A stretch of 42,406 bases of DNA from Deltaproteobacteria bacterium (lineage in GTDB: Bacteria; Myxococcota_A; UBA9160; UBA6930): contig VGRF01000034.1 of the NCBI GenBank assembly GCA_016875395.1, positions 1 to 42,406 of the forward strand, in the 5' to 3' direction. Positions 1-42,406 of this stretch are shown piece after piece. Position numbers and translations under genes: made by a program. Within the stretch, counting starts at the first letter, position 1. Every line of letters starts with the position of its first letter. The notes under the pieces were generated by a model. That model saw only the letters and a program-made list of their open reading frames with translations. It was not told the origin of the DNA and searched no databases.

Positions 1-122
1 CGTGGATGAACCGATTCCGCCGGCTCCTCGTCCGCTGGGAGAAGCGCGAGCAGAACTACGAGGCAATGCTCCATCTCGCCTGTGCCTGGATCACGATGAA
101 ACTGGCTGGGGTTTTCGGATAG
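1..122 (+). CDS. IS5-family transposase, C-terminal fragment
   Basis: Reading from base 3 gives 39 residues ending in TAG at 120-122, beginning WMNRFRRLLVRWEKREQNY. This is the typical tail of IS5/IS1182-like DDE transposases: the conserved R-W-E-K-x-x-x-N-Y stretch carries the last acidic catalytic residue region, followed by a hydrophobic helix. The 5' part lies outside the window, so it cannot be said whether the gene is intact. The stop codon sits inside the presumed right terminal repeat, which is normal for compact IS5 elements. The downstream uvrA/SCP2 operon points toward the element. Confidence 0.85.
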   Translation, partial: WMNRFRRLLVRWEKREQNYEAMLHLACAWITMKLAGVFG

Positions 123-126
123 GCTC
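1..126 (+). mobile_element. Right end of an IS5-family insertion sequence (cut by window edge)
   Basis: The first 122 bases code for the C-terminus of an IS5-type transposase. The sequence over its last codons and just beyond (about 108-126, reading gttttcggataggctct) looks like the right terminal inverted repeat of the IS427-like group of IS5 elements, whose ends read GAGCCTATCCGAAAA outward in. The left end lies outside the window, so repeat identity and target duplication cannot be checked here. The exact outer boundary (about 126) is inferred. Confidence 0.7.
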
Positions 127-177
127 TTAGCGCCCGGACCTTCGCGGCGCCGCCTTCTGGTTCTCCCGCAGGCCGAA

Positions 178-212
178 ATCGAGGAATTCGCGTCTGACGC
201 TGAACCCTCGAT
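178..212. repeat. Two-level hairpin repeat, copy 1
   Basis: An outer stem ATCGAGG (178-184) pairs with CCTCGAT (206-212). It encloses an inner hairpin with loop CTG (194-196), stem TTCGCGT/ACGC-GAA with one bulged T at 201. A second element at 24659-24703 has the same inner core CGCGTCTGACGC and the same nested plan, but a different outer stem. It lies about 40 bases past the stop of the SCP2-like gene, in the same orientation relative to that gene as copy 2 has to its own upstream gene. Confidence 0.55.
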
Positions 213-252
213 CTGCACCAGCTGCGTTCGCTCGTGTGCGGGTGTGTCCGCT

Positions 253-612
253 TCAGCCGATGATCAGGTGCAGCTTCACTGCGAGCTTCAGGTTTCCCGC
301 GAGATGGACTCGGCGGCGAAGAAAGGCCATCGGCGCGGAGAGCGTGCCGGCGTTGAGCGCGCGCCACGTGTCGAGGTCGACGCGCACGTGGAGGTCGGCG
401 CTCGGCGCCTCGCCCGCGAAGCCCGTAACAACTCCGCTGGCGACGCGGACGCCGTAGGCGCCGCCGCCGTCGCCCGTCAGCTCGAACGCGATCGTGGCCT
501 CGGTGTCGCCGAGCTTCGTACGGCGGTCGGCGTCGGCTGCGACGACGCCCGGCAGCCAGCGTGTGAAGAACTCCTCGGGCGCGATGTCCGCGGGCGGAAC
601 GGCGCGCGACAT
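253..612 (-). CDS. SCP2 sterol-carrier-like domain protein
   Basis: This 119-aa protein has the pattern of a stand-alone SCP2 (sterol carrier protein 2) fold: an N-terminal helix (PEEFFTRWLPGVV), beta strands with a GAYGVRVASGVVTGF segment, a stretch of the S-A-D-L-H-V-R-V-D-L-D-T-W type, and a final L-x-G-N-L-K-L-A-x-K-L motif that is diagnostic of the family. SCP2 folds bind lipids or acyl-CoAs in a hydrophobic tunnel; the ligand here is unknown. Its ATG (610-612) shares one base with the uvrA stop (612-614), so it is translationally coupled to uvrA, although no functional link to repair is known. Cytoplasmic by absence of a signal peptide. Confidence 0.75.
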   Translation of the reverse strand: MSRAVPPADIAPEEFFTRWLPGVVAADADRRTKLGDTEATIAFELTGDGGGAYGVRVASGVVTGFAGEAPSADLHVRVDLDTWRALNAGTLSAPMAFLRRRVHLAGNLKLAVKLHLIIG

Positions 613-3341
613 CAGAGCCCGGCGGCGCGCAGCGCGGCGCCCGTGAAGGACTCGGCGACGCGCGCCACTTCTTCCGGCGTGCCCGCGGCCACGAGGCGCC
701 CGCCGCCGGGACCGCCTTCGGGGCCGAGGTCGATGACGTGATCGGCGAGGCGGATCACGTCGAGGTTGTGCTCGACCACGAGCAGGCTCGCGCCCTGGTC
801 GAGTAGCTGATCGAGGCAGTCCAATAACACCTGCACCTCGGCGGCGTGCAGGCCCGTGGTGGGCTCGTCGAGCACGAACAGGCAGCCGCTCGCGCGCGCC
901 GTGAGGGCCTGCGCGACGCGGATGCGCTGCAGCTCACCGCCCGACAGCGTGCTGAGCGGCTGCTCGAGCGTGACGTAGCCGAGGCCCACGCGCGCGAATG
1001 GCTCGAGGCGCGTCGCGACGCTCGCGTCGCCCGCGAACAGCTCGCGCGCTTCGTCCACGGTGAGCGCGAGCACGTCGACGATGCTGCGCCCGCCCACCGT
1101 GATCTCGCGCGCCTCCTTGCGGAAGCGCGTGCCGTCGCAGGCTTCGCAGGGCGTGCGCACTTCTTCGAGGAACTGCATGTCGACCACGACTTCGCCGGTG
1201 CCTTCGCACGCCTCGCAGCGCCCGCCCGCGACGTTGAACGAGAAGTAGCCGGGCGTGAGGCCGCGCCTGCGCGCTTCGTGCATCGACGCGAAGCGCGCGC
1301 GGATGCCGTCGTAGGCCTTCGAGACCGTCGCGAGGTTCGAGCGCAGCGAGCGGCCCGGCGCCGTCGGCTCGACGATCGCGACTTCGCGAATACGCTCGGC
1401 GCCCTCGATCGCATCGCAATGGCCGCGTTCGGGTGTGCGCTGCACGTTGCCCACGAGCACGGAGCGCACGAGGCTCGTCTTGCCCGCGCCCGAGACGCCC
1501 GTCACGACGGCGAGCTGGCCGAGCGGAATCGTGACGTCGACGCCGTGCAGGTTGTGTGCGCGCGCGCCGCGGATGCGCAGGCTGCCGCTCGCGCGCGTGC
1601 GCCGCTCGCGCTTCACGCTGAACGCGCCCGACAGCGCGCGGCCGGTGAGCGAGGCGGGACTTGCCGCGACGTCGGTGACGCTGCCCTGCGCGACGATCTC
1701 GCCGCCGCGGCGCCCCGAGCCCGGGCCCATGTCGATCAGCAAGTCCGCCGCGCCCGCGATCTCGAGCGCGTGCTCGACCACGACGACGGTGTTGCCCGCG
1801 TCGCGGATGCCGCGCAGCACGTCGAGCAAGCGGTTCACGTCGCGCGGGTGCAGGCCCACGCTCGGCTCGTCGAGCACGTAGAGCGCCGCGGTGAGCGCGC
1901 CGCCGAGCGCGGTCGCGAGCTGGATGCGCTGCGCTTCGCCGCCCGAGAGCGTGCGCACTTGGCGATCGAGCGCGAGGTAGTCGAGGCCGACGCGCAGCGC
2001 AGTCTCGACGCGCGCGCGCAGCGCGTCGAGCACGCGCTTGCCGCGCGCCTCGCGTTCGCCTGATAACTCGAGCGCCGCGAGCCACGCGCCGAGCTCGCCG
2101 ATCGTGAGCCGCGCGGCGTCGCCGATGGTGCGGCCCGCGAGCTCGACCGCGAGCGCCTCGGAGCGCAGCCGCGCGCCGCCGCAGCTCTCGCAAGGATCGA
2201 AGCGCCGGTAACGCGCGATCGCGACGCGCGCCTGCACCTTGTAGCGCCGCGATTCGAGCCACTCGAAGTAGCCCTTCACGCCGTACCACGCATCGTCGCC
2301 GCGGATCACCCACGCGCGGTCGGCCTCGCTGAGATCGCGCCACGCGACGTCGGTCGCGAGCCCGCGGTCGCGGCAGGCGCTCATCAGGTCGCGCTGGCAG
2401 CTGCGCGCGGACGGCGTCGCGAACGGCGCGATCGCGTTCTTCGCGAGCGTGCGCGCGGGGTCGGGGATCACGCGCTCGAGGTCGAGCGCCTGCGTGCGGC
2501 CGAAGCCGTGGCACGCGGGACACGCGCCGAGGGGACTGTTGAACGAGAACAGCGCGGGCTCGGGCGCGGGGTGCCGGCGCCCGCACGTGTCGCAGCAGAA
2601 GCCCTCGCGATAGACGCGGCGCGCGCCGCTCGCGGGCGCGACGACGAGCTCGCCCGCGCCGCGCAGGAACCCCGTCGCGATCGCCTCGGCGAGGCGCGTG
2701 CGCTGCTCCGCCGCGACTTCGAGGCGATCGATCACGAGCAGCGCCTCGCCGCGCAGCGCGCCGAGCTTGGTGGCGGAGATCTCCTCCACGTCCGCGAACG
2801 CGCCGTCCGCGAGCAACAGGCGGCGCAGCCCCTCCCGTAACAACTGCTCGCGCAGCTCCTTCGGCTTCGCCTTCGCGGGGAGCGCCACTGCGAGCACGAC
2901 GCGCTCGCCCGCGAGCTCGCGCAGCACGCGCCCCGCGATCGCGTCGACCGTGCCGGGCTCCACCGCGCGCCCGCAGCAGCGCGTCTCACCGGCCTTCGCG
3001 AAGAGCAGCCGCAGGTGATCGAGGATCTCGGTGGCGGTGCCGATCGTGGAGCGCGCGTTCGTGACGCGGTTGCGCTGCTCGATCGCGATCGCGGGCGGCA
3101 AGTTCGTGATGAGGTCGACCGCGGGGCGCGGCAGCTTCTCGAGGAACTGGCGCGCGTAGGTCGAGAGCGACGCGACGTAGCGGCGTTGGCCCTCGGCGTA
3201 GAGGGTGTCGAACGCGAGGCTCGACTTGCCGGAGCCCGACGGCCCCGAGATCACCGTGAGCGCGCCCACGGGAATGCTGCAGCTCACGCCCTTCAGGTTG
3301 TGAGCGCGCGCTCCTTCGATGCGGATCTCGGCGGTCGCCAC
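612..3341 (-). CDS. uvrA: Excinuclease ABC subunit A (UvrA or close paralogue)
   Basis: 909 aa, slightly shorter than the usual 940. It senses DNA damage in nucleotide excision repair and loads UvrB. Two ABC ATPase halves are complete: Walker A GPSGSGKSS at 33-41 and GVSGAGKTS at 615-623, signatures LSGGEAQRI at 465 and LSGGELQRI at 799, and DEPSVGLH and DEPTTGLH Walker B/D-loops. Zinc cysteine pairs are seen at 250/253 with 274/277, at 384/387 and at 709/712 with 732/735. The UvrB-binding region (about 118-245) is present, so it is not a UvrA2 that lacks this domain. Second-half motifs (SLRSNLATVSKAYDGI, GELQRIRVAQAL) differ from E. coli-type UvrA, so a paralogue is possible. Start is GTG at 3341. 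uvrB is not in the window. Confidence 0.88.
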   Translation of the reverse strand: MATAEIRIEGARAHNLKGVSCSIPVGALTVISGPSGSGKSSLAFDTLYAEGQRRYVASLSTYARQFLEKLPRPAVDLITNLPPAIAIEQRNRVTNARSTIGTATEILDHLRLLFAKAGETRCCGRAVEPGTVDAIAGRVLRELAGERVVLAVALPAKAKPKELREQLLREGLRRLLLADGAFADVEEISATKLGALRGEALLVIDRLEVAAEQRTRLAEAIATGFLRGAGELVVAPASGARRVYREGFCCDTCGRRHPAPEPALFSFNSPLGACPACHGFGRTQALDLERVIPDPARTLAKNAIAPFATPSARSCQRDLMSACRDRGLATDVAWRDLSEADRAWVIRGDDAWYGVKGYFEWLESRRYKVQARVAIARYRRFDPCESCGGARLRSEALAVELAGRTIGDAARLTIGELGAWLAALELSGEREARGKRVLDALRARVETALRVGLDYLALDRQVRTLSGGEAQRIQLATALGGALTAALYVLDEPSVGLHPRDVNRLLDVLRGIRDAGNTVVVVEHALEIAGAADLLIDMGPGSGRRGGEIVAQGSVTDVAASPASLTGRALSGAFSVKRERRTRASGSLRIRGARAHNLHGVDVTIPLGQLAVVTGVSGAGKTSLVRSVLVGNVQRTPERGHCDAIEGAERIREVAIVEPTAPGRSLRSNLATVSKAYDGIRARFASMHEARRRGLTPGYFSFNVAGGRCEACEGTGEVVVDMQFLEEVRTPCEACDGTRFRKEAREITVGGRSIVDVLALTVDEARELFAGDASVATRLEPFARVGLGYVTLEQPLSTLSGGELQRIRVAQALTARASGCLFVLDEPTTGLHAAEVQVLLDCLDQLLDQGASLLVVEHNLDVIRLADHVIDLGPEGGPGGGRLVAAGTPEEVARVAESFTGAALRAAGL

Positions 3342-3436
3342 GGCGCGCGCAGGATGACGGCTCCCCTACGCAGCCGCGATCCCAGCGGACTCGCGGCCCC
3401 GGTGGTCGGCAAGCAACGAGGCCACTGTTCGACCTC

Positions 3437-3511
3437 CGCTCGCCTTCGGCTCGCTGCGCGCTTCGCTACCGCGTTGGCTTCGCTCGCCTTCGGCTCGCTG
3501 CGCGCTTCGCT
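3437..3511. repeat. Two tandem copies of a 31-bp intergenic repeat
   Basis: The 31-mer beginning CGCTCGCCTTCGGCTCGCTG occurs at 3437-3467 and again, identical, at 3481-3511, a 44-base period. The same 20-base core returns at 5821-5840, and a variant at 5705-5724. It lies between the start of uvrA and the end of the 53-aa gene, with no coding signal of its own. The centre GCC-TTC-GGC can fold into a small hairpin. Confidence 0.8.
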
Positions 3512-3527
3512 TGCCTGCGTGCGCGCC

Positions 3528-3689
3528 TCAACCAACCATCGAGGGCTCTTCGTACACGAGCGTCACCGAGATGTACTCGCCCGTGGAGCTCTGCGTCATG
3601 TGCAGCACGTGCACGTCGTGGCTCGCGAAGAACTTGTTGAGGTCTTCCTCGATTTCCTTCGCGAGTCCGCGAACGACGAGACACTTCAT
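3528..3689 (-). CDS. Small conserved-looking protein of unknown function (53 aa)
   Basis: Reading the minus strand from ATG at 3687-3689 gives a 53-aa protein starting MKCLVVRGLAKEIEEDL and ending VTLVYEEPSMVG, stop TGA at 3528-3530. Composition is balanced, unlike the Arg/Ala-rich shadow frames here. The plan is beta strand, amphipathic helix (AKEIEEDLNKFFASH), two beta strands (VHVLHMTQ, YISVTLVYEE). It recalls small Cse60/DUF2758-type proteins in layout, but I cannot assign it to a family. It follows the TPR-like gene on the same strand after a 32-base gap, so it is probably the last gene of the moeB operon. Confidence 0.7.
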   Translation of the reverse strand: MKCLVVRGLAKEIEEDLNKFFASHDVHVLHMTQSSTGEYISVTLVYEEPSMVG

Positions 3690-3721
3690 CGACACTGTAC
3701 GCACCCCCCGTTCAGGCGTGG

Positions 3722-4078
3722 CTACTTCGATCGTCCGCTCAGCCGCTCGACCTGACGCTTTGCTTCCGCCGCGTACTTCTCGCGCCCCTGCAGCTCTGCG
3801 GCGCTACCCAGGCGCTGCCAGCTCGCGAGATCGGGCTCGCGGTCGAGCGCGGTGTTGGCCTCGCGCAGCAGGAACGCGTCGCCGCGCTCGATGGCGACGG
3901 CGCACAGCTTCTCGAGCGCCTCGTGCGCGTTCGCCTTCTTCAGAAACGCGATCGCCTCGAGCTCGCGCTTCTGCGCGAGGTACGCTTCGCCGATCGCACG
4001 CGCGTGCGCGGCGTCGAGCGGCTTCTCGAGCTCGTGACGCCGCGCGAGCGGATCCGGCAGCGCACCCTTCTTTGCCAT
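3722..4078 (-). CDS. TPR-like hypothetical protein downstream of moeB
   Basis: 118 aa, beginning MAKKGALPDPLARRHELEK. It is all-helical by appearance, with alternating A-x-x-x-G/A-x-x-Y/L patterns (AHARAIGEAYLAQKRELEA, ALEKLCAVAIERGDAFLL, SWQRLGSAAELQGREKYAAEAKRQ) like degenerate tetratricopeptide helices. No signal peptide, membrane segment or catalytic motif is seen. Its ATG (4076-4078) overlaps the moeB stop by one base, so the two are translationally coupled. Such proteins often serve as protein-protein adaptors, but no partner can be named from sequence alone. Confidence 0.75.
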   Translation of the reverse strand: MAKKGALPDPLARRHELEKPLDAAHARAIGEAYLAQKRELEAIAFLKKANAHEALEKLCAVAIERGDAFLLREANTALDREPDLASWQRLGSAAELQGREKYAAEAKRQVERLSGRSK

Positions 4079-5223
4079 CAGTACCTCGGCACCTTCGCGT
4101 CCACCGTGATCGACCACGCGTCGATCCCGCCCGTGAGATTCGCGACGTTCGCGAAGCCCGCGTCGCGCAGCTGCGCACACGCCTTCGCGCTGCGCCCGCC
4201 CTTGTGGCAGTGCATCACGACGCGACGCTGCTTCCAGTCCGCGAGCTCGCCGAGCCGCGCGCCGAGCTGCCCGAGCGGGATCAGCTTCGCGCCCTCGATG
4301 CGCGCCTTCTCGAACTCGTGCGGCTCGCGCACGTCCACCAGCAACAACTCGCTCTTCGCCGCGAGCGCGCGCGCCAGCTCGGCGGCGGAGATCTCCGCGA
4401 CCGCGTTCGCCTCGCGCGTGACGCCGCAGAAGCCTTCGTAGTCGATCAGCTTCGTCACGCTCGGATTCTTCCCGCACACCGGGCACTCGGGATCCTTCGC
4501 GAAGCGGAACTCGCTGAAGCGCATCGAGAGCGCGTCGTAGTGGAGGAAGCGGCCGATCAGCGGCTCGCCGATGCCGGTGATGAGCTTCACCGCCTCGGTC
4601 GCCTGAATCATCGCGATCACGCCGGGCAGGATGCCGAGCACGCCGCCCTCCGCGCACGACGGCACCGCGCCGGGCGGCGGCGGCTCGGGAAAGAGGCAGC
4701 GGTAGCAGGGGCCGCGCTTCGCATCGAAGGTGGAGGCCTGCCCCTCGAAGCGCAGGATCGCGCCGTACACGGTGGGCTTGCCTAACAACACGCAGGCGTC
4801 GTTCGAGAGGTAGCGAGTGGGGAAGTTGTCGGTGCCGTCGATGATCACGTCGTATGGGCGCATCAGCTCGAGCGCGTTCTCGGAGGTGATGCGCGTCTTG
4901 AAGCCGACCGCGTCGACATCGGGGTTCATCGCGCGCAGCTTTGCTAACGCGACATCCACCTTCGGCTTCCCCACGTCGTCCGTGCCGTAGAGCACCTGAC
5001 GCTGCAGGTTCGAGGTGTCGACCACGTCGTCGTCGATCAGACCGATGTGACCGACGCCGGCGGCCGTCAGGTACTGCGCGAGCGGACAGCCGAGCCCGCC
5101 GGCGCCGATCAGCAGGACGCGCGCGTCGAGCAGCTTGCGCTGCCCCTCGACGCCGAAGTCGGGGAGGTTCAGGTGGCGCCGATAGCGCTCGTACTGCGCG
5201 GGCGTGAGCACCGGGGACGACAT
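4078..5223 (-). CDS. moeB: MoeB/ThiF-type adenylyltransferase with C-terminal rhodanese domain
   Basis: 381 aa. The N-terminal E1-like domain (1-265) adenylates the C-terminal glycine of a ubiquitin-like sulfur carrier such as MoaD or ThiS: nucleotide loop GAGGLG at 40-45, the D-D-x-V-x-x-S-N-L-Q-R-Q motif at 64-76, and zinc cysteines 173/176 and 247/250. The C-terminal rhodanese domain (about 280-380) has active-site loop HCHKGGRS with Cys339 as persulfide carrier. This two-domain form (MoeZ/MoeBR, like MOCS3/Uba4) both activates and sulfurates the carrier, for molybdopterin, thiamine or cysteine synthesis. ATG at 5223 is chosen because homologues begin close to this point; the open frame upstream runs antisense through tRNA-Leu. 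No moaD or thiS is nearby. Confidence 0.92.
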   Translation of the reverse strand: MSSPVLTPAQYERYRRHLNLPDFGVEGQRKLLDARVLLIGAGGLGCPLAQYLTAAGVGHIGLIDDDVVDTSNLQRQVLYGTDDVGKPKVDVALAKLRAMNPDVDAVGFKTRITSENALELMRPYDVIIDGTDNFPTRYLSNDACVLLGKPTVYGAILRFEGQASTFDAKRGPCYRCLFPEPPPPGAVPSCAEGGVLGILPGVIAMIQATEAVKLITGIGEPLIGRFLHYDALSMRFSEFRFAKDPECPVCGKNPSVTKLIDYEGFCGVTREANAVAEISAAELARALAAKSELLLVDVREPHEFEKARIEGAKLIPLGQLGARLGELADWKQRRVVMHCHKGGRSAKACAQLRDAGFANVANLTGGIDAWSITVDAKVPRY

Positions 5224-5267
5224 GCAGCGCACGGTACGACCCGCGCGGAGCCTCGCCAACGCGGGGC

Positions 5268-5564
5268 CTACTGGACGGTGACGCTCACCGCCTTGCGCGG
5301 GCGATCTTCGAAGCGCCAGCAGATCGCGACCTCGTCGCCGGCCTTCAGCGCGTCCCAGCTCGCGCGCCCAATCACCTGCGTGTCGGGCGCGCGCGCGAAG
5401 CCGATGTTGTCGTCGAGGCGCGAGTCGACGAACAACTTCTGCGGCCCGACCTCGCTGATCGCGCCGCGGAACTCGCGCATGCCGTCGGGGCAACCCGCGA
5501 GCGCGGGAATCGCAACGAGTGCGAGGGCTACACCGAGAAGTGTCGTGCGGAGTCCGTTGCGCAT
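5268..5564 (-). CDS. Small putative lipoprotein of unknown function
   Basis: 98 aa starting MRNGLRTTLLGVALALV, with a basic start, a hydrophobic core and a clean lipobox L-A-G-C (Cys about 25), so it should be a lipid-anchored periplasmic or outer-membrane protein. The mature part (about 74 aa) looks all-beta (REFRGAISEVGPQKLFVDS, EVAICWRFEDRPRKAVSVTV), possibly an OB-like barrel; no family is recognised. ATG at 5564 is preferred over the one at 5576 because a GGTGG lies at fitting distance. It sits between tRNA-Leu and moeB on the same strand, 44 bases before moeB. Confidence 0.7.
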   Translation of the reverse strand: MRNGLRTTLLGVALALVAIPALAGCPDGMREFRGAISEVGPQKLFVDSRLDDNIGFARAPDTQVIGRASWDALKAGDEVAICWRFEDRPRKAVSVTVQ

Positions 5565-5593
5565 GATCGCCACCATCTTCGGTGCATGGACGC

Positions 5594-5681
5594 TGGTGCC
5601 GGAGGTGGGATTCGAACCCACACGGACCTCGCGGCCCGGGGGATTTTGAGTCCCCTGCGTCTGCCGTTCCGCCACTCCGGC
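5594..5681 (-). tRNA. tRNA-Leu (anticodon CAA)
   Basis: Read on the minus strand: acceptor GCCGGAG pairs with CTCCGGC, discriminator A and encoded CCA follow (CCA at 5594-5596). The D-arm starts TGGCGGAAC. The anticodon stem GGGGA/TCCCC holds loop CTCAAAA, anticodon CAA. A long variable arm typical of class II leucine tRNAs and the T-arm GGTTCGAATCC are present. Length 88 including CCA. It decodes TTG. Confidence 0.97.
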
Positions 5682-5991
5682 GCAGGGCACACTGTGACGA
5701 ACTCCGCTCGGCTTCGCCTCGCTGCGCGCACGCTGCTCCGACTTCGTCGTCGCTTGCGTGCTTGCGCTTCCCGAGCCGCGTTCGGTCGGAGCAACGAGAT
5801 AGCAGCCCTTTGCGACTGTCCGCTCGCCTTCGGCTCGCTGCGCGCGAGCTACGCGCTTCGCGCGCTTGCTCGCTAGCGCTTCTCGAGCCGCGATCGTTCG
5901 CGGCCGCGAGGTTTGCTCGGCGGTCCGGCCAAGCTCCGCGTGATGCAGCCTTTACGCACCTGCGCGATGCCGATAGCTTGCCGCGCCTCTC
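5682..5991. other. 310-base intergenic stretch between tRNA-Leu and tRNA-Ala
   Basis: No credible gene. About 200 of its bases (5705-5905) are two diverged copies of the repeat also found at 3437-3511, listed separately. Bases 5906-5991 show nothing recognisable apart from being the likely promoter region of tRNA-Ala, for which I see no strong -35/-10 pair. Confidence 0.6.
5705..5905. repeat. Two diverged copies of the TTC-loop intergenic repeat
   Basis: Copy A starts at 5705 (CGCTCGGCTTCGCCTCGCTG), copy B at 5821 (CGCTCGCCTTCGGCTCGCTG). Each is followed by a related tail running to a CGAGCCGCG block, at about 5772 and 5884. Between copies the central bases swap as a pair: GCC-TTC-GGC becomes GGC-TTC-GCC, so the small hairpin is kept. 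The same core occurs twice at 3437-3511. Confidence 0.65.
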
Positions 5992-6067
5992 GGGGCTGTA
6001 GCTCAGCTGGGAGAGCGCGTGAATGGCATTCACGAGGTCGTCGGTTCGATCCCGATCAGCTCCACCA
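5992..6067 (+). tRNA. tRNA-Ala (anticodon GGC)
   Basis: 76 nt including encoded CCA (6065-6067). Acceptor GGGGCTG pairs with CAGCTCC, with one G-T. D-arm GCTCAGCTGGGAGAGC; anticodon stem CGTGA/TCACG with loop ATGGCAT, anticodon GGC; T-arm CGTCGGTTCGATCCCGA. It closely resembles the E. coli alaW type. Confidence 0.98.
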
Positions 6068-6076
6068 CGAACCGCG

Positions 6077-6104
6077 CAGGGCTAGGTCTTCGGACCTAGC
6101 CCTG
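6077..6104 (+). terminator. Intrinsic terminator with UUCG tetraloop
   Basis: A perfect 12-bp stem, CAGGGCTAGGTC (6077-6088) and its complement (6093-6104), closed by TTCG (6089-6092), followed by TTGCTT. It starts 10 bases past tRNA-Ala and is probably its terminator. The stop codon of the convergent SDR gene (6096-6098) lies inside the stem, so the same hairpin can end transcripts from both sides. Confidence 0.88.
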
Positions 6105-6896
6105 TTGCTTCGTGAGCGCGATCTCGACGTCCTCGACGCGGCCGTCGCGCATGCGCGGCATCACGCCCACTTCGTCGAGGAACGCGTCGGTAGCGAGCGT
6201 CGCCGCGATCGCTTCGGCGGCCGCGCGCAGCGGCATCATCTTCGGCGCCGGGAAGAGGCCGCGCGCGACCCAGCCTTGGATGATGCGCGCCGCCTTGGCG
6301 GGCTCCCAGCTGGCGGCGAACTCGGTGTCGCTGGTGTTGCCGAGCGTGACGTGAACGAAGTCGAGCTCCGGGCACTCCATGCGCCACGAGGCGACGAGGC
6401 CGCTGAGCGCGAGCTTCGAGACGCTGTAGAGCGAGATGCCCGGCAGCGTCTGGCGCGCGGAGTAGGAGCCGACGTAGACCGCGCGGCCGCGGCTCGCGCG
6501 CAGGTGCGGGACGGCGGCGGCGGTGATCTGCGAGGCGCCGATCAGGTTGGTGTCGAGCACGCGGCGCCAGTCTTCGCGCGTCGCCTCGTCGAGGGTGATC
6601 AGCGGCGAGAGACCGGGTGCGTATACGAAGGCGTCGAGGCCGCCGAGCGCAGCGGCGGCGCCGTCGACTGCGCGGCGGCAGTCGGCATCGAGGGCGACGT
6701 CGCAGGCGAAGGCGTGGGCGCTCGCACCGCGCGCGCGGATCTCGGCGGCGAGGGACTCGAGGCGGTCGATGCGCCGCGCGGCGAGCGTGACCCTCGCGCC
6801 TGCGGCGGCGGCGATCTCCGCGAGCGCGCGGCCGATCCCCGAGGACGCCCCGACCACGAGCACGCGCCTGCCAGCGAGATCGAGCGACAGCGGCAC
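6096..6896 (-). CDS. Short-chain dehydrogenase/reductase (SDR)
   Basis: 266 aa, the usual size of a classical SDR. Rossmann cofactor motif VVGASSGIGRALAE near residue 13, with an A-A-R-R after strand 2 that favours NADP(H); D-V after strand 3; the N-x-A-G position reads Y-A-P-G, a departure from the NAG motif; catalytic Ser in VYVGSYSAR and Y-S-V-S-K (Tyr-x3-Lys). Substrate unknown. Start taken as GTG at 6896, where homology to SDRs begins (VPLSLDLAGRRVLVVG); the open frame goes further upstream but that part is Arg/Ser-rich and looks non-coding. It converges on tRNA-Ala and shares its terminator. Confidence 0.85.
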   Translation of the reverse strand: MPLSLDLAGRRVLVVGASSGIGRALAEIAAAAGARVTLAARRIDRLESLAAEIRARGASAHAFACDVALDADCRRAVDGAAAALGGLDAFVYAPGLSPLITLDEATREDWRRVLDTNLIGASQITAAAVPHLRASRGRAVYVGSYSARQTLPGISLYSVSKLALSGLVASWRMECPELDFVHVTLGNTSDTEFAASWEPAKAARIIQGWVARGLFPAPKMMPLRAAAEAIAATLATDAFLDEVGVMPRMRDGRVEDVEIALTKQQG

Positions 6897-7421
6897 GCGA
6901 GCCTCCGAGCGGGCGCGGATCCTGCCCCACGCCGTGCGCGCATCGCCAGAGTTTCGCGTGGGAGCAGGGGCACCCCTCGACGCGGATGCTCCTCGAGGGG
7001 CCCGCCCGCTGAAAACGCGCGCGCTCGGGGCGAGATTTTTCGGCGAGATCGGCAAGACTTGGGCTGAGCGAGCGGTGTTTTTGTTTCCCGGACCGCCCGT
7101 TGAAAAAAACCTGCGAAACATCCTTTCGAACCCTAATCACTCGGGCTAAGATCTGGGCGCTCGATTGATCCACGGAACCCGCTTCGGCGGGTTTTCTAAT
7201 GCGGAGAGCTTTCGTGTTAGGTTCGCCGACCCGGGCTTCCTTGTTCTGCGCTCGCCACCTCGTCCGCGCGACGCCGATCTGGAGCGTCGCCGCGCGTCCG
7301 CGCCACGCGCGCTGACCTCGCAGCGAAGACGCTCTTCGCGAGCGTCACGGATGTCGCGCTCGCGCGAATCCCGCGCCGGGTCGGCTCGGCCGGCCGCGAC
7401 TGGCTCGCGCTCGAGCGCGGA
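6897..7421. other. 525-base intergenic region between SDR and helicase genes
   Basis: No convincing gene, though frames are open on both strands. Bases 7020-7200 are clearly richer in A/T than the surroundings, with T5 and A7 runs, typical of a promoter-containing region. It holds an 8-bp inverted repeat CCCCTCGA/TCGAGGGG (6973-6980 and 6993-7000) and an intrinsic terminator at 7176-7195. From 7221 to 7421 the frame of the downstream helicase stays open without any ATG, GTG or TTG before 7422, so the true N-terminus of that protein may lie here. Confidence 0.6.
7176..7195 (+). terminator. Intrinsic terminator upstream of the helicase gene
   Basis: Stem AACCCGC (7176-7182) and GCGGGTT (7187-7193), TTCG loop, then TTTTC. 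It acts on plus-strand transcripts, yet no plus-strand gene lies between tRNA-Ala (already terminated at 6104) and this point. It may end a short unannotated RNA or a leader. A weak TTTCGA-N17-TAAGAT pair lies at 7122-7150. Confidence 0.75.
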
Positions 7422-9677
7422 GTGGAAGCGCACGTCGCCTATCAGCGCGATGCAGCGCGCGGGGTCGCGAGCTTCGAAGCCGAAGTCGTCGTACGCGGCG
7501 AGCGAGCGCTCGGCGAGTGGCGGATCGTGCTCGGCGGGCGCTGCGATGGTGTGCGCACACGCGGCGACGGCGCGCTCGTCGTCGAGGAGCTGAAGCACGT
7601 CGCGCACGGCGGCGCACGCGCGTGGCTGCGCGAGGCTGCGAGCGTGCAGGCGCAGCTCTACGCGTGGCTGCTCGAGCCTGCGCGCGGCTCGCGCGTGCAC
7701 GCGGAGCTCGTGTGGCTCGCGCGCGATGGGGCGGTGCGCGCGCGCGAGCCGGCGGCGCTCACGCGCGAGGAGACGCTCGCCGCGCTCGATGCCTGGGCGA
7801 CCGAGGCGATCCGCAGCGCCGAAGCGCGCGAAGCCGAGCTCGCGCAGCGGCGCGCGGCGGCCACCTCGGTCGCGTTTCCGTTCGCGGCGCTGCGCGAGGG
7901 ACAGCGCGAAGTCGTCGAGGCGACCGAGCGCTCGCTCGCCGCGCGCGAGCATCTCTTGCTCGAAGCGCCGACCGGGCTCGGCAAGACCGCGGCAGTCCTC
8001 ACCAGCGCGCTGCGTTTCGCGCTCGGGAACGACCTGCGCCTGTTCGCGCTGACGAGCCGCACGCTGCAGCAGCGCCTCGCGATCGAAACGCTCCGCCGCA
8101 TCGCGCCGCCGGGCGTGCGCGTCGCGGCGCATCTGCGCAATCGCACCTCGATGTGCGCGAACGGCGAAGTGAACTGTCACGAGGCAGTGTGCGGGTTCGC
8201 GCGCACGCATCACGCAGCGGTCGCGGAACACGACCTCCTGCGCATTTCGTTCGCCAGCGGCTTCGCGCTGCCGGTCGACGTGTTCGCGCTCGGCCGCGCG
8301 CGGGGCGCGTGTCCGTTCGAGCTGATGGCTGACGCCGCGCGAGTGGCCTGCGTCACCGTCGCCGACACGAACTACGCGTTCGACCCCGTCGTCGCGCTGC
8401 CGGAGCTGCGCGATCCCGCGGTGCTCGCGCGCTCTCTGCTCGTGATCGACGAGGCGCACGCCCTGCCCGCCCGCACGCGCGATGCGCTCACTGCGCGCCT
8501 CACCGCGTCGATGCTGCAAGAGGCGCACGATCGAGTCGCGCTCGGCAGCGCGCCGGTTCACGCGCGCATGCGCGAGGTGTTAGGGACGCTCGCGAGCGCG
8601 CTGGAGAGCTGCGTACACGACGTGGTGGGCGACGTGCCCGAGGCGTGCGTATCAGGCGGCTTCGCAGCGCGCGACGCCGAGGCGCTGCGCGAGCTCCTCG
8701 ACCTCGCGATCGACGAAGTGCTCGCCGACCTCGCCGGCGATCCGGTGCTCGGCCCGCACGCAGCGTTTCTCGACGCCGCGTTCGGCGCGCTCGCCTACTT
8801 CGCCGCGCCTGTGAGCGGCTCGCACCGCGAGCTTGCCGGCCGCGCGGGCGGCGAGGCGTTCGTCGAGCGCGCCTGCGTCGATGCGGCGCCGCATCTCGCG
8901 CGGACGCTCGGCGGCGCGCACTCGGTCGTCGCGATGTCCGCCACGCTCTCGCCGCCGGAGTGGCACGCGCGCTTGCTCGGCCTCGACGAGAAGCGCCTCG
9001 CGGCCGTGCGCGTTCGCGGCGAGGACCGCAGCGCGCGGCTGCGCGTCGTGATCGACGCGCGCGTGCAGTGCACCTTCGAAGCGCGCGCGCGCGAGCTGCC
9101 GAAGCTGACGAAGCGCTTGTGCGCGCTCGCGGACGCTACACCCGGGAACACGCTCGTCGTGGGGCCGAGCTTCGCGTGGCTCGGGCACCTCGCGCGCGCG
9201 CTCGAGGACGCGGGACGCCGCGTCGCGTGCGAGCAGCCCGGCGCCGATGCGCGCGAGCGTGAGCGCTGGCTCGCGGCGCTGCGCGGCGAGCACGGCGTGC
9301 TCGCGCTCGCGATCGCGGGCGGCGCGTTCACCGAGGGCTTCGACACGAGCGGCCTCGGCCTGCGCGCGATCGCGGTGCTCGGGCCGTGCCTGCCCGCACT
9401 CGACGTGCGCGGTGAGCTTGCGCGCGAGCACTACGAGGAAACGCTCGGCGACGGCTTCGCGCTCGCCTACGCACTGCCGGGCATGACTCGCGTGATCCAA
9501 TCGGTGGGGCGCCTGCTCCGCCAAGACGACGACCGCGGCGTCGTCGCGCTCTACGGCGCGCGCTTCTTGCGCGAGCCCTACCGCGCGCTGCTCCCCGAAG
9601 CGTGGCTGCGCGGCGGCGAGCCCGAAGATCTCGCGGCCGACCCGGCCAAGGCAGCGCGTGAGTTCTTCGCCGGATGA
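7422..9677 (+). CDS. PD-(D/E)XK nuclease fused to Fe-S XPD/DinG-type DNA helicase
   Basis: 751 aa. N-terminal Cas4/RecB-like nuclease: Asp42 (GGRCDGV), Glu56-x-Lys58 (VVEELKH) and the Q-x-x-x-Y motif QAQLYAWLL at 76-84. Superfamily 2 helicase: Walker A EAPTGLGKT at 181-189, DEAH at 343-346, motif VI QSVGRLLRQ near the C-terminus. Four cysteines (245, 252, 257, 297) between Walker A and DEAH match the Fe-S cluster of XPD, DinG and FancJ, 5'-3' helicases acting on forks, R-loops or flaps. The GTG at 7422 is the first start in the frame but lacks a well-spaced Shine-Dalgarno, and the frame is open to 7221, so the nuclease N-terminus may be incomplete. Stands alone; a cellular role in repair is inferred. 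The stop lies in a hairpin (9676-9704). Confidence 0.87.
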   Translation: MEAHVAYQRDAARGVASFEAEVVVRGERALGEWRIVLGGRCDGVRTRGDGALVVEELKHVAHGGARAWLREAASVQAQLYAWLLEPARGSRVHAELVWLARDGAVRAREPAALTREETLAALDAWATEAIRSAEAREAELAQRRAAATSVAFPFAALREGQREVVEATERSLAAREHLLLEAPTGLGKTAAVLTSALRFALGNDLRLFALTSRTLQQRLAIETLRRIAPPGVRVAAHLRNRTSMCANGEVNCHEAVCGFARTHHAAVAEHDLLRISFASGFALPVDVFALGRARGACPFELMADAARVACVTVADTNYAFDPVVALPELRDPAVLARSLLVIDEAHALPARTRDALTARLTASMLQEAHDRVALGSAPVHARMREVLGTLASALESCVHDVVGDVPEACVSGGFAARDAEALRELLDLAIDEVLADLAGDPVLGPHAAFLDAAFGALAYFAAPVSGSHRELAGRAGGEAFVERACVDAAPHLARTLGGAHSVVAMSATLSPPEWHARLLGLDEKRLAAVRVRGEDRSARLRVVIDARVQCTFEARARELPKLTKRLCALADATPGNTLVVGPSFAWLGHLARALEDAGRRVACEQPGADARERERWLAALRGEHGVLALAIAGGAFTEGFDTSGLGLRAIAVLGPCLPALDVRGELAREHYEETLGDGFALAYALPGMTRVIQSVGRLLRQDDDRGVVALYGARFLREPYRALLPEAWLRGGEPEDLAADPAKAAREFFAG

Positions 9678-9735
9678 CCAATTGGGGTCTGGCCCCAATT
9701 GGTCGGAAATCGACGATCCGTGCCAGACACCGATT
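9676..9735. repeat. REP-like pair of palindromes between convergent genes
   Basis: A perfect 12-bp stem GACCAATTGGGG / CCCCAATTGGTC (9676-9687, 9693-9704) with loop TCTGG, followed by an imperfect one around CCGTGCCAGACACCG (9718-9732). Both centre on TCTGG/CCAGA with G- and C-runs, a style seen in repeats associated with REP-type tyrosine transposases. There is no T-tract, so this is at best a rho-independent-like barrier between the convergent helicase and argE genes. Confidence 0.7.
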
Positions 9736-9745
9736 GACGGGTTCG

Positions 9746-10945
9746 TCACGCGCGCGGCGCGTCGCCCCCGCGGCCGCACAGCTTCGACACGATCGCCACG
9801 ATCGGCTCGACGCCCTCGGCGAGCGCCTGGCGCGAGATGCTCTCGTTCGGCTGATGCGCCTCGGCGAGGTCGCCGGGGCCGCAGATCAGCGAGTCGATGC
9901 CGGCCACAGCGAAGCGCCCCGCGTCGGTGCAGTAGGGCGCGCCGCCGACTTCGCCCTGCGCGAAGGCGGCGCAGAGCGCGTGCTCGAGCGCGGTGCCGCG
10001 CGCGGTGAGCAGCCCGGGAGCCGCGAGCGCCGGCAGCACCTCCACTTCGAGTGCGAGCTCGCTGCCCGGGTCGCGCAGCGGCGTGCCTAACAACCGCTCG
10101 CGCGCCTCGCGCCACAGCGCGAGCGCGTCCTCGTCAGGCAGCGGGCGGTAGCTCACCGCGAGCGAGCACGCGTCGGCGATCATGTTCGTGGCGCTGCCGC
10201 CTTGGATCGTGCCGAGGTTGAACGTGGTGTAGGGCGCCTCGGGGAAGAGCGCGGCGAAGCGCGCGCTCGGCCTCGCACGCCGCTCCGCCTGCAGCTGCCC
10301 GAGCCTGCGCGCCACCTCCGCGGCTCCCGCGATCGCGTTCGCGCCCGCTTCGGGCACGCTCGAGTGACCGCCGCGACCGCTCACTCGCACGTGAAACTCG
10401 ACGATGCCCTTGTGCGCGTGGAACACGCGCCCCGAGGTCGGCTCCCCGATCCACGCGAGTCGCGGCAGCGGCGTCGCGCCTAACAACTGCGGCAGCTCGG
10501 GCACGAGGCGCTGCGCGCCGAGGCAACCGATCTCCTCGTCCGCAGTGAACAACAACACGACCGGGCGCTCGAGCTTCGAGGGGTCGAGGTGCTTCAGTGC
10601 CTCGAGGCACTGCGCCAGGAAGCCCTTCATGTCCGTGCTACCGCGCGCGACCAAGCGGTCGCCGTTATTGCTGAGCCGCAGCGGATCGCGAGTCCAGCCG
10701 GGTTGATCCGCGAAGGGCACCACGTCGGCGTGGCCGGAGAGGATCAGCCCGCCCGGTTCGTCCGGGCCCAGCACCGCCACGAGGTTCGCCTTGGCCAGGG
10801 CCCCGTCGCCCCATCTCTGCAGGGCGACGCGCGCGCCCGAGTCCGCACACCGCGACGCCATTGCCTCCATCAGGGCGATGTTGCCCCGGACGCTCACAGA
10901 GTCGTGAGCAACGAGCTCGCCGAGAACGGCCTCGATCTGGGACAT
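9746..10945 (-). CDS. argE: Acetylornithine deacetylase (ArgE-type M20 metallopeptidase)
   Basis: 399 aa. It would hydrolyse N-acetylornithine to ornithine and acetate in arginine synthesis. M20 di-zinc motifs are intact: SGHADVVP (His72, Asp74), STDMKG (Asp105, bridging), TADEEIG (Glu137 as general base, Glu138), GEPT and the dimerisation-domain SGRGGHSS; a final His sits in EAHQPNE. The GHADVVP-F-x-x-Q-P-W-x-x-D-P stretch is ArgE-like rather than DapE-like, but other N-acyl amino acids are possible substrates. ATG at 10945 is chosen for its GGAG five bases upstream. Divergent from ilvB with a 149-base shared control region; no other arg genes are close. Confidence 0.87.
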   Translation of the reverse strand: MSQIEAVLGELVAHDSVSVRGNIALMEAMASRCADSGARVALQRWGDGALAKANLVAVLGPDEPGGLILSGHADVVPFADQPGWTRDPLRLSNNGDRLVARGSTDMKGFLAQCLEALKHLDPSKLERPVVLLFTADEEIGCLGAQRLVPELPQLLGATPLPRLAWIGEPTSGRVFHAHKGIVEFHVRVSGRGGHSSVPEAGANAIAGAAEVARRLGQLQAERRARPSARFAALFPEAPYTTFNLGTIQGGSATNMIADACSLAVSYRPLPDEDALALWREARERLLGTPLRDPGSELALEVEVLPALAAPGLLTARGTALEHALCAAFAQGEVGGAPYCTDAGRFAVAGIDSLICGPGDLAEAHQPNESISRQALAEGVEPIVAIVSKLCGRGGDAPRA

Positions 10946-11094
10946 TTCAACTCCATAGCCCCTGGGGGCAGTCAACTTTCTATCCGAGATCGTCGATTTG
11001 ATGAGTCAGAGGTCACCGATCCGGTTGATTTGGTGCGATGAAAGCGCTTTTCTTGTCCGACTCTTCTTCTCGACTCGAGACTTCGGGAGCGCAC

Positions 11095-12816
11095 ATGCCG
11101 AATCCGACCCAGCGACCCCTCACCGGCGCCGAAGTGCTGATCCGCTGCCTCGAGCGCGAGGGGGTCGAGTACATCTTCGGGCTCTCCGGCGGAGCCGCGA
11201 TGCCGATCTTCGACGCGCTCGTCGACTCGAAGATCAACCTCATTCTCGTCCGGCACGAGCAAGGCGCCACCCACATGGCCGACGGCTACGCGCGCGCGAC
11301 CGGCAAGCCGGGCGTCGTGCTCGTGACCTCGGGCCCCGGCGCGACGAACACGGTGACGGGCCTGCTCACGGCGCAGATGGATTCGGCGCCGATCATCGTG
11401 ATCTCGGGCCAGACGATTCGCGCGAACCTCGGCAAGGACGCGTTCCAGGAAGCCGACGTCACGGGCATCACCTACCCTGTCGTGAAGCACAGCTACATGG
11501 CGCGCGAGGCGAACGACATCCCGCGCATCATTCGCGAGGCGTTCCATCTCGCGACCACGGGCCGGCCCGGTCCCGTGCTGATCGACGTGCCCAAGGACGT
11601 GAGCCAGGGCCCGGGCGAGGATCGAGTTGTTACGGAGGTCGACCTGCCCGGCTACCGCGTGCCGCAGCGCGGAAGCAGCGCAGACATCGAGCGCGCCGCG
11701 CAGCTGCTGATGCGCTCGCGCCGCCCCGTGCTCTACGTCGGGCACGGCGCCGTGATCAGCGGCGCGGGCAAAGAGGTGATGGCGCTCGCCGAGAAGCTGC
11801 GCGCGCCGCTCGTGAACACGCTGCTCGGCAAGGGCGCCGCCGACGAAACGCACCCGCTGCATCTCGGCATGCTCGGCATGCACGGCACCGCCTACGCGAA
11901 CAAGGCCGTCACGCACTGCGACCTGATCCTCGCGATCGGCGCGCGCTGGGACGACCGCATCACCGGCAAGGTCGACGAGTTCTGCGTCGGCGCGACGAAG
12001 ATCCACATCGACGTCGATCCGTCCGAGTTCAACAAGGTGTTACGGCCGGACGTGTGCATCCTCGGCGACGCGAAGGCCGTGCTCGAAGACCTGATCCCGC
12101 GCGTGGGCCCGCTCGACACGAGCGCGTGGCTCGCCGAGTGCGAGGGCTGGCGCAGGAAGTACCCGCTCAAGTACGCGAAGAAAGGCGGCCTGCGCGCGCA
12201 GCACGTGCTCGATCGCCTCGACGCGCTCACCGAGGGCCGCGCGATCGTCACGACCGACGTGGGCCAACACCAGATGTGGGCCGCGCAGTTCTGCCGGACG
12301 CGCGAGGGCCGGCGCTGGATCTCGAGCGGCGGCGCCGGCACGATGGGCTTCGGCTTCCCCTCGGCCATCGGCGCACAGTTCGGCCGGCCCGGCGAAGAGG
12401 TCTGGACCGTCGTGGGCGACGGCGGCTTCCAGATGACCCTCTGCGAGCTCGCCACTGCGGCGATCCACAAGCTGCCGGTGAAGGTGCTGATCATCAATAA
12501 CAACTACCTCGGCATGGTCCGCCAGTGGCAGGAGCTGTTCTTCGAGAACCGCTACAGCGGCGTCGATCTCGAGGGCAACCCCGACTTCGTGAAGCTGGCC
12601 GAGGCGTACGGCGTGAAGGGGTTGCGCATCACGCGGCCGGGCGACGTCGACCGCAAGATCAAGCAGGCGCGCACACACAAGGGGCCGGTGGTGCTCGTGG
12701 CGGAGGTGGTCAAGGAGGACAACGTGTTCCCCATGATTCCCGCCGGTGCGCCGATCGCGAACATGATCATCGAGGCGCCGAAGACGCGAATGGAGAAGCC
12801 GGTCGGGAGCACCTGA
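11095..12816 (+). CDS. ilvB: Acetolactate synthase, large (catalytic) subunit
   Basis: 573 aa. Joins two pyruvates to 2-acetolactate, or pyruvate and 2-oxobutyrate, the first common step of valine, leucine and isoleucine synthesis; uses thiamine diphosphate, Mg and FAD. Visible: Glu55 in RHEQGATHMADGYARATG (cofactor activation), central FAD-binding domain with LGMLGMHGTAYAN, and the C-terminal ThDP motif GDGGFQM (from 441) ending in NNN (468-470) followed by GMVRQWQE. ATG at 11095 has GGGAG in front; a second in-frame ATG at 11038 would add 19 residues. No leader peptide rich in Ile, Leu or Val codons is seen upstream. First gene of ilvBN-DUF2182-DUF1326. Confidence 0.96.
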   Translation: MPNPTQRPLTGAEVLIRCLEREGVEYIFGLSGGAAMPIFDALVDSKINLILVRHEQGATHMADGYARATGKPGVVLVTSGPGATNTVTGLLTAQMDSAPIIVISGQTIRANLGKDAFQEADVTGITYPVVKHSYMAREANDIPRIIREAFHLATTGRPGPVLIDVPKDVSQGPGEDRVVTEVDLPGYRVPQRGSSADIERAAQLLMRSRRPVLYVGHGAVISGAGKEVMALAEKLRAPLVNTLLGKGAADETHPLHLGMLGMHGTAYANKAVTHCDLILAIGARWDDRITGKVDEFCVGATKIHIDVDPSEFNKVLRPDVCILGDAKAVLEDLIPRVGPLDTSAWLAECEGWRRKYPLKYAKKGGLRAQHVLDRLDALTEGRAIVTTDVGQHQMWAAQFCRTREGRRWISSGGAGTMGFGFPSAIGAQFGRPGEEVWTVVGDGGFQMTLCELATAAIHKLPVKVLIINNNYLGMVRQWQELFFENRYSGVDLEGNPDFVKLAEAYGVKGLRITRPGDVDRKIKQARTHKGPVVLVAEVVKEDNVFPMIPAGAPIANMIIEAPKTRMEKPVGST

Positions 12817-12859
12817 GACCGCGCGTCCACTCGAACTTCTCGCTCCCAGGAGATCGCCC

Positions 12860-13414
12860 ATGAGCGCTGATCCGATCCTTTCCAGCATCGAGGCCCAAGA
12901 CGGCCGCGTCGCGCGCGCGAGCCGGCGCGATCTCCACACGATCTCGCTGTACGTCAACAACAAGCCCGGCGTGCTGGTGCGCGTCGCGCTCGTGTTCGCG
13001 CGCCGCGGCTTCAACATCGAGAGCCTCGTGGTCTCGCCCGCGGTGCACGGCGACTTCTCGCGCATGACGATCACGTGCTCGGGCGATCCCGAGACGCTCG
13101 AGCAGATCATCAAGCAGCTCGCGAAGCTGGTGGACGTGGTGCACGCGATCGACCACACGGGCGACTCGTCCTACGAGACCGAGATCGCGCTCGTGAAGGT
13201 GCGCAGCGCGCCGAACGAGCGGACCGAGGTGCTGCAGATCGCCGAGCACTACGGCGCGAAGGTGGTCGACTTCGGCGCCGACTCGTTGATGCTGCGCGTC
13301 TACGGCTCGAGCGAGAAGCTCGACGCGTTCCTCGCCCTGCTCAAACCGCTCGGCCTCGCCGAGCTCGTGCGCAGCGGCAAGATCCTGATGGCGCGCGGGC
13401 TGCAAGAGACTTGA
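12860..13414 (+). CDS. ilvN: Acetolactate synthase, small (regulatory) subunit
   Basis: 184 aa, normal for IlvN/IlvH. It binds IlvB, raises its activity and gives valine feedback inhibition. N-terminal ACT domain from about 25 (HTISLYVNNKPGVLVRVALVF, then RRGFNIESL), second ALS_ss_C domain from about 100 (AEHYGAKVVDFGADSLM, ending LVRSGKILMARG). The N-terminus has about 24 extra residues before the ACT domain. GGAG eight bases ahead of the ATG. It begins 43 bases after ilvB, and its stop overlaps the TTG start of the next gene (TTGA). Confidence 0.95.
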   Translation: MSADPILSSIEAQDGRVARASRRDLHTISLYVNNKPGVLVRVALVFARRGFNIESLVVSPAVHGDFSRMTITCSGDPETLEQIIKQLAKLVDVVHAIDHTGDSSYETEIALVKVRSAPNERTEVLQIAEHYGAKVVDFGADSLMLRVYGSSEKLDAFLALLKPLGLAELVRSGKILMARGLQET

Positions 13415-14181
13415 TCGCGGGGACTGCGCCTGACCTTGGCGCGCAGCGCGCGCTTCGTTGGGCGCTCTTCTACGCGGGGATCGCAGGCGCGTGGCTTGCG
13501 CTCGCCGCGCTGCACCTCGACTTCACGCGCCTGCGCATCGGCAGCAGCCTCGCGGGCGACGCGTTCTGGCGCGCGCTGTGCGCGAGCGCGCCGAGCTTCC
13601 CGGCGATGCTCGCGATGTGGTCGCTGATGAGCGTCGGGATGATGGCCCCCGCCGCGGTGCCGCTGCTGCGCACGTACGACGATCTCGTGCACGCGCGCGC
13701 CGCAAACGCGCGCGGCTTCTGGGCGCTGCTCGCGGGCTTCCTCGCGGTGTGGCTCGCGTTCTCGCTCGCCGCGGCGGGCGCACAACTCGCGCTCCAGCGC
13801 GCCGGCCTCGTCGCGCCCGACGGCAGCAGCAGCTCGCGCGCGCTCACGTCGGCGCTGCTCGCGCTCGCGGGCGCGTACCAATTCACGCCGCTGAAGCACG
13901 CCTGCCTGCGCGCCTGCCGCGCGCCGATCACGCGCTTCCTCGGCGACTGGCGCGGCACCCTCGCGTACGCGTTTCGCAAGGGCGCGGTCGAAGGCGCGCT
14001 GTGCCTCGGCTGCTGCTGGGCGCTGATGGCGCTCGGCTTCGCGCTCGGCGTGATGAACCTCGCGTTCATGGGCCTCGCGATGCTCGTGATGATCGCGGAG
14101 AAAACCGGCGCGCTCGGCGCGCGCGGGACTCGCGTGCTCGGCGCCGCGCTGTGCGCCGCGTCCCTAGCAGTTTGGCTCTGA
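13411..14181 (+). CDS. DUF2182 integral membrane protein
   Basis: 256 aa, about six to seven membrane helices (first ALFYAGIAGAWLALAALHL). Family marks of DUF2182 (predicted metal-binding membrane protein): MWSLMSVGMMAPAAVPLL, AYQFTPLKHACLRACRAP, GALCLGCCWALM and a final VMIAEKTG. No reaction is known; paired cysteines, His and Met in or near the membrane suggest metal handling. DUF2182 is commonly found next to DUF1326, as here. The TTG at 13411 is the only start that keeps the first helix and overlaps the ilvN stop by four bases, so it is probably translated by coupling to ilvN. Linking it to the ilv operon is unusual. Confidence 0.83.
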   Translation: MIAGTAPDLGAQRALRWALFYAGIAGAWLALAALHLDFTRLRIGSSLAGDAFWRALCASAPSFPAMLAMWSLMSVGMMAPAAVPLLRTYDDLVHARAANARGFWALLAGFLAVWLAFSLAAAGAQLALQRAGLVAPDGSSSSRALTSALLALAGAYQFTPLKHACLRACRAPITRFLGDWRGTLAYAFRKGAVEGALCLGCCWALMALGFALGVMNLAFMGLAMLVMIAEKTGALGARGTRVLGAALCAASLAVWL

Positions 14182-14190
14182 GGAGAACCC

Positions 14191-14805
14191 ATGCCTTCGT
14201 GGTCAATTCGCGGCGAGCTGATCCTGAACTGCAACTGCACCGTGTTCTGCCCGTGCGTGATCTCGCTCGGCAAGCACCCGCCGACCGAGGGCATCTGCCA
14301 AGCCTGGGCCGGCGTGCGCATCGACGACGGCCACTACGGCGCCGAGCGCCTCGCGGGCCTGAACGTCGCGCTGCTGCTCGAAATCCCGGGCCAGATGGCG
14401 CGCGGCAACTGGAAAGCCGCGGCCTACATCGACGAACGCGCGAGCGATGCCGCGCACCAAGGCCTGGTCGAGATCTTCTCCGGCCGCGCCGGCGGCAGCA
14501 CCGGCCTCTTCTCCGTGCTCGTGAGCGAGTTCTTGGGCGCGGAGAAGGCGCCCGTCGTCTACGAGACCGAGGGCAAGACGCGCCGCCTCACCGTGGGCAA
14601 GAGAATCCAAGGCGCCGTCGAGCCCGTCCCCGGCGCGCGCCCCGGCGAAGACATCGTCGTGACGAACAGCAACTACTGGATGGGCCCCGACGTCACGGTC
14701 GCCACCGCGACGAAGGGCCGCGTGCGCGCGTACGGCCGCGTGTGGGACTTCGACGGCAGGAGCGCGGAGATCTGTCAGATCAACTGGAGCTGGGGGACGC
14801 GGTGA
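14191..14805 (+). CDS. DUF1326 cysteine-motif protein
   Basis: 204 aa. The N-terminus reads GELILNCNCTVFCPCVISLG, the DUF1326 hallmark: a C-N-C-x3-C-P-C cluster suited to metal or redox chemistry. No signal peptide is seen, so it is likely cytoplasmic. The rest is beta-rich (GVRIDDGHYGAERLAGLNVALLLE; YWMGPDVTVATATKGRVRAYGRVWDFDGRSAEICQ is not written further here). Function unknown. A strong GAGGAG precedes the ATG, 9 bases after the DUF2182 stop, and the two families usually occur together. Its last 26 bases overlap the tail of the HEAT-like gene on the opposite strand. Confidence 0.85.
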   Translation: MPSWSIRGELILNCNCTVFCPCVISLGKHPPTEGICQAWAGVRIDDGHYGAERLAGLNVALLLEIPGQMARGNWKAAAYIDERASDAAHQGLVEIFSGRAGGSTGLFSVLVSEFLGAEKAPVVYETEGKTRRLTVGKRIQGAVEPVPGARPGEDIVVTNSNYWMGPDVTVATATKGRVRAYGRVWDFDGRSAEICQINWSWGTR

Positions 14806-15484
14806 GGTCGCACTCGCGCCTTGCCAACTCGCGTGCGTCGGCAACGAACGCCTCGATGGCGCCTGCCTGCGATCTCCCTGCCTCGAACCACGCGCTCACC
14901 AACCCCGTGGAGTCGAGCGCTGTCACCCATGCGCGCCCCGACGACTCCCGCGAGACGACGAATCCGTCCGCCAGGAGCGCTCGGCAGAGTTCCAGATTCA
15001 CCCGCGTGGCGGCGTGGCCTTCGCAGTGCACTGCCTCGGCGAGTTTGGGGGCCAGCCATCTCGCCCTCAGCCACAACGATCGGTCCGCGGCCTTCGCGCG
15101 AACCCGAACGCTGCGATCGCACAACCCGCGAATCACGAGGGCGTCGACCAGATCAGTCGGCGTCTCGGGGCCCAGCGCGACAAGCGCATTGAACCTCACA
15201 CCCGCATGCGAGCTCTCAGACATCGCGATCACTGCTTCGCGAGCGGCTTGATGCGTTCGCGTGAGGTCGCGAAGCATGTCGCAACCGACACTGAGGCGCG
15301 CTTTCCGACGGCTGGTGGAAATCGCAACGATCTCTTGGAGGTCGTGTGTCGACGCATCGACGTTCGTCTCGACTCGCCCGTACGCCGAGAGCGCAGCGAG
15401 AATCGGATCGACGTCCAGCGGTGATCGTGCGCGGAGATAGGAGTCGATCCAGTCCTCGAGCAGCTTCCTGCGCCCTCCCGTCAC
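14780..15484 (-). CDS. HEAT-repeat-like hypothetical protein
   Basis: 234 aa, GTG start at 15484 with GAGGGG about six bases upstream. Predicted all-helical with pairs of helices of HEAT type: AREAVIAMSESSHAGVRFNALVALG, DALVIRGLCDRSVRVRAKAADRSLW, RWLAPKLAEAVHCEGHAATRV (each under one repeat). No catalytic motif, signal or membrane segment. The lower Arg/Ala bias and codon use argue for a real protein. It begins 9 bases after the ilvD stop and so is likely co-transcribed with ilvD; its end overlaps DUF1326 convergently. Role unknown; HEAT folds usually bind proteins. Confidence 0.7.
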   Translation of the reverse strand: MTGGRRKLLEDWIDSYLRARSPLDVDPILAALSAYGRVETNVDASTHDLQEIVAISTSRRKARLSVGCDMLRDLTRTHQAAREAVIAMSESSHAGVRFNALVALGPETPTDLVDALVIRGLCDRSVRVRAKAADRSLWLRARWLAPKLAEAVHCEGHAATRVNLELCRALLADGFVVSRESSGRAWVTALDSTGLVSAWFEAGRSQAGAIEAFVADARELARRECDLTASPSSS

Positions 15485-15493
15485 CTACGCCCC

Positions 15494-17176
<1,683 letters not shown>

Positions 17177-17246
17177 GAGCGGCCCTTTCGAGAGAAAGAG
17201 CAGCCTATCATCGCGCGCCCTGCGCAGCAGGACTCGGAGGCCGCGC

Positions 17247-19169
17247 TTGCTCGCGAGATCGCTCATGCCGCTCGGCCTCGTGACACTGCTCGGTGTCGCG
17301 GGCGCGCACGCGCAGGCGGCGCCCGCTCGCCCGTACGCGCTCACCGAGCAGCGCGAGCCCTGCGCGGCCTACGAGCCGCTGCGCGCGCCGTTCTTCGGCG
17401 ACACGCACGTGCACACCGCCTACTCGCAGGACGCGAGCACGCAGAGCACGCGCACGACGCCGCGCGACGCCTACCGCTTCGCGCGCGGCGACGCGCTCGC
17501 GATTCAGCCGTGGCGCAGCGATGGCAGCTCGATGCGCAGCGTGCGGATCGACCGTCCGCTCGACTTCACGGTTGTTACGGACCACGCCGAGCAGATCGGC
17601 GAGGTGCACATCTGCAAGACGCCCGGCACACCCGGGCACGACTCGCTCGTGTGCCGCCTCTACCGCAGCTGGCCGCGCGCCGCGTTCTTCGTGATGAACG
17701 CCGCCTACTCCGCGGGCGGCGAGCGCTTCGGCTTCTGCGGCGAGAACGGCGCCGCGTGCCTCGAAGCGGCGCAGCACGTCTGGCGCGACACGCAGGCCGC
17801 CGCGGAGGAGGCGTACGACCGCAGCGCCGGATGCCGCTTCACGAGCTTCGTCGGCTACGAGTGGACCGCGGGCGTCGACGCCGGGAAGAACCTGCACCGC
17901 AACGTGATCTTCCGGAACGCGCTCGTGCCGAAGCTCCCGCTCAGCACGATGGAGACGGGGCCGAACGCGATGGCGCTGTGGGACGCGCTCGCGCGCGAGT
18001 GCACGGCGGGAACGCCCGGCTGCGAGGTGCTCACGATCCCGCACAACTCGAACCTCGACGGCGGGCTGATGTTCGCCTCGGCGCGCTCGCTCGGCGGCGC
18101 CGTCGACGCGCAGGAGGCGCGCATGCGCGCGTTCTGGGAGCCGCTCGTCGAGGTGATGCAGCACAAGGGCGACTCGGAGTGCTTGTTAGGCGGCGACACG
18201 ACCGACGAGGCGTGCGGGTTCGAGAAGCTCCCGTACGACAACTTCGGCGGGCGCTACATGGGCTTCCGCGGCAACCCTCCGCAGCGCGGCCAGTACGCGC
18301 GCGAGGCGCTGAAGCGCGGCCTCGCCCACGACGCCGCGCTCGGCGCAAATCCGTTCCGCTTCGGCCTCATCGCGAGCACCGACACGCACCTCGGCACGCC
18401 GGGCCTCGCGAGCGAGGCGGCGTTCCCCGGCCACGGCGGGGCGGGCGCCGCGGACGCGACGACGCTGCCGCCCGGCTTACCCGACGCGGTCGAGTTCGGC
18501 CCCGGCGGCCTCGCGGTCGTGTGGGCGGAGGAGAACACGCGCGACGCGCTGTTCGCCGCGATGCGCCGGCGCGAGGTGTACGGAACGAGCGGCACGCGGC
18601 CCGTGGTGCGCTTCTTCGGCGGCGCCGATCTGCCCGAGAGCTTGTGCAGCGACTCCGAGCTCGTGGCGCAGGGGTACGCGCACGGCGTCCCGATGGGCGG
18701 CGAGCTGCGCGCGAGCGCGTCGAGCGACGCTCCGCGCTTAGCAGTGCTCGCGACCAAGGATCCCGGAACGCGCGCGGAGCCCGGCAGCGACCTGCAGCGC
18801 ATCCAGATCGTGAAGGGCTGGCTCGACGCGAACGGAGCGACGCACGAGCGCGTGGTCGACGTCGCGGGCGGCGAGAACGGCGCGAGCGTCGACAGCGCGA
18901 CGTGCGAGCCGCGCGGCGCGGGCCACGCGCGCCTGTGCGCCGTGTGGCGCGACGACGACTTCGACCCGCGCGAGCGCGCCTTCTACTACGCGCGCGTGCT
19001 CGAGAACCCGACCTGCCGCTGGAGCCAGCGCGTGTGCGTGGCGAAGCGCGTCGACTGCGCGAAGCCCGCGACGATCGGTGACGGTCTCGAAGCGTGCTGC
19101 GCGCCGGAGCACCCCCGCGTGATCCAAGAGCGCGCCTGGACGAGCCCGATCTGGGTATCGCCCGAGTGA
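17247..19169 (+). CDS. Exported DUF3604 protein (PHP-like metal hydrolase fold)
   Basis: 640 aa. Signal peptide [22 protein letters not shown] with cleavage likely before QAAP. Then the DUF3604 domain to the end, with metal-site motifs recalling PHP phosphoesterases: [12 protein letters not shown] (His54, His56), [21 protein letters not shown], and [10 protein letters not shown]. No substrate has been shown for the family. Start: TTG at 17247 with GGAGG six bases ahead, giving an Arg before the hydrophobic core; ATG at 17265 is the alternative. It overlaps the next gene by GTGA, and the trio DUF3604, parvulin and HupE/UreJ recurs in other environmental proteobacteria, from memory, so a common envelope role is likely. 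Confidence 0.85.
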
Positions 19170-19996
19170 AGCGTCCGCTCGTACGCTTCGTGTTGTTAGG
19201 CGCGGCGCTGTTCGCGCTCGACCGCACGCTCGGCGCGCAGCTCGCGAGCGAGCCGCCGCCGTTCGCGCCGGGTAGCCTCGTGAGCGACGACGAGCTGCTC
19301 TATCGCGAGGCGACGCTCCGCGGCTGGCACGAGAGCGACGCGGTGGTGCGCCGCCGACTCGCGATGAACCTCGCCTTCGCCGAGGGCGAGCGCGGGCGCG
19401 ACGAGGACGCACTCGTGCGAGACGCGCTCGCGCTGGGCATGCACGAGAGCGACGTCGTCGTGCAGCGCCGCCTCGTGCAGAAGATGCGCCTCGCGTTCGC
19501 GCAGTCTGGACGCGCGCAGGAGCCGAGCGAGGCGGAGCTCGCCGCGTTTCTCGCAGCGCACCGCGCGCGCTGGACCGAGGCGCCGCGCGTGCGCGCGACG
19601 CAGCTCTACTTCACGACGCGGGCGCGCGCAGAGGCGGTCGGCGCGCAGCTCCCACGCGACGCGTCCGCCGCGCTCGGGCTCGGCGAGCCCCTGCCCTTCG
19701 CCGCGCAGCTCCCTTCGCTCTCGCACGCCGAGCTCGCGCGCCAGCTCGGCGCCGCCTTCCCGGATGCGGCGTTCGCGCTCGCGCCCGGCGCGTGGAGCGC
19801 GCCGATCGAGTCCGCGTACGGCTGGCATCGCGTGTTCGTGCACGAGCGCACGCCCGCGCGCGAGACGCCCCTCGCAACCGTGCGCAGCGAGGTGCGCGAA
19901 GCACTGCTCGCGGAGCGCGGCGACGCCGCGGTACGCAGCGCGCTCGCCCAGCTGCGCGTGCGCTGGCGGCTCGCGCCCGACGCGGGGTACGAATGA
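19166..19996 (+). CDS. Membrane-anchored parvulin-type peptidyl-prolyl isomerase (PpiC-like)
   Basis: 276 aa. A short N-terminal hydrophobic helix (FVLLGAALFALDRTLG) anchors it; the rest should be periplasmic. An SurA/PpiC-like helical region (about 45-130) precedes the parvulin core (about 135-240): VRATQLYFTTRARAEAV, then LGLGEPLPF, FPDAAFALAPGAWSAPIESAYGWHRVFVHER. The FA-L-x-P-G-x-W-S-x-P-I-E-S-x-Y-G-W-H segment is diagnostic. It likely helps fold the exported partners. GTG at 19166 overlaps the previous stop (GTGA); its own stop overlaps the next start (ATGA). A longer open frame upstream overlaps DUF3604 and is not used. Confidence 0.82.
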   Translation: MKRPLVRFVLLGAALFALDRTLGAQLASEPPPFAPGSLVSDDELLYREATLRGWHESDAVVRRRLAMNLAFAEGERGRDEDALVRDALALGMHESDVVVQRRLVQKMRLAFAQSGRAQEPSEAELAAFLAAHRARWTEAPRVRATQLYFTTRARAEAVGAQLPRDASAALGLGEPLPFAAQLPSLSHAELARQLGAAFPDAAFALAPGAWSAPIESAYGWHRVFVHERTPARETPLATVRSEVREALLAERGDAAVRSALAQLRVRWRLAPDAGYE

Positions 19997-21063
19997 CGGG
20001 GACGTTCTGGCCGAAACGCAGCTCGTCGCTCCTTCGGCGGCGGGTTGTCCTTGCGTGCGCTGCCGTCCCGCTCCTCGCGCTCGCGCCTTCCGCCACCTCC
20101 GCTCACAACCTCGCGCCCGCCTACCTCGAGCTGCGCGAGCTCGCGGGCGGCGAGGTCGCGGTGCTTTGGAAGCAGTCCGCGGTGATCCCGCGCGGTGTAC
20201 GGCTCGAGCCGCGGCTGCCGTGCCCCGACGCGAGCGAGCCCGCCGCGCGGCTCGACGCGGAGGCGGTCGTGCTCGAGTGGCGCATCGCGTGCGGCGGTGA
20301 GCTGGTCGGCCGCTCGCTCTCGGTCGACGGGCTCGCCGGCAGCGGCGTGGACACCGTGGTGCGCGTCGCGCTCGCGGATGGACGCGAGGTGCGCGCAATC
20401 CTCAGCGAGGCGGCGCCGGCGCTGGCCGTGCCCGCGCGCGAGAGCAGCGCGCGCGTCTTCGCGAGCTACCTGCGCCTCGGTGCGGAGCATCTCGCGAGCG
20501 GCCTCGATCACGTGCTGTTCGTCGCGGGGCTCGCGCTGCTGCTCGGCGCGACGCGGCGGCTCGTCGTCGCGATCACCGCCTTCACGCTCGGCCACAGCGC
20601 CACGCTCGCGCTCGCCGCGCTCGGCGTCGTCGCGCCGCCGCAGTCGCTCGTCGAGGTCGCGATCGCGGCGACGATCGTGGCGCTCGCTCTGGCGCTGGCG
20701 CGGGCGCCGGCGGATGAGCAGCGCGCAGTCGGCCCTCGCGGCATCGCCCGCCACCCCGCGCTCCTCCCGTTCGCGTTCGGCCTGCTGCACGGCCTCGGCT
20801 TCGCGGGCGCGCTCGCGGAGCTCGGTCTCCCGCAGCACGCGATTCCGCTCGCGCTGCTCGCCTTCAACGTCGGCATCGAGCTCGGCCAGCTGGGGATCGT
20901 CGCCCTGCTGCTCGGCGCGCTGTGGCTACTGCGCCGCGCAGTTTCCGCGCGCGCCACTTCCCCCGGGCTGCCGCGCTTCGCGCGCGAGCTGCCCGCCAGC
21001 GCGATCGGCGCGCTCGGTGTGTTCTGGTGCCTCGACCGCGCGGCGGCGCTGTTGTTCCCGTAG
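19993..21063 (+). CDS. HupE/UreJ-family membrane protein with exported N-terminal domain
   Basis: 356 aa. A Tat/Sec-like start (KRSSSLLRRRVVLACAAVPLLALAP) with cleavage near TSA-HNLAP, a periplasmic beta domain (about 42-160), then six to seven helices of the HupE/UreJ_2 type with in-membrane His and acidic residues: GLDHVLFVAGLALLL, FTLGHSATLALAALG, FGLLHGLGFAGAL, FNVGIELGQL. HupE/UreJ proteins are linked to nickel or cobalt uptake; this longer subgroup has no proven substrate. It closes the DUF3604-parvulin-HupE operon (ATGA overlap), so the isomerase and the exported hydrolase-like protein probably act with it in the envelope. Confidence 0.85.
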   Translation: MTGTFWPKRSSSLLRRRVVLACAAVPLLALAPSATSAHNLAPAYLELRELAGGEVAVLWKQSAVIPRGVRLEPRLPCPDASEPAARLDAEAVVLEWRIACGGELVGRSLSVDGLAGSGVDTVVRVALADGREVRAILSEAAPALAVPARESSARVFASYLRLGAEHLASGLDHVLFVAGLALLLGATRRLVVAITAFTLGHSATLALAALGVVAPPQSLVEVAIAATIVALALALARAPADEQRAVGPRGIARHPALLPFAFGLLHGLGFAGALAELGLPQHAIPLALLAFNVGIELGQLGIVALLLGALWLLRRAVSARATSPGLPRFARELPASAIGALGVFWCLDRAAALLFP

Positions 21064-21090
21064 CTTCCGCCGCCCGCGAAGGAGAAGGCG

Positions 21091-22053
21091 ATGGCCGCGC
21101 CCCACAAGTTCCGCTTCGGCGTGCAGCTCTCGTCGCTGCCGGCCGCCGACTGGAAGGCGCGCGTCCAGCAGATCGAGCGCTGGGGCTACGACTCGATCTT
21201 GTGGCCCGACCACTTCTTCTTCCCCGAGTGGGATCCCGTGGTGGCGCTCTCGGCGGTCGCCGCCGCGACCTCGCGCATCAAGACCGGCACGCTCGTCTAC
21301 GGCGTCGACTACCGGCATCCCGTCGTGCTCGCGCGCTCCGCGGCCACCGCGCACGCGCTCTCCGGTGGGCGCGTCGAGTTCGGCATCGGCGCGGGCTGGA
21401 CCGAGGCCGACTACGCCGAGGCGGGCATGCGCTACGACGCGGCAGGCGTGCGCGTCGAGCGGCTCGAAGAGGCGCTGCACGTGATCAAGGGCATCTGGTC
21501 GCAGGAGCGTACGACTTACGCGGGGTCGAGTTATCAGGTGACGGGCGCGCAGCGCGCGGTCGAGCTCGCCACGACGCCGCGCATCCTGATCGGCGGCGGC
21601 GGCAAGAAGGTGTTGGGGGTCGCGGGCCGTCACGCGGACATCGTCGGCATCAACCCCAAGGTGGCCGAGGGCAAGATCACCGCGAACGCCGCGCGCGACG
21701 GCATGCTGGAGCGCACGCGCGAGAAGATCCGCTGGGTGCAGGCGGCCGCGGCGGCCGCAGGCCGCGACTTCGCGCAGCTCGAGCTGAACGCGCTCGTGTT
21801 CGGCACGGTGATCACGGACGACGCCAAGCCCGTGCGCGAGTTCCTCGGCAAGCAGTCGGGCATGAGCCCCGAGGACGTCGCCGCCTGCCCGCTCTACCTC
21901 GTGGGCTCCGCGCGCGAGATCCGGGACACGCTGCTGCGCCGCCGCGAAGAGCTCGGCTTCTCGTACATCGTGATCCAAGGCCGCGATTTCGCGCTGCTCG
22001 AGAAGTTCGCGGCGGAGGTCGTGGCGCCACTCACGGCTGCGGACGCGCGATGA
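21091..22053 (+). CDS. LLM-class (F420-dependent-type) oxidoreductase
   Basis: 320 aa. Bacterial-luciferase-like TIM barrel: start FRFGVQLSSLPAADW, GYDSILWPDHFF, ATSRIKTGTLVYGVDYRHP, LSGGRVEFGIGAGW, PRILIGGGGKKVL. The pattern is that of the TIGR03621 (MSMEG_2516-like) F420-dependent group rather than FMN monooxygenases, so coenzyme F420 is the likely cofactor; substrate unknown. AAGGAG precedes the ATG. It is 27 bases from the HupE gene but has its own ribosome site, and its stop overlaps the start of the 79-aa gene (ATGA). Confidence 0.85.
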   Translation: MAAPHKFRFGVQLSSLPAADWKARVQQIERWGYDSILWPDHFFFPEWDPVVALSAVAAATSRIKTGTLVYGVDYRHPVVLARSAATAHALSGGRVEFGIGAGWTEADYAEAGMRYDAAGVRVERLEEALHVIKGIWSQERTTYAGSSYQVTGAQRAVELATTPRILIGGGGKKVLGVAGRHADIVGINPKVAEGKITANAARDGMLERTREKIRWVQAAAAAAGRDFAQLELNALVFGTVITDDAKPVREFLGKQSGMSPEDVAACPLYLVGSAREIRDTLLRRREELGFSYIVIQGRDFALLEKFAAEVVAPLTAADAR

Positions 22054-22289
22054 CGAAGCTCGGCATCGACTTCGAGAACACGGACCGCACCTGGTGGGAA
22101 GCGGGCGGGGCCGAGCTCTGGGAAGGCATCACCGGCGACCGCGATGCAGGCTCGATCGTGGTGGACGACGACCTCGCGGCGTCGTGGCTCACCGCCGCGT
22201 CCGCGATTCCGGGCTGGGCGACCGGCCCCGAGTACGCGCCGCATCCAATCCGCGCGGCGTCGCTGAGCGAGGACGATCCGGACGCGTGA
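22050..22289 (+). CDS. Small acidic protein of unknown function (79 aa)
   Basis: Starts MTKLGIDFENTDRTWWEAGG and continues with an acidic, Trp-rich sequence ending EDDPDA. ATG overlaps the stop of the LLM oxidoreductase (ATGA), which favours a real, coupled gene. No signal or membrane segment and no family recognised. The W-W-E-A-G-G-A-E-L-W-E-G and D-D-D-L-A-A-S-W-L motifs could mark a small binding domain, but no function is proposed. Confidence 0.65.
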   Translation: MTKLGIDFENTDRTWWEAGGAELWEGITGDRDAGSIVVDDDLAASWLTAASAIPGWATGPEYAPHPIRAASLSEDDPDA

Positions 22290-22362
22290 AGGAGCGCGGC
22301 GGGAGCAGCGGCGCGGGCGCGTGGTTGTTAGGACTTCGGCTGGTTGCGAAAGGGAGACTGCG

Positions 22363-22812
22363 ATGGGTCTGGTCGAGCGCGTGAACGACGAAATGAAGGG
22401 GGCGCTGAAGTCGAAGCAGGCCGAGCGCCTCGTCGCGCTGCGCAACATTCGCGCAGCGTTCCTCTACGAGATGAAGAAGGACGGCGCGTCGACGCTCGCC
22501 GACGAGGCGGCGATCGCTGCGCTGCGCAAGCTCGAGAAGCAGCGCCAGGAATCGATCGAAGCGTTCAGCAAGGGCGGGCGCGAAGAGATGGCCGCCGCCG
22601 AGCGCGCCGAGCTCGCGGTGATTCAGGCGTTCCTGCCGAGCCTCGCGGACGAGGCGACGACTTCGCGCTGGGTGGACGAGGCGATCGCTGCGAGCGGCGC
22701 CACCTCCGCGAAGGAGCTCGGCAAAGTGATGGGCGCGCTGATGAAGGCGCACAAGGGCGACATCGACGGCAACCTCGCCCGCGCGATCGCAGCCAAGAAG
22801 CTCGGCGGATAG
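22363..22812 (+). CDS. yqeY: GatB/YqeY-domain protein
   Basis: 149 aa, exact size for YqeY. Two helical parts: an N-terminal bundle (MGLVERVNDEMKGALKSK, LVALRNIRAAFLYE, KLEKQRQESIEAF) and the C-terminal tRNA-binding-like module shared with GatB (ELAVIQAFLPSLADE, LGKVMGALMKAHKGDIDG). Often found near rpsU, dnaG and rpoD in other bacteria; function unclear, possibly tRNA-linked. Good GGGAG before the ATG. A 73-base gap before it contains one copy of the TGTTAGG motif. Confidence 0.92.
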   Translation: MGLVERVNDEMKGALKSKQAERLVALRNIRAAFLYEMKKDGASTLADEAAIAALRKLEKQRQESIEAFSKGGREEMAAAERAELAVIQAFLPSLADEATTSRWVDEAIAASGATSAKELGKVMGALMKAHKGDIDGNLARAIAAKKLGG

Positions 22813-22824
22813 CGAGCCGCGGCC

Positions 22825-23973
22825 GTGGCGACGGAGCGCACCGCTCGCGGGCGCACGCTCGCTTGGGCCGCGTGCGCGGCGTGGGCGCTGCTGATCTTCG
22901 CGACCGTGCCGTTCGCGCGCGTGCTCGAGCGCTACGTCGTGGAGCGCCTCGGTGCGCAGGCGTTTCTCGCGGCGGTGCTCGCCGCGCTCGCGCTCGGCGG
23001 CGCGTTCGCGTGGCGCGCGTTCGCGCAGCTCGGCGCGCGCGCTCGGTTCGCCCTCGTGCTCGGCGTCGCGCTGTACGCCGCCGTGGCGTGGCGGCTACGC
23101 GGCAACGCCGTCGAGGCGTTGCACATCATCGAGTACGGCGCGCTCGGGCTGCTCGCGCTCCGCGCGCTCGCGTTCGGCCCGCGCGACGCCCTGCTCGCGC
23201 CGAGCGCCGCGCTGCTCGCAGGGTGCGTCGGGCTCGTGGACGAGGGTCTGCAGTGGCTCGCCCCGAAGCGCGTGTGGGATCTGCGCGAAATCGGCATCAA
23301 CGCGCTCGCCGCGGCGGGGGGACCCGCGCTGCTCGCGCTCGCGTGGACGCTGCTCGGCGCCTCGCTGCTGAACACGTCTGCGCGGGTCGCCCGGCTCGCG
23401 CACGTGGTCCCCGCGCTTGGCGCGCAGGAAACAGGCATGGTCGACTACGGCGTGCTGCACGAGCTGTCAGGGGCCGGCGCGTTCCCGTCGCGCCTCGACG
23501 CCGCGGACTGGGCGGCCGCGGGCGCCGCGCTCGCGACGAATGCTCGCGCGAACGCACTCGCGCCGCGCGACGCCGATCCGTCGCCCTACGCCACGTTCCT
23601 CGCGGAGCACACCGCCGTGAGGGATCCGTTCCTGCACGAGCTGCGCGTGCACCTGTTTCGCCGCGACCGCTACGTCGAGACCGCGGACGCGCATCGCGAC
23701 GACCCCGCGTGGCGCGCGCGCGACATGACCGTCGCCGCGCGCGAGAACGTGTTCCTCGAGCGCTTCGCGCCGCGCACGCTCGCGGCGGGCGGGCTCGCCT
23801 GGAGCGAGGCTCAGCGGGCGGAGCGCGGCGCGCTCGATCTCGGAACGCCCTATCGCAGCCGCGTCGCCGAAGCGGTGGTCACGCGCGTCCGCGAGCGCGA
23901 CGTCGCGATCGTGTGGGCGCTGGGCTTCGTCGCGCTCGCGATCTCGGCTCTGCGCATTCGCGCGCGCCGCTAG
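22825..23973 (+). CDS. VanZ-like membrane protein with C-terminal extension
   Basis: 382 aa, much longer than plain VanZ-like proteins (about 120-170). The first half (1-180) has four to five helices and the VanZ signature: a polar HIIEYGALGLLALRAL helix and VGLVDEGLQWLAPKRVWDLREIGINALAA. VanZ-like domains occur in teicoplanin resistance and other envelope proteins; chemistry unknown. The second half (about 195-355) is hydrophilic, probably outside the membrane, and ends in one last helix (VAIVWALGFVALAISALRI). The extension matches nothing I know. GTG start at 22825, 12 bases past yqeY. Ends 3 bases before the convergent DUF4126 stop. Confidence 0.75.
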   Translation: MATERTARGRTLAWAACAAWALLIFATVPFARVLERYVVERLGAQAFLAAVLAALALGGAFAWRAFAQLGARARFALVLGVALYAAVAWRLRGNAVEALHIIEYGALGLLALRALAFGPRDALLAPSAALLAGCVGLVDEGLQWLAPKRVWDLREIGINALAAAGGPALLALAWTLLGASLLNTSARVARLAHVVPALGAQETGMVDYGVLHELSGAGAFPSRLDAADWAAAGAALATNARANALAPRDADPSPYATFLAEHTAVRDPFLHELRVHLFRRDRYVETADAHRDDPAWRARDMTVAARENVFLERFAPRTLAAGGLAWSEAQRAERGALDLGTPYRSRVAEAVVTRVRERDVAIVWALGFVALAISALRIRARR

Positions 23974-23976
23974 CTC

Positions 23977-24579
23977 TCAGCCAGCGGCTGCCGGCTTCGG
24001 CTCGCCGCGGAAGAGCCGCCGGATTGCCCGCGCGATCCAGAACATCAGCAGCGCCACGAGGACGAGCAGGACGCCCGCGACACCGAGCGCGACGTAGGGG
24101 TGCTCGATCAAGAGGTAGACGAGGCCCGCGAAGCTGAGCTCTTCCGCGAGCGAGAGGCCCCAGTTCGAGAACGGCTCCGGGCTCGTGTTCGCGGAGAGGC
24201 GCACGCCGGACTTCATGCCGTGCACCGAGAGCGCGACGCCGCCCGCGAGCAGCGAGGCCGCAGCGCGCCAGGTGTCGGGCGCGTCACCGAGCGCGGCGTA
24301 GGCGAGCAGCGAAGCGGCGGGAACCTTCACGAACGTGTGCACCGCGTCCCAGATCGAGTCGAAGGCGGGCACCTTGTCGGCGACGAACTCGGCGACGTAG
24401 AGCGCGCTCGCCAGCAGCGCGACCGGCAGCGCGCCGAGCACTTCGAGCTGCCCCGGCAGATCGAGCACGCCGGCGTACTGCAGCGAGCCGAGCGCGGCGA
24501 CGGTGCCGTACACGCGCAGGCCGGAGCCCGCAGCGGCGCCGGCCGCGAGACCGAGGTGTGCGAGCAGGTCTGGTGACAT
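23977..24579 (-). CDS. DUF4126 membrane protein
   Basis: 200 aa with four to five hydrophobic helices. Family marks: start LLAHLGLAAGAAAGSGLRVY, FVADKVPAFDSIWDAVHTFVKVPA, LLAGGVALSVHGMKSGVR, and NTSPEPFSNWGLSLAEE. This is the DUF4126 pattern (loosely resembling a transporter half with inverted repeats); function unknown. A basic tail (ARAIRRLFRGEPKPAAAG) should be cytoplasmic. ATG at 24579 with a weak GGAG about 10 bases before. It follows the SRPBCC gene on the same strand after a 136-base gap that holds a structured repeat. Confidence 0.83.
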   Translation of the reverse strand: MSPDLLAHLGLAAGAAAGSGLRVYGTVAALGSLQYAGVLDLPGQLEVLGALPVALLASALYVAEFVADKVPAFDSIWDAVHTFVKVPAASLLAYAALGDAPDTWRAAASLLAGGVALSVHGMKSGVRLSANTSPEPFSNWGLSLAEELSFAGLVYLLIEHPYVALGVAGVLLVLVALLMFWIARAIRRLFRGEPKPAAAG

Positions 24580-24658
24580 GCGAGTGCTCCGGTGAGTGCC
24601 GCGAGCTCGGCGCAGCGGAGACGCGAAGCGCGCCGAGAAAGTTCAGCCGCGCCCGAAG

Positions 24659-24703
24659 GCGAAATCGCGGAGCTCGCGTCTGACGCGAAGTTGGCGATTT
24701 CGC
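24659..24703. repeat. Two-level hairpin repeat, copy 2
   Basis: Outer arms GCGAAATCGC (24659-24668) and GCGATTTCGC (24694-24703) enclose an inner perfect hairpin TCGCGT-CTG-ACGCGA (24674-24688). The inner core is shared with 178-212. It lies just past the stop of the SRPBCC gene, in its presumed 3' untranslated region, and may end or protect that transcript, although no T-run follows. Confidence 0.65.
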
Positions 24704-24715
24704 GCGGAGCCCCGC

Positions 24716-25132
24716 CTACACGCCCAGCGCCTTCTTGATCCCCTTGATGCCGCCCGCGTAGATGCCCTCGACCATCGTGATGCCCTGTGCGTCGCTGATG
24801 CCCTTCGGCTCGAACGAGCTGCTCCACTCGATGCGCGTCGCGGCGCCGTCCTCGGCGAGCTGGATGCGCGCGAGGTAGCCGGTGAGCGGGAGCGCGCCCG
24901 CGATGATCGAGTAGTCGAGCGTGCGGCGCGCGGCATCGAGCAGCTCGCAGCGCTCTTGGATCTGCGCGTCGTTCGGCAGCGTGATCGTGCGGACTGCGCC
25001 GACGCCCGAGCCGACGCACGTGACGCTCTTGAAGCCGCTCGAGTAGCGCTGGATCCCGCCGAAATCGCCGATCAGTTCCCAAACCTTTTCGATCGGCGCG
25101 TTGATGCGATCCGAAACCTTGACGCTCGCCAT
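24716..25132 (-). CDS. SRPBCC-superfamily (polyketide cyclase/START-like) protein
   Basis: 138 aa. Typical small helix-grip fold: start MASVKVSDRINAPIEKVWEL, GDFGGIQRYSSGFKSV, then beta strands (VRTITLPNDAQIQERCELLD, TRIEWSSSFEP) and a C-terminal helix (EGIYAGGIKGIKKALG). Members bind hydrophobic ligands or act as cyclases, dehydratases or toxin-like proteins; this sequence most resembles the MxaD/polyketide_cyc2 group and no ligand is implied. Excellent AAGGAGG five bases from the ATG. 69 bases downstream of the gamma-carbonic anhydrase gene on the same strand... it precedes DUF4126. Confidence 0.85.
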   Translation of the reverse strand: MASVKVSDRINAPIEKVWELIGDFGGIQRYSSGFKSVTCVGSGVGAVRTITLPNDAQIQERCELLDAARRTLDYSIIAGALPLTGYLARIQLAEDGAATRIEWSSSFEPKGISDAQGITMVEGIYAGGIKGIKKALGV

Positions 25133-25201
25133 GGAGGCCTCCTTTGATGGAGGCGGGGGATACCGCAGCCGCGCGCCCTACCGCCTGCGCGGTGGTCGCA
25201 T

Positions 25202-25768
25202 CTACGCGCCGCTCTGGCTCGCGCGATGCCTGCCCGCGGTGCGCACGTACTCGAGCGTGCGCTCGCGCTGCTCGGCGAGCTCTTCGGGGCGCAGCTCGCG
25301 CGCGGGCTTCGCGGGCGTGCCGAGGGCGAGCATGCGCGGCGCGACGCTCGCGCCCGGGGCGAGCACTCCGCCGGCGCCGAGCCAGGCGAGCTCGCCGAGC
25401 TGCGCGCCGTCGAGCGCGGTCGCGCCGATGCCGACGAGCGCGCCGTGGCCGACGCGGCAGCCGTGCACCACCGCGCGGTGCCCGACCGTGACCTCGTCGC
25501 CGACCTCGCACGGGAAGCGGTCCTTCGTCACGTGCAGCACCGAGTTGTCCTGAATGTTCGTGCGCGCGCCGACGCGGATCGCGTGCACGTCGCCGCGCAG
25601 CACGCAGCCGTACCAGACGCTCGAGTCGCGCCCGATCTCGACGTCGCCGACCACGATCGCGCCCGGCGCGATCCACGCGCTCACGTCGATGCGCGGCCAG
25701 CGGCCCTGATACGGCAGGATGCGCGCGCCGGGGTAGCGGCGCGCGAAGTCGTCGGCTTGCCAGCTCAC
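25202..25768 (-). CDS. Gamma-carbonic-anhydrase-family protein
   Basis: 188 aa. Left-handed beta-helix hexapeptide repeats (IAPGAIVVGDVEIGRDSSVW, ALVGIGATALDGAQLGE). Zinc histidines fit the gamma class: His79 (NSVLHV), His97 (VGHRAV) and His102 (VHGC), with Arg66 and Gln73 in RTNIQDN. Family members hydrate CO2 or are of unknown activity (YrdA, PaaY, CaiE). The N-terminus carries about 25 extra residues. GTG at 25768 with GGAG seven bases upstream; the longer open frame to 26014 would run over the amtB promoter and is rejected. Divergent from amtB. Confidence 0.9.
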   Translation of the reverse strand: MSWQADDFARRYPGARILPYQGRWPRIDVSAWIAPGAIVVGDVEIGRDSSVWYGCVLRGDVHAIRVGARTNIQDNSVLHVTKDRFPCEVGDEVTVGHRAVVHGCRVGHGALVGIGATALDGAQLGELAWLGAGGVLAPGASVAPRMLALGTPAKPARELRPEELAEQRERTLEYVRTAGRHRASQSGA

Positions 25769-25880
25769 ACGGGGTCTCCAGTCGCGCGCCGCATGTGCCG
25801 GAGGCTGCGCACATCGACGGGGCGCGAAGCCGCGCAGCATATGCGGGCGCGCAGCCGTGCTCACGTCGCAGGCAGCTCGT

Positions 25881-25901
25881 GCTCGCGAAGTGTGCGCGAG
25901 C
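25881..25901. promoter_or_regulatory. Inverted repeat upstream of the amtB sigma-54 promoter
   Basis: GCTCGCG (25881-25887) and CGCGAGC (25895-25901), 7-base arms with a 7-base spacer, ending 35 bases before the -24 element. It could be an operator or enhancer site, but it does not match the NtrC consensus (GCAC/GGTGC type) closely. Confidence 0.4.
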
Positions 25902-25935
25902 TGGCCCAAATCGCGCGCTCGCTGCGCAGCACGTC

Positions 25936-25950
25936 TGGCACGGCGATTGC
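25936..25950 (+). promoter_or_regulatory. Sigma-54 (-24/-12) promoter of amtB
   Basis: TGGCACG-GCGA-TTGC is an exact match to the sigma-54 consensus, with GG and GC separated by 10 bases. The -12 GC is 36 bases before the amtB ATG, leaving a short leader with GGAGG. Ammonium transporter genes are classic NtrC/sigma-54 targets under nitrogen limitation, so the function and location agree. Confidence 0.9.
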
Positions 25951-25986
25951 GATGTGCGCCTCCGACTCCCCCCGATGGAGGCTCCC

Positions 25987-27309
<1,323 letters not shown>

Positions 27310-27333
27310 GCCTCGTCCCGGAACAGCTCGGAG

Positions 27334-28743
27334 CTAAGCGGGGGCCCTTGCGGCCCCCGCTGCACTTTCGTGGTCGAGCTTCTCTTGGATTTGCTCGAGC
27401 GTGAGGCCGCGCGTCTCGAGCGCGTACTTCGCGATCAGCAGCGCGCCGAGAATGGGGCCGATTCCCACGATCGTGATCGCCGAGGTGATCGAGAGGCCCT
27501 GCCCGATCAAGAAACCGATCAGCACGGGAATGAATTCAGTCGCGCGGCCGAAGAAGTTCGTCGACCAGCCGTAACCCGTCGCCCGCAGCTCCGTGGGGAA
27601 GAGCTCCGATGCGTAGACGTGCGTGGCGCCGATCGCGGCGTTCAGCAGGAACACGGTCGAGATGTGCCAACCGTACTGGCCGACGATCGTGCGCGTGTGG
27701 AAGAGCATCACGATCGCCACCGCGCCGAGCGCGAAGAACCCGGCGCATGTGATCTTGCGGCCCACACGATCGACGAGCTGACCCGACACGAGGTGTCCGA
27801 GCGCGCCGAAGATGTACGCGACGGTGATGACGTTGCCGACCTGCTGAACGCTCATTCCCACTTCCTCGCGGGCGTAGATCGACCAGTAGGCGACGGACGG
27901 CGCGATCACGAGGTACACGCAGTTCCACAGCAGCGCGACGATCAGGAAGCGGCGCCGATAGCGCGGCGCGAACAGCTGAGCCGCCCCGCGGAACTGGTCG
28001 CGGAAGACGCTCGCGAGTGAGCCCTCGCTGCGCTGCGCCGCCACCTGCCGGTAGCGCTCGGTCTCGCGCACGCTGGCGGCGAGAAACGGCAGCAGCAGCA
28101 GCGGCGTTGCGCCCACGAGGTAGAGCCCGCGCCAGTGCGCGCCGTCGAACGGGAGATCGAGCCAAGCGCAGATGCTCGCGACGAGCGCCAGCGCCCCATC
28201 GTGCGCCCAGTTGTCGAGAAGCGCGGGCTCGCCGCCCTTCGCCTCTTGCAGGAAGTACGGCAGCACCTGCGCGGTCAGCACGGTTCCGACGGCGGCGAGG
28301 CTCGTGAGCGCCGTGATCCCGCGGGCGCGCAGCCGCGCGGGCAGCTCCTCCCCCGCGATGATGATCGCGAGGCCGTACTGCGCGGTGAGGAACAGCCGGG
28401 CGAGGGTCTGCCAAGCGATGAAGTCGTACTTCGTCTGCGCGAACGCCGTGGCGCCGCTCGTGATCGCGAAGCCCGCCACCGTGAACAGCAGCATCGCGCG
28501 CCGCCCGAAGCGATCTGCACACATCAGCAAGAAGAACGACGCGATCAGCCCGACCCGTGTCCAGCCGTATAGCGTTCCCCACTCGCTCGTCTCGATTCCG
28601 AGCGTCGCGCGCACGTCCGGCGACGCGAGCGTGAGCATCGACGCGTCGAAGCCCTCGTACAGCGTCGCGATGCCGAGCAGGACGAGCAGCAGGTAGTGGT
28701 AGCTCGTGAAGCGTTCGGTCGCGGGCGCTGCGGGTGCGGTCAC
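27334..28743 (-). CDS. MFS transporter (sugar/aromatic-acid-type)
   Basis: 469 aa, twelve helices. Motifs of the sugar-porter-like MFS branch: loop 2-3 ADRFGRRAMLL, helix-4/5 IIIAGEELPARLRARG, central loop between helices 6 and 7 (ASVRETERYRQVAAQRSEG), loop 8-9 VDRVGRKITCAG, and ASELFPTELRATGYG after helix 10. Substrate unknown; the neighbouring catabolic genes suggest an organic acid or similar carbon source. GTG at 28743 is four bases past the stop of the NTF2-like gene, so the two form an operon. Its last codons overlap the terminator hairpin shared with amtB. Confidence 0.88.
   Translation of the reverse strand: MTAPAAPATERFTSYHYLLLVLLGIATLYEGFDASMLTLASPDVRATLGIETSEWGTLYGWTRVGLIASFFLLMCADRFGRRAMLLFTVAGFAITSGATAFAQTKYDFIAWQTLARLFLTAQYGLAIIIAGEELPARLRARGITALTSLAAVGTVLTAQVLPYFLQEAKGGEPALLDNWAHDGALALVASICAWLDLPFDGAHWRGLYLVGATPLLLLPFLAASVRETERYRQVAAQRSEGSLASVFRDQFRGAAQLFAPRYRRRFLIVALLWNCVYLVIAPSVAYWSIYAREEVGMSVQQVGNVITVAYIFGALGHLVSGQLVDRVGRKITCAGFFALGAVAIVMLFHTRTIVGQYGWHISTVFLLNAAIGATHVYASELFPTELRATGYGWSTNFFGRATEFIPVLIGFLIGQGLSITSAITIVGIGPILGALLIAKYALETRGLTLEQIQEKLDHESAAGAARAPA
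27337..27361. terminator. Shared hairpin between convergent amtB and MFS genes
   Basis: AGCGGGGGCC (27337-27346) pairs with GGCCCCCGCT (27352-27361), 10 bp, loop CTTGC. It follows the amtB stop by 27 bases, while on the other strand it encodes the last residues of the MFS transporter (stop at 27334-27336). There is no long T-run, but the stem is very strong. Confidence 0.75.
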
Positions 28744-28747
28744 CTCG

Positions 28748-29215
28748 TCATTCCCGCCGCGGATTCTTCGGGGGCATGTTGAAGCGCGCGGGCGGACGCC
28801 AGCCGCTCTCGCGAATCAGCTCTCCCACGTGCGCCATGTTCAAGATGTCTTGCTCGCTCTTGAACTTGCCGCCGCTCGCGTACTCGAGGATCGAGATGCC
28901 GGGGGCCTGATACGGCGTGCCGTCGGCGCGCGCTCCGCCGAGGCGGTTCCACCAGAACGAGACCAGGCGGTCGTCTTCGACCATCGTCCACGCCTCGGGG
29001 AAGGTCCAATCCTCGAGGCCTGCCATCGACTCGCTGAGGAGTATCGTGATCGCGGGCAAGCCGTCGACGCGGCCCCAGGCGGGATCGATGAAGACCGCGT
29101 CCGCGGTGAAGAACTCGGCCAGAGCGTCCCAGGCGAGCTCGCCGGCCTCGATGCGATCGCGCGTCGCGACGTAGCGGCGATACGCCTCCCGTATCTCCTC
29201 GGGCGGATGCGGCAT
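28748..29215 (-). CDS. SnoaL/NTF2-like protein
   Basis: 155 aa, cone-shaped NTF2 fold: N-terminal helices (PPEEIREAYRRYVATRDRI), then DALAEFFTADAVFIDPAWGRVDG and later strands (DDRLVSFWWNRLGGAR, PGISILEYASGGKFKSEQD). Members include SnoaL polyketide cyclases, ketosteroid-isomerase-like enzymes and limonene epoxide hydrolase. The F-T-A-D-A-V-F-I-D-P-A motif is the general one, so no reaction can be given. GGAGG four bases before the ATG. Four bases before the MFS gene; divergent from the crotonase gene with 130 bases between, in which no clear promoter stands out. Confidence 0.8.
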   Translation of the reverse strand: MPHPPEEIREAYRRYVATRDRIEAGELAWDALAEFFTADAVFIDPAWGRVDGLPAITILLSESMAGLEDWTFPEAWTMVEDDRLVSFWWNRLGGARADGTPYQAPGISILEYASGGKFKSEQDILNMAHVGELIRESGWRPPARFNMPPKNPRRE

Positions 29216-29345
29216 GCGGCCTCCGTGCACGACCACGCTAGCCCGGACGCCTCGCGGCGAGCCGCGATTTTCTTCACGAAACGCACAGTTACGGCGAGAG
29301 GCTCGGGGTACGCTGCGCTCCTTCTCGATTGGAGGCACCACGCGC

Positions 29346-30155
29346 GTGAGCGAGCTGCGCATCGAAGACTCGAAGTGGACGAACCTCGCCTTCGCGCGCG
29401 TGGGCGACGTGCTGCGCGTCGAGATCGCGCACCCGACGAACCCGATGAACGTCGTCGACGGCGAGATGCACGACGATCTCGCGCGCCTCTTTCGCGAGCT
29501 GAAGCGCGAACGCACGGCGCGCGCGGTGCTGATCACCGGGCGCGGCAAGTTCTTCAGCGCAGGAGGCGACTTCAACTGGTTCCCCACCCTGCAGGATCCC
29601 GCGAACCTCGAGCTCACGCGCCGCGACGGGAAGCAGCTCGTGTGGGATCTGCTCGACGTCGAGCTGCCGATCGTCGCCGCCGTGAACGGCGCGGCCGTCG
29701 GCCTCGGCGCCTCGATCGCGCTCTTGTGTGACGTGATCTTCATGGCCGACAGCGCACAGATCGCGGACCCGCACGTGCGCGTGGGCGTGGTCGCGGGCGA
29801 CGGCGGCGCCGCGATCTGGCCGCTGCTGCTCGGCCCCGCGCGCGCGAAGCAGTACCTGATGACGGGCGACGCGGTGAAGGCGCCCGAGGCGGAGCGCATC
29901 GGCCTCGTGAACCGCGTCGTGCCCGCAGCCGAGCTCGAGGCCGAGGCGATGAAGTTCGCGCAGCGCCTCGCCGCCGGCGCGCCGCTCGCGGTGCAGTTCA
30001 CGAAGCAGTCGGTGAACAAGCTCGTGAAGGACGCGCTCAACACCGCTTTCGACACCTCGATGGCGCTCGAAATGCTCACGTTCCGCAGCGAAGACCACCG
30101 CGAGGCGCTCGCGGCGATCCGGGAGAAGCGCGCGCCGCACTTCCGCGGGCGCTGA
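29346..30155 (+). CDS. Enoyl-CoA hydratase/isomerase (crotonase) family protein
   Basis: 269 aa. Crotonase fold with oxyanion-hole segments GKFFSAGGDFN (about 67-77) and NGAAVGLGASIALLCD (about 114-129). Where classical hydratases have P-E-(I/V) with the first catalytic Glu, it reads DPHVRVGVVAGDGGAAIWP, a His in place of Glu, with an Asp in the glycine loop. It may thus not be a simple hydratase; isomerase, thioesterase-like or C-C-cleaving chemistry on an acyl-CoA is possible. GTG start at 29346 with GGAGG ten bases upstream, rather far. First of four same-strand genes that look like an acyl-CoA or ring degradation unit. Confidence 0.83.
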   Translation: MSELRIEDSKWTNLAFARVGDVLRVEIAHPTNPMNVVDGEMHDDLARLFRELKRERTARAVLITGRGKFFSAGGDFNWFPTLQDPANLELTRRDGKQLVWDLLDVELPIVAAVNGAAVGLGASIALLCDVIFMADSAQIADPHVRVGVVAGDGGAAIWPLLLGPARAKQYLMTGDAVKAPEAERIGLVNRVVPAAELEAEAMKFAQRLAAGAPLAVQFTKQSVNKLVKDALNTAFDTSMALEMLTFRSEDHREALAAIREKRAPHFRGR

Positions 30156-30203
30156 GCGACCGCACGGGACAGCTGGGGCCGGCCGCAGCGCGAGAGGAGC
30201 GAG

Positions 30204-30863
30204 ATGGACCTTTACGACGCGATGTCGACGCTGCGCGCGGTGCGCCGGCTGCGCCCGGACGCGATTCCCGCGGATGTGCAGCAGCGCGTTCTGCAAGCCG
30301 CCGCGTGGGCGCCGACGGGCGGGAACGTGCAGCCGTGGCGGGTCGTGGTGGTGCGTGAGCCGGCGCTGAAGCAGAAGCTCGGCGCGCTCTACGACGCGCG
30401 CTGGAAGGCTTACTCGGCGGGGCACCAGAAGCTCGTCGCGAACGCGCCGGCCGAGGCGCGCGAGAAGACGGCGCGCATGCTCGCCGCCGGCGACTACCTC
30501 GGCGCGCATTTCGGCGAGACGCCGCTGGTCGCGATCTTCTGCTTCAACCCCGAGAACATGGCGATCACCGACGCGAAGCAGCCGCGCGTCTCGGTCGTGG
30601 GCGGCGCGTCGGTCTACACCGCGGTCGAGAACTTCCTGCTCGCCTGCCGCGCCGAGGGCCTCGGCTGCGTGCTGACGACGCTGCTGTGCGAGGTCGAGCC
30701 CGAGGTGCGCGAGCTGCTCGCGATCCCGCAGCCCTGGGCGACGGCGTGCGCGATTCCGGTCGGCTACCCGGTCGGCGTCGGTCACGGCCCGATCTCGCGC
30801 CGACCCGTCGAGAAGCTCGCCTTCACGGATCGCTGGGGCACGGCGTTCCGGGCGAGTGATTAG
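30204..30863 (+). CDS. Nitroreductase-family flavoprotein
   Basis: 219 aa. FMN-binding marks of the nitroreductase family: MSTLRAVRRLRPDAI with Arg pair for phosphate, AAAWAPTGGNVQPWRVVVV, and the C-terminal AVENFLLACRAEGLGCVLTTL. These enzymes use NAD(P)H to reduce nitro groups, quinones, flavins or enones; the physiological substrate here is unknown. A subset reduces F420 or cleaves small heterocycles, so other roles are possible. GAGGAG before the ATG, 48 bases after the crotonase gene. Confidence 0.87.
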   Translation: MDLYDAMSTLRAVRRLRPDAIPADVQQRVLQAAAWAPTGGNVQPWRVVVVREPALKQKLGALYDARWKAYSAGHQKLVANAPAEAREKTARMLAAGDYLGAHFGETPLVAIFCFNPENMAITDAKQPRVSVVGGASVYTAVENFLLACRAEGLGCVLTTLLCEVEPEVRELLAIPQPWATACAIPVGYPVGVGHGPISRRPVEKLAFTDRWGTAFRASD

Positions 30864-30872
30864 GGTCTCGCG

Positions 30873-32048
30873 GTGCCCGTTCACTTCGCCGACGAGCCGG
30901 AGCACATCGCGCTCTTGCGCGAGCAGATGCGGCGCTTCGTCGCGGCCGAGATGCCGCCCGAGAAGCGCCAGCAGTGGGACCGCGAGCACCGCTTCCCGCG
31001 CGAGCTGTTCGCGAAGCTCGCCGCGCTCGGCGTGTGCGGCCTCACGATCGCGGAGGAGTACGGCGGCGCGGGCGCGGATCTGGTCGCCGCGGTCGCGGTG
31101 ATCGAGGAGCTGTGCCGCGGCGGCGCCTTCGCGGCGGGACCGTTCATCCACTGCGCGTTCTACGGCGGGATGAACATCAGCGAGAACGGCAGCGAGGAGC
31201 AGAAGCGCGCGCTGCTGCCGCGCCTCGCGAGGGGCGAGCTGCTGTTCGCGTATGGGCTCAGCGAGCCGGACGTCGGCGGCGATCTCGCGAGCGTGCGCAC
31301 CAGCGCGCGCATCTCGGACGACGGCACGCAGCTCGTGCTGCACGGCTCGAAGCGCTGGTGCACGGGCGCCGAGCTCGCGGACTACATCTACTGCCTCGTG
31401 CGCACGGGCCCCGAGGACGCGCGCTACCAGAACCTCTCGTTCGTGCTCGTCGACCCGAAGACCCCCGGCGTCGCGATCTCGCCGATCGAGCACGCAAACC
31501 TGCGCTACACGCTCTCGTCGGACGTGAGCTTCGACGGCGCGCGCGTGCCGATCGAGAACGTGGTGGGCGGCGCCGCTGCGCTCGGGCGCGGCTGGAAGAT
31601 GCTGGTCGGGCGCGCGCTCGACGTGGAGAAGCTCGAGATCACGGGCGTCACCTTCGGCATCGCGCAGGCCGCGGTCGAAGAGGCGTGGGCGTATGCGCAG
31701 CAGCGCGTCCAGTTCGGCAAGCCGATCGCCGCGCATCAGGTGATCAAGCACGCGCTGGTCGAGGCGCGCACGCAGCTCGAGGCGTGCCGGCACATGCTCT
31801 ACCACGCGGCTTGGCTCGCGCAGCAGGGGCGGCCGTGCAGCGTCGAGACTTCGATGGCGAAGCTGTTCGTCGCGGACACGAGCGTCGCGATCGCCCTCGC
31901 CTGCCAGCGCGTGATGGGCGCATACGGCCTCTCCGAGGGCCATGACATGGAGCGCCACGTTCGCGATCTGTTAGGGATGCCGATCGTCGGGGGCTCCTCG
32001 CACATGCAGAAGAACAACCTCGCGCGCCGCTGGGGCCTGCCGGAATGA
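30873..32048 (+). CDS. Acyl-CoA dehydrogenase
   Basis: 391 aa. All three ACAD regions: helical N-terminus, beta domain with FAYGLSEPDVGGD (about 125-137) and GSKRWCTGAELADYIY, C-terminal helices with QRVQFGKPIAAHQ (277-289). FAD enzyme making alpha-beta double bonds in acyl-CoA; electrons pass to ETF. The usual catalytic Glu near the C-terminus (Y-E-G-T) is missing: the segment is PIVGGSSHMQKN (370-381). Glu252 in RALDVEKLE aligns with the catalytic Glu of isovaleryl- and long-chain-type ACADs (L-D-L-E-R-L) and may take over. GTG start at 30873; its stop overlaps the start of the next gene (ATGA), so the two may form a pair. Confidence 0.88.
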   Translation: MPVHFADEPEHIALLREQMRRFVAAEMPPEKRQQWDREHRFPRELFAKLAALGVCGLTIAEEYGGAGADLVAAVAVIEELCRGGAFAAGPFIHCAFYGGMNISENGSEEQKRALLPRLARGELLFAYGLSEPDVGGDLASVRTSARISDDGTQLVLHGSKRWCTGAELADYIYCLVRTGPEDARYQNLSFVLVDPKTPGVAISPIEHANLRYTLSSDVSFDGARVPIENVVGGAAALGRGWKMLVGRALDVEKLEITGVTFGIAQAAVEEAWAYAQQRVQFGKPIAAHQVIKHALVEARTQLEACRHMLYHAAWLAQQGRPCSVETSMAKLFVADTSVAIALACQRVMGAYGLSEGHDMERHVRDLLGMPIVGGSSHMQKNNLARRWGLPE

Positions 32049-33217
32049 GCGCGTTCGAGGCGCCCGAGACCGACCCGCTGGCGCGTGCGCGCGAGCTCGC
32101 CCCGCGCATCCACGCGCGCGCGGACGAGATCGAGGCCGCGCGCAGGCTGCCCGCGGATCTGCACCGCGAGCTGGCGAGTGCGGGCTTCTACCGCTGCTGG
32201 GCGCCGCGCGAGTGCGGCGGGCTCGAGCTGCCGGTATGGCCCGTGGCCGAGACCTTCGAAGCGCTCGCGCGCGCGGACGGCTCGGTGGCGTGGTGCGTGT
32301 TCATCGCATGCACCTCCGCGACCGCGCTCGCGACCCTCCCCGAGGAGACTTCGCGCGCGGTGTTCGCGCCGCTGGAGACGACGCTGATCTCGGGCGTGTT
32401 CGCGCCCTCGGGCAGCGCGGAGATCGAGGGCGACTCGTTCCGCGTCAACGGGCGCTGGGCGTTCGGCTCCGGCACGCAGAACGCGGACTGGGTGCTCGCG
32501 GGCTGCAGGTTGTTACGGAACGGCGAGCCCATCACGGCTCCTTCCGGCGCGCCGCGCACGCACATGGTGCTGGTGCCCGCGCGCGAGGTGGAGTTCCTCG
32601 ACACCTGGCACGTCTCGGGCTTGTGCGGCACGGGCAGCACCGACTTCGCGCTGCGCGACGTGCGCGTGCCCGCCGAGCGCGTCGTGGGCTACGTGCGCGA
32701 GCGCGGCCCGAATCGCCCGCTCTTCCGCTTCCCCAACTTCACGCTGCTCGCGCTCGGCATCGGCATGGTCGGCCTCGGGCTCGGTCGCGCCGCGATCGAC
32801 GAGCTGATCGCGCTCGCGGGCGCGAAGAAGCCCGCGGGCAGCACGCGCACGGTCGCGGAGCGGCCGTCAGCGCAGAGCAGCGTCGCCGAGAGCGAGGCGG
32901 AGCTGCGCGGCGCGCGCTCGTTCCTGCGCGATGCGGTAGAGGCCGCCTGGTCGCGCGCGAGCGCGGGCGAGCCCGTGCCCACCGAGCTGCGCCGCGACCT
33001 GCGGCTCGCGACGACGCACGCCGCGCGCACCTCCGCGCGCGTCGCGCTGCGCATGTACGAGCTCGGCGGCGCCAGCTCGATCTACAAACGCTCGCCGCTC
33101 CAGCGCATCTTCCGCGACGCTCACGTCGCGACGCAGCACCTGATGGTCGCCCCCCCGACCCTCGAGCTCGCTGGCCGCATGTTCATGGGTCTGCCGACCG
33201 ATACGGGCTCTCTCTAG
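32045..33217 (+). CDS. Acyl-CoA-dehydrogenase-fold flavoprotein (HsaA/group D monooxygenase-like)
   Basis: 390 aa. ACAD fold, but the sequence fits the Acyl-CoA_dh_2 branch of flavin-dependent monooxygenases (HsaA, DszC, HpaB-like hydroxylases): RLPADLHRELASAGFYRCWAP (early), FRVNGRWAFGSGTQNADW (about 134-151), CGTGSTDFALRDVRVP (about 196-212), and QRIFRDAHVATQHLM near the end. Such enzymes use reduced FMN/FAD and O2 to hydroxylate phenols, steroids or thiophenes; a reductase partner is needed, and the neighbouring nitroreductase is a possible candidate (inference). Overlaps the ACAD by ATGA. Confidence 0.82.
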   Translation: MSAFEAPETDPLARARELAPRIHARADEIEAARRLPADLHRELASAGFYRCWAPRECGGLELPVWPVAETFEALARADGSVAWCVFIACTSATALATLPEETSRAVFAPLETTLISGVFAPSGSAEIEGDSFRVNGRWAFGSGTQNADWVLAGCRLLRNGEPITAPSGAPRTHMVLVPAREVEFLDTWHVSGLCGTGSTDFALRDVRVPAERVVGYVRERGPNRPLFRFPNFTLLALGIGMVGLGLGRAAIDELIALAGAKKPAGSTRTVAERPSAQSSVAESEAELRGARSFLRDAVEAAWSRASAGEPVPTELRRDLRLATTHAARTSARVALRMYELGGASSIYKRSPLQRIFRDAHVATQHLMVAPPTLELAGRMFMGLPTDTGSL

Positions 33218-33248
33218 AAGTCCTTTTCTTTCCAGGGGAATCCTCCGC

Positions 33249-35213
33249 ATGATGCGCGTCGATCTGCGCGAGTCTGACGTGCCCGGCATCTCGGCGGTGT
33301 TCGCGGGCGCCGGCGTCGCAGTCGCGATCGGCCTCGCGGAGTGGGCGCGCGCGGGGCTCACCGCGAACGCAACGCCCCTCGACTTGCAGCGCGGCCTCTT
33401 GCTCGTGTGCGCGGTGTACGGCGCCATCGGCAGCGCCGCGGGTCTCGCGTGCTGGGTTCTCCGCCGCATTCGCTACGCCCCGGCCGCGGCGATCGCGGTG
33501 ATCGCTGCGGTCGCCGCCGCTGGCGCGGACGGCCGCCCGATCGTGCGCGTCGCCGCCATCGCGCTGGCGCTCGTGTCGTTACGCCTCGGCGCGCTCGTGC
33601 TGGAGCGCTTCCCCACGCTGCCGCGCGCGCGCCTCGCCTCGAGCGCGGCGCTGCTCGGCATCGCGGGCGTATGCGCGCTCGCAGCGCGCGCCCTGCCCGC
33701 CTACGGGCCGCGCTGGGCGCTCGGCGCGGCGGTCGCGGCGAGCGGTGCGGCGGTGCTGGTGTGGACGCCGCGCGTGCGCGGATCGGCGTTGTTGTTAGGG
33801 GCCGGCGCGCTCGCGCTGGTGTGGCAAGGCGCGAACCACGTACAGCGCCTCGCGCCCAGCGCGCGGCCGAACGCAGACGCGCCGAGCGTCCTGCTCGTCA
33901 CGATCGACACGCTGCGCGCCGACCGCATCGGCGCCTACGGCTACGCCCCCGCGCGCACCCCCGTGTTCGATGCGCTCGCGAAGGAGGGCGTGCTCTTCAA
34001 GCACGCCTTCGCGCACTCGCGCTTCACGGGGCCCTCGCACATCTCCATCCTCACGGGCCTCTTGCCCACCACGAGCGGCAGCGTCGTGAACATGCAGCCC
34101 CTCGCTCCAGGCGTTCCCACGCTCGCCGAGAGCTTCGCGCGCGCGGGCTACGTCACCGCCGCGTTCCCGAGCGCGTTCACCACGCTCGAGTCCGCAACGG
34201 CGCTTCCGGGGCGCTTCCAGTTCGTCGACGAGGACACGCGCGAGTTCTCCTACTACCCCGAGTCCGCCTACCGCTGCGTCGCGATTCGCGTGATCGCGAA
34301 GTGGCTGAAGGGACCCGCGACGTGGTCCTACTACCGGCCGGCGGCCCCGACGACGGACCGCGCGCGGCAGTTCCTCGAGGCACACGCAGGCGCGCCGACT
34401 TTCACGTGGGTGCACTACTTCGACCCGCACGTCCCGTATCGGCCGCCCGCGGAGCTGCGCCGCGACGACGCGAAGCTCGTGAGCGGCGAGTGGTATGACC
34501 TCTCCGCCGCGAAGCAGCGCGAGATCATCCGCGACCCCGCGCGCATGAACGCGATGCTCGGGCTCTACGACGCCGAGATCGCCTACGCCGACCGCGAGCT
34601 CGGGCGCCTCGTCGAGGCGGCGCGCGCGCACTCGCCGCGCGGCGGCGTGCTGATCGTGGTCACGAGCGATCACGGCGAGCCGATGGGCGAGCACGGCAAT
34701 TATTGGGTGCGCGATCTCCACGACGAGACGCTCCGCGTGCCCCTCGTCTTCGTGCCGCCGGGCAAAGAGGCGCTGAACCCCGTCGTCGAGGCGGACGTGC
34801 GCCTCGTCGACCTCGCGCCGACGCTGCTCGACATCCTGAAGCTCCCCGCGCTCCCGCGCAGCGACGGCGCGAGCCTCGTGCCGCTCATGGCCTCGCGCGA
34901 CGCCCAGCCACCGCGCCTCGCGCTCGGAATCCTCGAGCCGGGCGAGGATGAGGCTGCAGGCCGCGGCGTCGCGATCCGGCTGAACGGGTGGAAGCTGATC
35001 GCGCAGGAGTCGTTCGCGGACGCTGCGAAGAGCGAGCTCGATCTCTTCCACGTGCTGCGCGATCCAAAGGAGCTCGTCGACCGCAGCGCCGACTACCCCG
35101 AGCTCGTGACGAAGTTCCAGCGCCTCGTCCCGAGCGGCTGGCGCACGGGTGAAACGCGCACGCTGAGCGACGCCGAGCGCGAGCAGCTGCGCGCGCTCGG
35201 CTACGTCGAGTAG
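33249..35213 (+). CDS. Membrane-anchored sulfatase-like (alkaline phosphatase superfamily) protein
   Basis: 654 aa. About 195 N-terminal residues form six to seven helices; the rest is a periplasmic sulfatase-fold domain. Metal site: VLLVTIDTLRADRIG (Asp about 219) and VVTSDHGEPMGEHG (Asp474, His475). The nucleophile position reads TGPSH (Thr260) instead of C/S-x-P-x-R, so formylglycine cannot form; Thr nucleophiles occur in phosphatase or phosphoethanolamine-transferase relatives. So it is more likely a phospho- or lipid-modifying enzyme than a true sulfatase. The C-terminus ends TLSDAEREQLRALGYVE, a common tail in this group. The stop TAG touches the ATG of the epimerase gene. ATG 33249 or 33252 may be used. 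Confidence 0.85.
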   Translation: MMRVDLRESDVPGISAVFAGAGVAVAIGLAEWARAGLTANATPLDLQRGLLLVCAVYGAIGSAAGLACWVLRRIRYAPAAAIAVIAAVAAAGADGRPIVRVAAIALALVSLRLGALVLERFPTLPRARLASSAALLGIAGVCALAARALPAYGPRWALGAAVAASGAAVLVWTPRVRGSALLLGAGALALVWQGANHVQRLAPSARPNADAPSVLLVTIDTLRADRIGAYGYAPARTPVFDALAKEGVLFKHAFAHSRFTGPSHISILTGLLPTTSGSVVNMQPLAPGVPTLAESFARAGYVTAAFPSAFTTLESATALPGRFQFVDEDTREFSYYPESAYRCVAIRVIAKWLKGPATWSYYRPAAPTTDRARQFLEAHAGAPTFTWVHYFDPHVPYRPPAELRRDDAKLVSGEWYDLSAAKQREIIRDPARMNAMLGLYDAEIAYADRELGRLVEAARAHSPRGGVLIVVTSDHGEPMGEHGNYWVRDLHDETLRVPLVFVPPGKEALNPVVEADVRLVDLAPTLLDILKLPALPRSDGASLVPLMASRDAQPPRLALGILEPGEDEAAGRGVAIRLNGWKLIAQESFADAAKSELDLFHVLRDPKELVDRSADYPELVTKFQRLVPSGWRTGETRTLSDAEREQLRALGYVE

Positions 35214-36272
35214 ATGCGCGGCGCGCTGTTCGTCACGGGGGCGAGCGGCTTCGTCGGGCGGCGCGTGCTCGCCGTCGCGGCACGCGAGTTCTCGCGCGTC
35301 GTCGCGCTCTCGCGCGGCGAGCTCGTGGACGCGCCGGCGGGCGTCGAGTGCGTGCGCGGCGACTTGTTGGGCGACGCGAGCTGGGAGAGCGCGCTCGCGG
35401 GCTGCGACGCGGTGCTCCACCTCGCCGCGACCACGGGCAAAGCCGCGCCACGCGAGTACGAGCGCGGCGTCGTCGAGGCGACCGCGAAGATTCTCGCCGC
35501 CGCGCGCCGCGCCGGCGTGCGCCACTTCGTCTACGCGAGCTCGATCGCGGTGCGCTTCACCGACCAGACGTACTACCCGTACGCGAACAAGAAAGCTGCT
35601 GCGGAGGCGCTCGTTCGCGCGAGCGGCCTCGGCGCGACGATCGCGCGCCCCGCGATCGTGGCCGGCCCCGGCTCGCCCGTCATCGGCGGCCTCGCGACGC
35701 TCGCGCTCGCGCCGGTCACCCCCGTGTTCGGCGACGGGCAGAAGCGCGTCGCACCGATCCACGTGCACGATCTCGCGGAGCAGCTCGTCGCGCTCGCAGC
35801 GGGCGAGCCGCAGCGCGAGGCCGTCGAGCTGGGCGGGCCCGAGACGCTCACGCTCGACGCGCTGCTCACCGGCATCCGCCGCGCGCGCGGCAAGGGCGAG
35901 GTGAAGCTGCTGCATCTCCCGCTCGCGCCGATCCGCGCCGTGCTCGCGGCGCTCGAGCCTGCGCTGCGCCCCGTGCTCCCCTTGACGGCCGGGCAGCTCG
36001 CGACGTTCGCGAACGACGGCGTACCCGCGCCGAACGCCTTCGCCGCAGCGCATCCATCGACGCGCTCGATCCTCTCGCCCGAAGCGCTCGCCGTGCCGGC
36101 GCCCCCCGCAGACTCGGACGCGGTGCTGCGCGCCGAGTGCGCGAGGTACTCGCCCATGATGCCGAGGCAGATCAACTGCACGCCGCCGAGGAAGAGCAGC
36201 GCGACCATGATCGTCGCCCAGCCCTGCACCGTGGTGCCGTTCCAGCGCTGCACGAACACCGACGCGAGGTAG
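35214..36272 (+). CDS. NAD-dependent epimerase/dehydratase (extended SDR), 3' end disrupted
   Basis: 352-residue reading frame. Rossmann motif TGASGFVGRR (8-17), DAVLHLAATTGK, VYASSIAVRF and the Tyr123-x3-Lys127 catalytic pair (YANKK); later GDGQKRVAPIHVHDLAEQ and GGPETLTLD, as in sugar or sterol nucleotide-type extended SDRs. Real homology seems to stop around residue 300-309 (about 36120-36140). The remaining codons to 36272 run antisense through the end of the glycosyltransferase gene and look unlike a protein (MMPRQINCTPPRKSSATM). No native stop is visible. It starts directly after the sulfatase-like gene (TAGATG), so it is coupled to it. Confidence 0.8.
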   Translation: MRGALFVTGASGFVGRRVLAVAAREFSRVVALSRGELVDAPAGVECVRGDLLGDASWESALAGCDAVLHLAATTGKAAPREYERGVVEATAKILAAARRAGVRHFVYASSIAVRFTDQTYYPYANKKAAAEALVRASGLGATIARPAIVAGPGSPVIGGLATLALAPVTPVFGDGQKRVAPIHVHDLAEQLVALAAGEPQREAVELGGPETLTLDALLTGIRRARGKGEVKLLHLPLAPIRAVLAALEPALRPVLPLTAGQLATFANDGVPAPNAFAAAHPSTRSILSPEALAVPAPPADSDAVLRAECARYSPMMPRQINCTPPRKSSATMIVAQPCTVVPFQRCTNTDAR

Positions 36273-37015
36273 AGGAACGCGAGGAACGAGGTCGCGTAGC
36301 CGAGCCAGGTGGCGAGCTTCAGCGGCACGGTCGAGAACGACGTGATCCCGTCGAACGCGAACTTCAGCATCTTGCGGTACGGGTACTTCGTCTCGCCGGC
36401 GACGCGCTCGTCGCGCTCGTACTCGACGCCCGTCTGGCGGAAGCCGATCCAGCTCACGAGCCCGCGCACGAAGCGGTCCTTCTCGCGCAGCTGGTTCAGC
36501 TGATCGAGCGCGCGGCGGCTCATCAGGCGGAAGTCGCCCACGTCCACCGGAATCTCGATGCCGGTGATCTTGTCGAGCAGGCGATAGAACGCCGACGCGG
36601 TGAACAGCTTCAGCGCGCTCTCGCCGCGGCGCTTGCTGCGCACGCCGTATACGACGTCGAAGCCCGCGCGCCACTTCTCCACCATGCGCGCGATCACCTC
36701 AGGCGGGTCCTGCAGGTCCGAGTCGATCACCGCGACGCAGTCGCCCCGCGCGCGGCCGAGGCCCGCGGTGATCGCGATCTGGTGGCCGAAGTTGCGCGAC
36801 AGCTTCACCACGCGAACGCGCGCGTCCGCCTCGGCGAAGCGCGCGAGGTGGGCGAAGGAGTCGTCCGCGCTGCCGTCGTCGACGTAGATCAGCTCCCAGC
36901 GTGCGCCGGGCAGCGACTCCAGCACCTTCGTCGCGCGCTCGTGGAACGCGCGGATGCCGGCCGACTCGTTGTAGACCGGCACGACCACGGAGATGGCGTA
37001 GGGGTTCGTTTCCAT
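35573..37015 (-). CDS. GT2 (DPM1/GtrB-like) glycosyltransferase with abnormal C-terminus
   Basis: 480-residue frame from ATG 37015; only 1-291 (to 36143) is family-like. GT-A domain: VVVPVYNESAGI, IYVDDGSADDS, SRNFGHQIAITAG, VIDSDLQDPPEVI (D-x-D type, metal and sugar nucleotide), GDFRLMSRRAL, YERDERVAGETKYPYRKM. Two C-terminal membrane helices follow (WLGYATSFLAFLYLASVFV, ATIMVALLFLGGVQLICLG). These enzymes load sugars on polyprenyl phosphate at the inner membrane. After IMGEYLA the usual R-I-Y-x-E-x-K-x-R-P tail is missing; instead the frame runs 190 codons antisense to the epimerase with Ser/Ala-rich sequence until TAG at 35573. Either a deletion fused the two convergent genes or the assembly is wrong here. 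Confidence 0.8.
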   Translation of the reverse strand: METNPYAISVVVPVYNESAGIRAFHERATKVLESLPGARWELIYVDDGSADDSFAHLARFAEADARVRVVKLSRNFGHQIAITAGLGRARGDCVAVIDSDLQDPPEVIARMVEKWRAGFDVVYGVRSKRRGESALKLFTASAFYRLLDKITGIEIPVDVGDFRLMSRRALDQLNQLREKDRFVRGLVSWIGFRQTGVEYERDERVAGETKYPYRKMLKFAFDGITSFSTVPLKLATWLGYATSFLAFLYLASVFVQRWNGTTVQGWATIMVALLFLGGVQLICLGIMGEYLAHSARSTASESAGGAGTASASGERIERVDGCAAAKAFGAGTPSFANVASCPAVKGSTGRSAGSSAASTARIGASGRCSSFTSPLPRARRMPVSSASSVSVSGPPSSTASRCGSPAASATSCSARSCTWIGATRFCPSPNTGVTGASASVARPPMTGEPGPATIAGRAIVAPRPLARTSASAAAFLFAYG

Positions 37016-37146
37016 GCAGTGCGTGCGCAGTATCGGCCGGCCGGGTGCGAGCCTTCGCGGCTTTCGTGTGGGTGCCCTGTGCGCTCGAAAAGGCGACGGC
37101 GCGCCCCGGGTTGCCCCGAGACGCGCCGTTTCCTGCGATCTGCGCG

Positions 37147-39654
37147 CTAGAAGTTGTACTTCAGCGTGCCGCCCCACATGCGCGGCGGGTTCACGTACGC
37201 GTGATACGTACCGCCCTGGGTCGGCGTGTCGAAGATGATCGAACGGTCATACGTGTTGGTCAGGTTGGTCGACCAGAGGCTCGCCTCCCAGTGACCATCG
37301 GGCGACTTCGTCCCGACCGTCAGGTTCAGATACCACTTCGCGTTCTCGAACTTGTAGGGATGCAGGTTCGAGCCCGTGTTGCGCCGGCCGCGGTACGCGG
37401 TGTTCGCCGACACGAAGCCGACCCACTCCGTCAGCGGGAGTTTCCGCTCGTAGTTCACGCTCGCGCTGCCCGTCCAGGCCGGCGCGTTCGTGATGCGGTG
37501 GTGCGCGATGGCGAACGCCGGATTCGGCAAGCCGTCCCGGGGCGCGGCGAACGGGTTGTTGAGGTTGAACGTGGTGCTCACGTCCCTCCCGTAGCGCGCG
37601 TCCGCGTACGTGATGCCGAGCGTTGCATCGAGGCCTTCCGCGATCTCGAAGAAGGACTCGAGCTCCACCCCGCGCGATCGCACCGACTCCACGTTCGACA
37701 CGATGAAGCCGAGGCCCGTGAACGTGTTGAGCTGGAAGTCTGTGAAGTCTGTCGTGAACAGCACGAGGTTGATGCGCGCGCGCCCGTCCATGTAGGTGCC
37801 CTTGATGCCGAGCTCGTGCGACTTCGCGAACTCCGGATCGAAGCGCGTGTTGTTGATCGGCACCGTGCGATCCGGATTCAGCGGGTCCGGCCCAGCGCCC
37901 AGGCCCACGCAAGCGCCGCTGCGCGGGCGGGGTGTCCGTGCCGTCGCGACCGCGTCAGCGTCGGGCCCATCGAGGATCGCGCAGTCGAACGAGTCTTGAT
38001 CGGTGTTGAAACCGCCGGCCTTGTAGCCGCGCGAGTACGAGTAGTAGACGTTGATGTCCTCGGTCACGTGGAACGTGCCGCTGAACGTGTACGTCCATTC
38101 CTTCTCCGTCGCGCCGGAGTCCTCCCACGAGAGGTTGTTGCAGAAGCCGTTGAGGAAGAAGCCACTCGTGCAGTGCGGATCGTTGACGAACGTGCCGACC
38201 GGAGCGCCGTTCACGGAGCTCGCGGCTTCCTTCGTCTCGCGCCCGAAGCGCGCCCCGACGGTCAGATCGAGACGATCCTGCCACGGGCTCCACGTGTTGT
38301 TGGTGAAGATCGCCCAGCCCGTGGTGTCGATGAACGCGCTGCGCGAGTAACCCTCGCCCTGGGGCAACAGCGTCGGAACTGCGGCGCCGAGAACCACGAA
38401 CGGGGCATCCGCGCCCCACTCGATGCGCGTGCTGGTATCGACGTCTTCGGTGTAGCCGTAGAAGCCAACCAGGTAGTCGAACTGATCGAACAGCGTGCCG
38501 GCCGCGCGAATCTCCTGGCTGAAGTTCTCGAACGCGTCGCTCGCGCCGCCGCCGCTCGGGTTCTGCGGGCGCAGAACGTCCGCGCTGGTGAAGTCGACAT
38601 CCTCCGCGTAGCGCGCGCGGAACTTTCGGTAGGCGGTGATCGACGTGAGCTTGACCGCGTCGAGATCCCAGTTCGCTTCGAGCGACACGCCCCAGTCGCT
38701 GACCTTCTCGAACGGCTCGTAGTTGAGACCCACGCGCCACTTGTTGCTCTCCCTGCCCGATACGTCCAATCCGCGCACCGTGGGCACATCCTGGCCGAGT
38801 CCGCGCGCCTTGGCCGCGGTCAGCACGCGTGCGGCCGAAGCGCCGCCGCGCACCCACACCGCGGGGCAGCACGACTCGTCGCGCTGGCCGTAATCGCCGA
38901 TCAGGCGGAAGTCGAGATCCTCGCTCGGCGCCCAGAGCAGCTGGCCGCGCAGGATGTATCGGTCGCGATGGCCCCACGACCCGTTGCTGTGGAAGTCCTC
39001 GTAGTAGCCGTCGCGGTCCGTCCACTGGCCGGAGACCCGGAAGCCGAGCAGCTCTTCGACGATCGGCGCCGAGTAGCTCAGGGCGACGCGCTTGCTGTTG
39101 AAGTCGCCGATCTCGACGAGCGCGAAGCCCTCGCTCTCGCTCAGCACGGGCCTCTTCGTGATCACGCTCACTGCGCCCGCCGAGGTGTTCTTGCCGAACA
39201 GCGTTCCTTGCGGGCCGCGGAGAACCTCGATGCGCTCGATGTCGAGCAGATCGCTGAAGCCCTGCCCGGAGCGCGAGCGATAGATGCCGTCGATGAAGGT
39301 TCCGACGGCGGCTTCCAGGCCGATGTTGTTGCCCGTCGTGCCGACGCCGCGGATGCGCAGCGTGCCGCCGGCCGACGAGGTGTTGCTGGTGTTGACGTTG
39401 ATGCTCGGCGAGATCTGCGCGAGGTCCTCGATTTCGTCGATGCGCCGCGCTGCGAGCTCCGCGCCTTGGAACGCGCTGACCGCGATCGGCACGTCCTGAA
39501 TGTTCGCCTCGCGCTTGGTCGCAGTGACGATGATCTCTTCGACATCGCGTTGTGCGGGATCCGCTGCGGGCGCCGCGTCTTGCGCGAACGCGGGCAGCGA
39601 GAGAGCGAACGCCGCACCGAAGGCGAGGCTCGACCTCACGAACGAATGAGACAT
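37147..39654 (-). CDS. TonB-dependent outer-membrane receptor
   Basis: 835 aa, starts MSHSFVRSSLAFGAAFALS with signal cleavage after FAQ or AFA-QD. TonB-box-like EEIIVTATKRE near 45, plug domain (DVPIAVSAFQGAEL, SAGGTLRIRGVGTT, IERIEVLRGPQGTLFGKNTSAGAV), then a 22-strand barrel ending in Phe (GGTLKYNF), as needed for Bam insertion. Imports iron chelates, vitamins, sugars or other solutes using TonB energy; the plug resembles the large group common in sphingomonads with unknown ligands. AAGGAGG five bases before ATG 39654. Promoter at 39718-39747; the leader holds a G10 tract and an SD hairpin, described separately. Divergent from the second receptor, with tRNA-Glu in between. Confidence 0.93.
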   Translation of the reverse strand: MSHSFVRSSLAFGAAFALSLPAFAQDAAPAADPAQRDVEEIIVTATKREANIQDVPIAVSAFQGAELAARRIDEIEDLAQISPSINVNTSNTSSAGGTLRIRGVGTTGNNIGLEAAVGTFIDGIYRSRSGQGFSDLLDIERIEVLRGPQGTLFGKNTSAGAVSVITKRPVLSESEGFALVEIGDFNSKRVALSYSAPIVEELLGFRVSGQWTDRDGYYEDFHSNGSWGHRDRYILRGQLLWAPSEDLDFRLIGDYGQRDESCCPAVWVRGGASAARVLTAAKARGLGQDVPTVRGLDVSGRESNKWRVGLNYEPFEKVSDWGVSLEANWDLDAVKLTSITAYRKFRARYAEDVDFTSADVLRPQNPSGGGASDAFENFSQEIRAAGTLFDQFDYLVGFYGYTEDVDTSTRIEWGADAPFVVLGAAVPTLLPQGEGYSRSAFIDTTGWAIFTNNTWSPWQDRLDLTVGARFGRETKEAASSVNGAPVGTFVNDPHCTSGFFLNGFCNNLSWEDSGATEKEWTYTFSGTFHVTEDINVYYSYSRGYKAGGFNTDQDSFDCAILDGPDADAVATARTPRPRSGACVGLGAGPDPLNPDRTVPINNTRFDPEFAKSHELGIKGTYMDGRARINLVLFTTDFTDFQLNTFTGLGFIVSNVESVRSRGVELESFFEIAEGLDATLGITYADARYGRDVSTTFNLNNPFAAPRDGLPNPAFAIAHHRITNAPAWTGSASVNYERKLPLTEWVGFVSANTAYRGRRNTGSNLHPYKFENAKWYLNLTVGTKSPDGHWEASLWSTNLTNTYDRSIIFDTPTQGGTYHAYVNPPRMWGGTLKYNF

Positions 39655-39658
39655 GCGG

Positions 39659-39681
39659 GCCTCCTTCGGGGTGGGGGAGGC
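39659..39681 (-). promoter_or_regulatory. Hairpin that sequesters the TonB receptor's ribosome binding site
   Basis: In the minus-strand leader GCCTCC (39676-39681) can pair with GGAGGC (39659-39664), which contains the Shine-Dalgarno GGAGG. The loop is 11 bases (39665-39675). The C-rich arm and loop (CCTCCCCCACCCC) could instead pair with the G10 tract 18 bases further upstream, which would free the site. The alternative fold is inferred. Confidence 0.45.
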
Positions 39682-39698
39682 GCAACCCGTATGCCGAA

Positions 39699-39708
39699 CC
39701 CCCCCCCC
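39699..39708 (-). repeat. G10 homopolymer tract in the TonB receptor leader
   Basis: Ten G in a row on the coding (minus) strand, 45-54 bases before the ATG and about 10 bases past the -10 box, so near the transcription start. Tracts of this length slip readily in replication. A sequencing length error is possible. Confidence 0.85.
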
Positions 39709-39717
39709 AGAACTCGC

Positions 39718-39747
39718 ATTCTTCCCGCGATCGTGCTTGCGAGTCAA
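39718..39747 (-). promoter_or_regulatory. Sigma-70-type promoter of the TonB receptor
   Basis: On the minus strand TTGACT (39742-39747) and AAGAAT (39718-39723) are separated by 18 bases. The -35 matches five of six consensus bases, the -10 four of six. The expected start is about 39711, immediately before the G10 tract. It lies 33 bases after tRNA-Glu on the same strand. Confidence 0.6.
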
Positions 39748-39779
39748 CACGTTTCTGCGTCGCGGAGGAATCGCGGAGG

Positions 39780-39855
39780 TGGCGTCCCCAACGGGATTCG
39801 AACCCGTGTTACGGCCTTGAAAGGGCCGAGTCCTAGGCCTCTAGACGATGGGGAC
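39780..39855 (-). tRNA. tRNA-Glu (anticodon TTC)
   Basis: 76 nt including encoded CCA (39780-39782). Acceptor GTCCCCA pairs with TGGGGAC, discriminator G. D-arm TCGTCTAGAGGCCTAGGA, anticodon stem CGGCC/GGCCG with loop CTTTCAA, anticodon TTC; T-arm ACGGGTTCGAATCCCGT. Transcribed towards the TonB receptor gene, whose promoter begins shortly after; no clear terminator lies between. Confidence 0.98.
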
Positions 39856-39889
39856 GAGGCCGCTGCGAAGAAATGCCGCGCAGTATTGC

Positions 39890-39907
39890 CGACGGCTTCG
39901 GCCGTCG
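39890..39907. repeat. Hairpin with TTCG loop upstream of tRNA-Glu and TonB receptor 2
   Basis: CGACGGC (39890-39896), loop TTCG, GCCGTCG (39901-39907). A stable stem without a T-run. It lies in the 176-base region between the divergent tRNA-Glu and the second receptor gene and could be part of its leader. Confidence 0.6.
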
Positions 39908-40031
39908 CGAGGCGAGCCCTGCAACAGCGGGAGATTTTTGATCCAGCAGGCGTTTTTAGGTGCAGAATGCCCTCGAGCTGGTTCAGAGTGGTCGGGTTGG
40001 TCGTTCAAACCCTATTCGAGGAGTGACGTCG

Positions 40032-42406
40032 ATGACTTCGCGCGCGTTCCATCGCATCCGTGCACTCGCGCTTGCGGCCGCGCTCTCCACGCCCGCGTTC
40101 GCGCAAGACGCCGCGCCGGCGGCGGATCCCACGCCCGCGAGCCCGCCGAGTGACACCGAGGAAATCGTCGTCACGGGCTCGTTCATCAAAGGCACGCCCG
40201 AAGATGCGGCGCTGCCGGTCGACGTCACGAGCTTCGAGGATCTCCAGGAGCAAGGCGCGCCGAGCATCGCCGAGCTCGTCCGCAACCTCGCGTACACCTC
40301 GGGCAACCTCGCCGAAACGAATCAGTTCGGTGCCGGCGGCGGCGGCCAGGCGCAGGAGGGCGTGCTCACGATGAACCTGCGCGGCCTCGGTTCCGCGCGC
40401 ACGCTCGTGCTCATCAACGGCCGCCGGCTCGCCCCGAACGAGGTTGTCGGCAGCGATCTCTCGATCCTTCCGAAGAGCACGATCGGTCGCCTCGAAGTGT
40501 TGAAGGATGGCGCGGCCGCGCTTTACGGCTCGGATGCGGTCGGCGGCGTCGCGAACTTCATCACGCGCGAGAACTTCGAGGGCTTCGAGATCAGCGCGTC
40601 CGAGCAGTTCATTCGCAAGTCGGACGGCGACCACGAGGTCGCGGTGATCGCAGGCTGGGGCAATGACCGCCTTCACCTCATGGCCGCATTCGAGTGGTCG
40701 CATCGCAGTGAGCTGCGCTTCAGAGATCGCGACTGGGGCCTCATCCCGGAGACCGAGAATCCGCAGGGTGGGTGGTCGAGCATCGCGAATCCGGCGCGCA
40801 TTCTGCCGGCCTTCGACTTCACCGCGAACGGGCTCTCCGACGGCACGGTGCTGGGCGCAGGCGCCGCCGACCCGCAATGCGCGTTTCTGGGCGGCGCCGT
40901 GTCAGGGACGGCCTGCCGCTTCCAGTACACGGCCTTCGACAACCTCACCGAGGAGCAAGACACGTACAAGGCGTACGTCGAAGCCAACTTCGACCTCTCC
41001 GACACGATGAAGCTGCATGTCGAAGGGCTCTACGGGCTGATGGACATGCCGAACTGGAAGTCGTCGCCGTCCTATCCGCCGCAGTCGCTCTTCGGCCCTG
41101 ATCGCTTCATCGCCGCGAGCCATCCAGGCCTCATCAACTTCAAGGCGCAGAACCCGACCTTCTTCACCACGACGGCCGGCGTCCCTCCCGCAAACCTGGG
41201 CGCCTACGCCCTCGCGCGCGCGATTGGTGTTCAGGGTCGCCTGCCCGACGGGACGCCGTTGGCCGCAAAGCGCCGCACGGAGCAGTTCCGCTTCGTCGCG
41301 CAGCTCACCGGCGAAGTCTTCGACGGCATCTCGTGGGAGACGGCGTTCACTTACGCGGAGCGCGAGCGTCTGCTGGACGGTGAGGACACGCGCACCGAGC
41401 GCATGGCGTTCGCCCTCGACGGCCTCGGCGGCGAGGGCTGCGATCCGGTCACGGGCACACCGGGCGTCGGACCCTGCCGATACTTCAACCCGTTCTCGAA
41501 CGCGATCCGTCGCTCGGCGATCAACGGCGTGATCAACCCGCAATACGATCCCGCGGTTGCGAACAGCCCCGAGTTGTTCAAGTGGCTGATCACGGACACC
41601 GCGTCTGTGGTCACGAACAAGGTGTTCGTGTTCGACGGCGTAATGTCCGGTCAGCTCCCGTGGTTCGAGCTGCCGGGTGGCGAGATCGGCTGGGCGGTCG
41701 GCACTCAGGTGCGCCGCGAGGTCTTCGACCTGCAGCTCGCCGACAGCGTGAACCTCGACGTCGAGCCCTGCCCGTTCTCGAACTTCGCGGCCTCGGTCAC
41801 ACGCCTCGGGAACATCAGCGCGGCGAACTTCAACCTGTGCCAGACCGGGCAAGCCAACGTCACGGGACCGTTCTCGTTCCTCTCGGGCACGCGCGAGCAG
41901 GCCTTCAAGCGCGTGGTGTGGGGCTTGTTCACCGAGATCAGCCTGCCCGTCCACGAGATGTTCGATGCACAGTTCGCGCTGCGCTACGAGGACTACGGCG
42001 GGGAGGTGGGCTCGACGGTCGATCCGAAGCTGTCGCTGCGCTTCCAGCCGTTCGAGTGGATCACGCTGCGCGGCTCCGTCTCGACGACGTTCCGCGGCCC
42101 GCCGCAGAGCTTCCTCGCGAACCGCACCACGACGCTGCAGTTCATCCCGCCGACCAATGCGTTCAAGGCGGTGGACGTGGTGGGCAACCCGAACCTCAAG
42201 CCCGAGTCCGCGCTCACCTCGAACGTCGGCGCGGTGTTCGAGTGGGAGGGTCTGTACGCGTCGATCGACTACTGGCGCTTCAACTTCAAGGACCCGTTCC
42301 AGACCGAGAGCGCCGGGCAGATCGTGGCGGCCTACACCACGATTGGCGGGGCGGCACCGGCTGGCAATCCGGCAGGCTGTCAGACGACTCCGACCGCGGG
42401 CGGCTT
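40032..42406 (+). CDS. TonB-dependent receptor, partial (runs off the window)
   Basis: At least 791 residues; the 3' end is missing. Starts MTSRAFHRIRALALAAALS with signal cleavage near AFA-QDAAP. TonB-box-like EEIVVTGSF near 48; plug segments ALPVDVTSFEDLQEQG, GVLTMNLRGLGSARTLVLIN, STIGRLEVLKDGAAALYGSDAVGG and ANFITR. Barrel strands follow, including LRYEDYGGEVGSTVDPKLS and the RGSVSTTFRGPPQSFL and NPNLKPESALTSNVG motifs typical of the family. N-terminal architecture resembles the Gly-rich TonB receptors of gamma- and alphaproteobacteria. AGGAG eight bases before the ATG. Different in sequence from the receptor at 37147, so not a recent duplicate. Ligand unknown. Confidence 0.93.
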   Translation, partial: MTSRAFHRIRALALAAALSTPAFAQDAAPAADPTPASPPSDTEEIVVTGSFIKGTPEDAALPVDVTSFEDLQEQGAPSIAELVRNLAYTSGNLAETNQFGAGGGGQAQEGVLTMNLRGLGSARTLVLINGRRLAPNEVVGSDLSILPKSTIGRLEVLKDGAAALYGSDAVGGVANFITRENFEGFEISASEQFIRKSDGDHEVAVIAGWGNDRLHLMAAFEWSHRSELRFRDRDWGLIPETENPQGGWSSIANPARILPAFDFTANGLSDGTVLGAGAADPQCAFLGGAVSGTACRFQYTAFDNLTEEQDTYKAYVEANFDLSDTMKLHVEGLYGLMDMPNWKSSPSYPPQSLFGPDRFIAASHPGLINFKAQNPTFFTTTAGVPPANLGAYALARAIGVQGRLPDGTPLAAKRRTEQFRFVAQLTGEVFDGISWETAFTYAERERLLDGEDTRTERMAFALDGLGGEGCDPVTGTPGVGPCRYFNPFSNAIRRSAINGVINPQYDPAVANSPELFKWLITDTASVVTNKVFVFDGVMSGQLPWFELPGGEIGWAVGTQVRREVFDLQLADSVNLDVEPCPFSNFAASVTRLGNISAANFNLCQTGQANVTGPFSFLSGTREQAFKRVVWGLFTEISLPVHEMFDAQFALRYEDYGGEVGSTVDPKLSLRFQPFEWITLRGSVSTTFRGPPQSFLANRTTTLQFIPPTNAFKAVDVVGNPNLKPESALTSNVGAVFEWEGLYASIDYWRFNFKDPFQTESAGQIVAAYTTIGGAAPAGNPAGCQTTPTAGG

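Follow-up and report, generated by a model that had tools for sequence, protein, structure and literature searches.

A G10 tract in the leader of a TonB-dependent receptor gene, possible graded contingency locus or neutral slippage product, in a family with homopolymer tracts at receptor gene 5' ends

The leader of a TonB-dependent receptor (TBDT) gene on the minus strand of the window, by which the whole analysed stretch of 42,406 nucleotides is meant, carries a run of ten Gs (G10) that may, with somewhat less than even confidence, be seen as a slippage-prone homopolymer in a family whose TBDT genes have repeatedly gained G/C tracts at their 5' ends. The length of the tract would then differ between cells of the window organism and, if so, expression of the receptor would be tuned in a graded way rather than switched ON and OFF, with hairpin length, a gradual easing of the occlusion of the Shine-Dalgarno (SD) sequence or early transcription as candidate routes. 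The tract with its leader anatomy, the excess of runs of 9-11 in the genome, the enrichment of tracts together with off-frame alleles in the related genomes G002 and G005 and the graded energies at G8-G12 count for such a reading, and the tract-free G002 orthologue, the 29 other TBDT genes of the same genome and a C10 in the rpoD leader count against it. Seen within its family, G10 is a more plausible contingency tract than when taken by itself; it would be a leader-type case of the family habit with at most a graded effect, or else a neutral slippage product.

The receptor gene (37147..39654, minus strand) is an open reading frame for a product of 835 aa with the normal-looking signal peptide MSHSFVRSSLAFGAAFALSLPAFAQ, in which the Pfam domains Plug (4e-15) and TonB_dep_Rec_b-barrel (1e-31) bear out the assignment as a TonB receptor made in the first-pass annotation. 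Upstream, the minus strand holds a promoter-like TTGACT-N18-AAGAAT with 9/12 matches (39718..39747; TTGACT 39747-39742, AAGAAT 39723-39718), a pair that is unique in 39500-40100, where shuffles would give 0.1, and from which the transcription start is predicted only. Direct reading places the G10 tract at 39708-39699 on the same strand, with its first G as the 10th base past the -10-like hexamer and thus close to where the predicted RNA begins. The best predicted partner of the G tract is a C-rich arm (GCCTCCCCCACCCC, minus strand, 39668..39681), partly complementary to the SD sequence, with CCTCCCCCACCCC at 39680-39668 (minus) between G10 and the SD sequence GGAGG(C) (minus strand, 39659..39664; GGAGG 39664-39660), which itself lies 5 nt before the ATG at 39654-39652. 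This succession of elements, as well as the complementarity of GCCTCC (39681-39676) to GGAGGC (39664-39659), had been described in the first-pass annotation and is recovered in full. The run is accordingly a G/C homopolymer of the class of about 8 or more at a gene 5' end, situated between the predicted promoter and the SD sequence, and would be a leader G-repeat if transcription starts where predicted.

The position of the tract narrows the ways in which its length could act. G10 does not lie between -35 and -10 as in a fetA-type arrangement; starting 10 nt past the -10-like hexamer, it leaves promoter spacing unchanged, unlike in fetA, and a promoter-spacer model is ruled out. Equally, the tract is not located in the reading frame past the start codon as in an hmbR/hpuA-type arrangement. 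With the SD sequence and the ATG downstream of G10, a change in tract length leaves the frame from ATG 39654 unaltered, and the earlier proposal of a shift in start choice is therefore unlikely. As neither a frame shift nor a change in promoter spacing applies, the remaining option is an effect in the leader, best likened to the tlpB G-repeat.

A tRNA-Glu (TTC) gene on the same strand as the receptor gene (minus, 39780..39855) has its end 125 nt ahead of the receptor ATG. Since no terminator-like site was found between the two genes on the minus strand, the receptor may additionally be transcribed by read-through from the tRNA. On its other side, a second, divergent TBDT gene (40032..42404, plus strand), identified as an open reading frame with a Pfam Plug match at 40200-40550, runs off the window, so that the tRNA-Glu is flanked by two divergent TBDT genes (window 39780-40040); the leader of this divergent gene (L162) contains no homopolymer tract. 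An Rfam scan of the window returned tRNAs only.

The family habit emerged from the related genera. A search of the relatives for the arrangement G10-SD-ATG matched a second TBDT gene of G002, which led to the enrichment result. In this genome, 13 of the 26 TBDT genes, with 0.15 expected, possess a G/C tract of at least nine not more than 250 nt upstream of Plug (P 3e-21; L137-L148, L097) and in G005 the same holds for 4/16 TBDT genes (P 2e-7), or 5/16 with a 350-nt zone (L128, L129, L151, L152); uniform placement of tracts is assumed in this test, and the excess in both genomes is far too large for the assumption to matter. The G002 tracts are mostly G13-G14 or C14, often in the form CCCCCC-G13-TGG, and reside mostly within or beside signal-peptide codons; taking G002 and G005 together, signal-peptide or N-terminal codons predominate. 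Twelve of the 13 G002 tract genes read in frame, the gene on contig C59 being ambiguous, and on contig C40 (L141) the tract is found between start codon and signal peptide. Three genes of G005, on the other hand, are out of frame, namely those on C89 (G9), C141 (C13) and C155 (C10), where signal peptide and Plug do not share a frame and the receptor bodies are nevertheless open over 1049, 796 and 841 residues, respectively. Furthermore, among 91 genomes of the class a G10 shortly before an EEIVV TonB box occurs only in G002 and G005, with no control matches. G/C tracts at TBDT N-termini in both in-frame and out-of-frame states strongly suggest homopolymer switching of TBDT genes in the family, a signature read from single assemblies, in which long runs may be given with a wrong consensus length. 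The tract genes of G002 and G005 thus likely constitute a receptor phasome in an uncultured family. The variation of outer-membrane receptors by homopolymers, as envisaged in the first-pass annotation, thereby finds support in its general form through the tracts of this lineage at TBDT 5' ends, though not as the flip of an RNA structure.

Tracts in G002 extend to other genes. A G14 tract lies inside an N6/N4 DNA methylase gene on C50 (L210) and another G14 inside an Eco57I/ISP-type methylase gene on C53 (L213), where motif I and the downstream half are in different frames, corresponding to an off state; both are possible phase-variable restriction-modification genes. In a carbamoyltransferase gene on C24 (L201) the two halves around an internal C14 are equally in different frames. 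Genes for exported Calx-beta proteins and a MipA-like gene also have tracts at their 5' ends, and on C58 (L222) a G15 flanked by an AAGCCC/GGGCTT inverted repeat sits immediately ahead of a promoter-like TTGACA that belongs to a MipA-like gene and is a promoter-region tract.

Long G/C runs are rare in the genome of the window itself (4.5 Mb in 96 contigs, G000), with 410 runs of exactly six, 9 of eight, 4 internal runs of nine, 2 of ten and 1 of eleven. Runs of ten are hence confined to exactly two loci in 4.5 Mb, with about 0.2 extrapolated from the 410 sixes and the 9 eights, and for runs of 9-11 the count is 7 observed versus about 1.6 extrapolated from shorter runs (P 0.001), a modest excess of the kind expected if runs longer than eight grow by slippage. 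The chance that a G/C tract of at least nine comes to lie no more than 250 nt ahead of one of the genome's 31 Plug domains is P 0.024, a weak figure under assumed uniform placement. The origin of G10 as a poly-G sequencing artefact was considered and rejected with the tract being internal and having unique flanks. A separate class of G18-G61 runs, mostly near contig ends (C7, C20, C21, C26, C27, C36; L015, L022, L024, L026, L027, L032), may have arisen as artefacts of sequencing or consist of genuine long runs at which the assembly broke off; one member, a G25, directly precedes the start codon ATG of an exported YfiR/HmsC-like protein. The second run of ten in the genome is a C10 between the SD sequence (AGGAG) and the ATG of rpoD, the gene for the main sigma-70 factor (L023 1499-1508, G000 C21), where the distance from SD sequence to ATG in an essential gene would depend on its length.

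With nearly an even chance, G10 is a neutral accident at the long end of this genome's homopolymer lengths, which an intergenic leader can tolerate and which has no selectable effect on expression. The comparison of the nearest relatives, which covers other genera, mostly as draft assemblies, identified as best orthologue a gene on G002 C22 with 59% identity over the N-terminal part, which is also linked to tRNA-Glu at a distance of about 1.1 kb (L081); a tract is absent from this tRNA-linked orthologue (L153). Further orthologue candidates in the order reach at best 34-45% identity or are without a readable leader. Equally, for the 29 other TBDT genes examined in the same genome, neither leader nor signal-peptide region contains a run of six or more. 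The tract therefore does not recur at the same gene, either in the G002 orthologue or at the 29 paralogue 5' ends, with tracts being present at other TBDT genes of the relatives. The C10 in the rpoD leader indicates that G/C10 leaders in this genome are not confined to surface genes, and the stability of the 60-nt leader is not above that of dinucleotide shuffles (z 0.25), the G-to-C hairpin alone being mildly more stable than shuffles (z -1.47). Against a neutral origin stand the low probability of chance placement at a TBDT 5' end in its own genome, the family habit of tracts at TBDT genes and an exceptionally good partner for G10, as the C-rich segment is the best among the 30 TBDT leaders of the genome (-21.7 versus -16.6 kcal/mol for the next). 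In view of the lack of conservation and the rpoD C10, a neutral slippage product and a contingency role are about equally likely.

A contingency role by way of the leader can be viewed in the light of the predicted folding of leaders with G0-G20, performed with and without G-quadruplexes. From G5 on, the G tract occupies the C-rich arm almost completely and holds it at every length from 5 to 14. The SD sequence, in turn, pairs with the coding region with a probability of 0.97 at G8-G10 and 0.87 at G12 in the plain model. When 60 nt of coding sequence are included, the cost of opening the SD sequence amounts to 8.2, 6.6, 6.8, 6.0 and 5.6 kcal/mol from G8 to G12, in these models a small gradient and no switch. 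The leader would conceivably, though improbably, work as a length-tuned RNA rheostat, in which each extra G takes more of the CCTCCCCCACCCC arm and eases the occlusion of the SD sequence by the coding region. If such a rheostat were real, graded and heritable cell-to-cell differences in one TBDT would exist beside ON/OFF coding tracts in TBDT and DNA-methylase genes of the same family.

Length could also act in trans, if a small RNA with a C/U-rich loop paired with the G tract and tract length set the strength of control, as with RepG and tlpB in Helicobacter pylori. The G-repeat has the same placement in the mRNA leader and its length falls inside the 9-12G window of RepG control (PMC8295292); nonetheless, such control is very improbable, as in the predicted folds the C-rich arm of the leader already takes up the G tract and no small RNA appeared in the Rfam scan of the window.

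Still less probable is the RNA switch of the first-pass annotation, according to which the number of Gs decides whether the leader adopts an SD-closed hairpin (GCCTCC:GGAGGC) or an SD-open form. The complementarity exists and the hairpin between SD sequence and C-rich arm is in fact dominant at G0-G2 (0.63-0.69); with G-quadruplexes allowed, the picture is the same as in the plain model up to G14, save for a small SD-arm share of 0.14 at G11, and at G15 and above a quadruplex frees the C-rich arm and the hairpin is back. In the plain model, however, the probability of this hairpin is 0.00 throughout G5-G14, with the SD sequence paired at 0.87-0.97 to the coding region instead, and the opening cost passes through G8-G12 without a sharp change. 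Two alternative folds exchanged by one or two Gs were not found, with equal occupancy of the C-rich arm from G5 to G14, and a flip at G8-G12 is rejected on these predictions, whether or not G-quadruplexes are allowed.

Very unlikely, too, is translation from an in-frame GTG at 39750 upstream of the tract, which would make G10 coding as on G002 C40, since this GTG, although its frame is open through the tract into the receptor and the tract of C40 likewise follows a start codon, has no convincing SD sequence and adjoins the -35-like hexamer, with a strong GGAGG-N5-ATG downstream of the tract directly before the normal signal peptide.

To our knowledge, most examples of homopolymer phase variation of TBDT genes come from host-adapted pathogens. 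The tracts at half of the G002 TBDT genes, clear off-frame alleles in G005 and tracts in methylase genes suggest nutrient-receptor repertoires diversified cell by cell, plausibly directed against phages that use TBDTs. The window gene poses the narrower question of whether a leader tract adds graded control. In the pyrG leader of Bacillus subtilis, reiterative transcription adds Gs during initiation and the resulting poly-G acts on an attenuator. As in pyrG, the 5' poly-G of the window gene would pair in cis with a leader segment rich in pyrimidines; in contrast to pyrG, its Gs are encoded in the DNA and are not followed by a terminator-like site on the minus strand. Coding poly-G tracts in hmbR and hpuAB of Neisseria meningitidis (PMC3786947) equally concern outer-membrane uptake receptors and have their counterpart in the coding TBDT tracts of G002 and G005 with in-frame and out-of-frame states, whereas the window tract, upstream of the ATG, cannot shift the frame from ATG 39654. 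In N. meningitidis fetA, a poly-C tract in the core promoter is phase-variable at 8C or longer (PMC13293289); the window G10 exceeds this length and equally is a homopolymer near a TonB-dependent receptor promoter, but resides 10 nt past the -10-like hexamer in the predicted transcribed leader. The G-repeat in the H. pylori tlpB leader sets a graded response by its length through the small RNA RepG (PMC8295292). The place of RepG at the window gene would be taken by the predicted cis pairing with the C-rich arm. In both cases the mRNA of a membrane receptor has a comparably long run of Gs in its leader, as predicted for the window gene, and the effect expected here would be graded as well.
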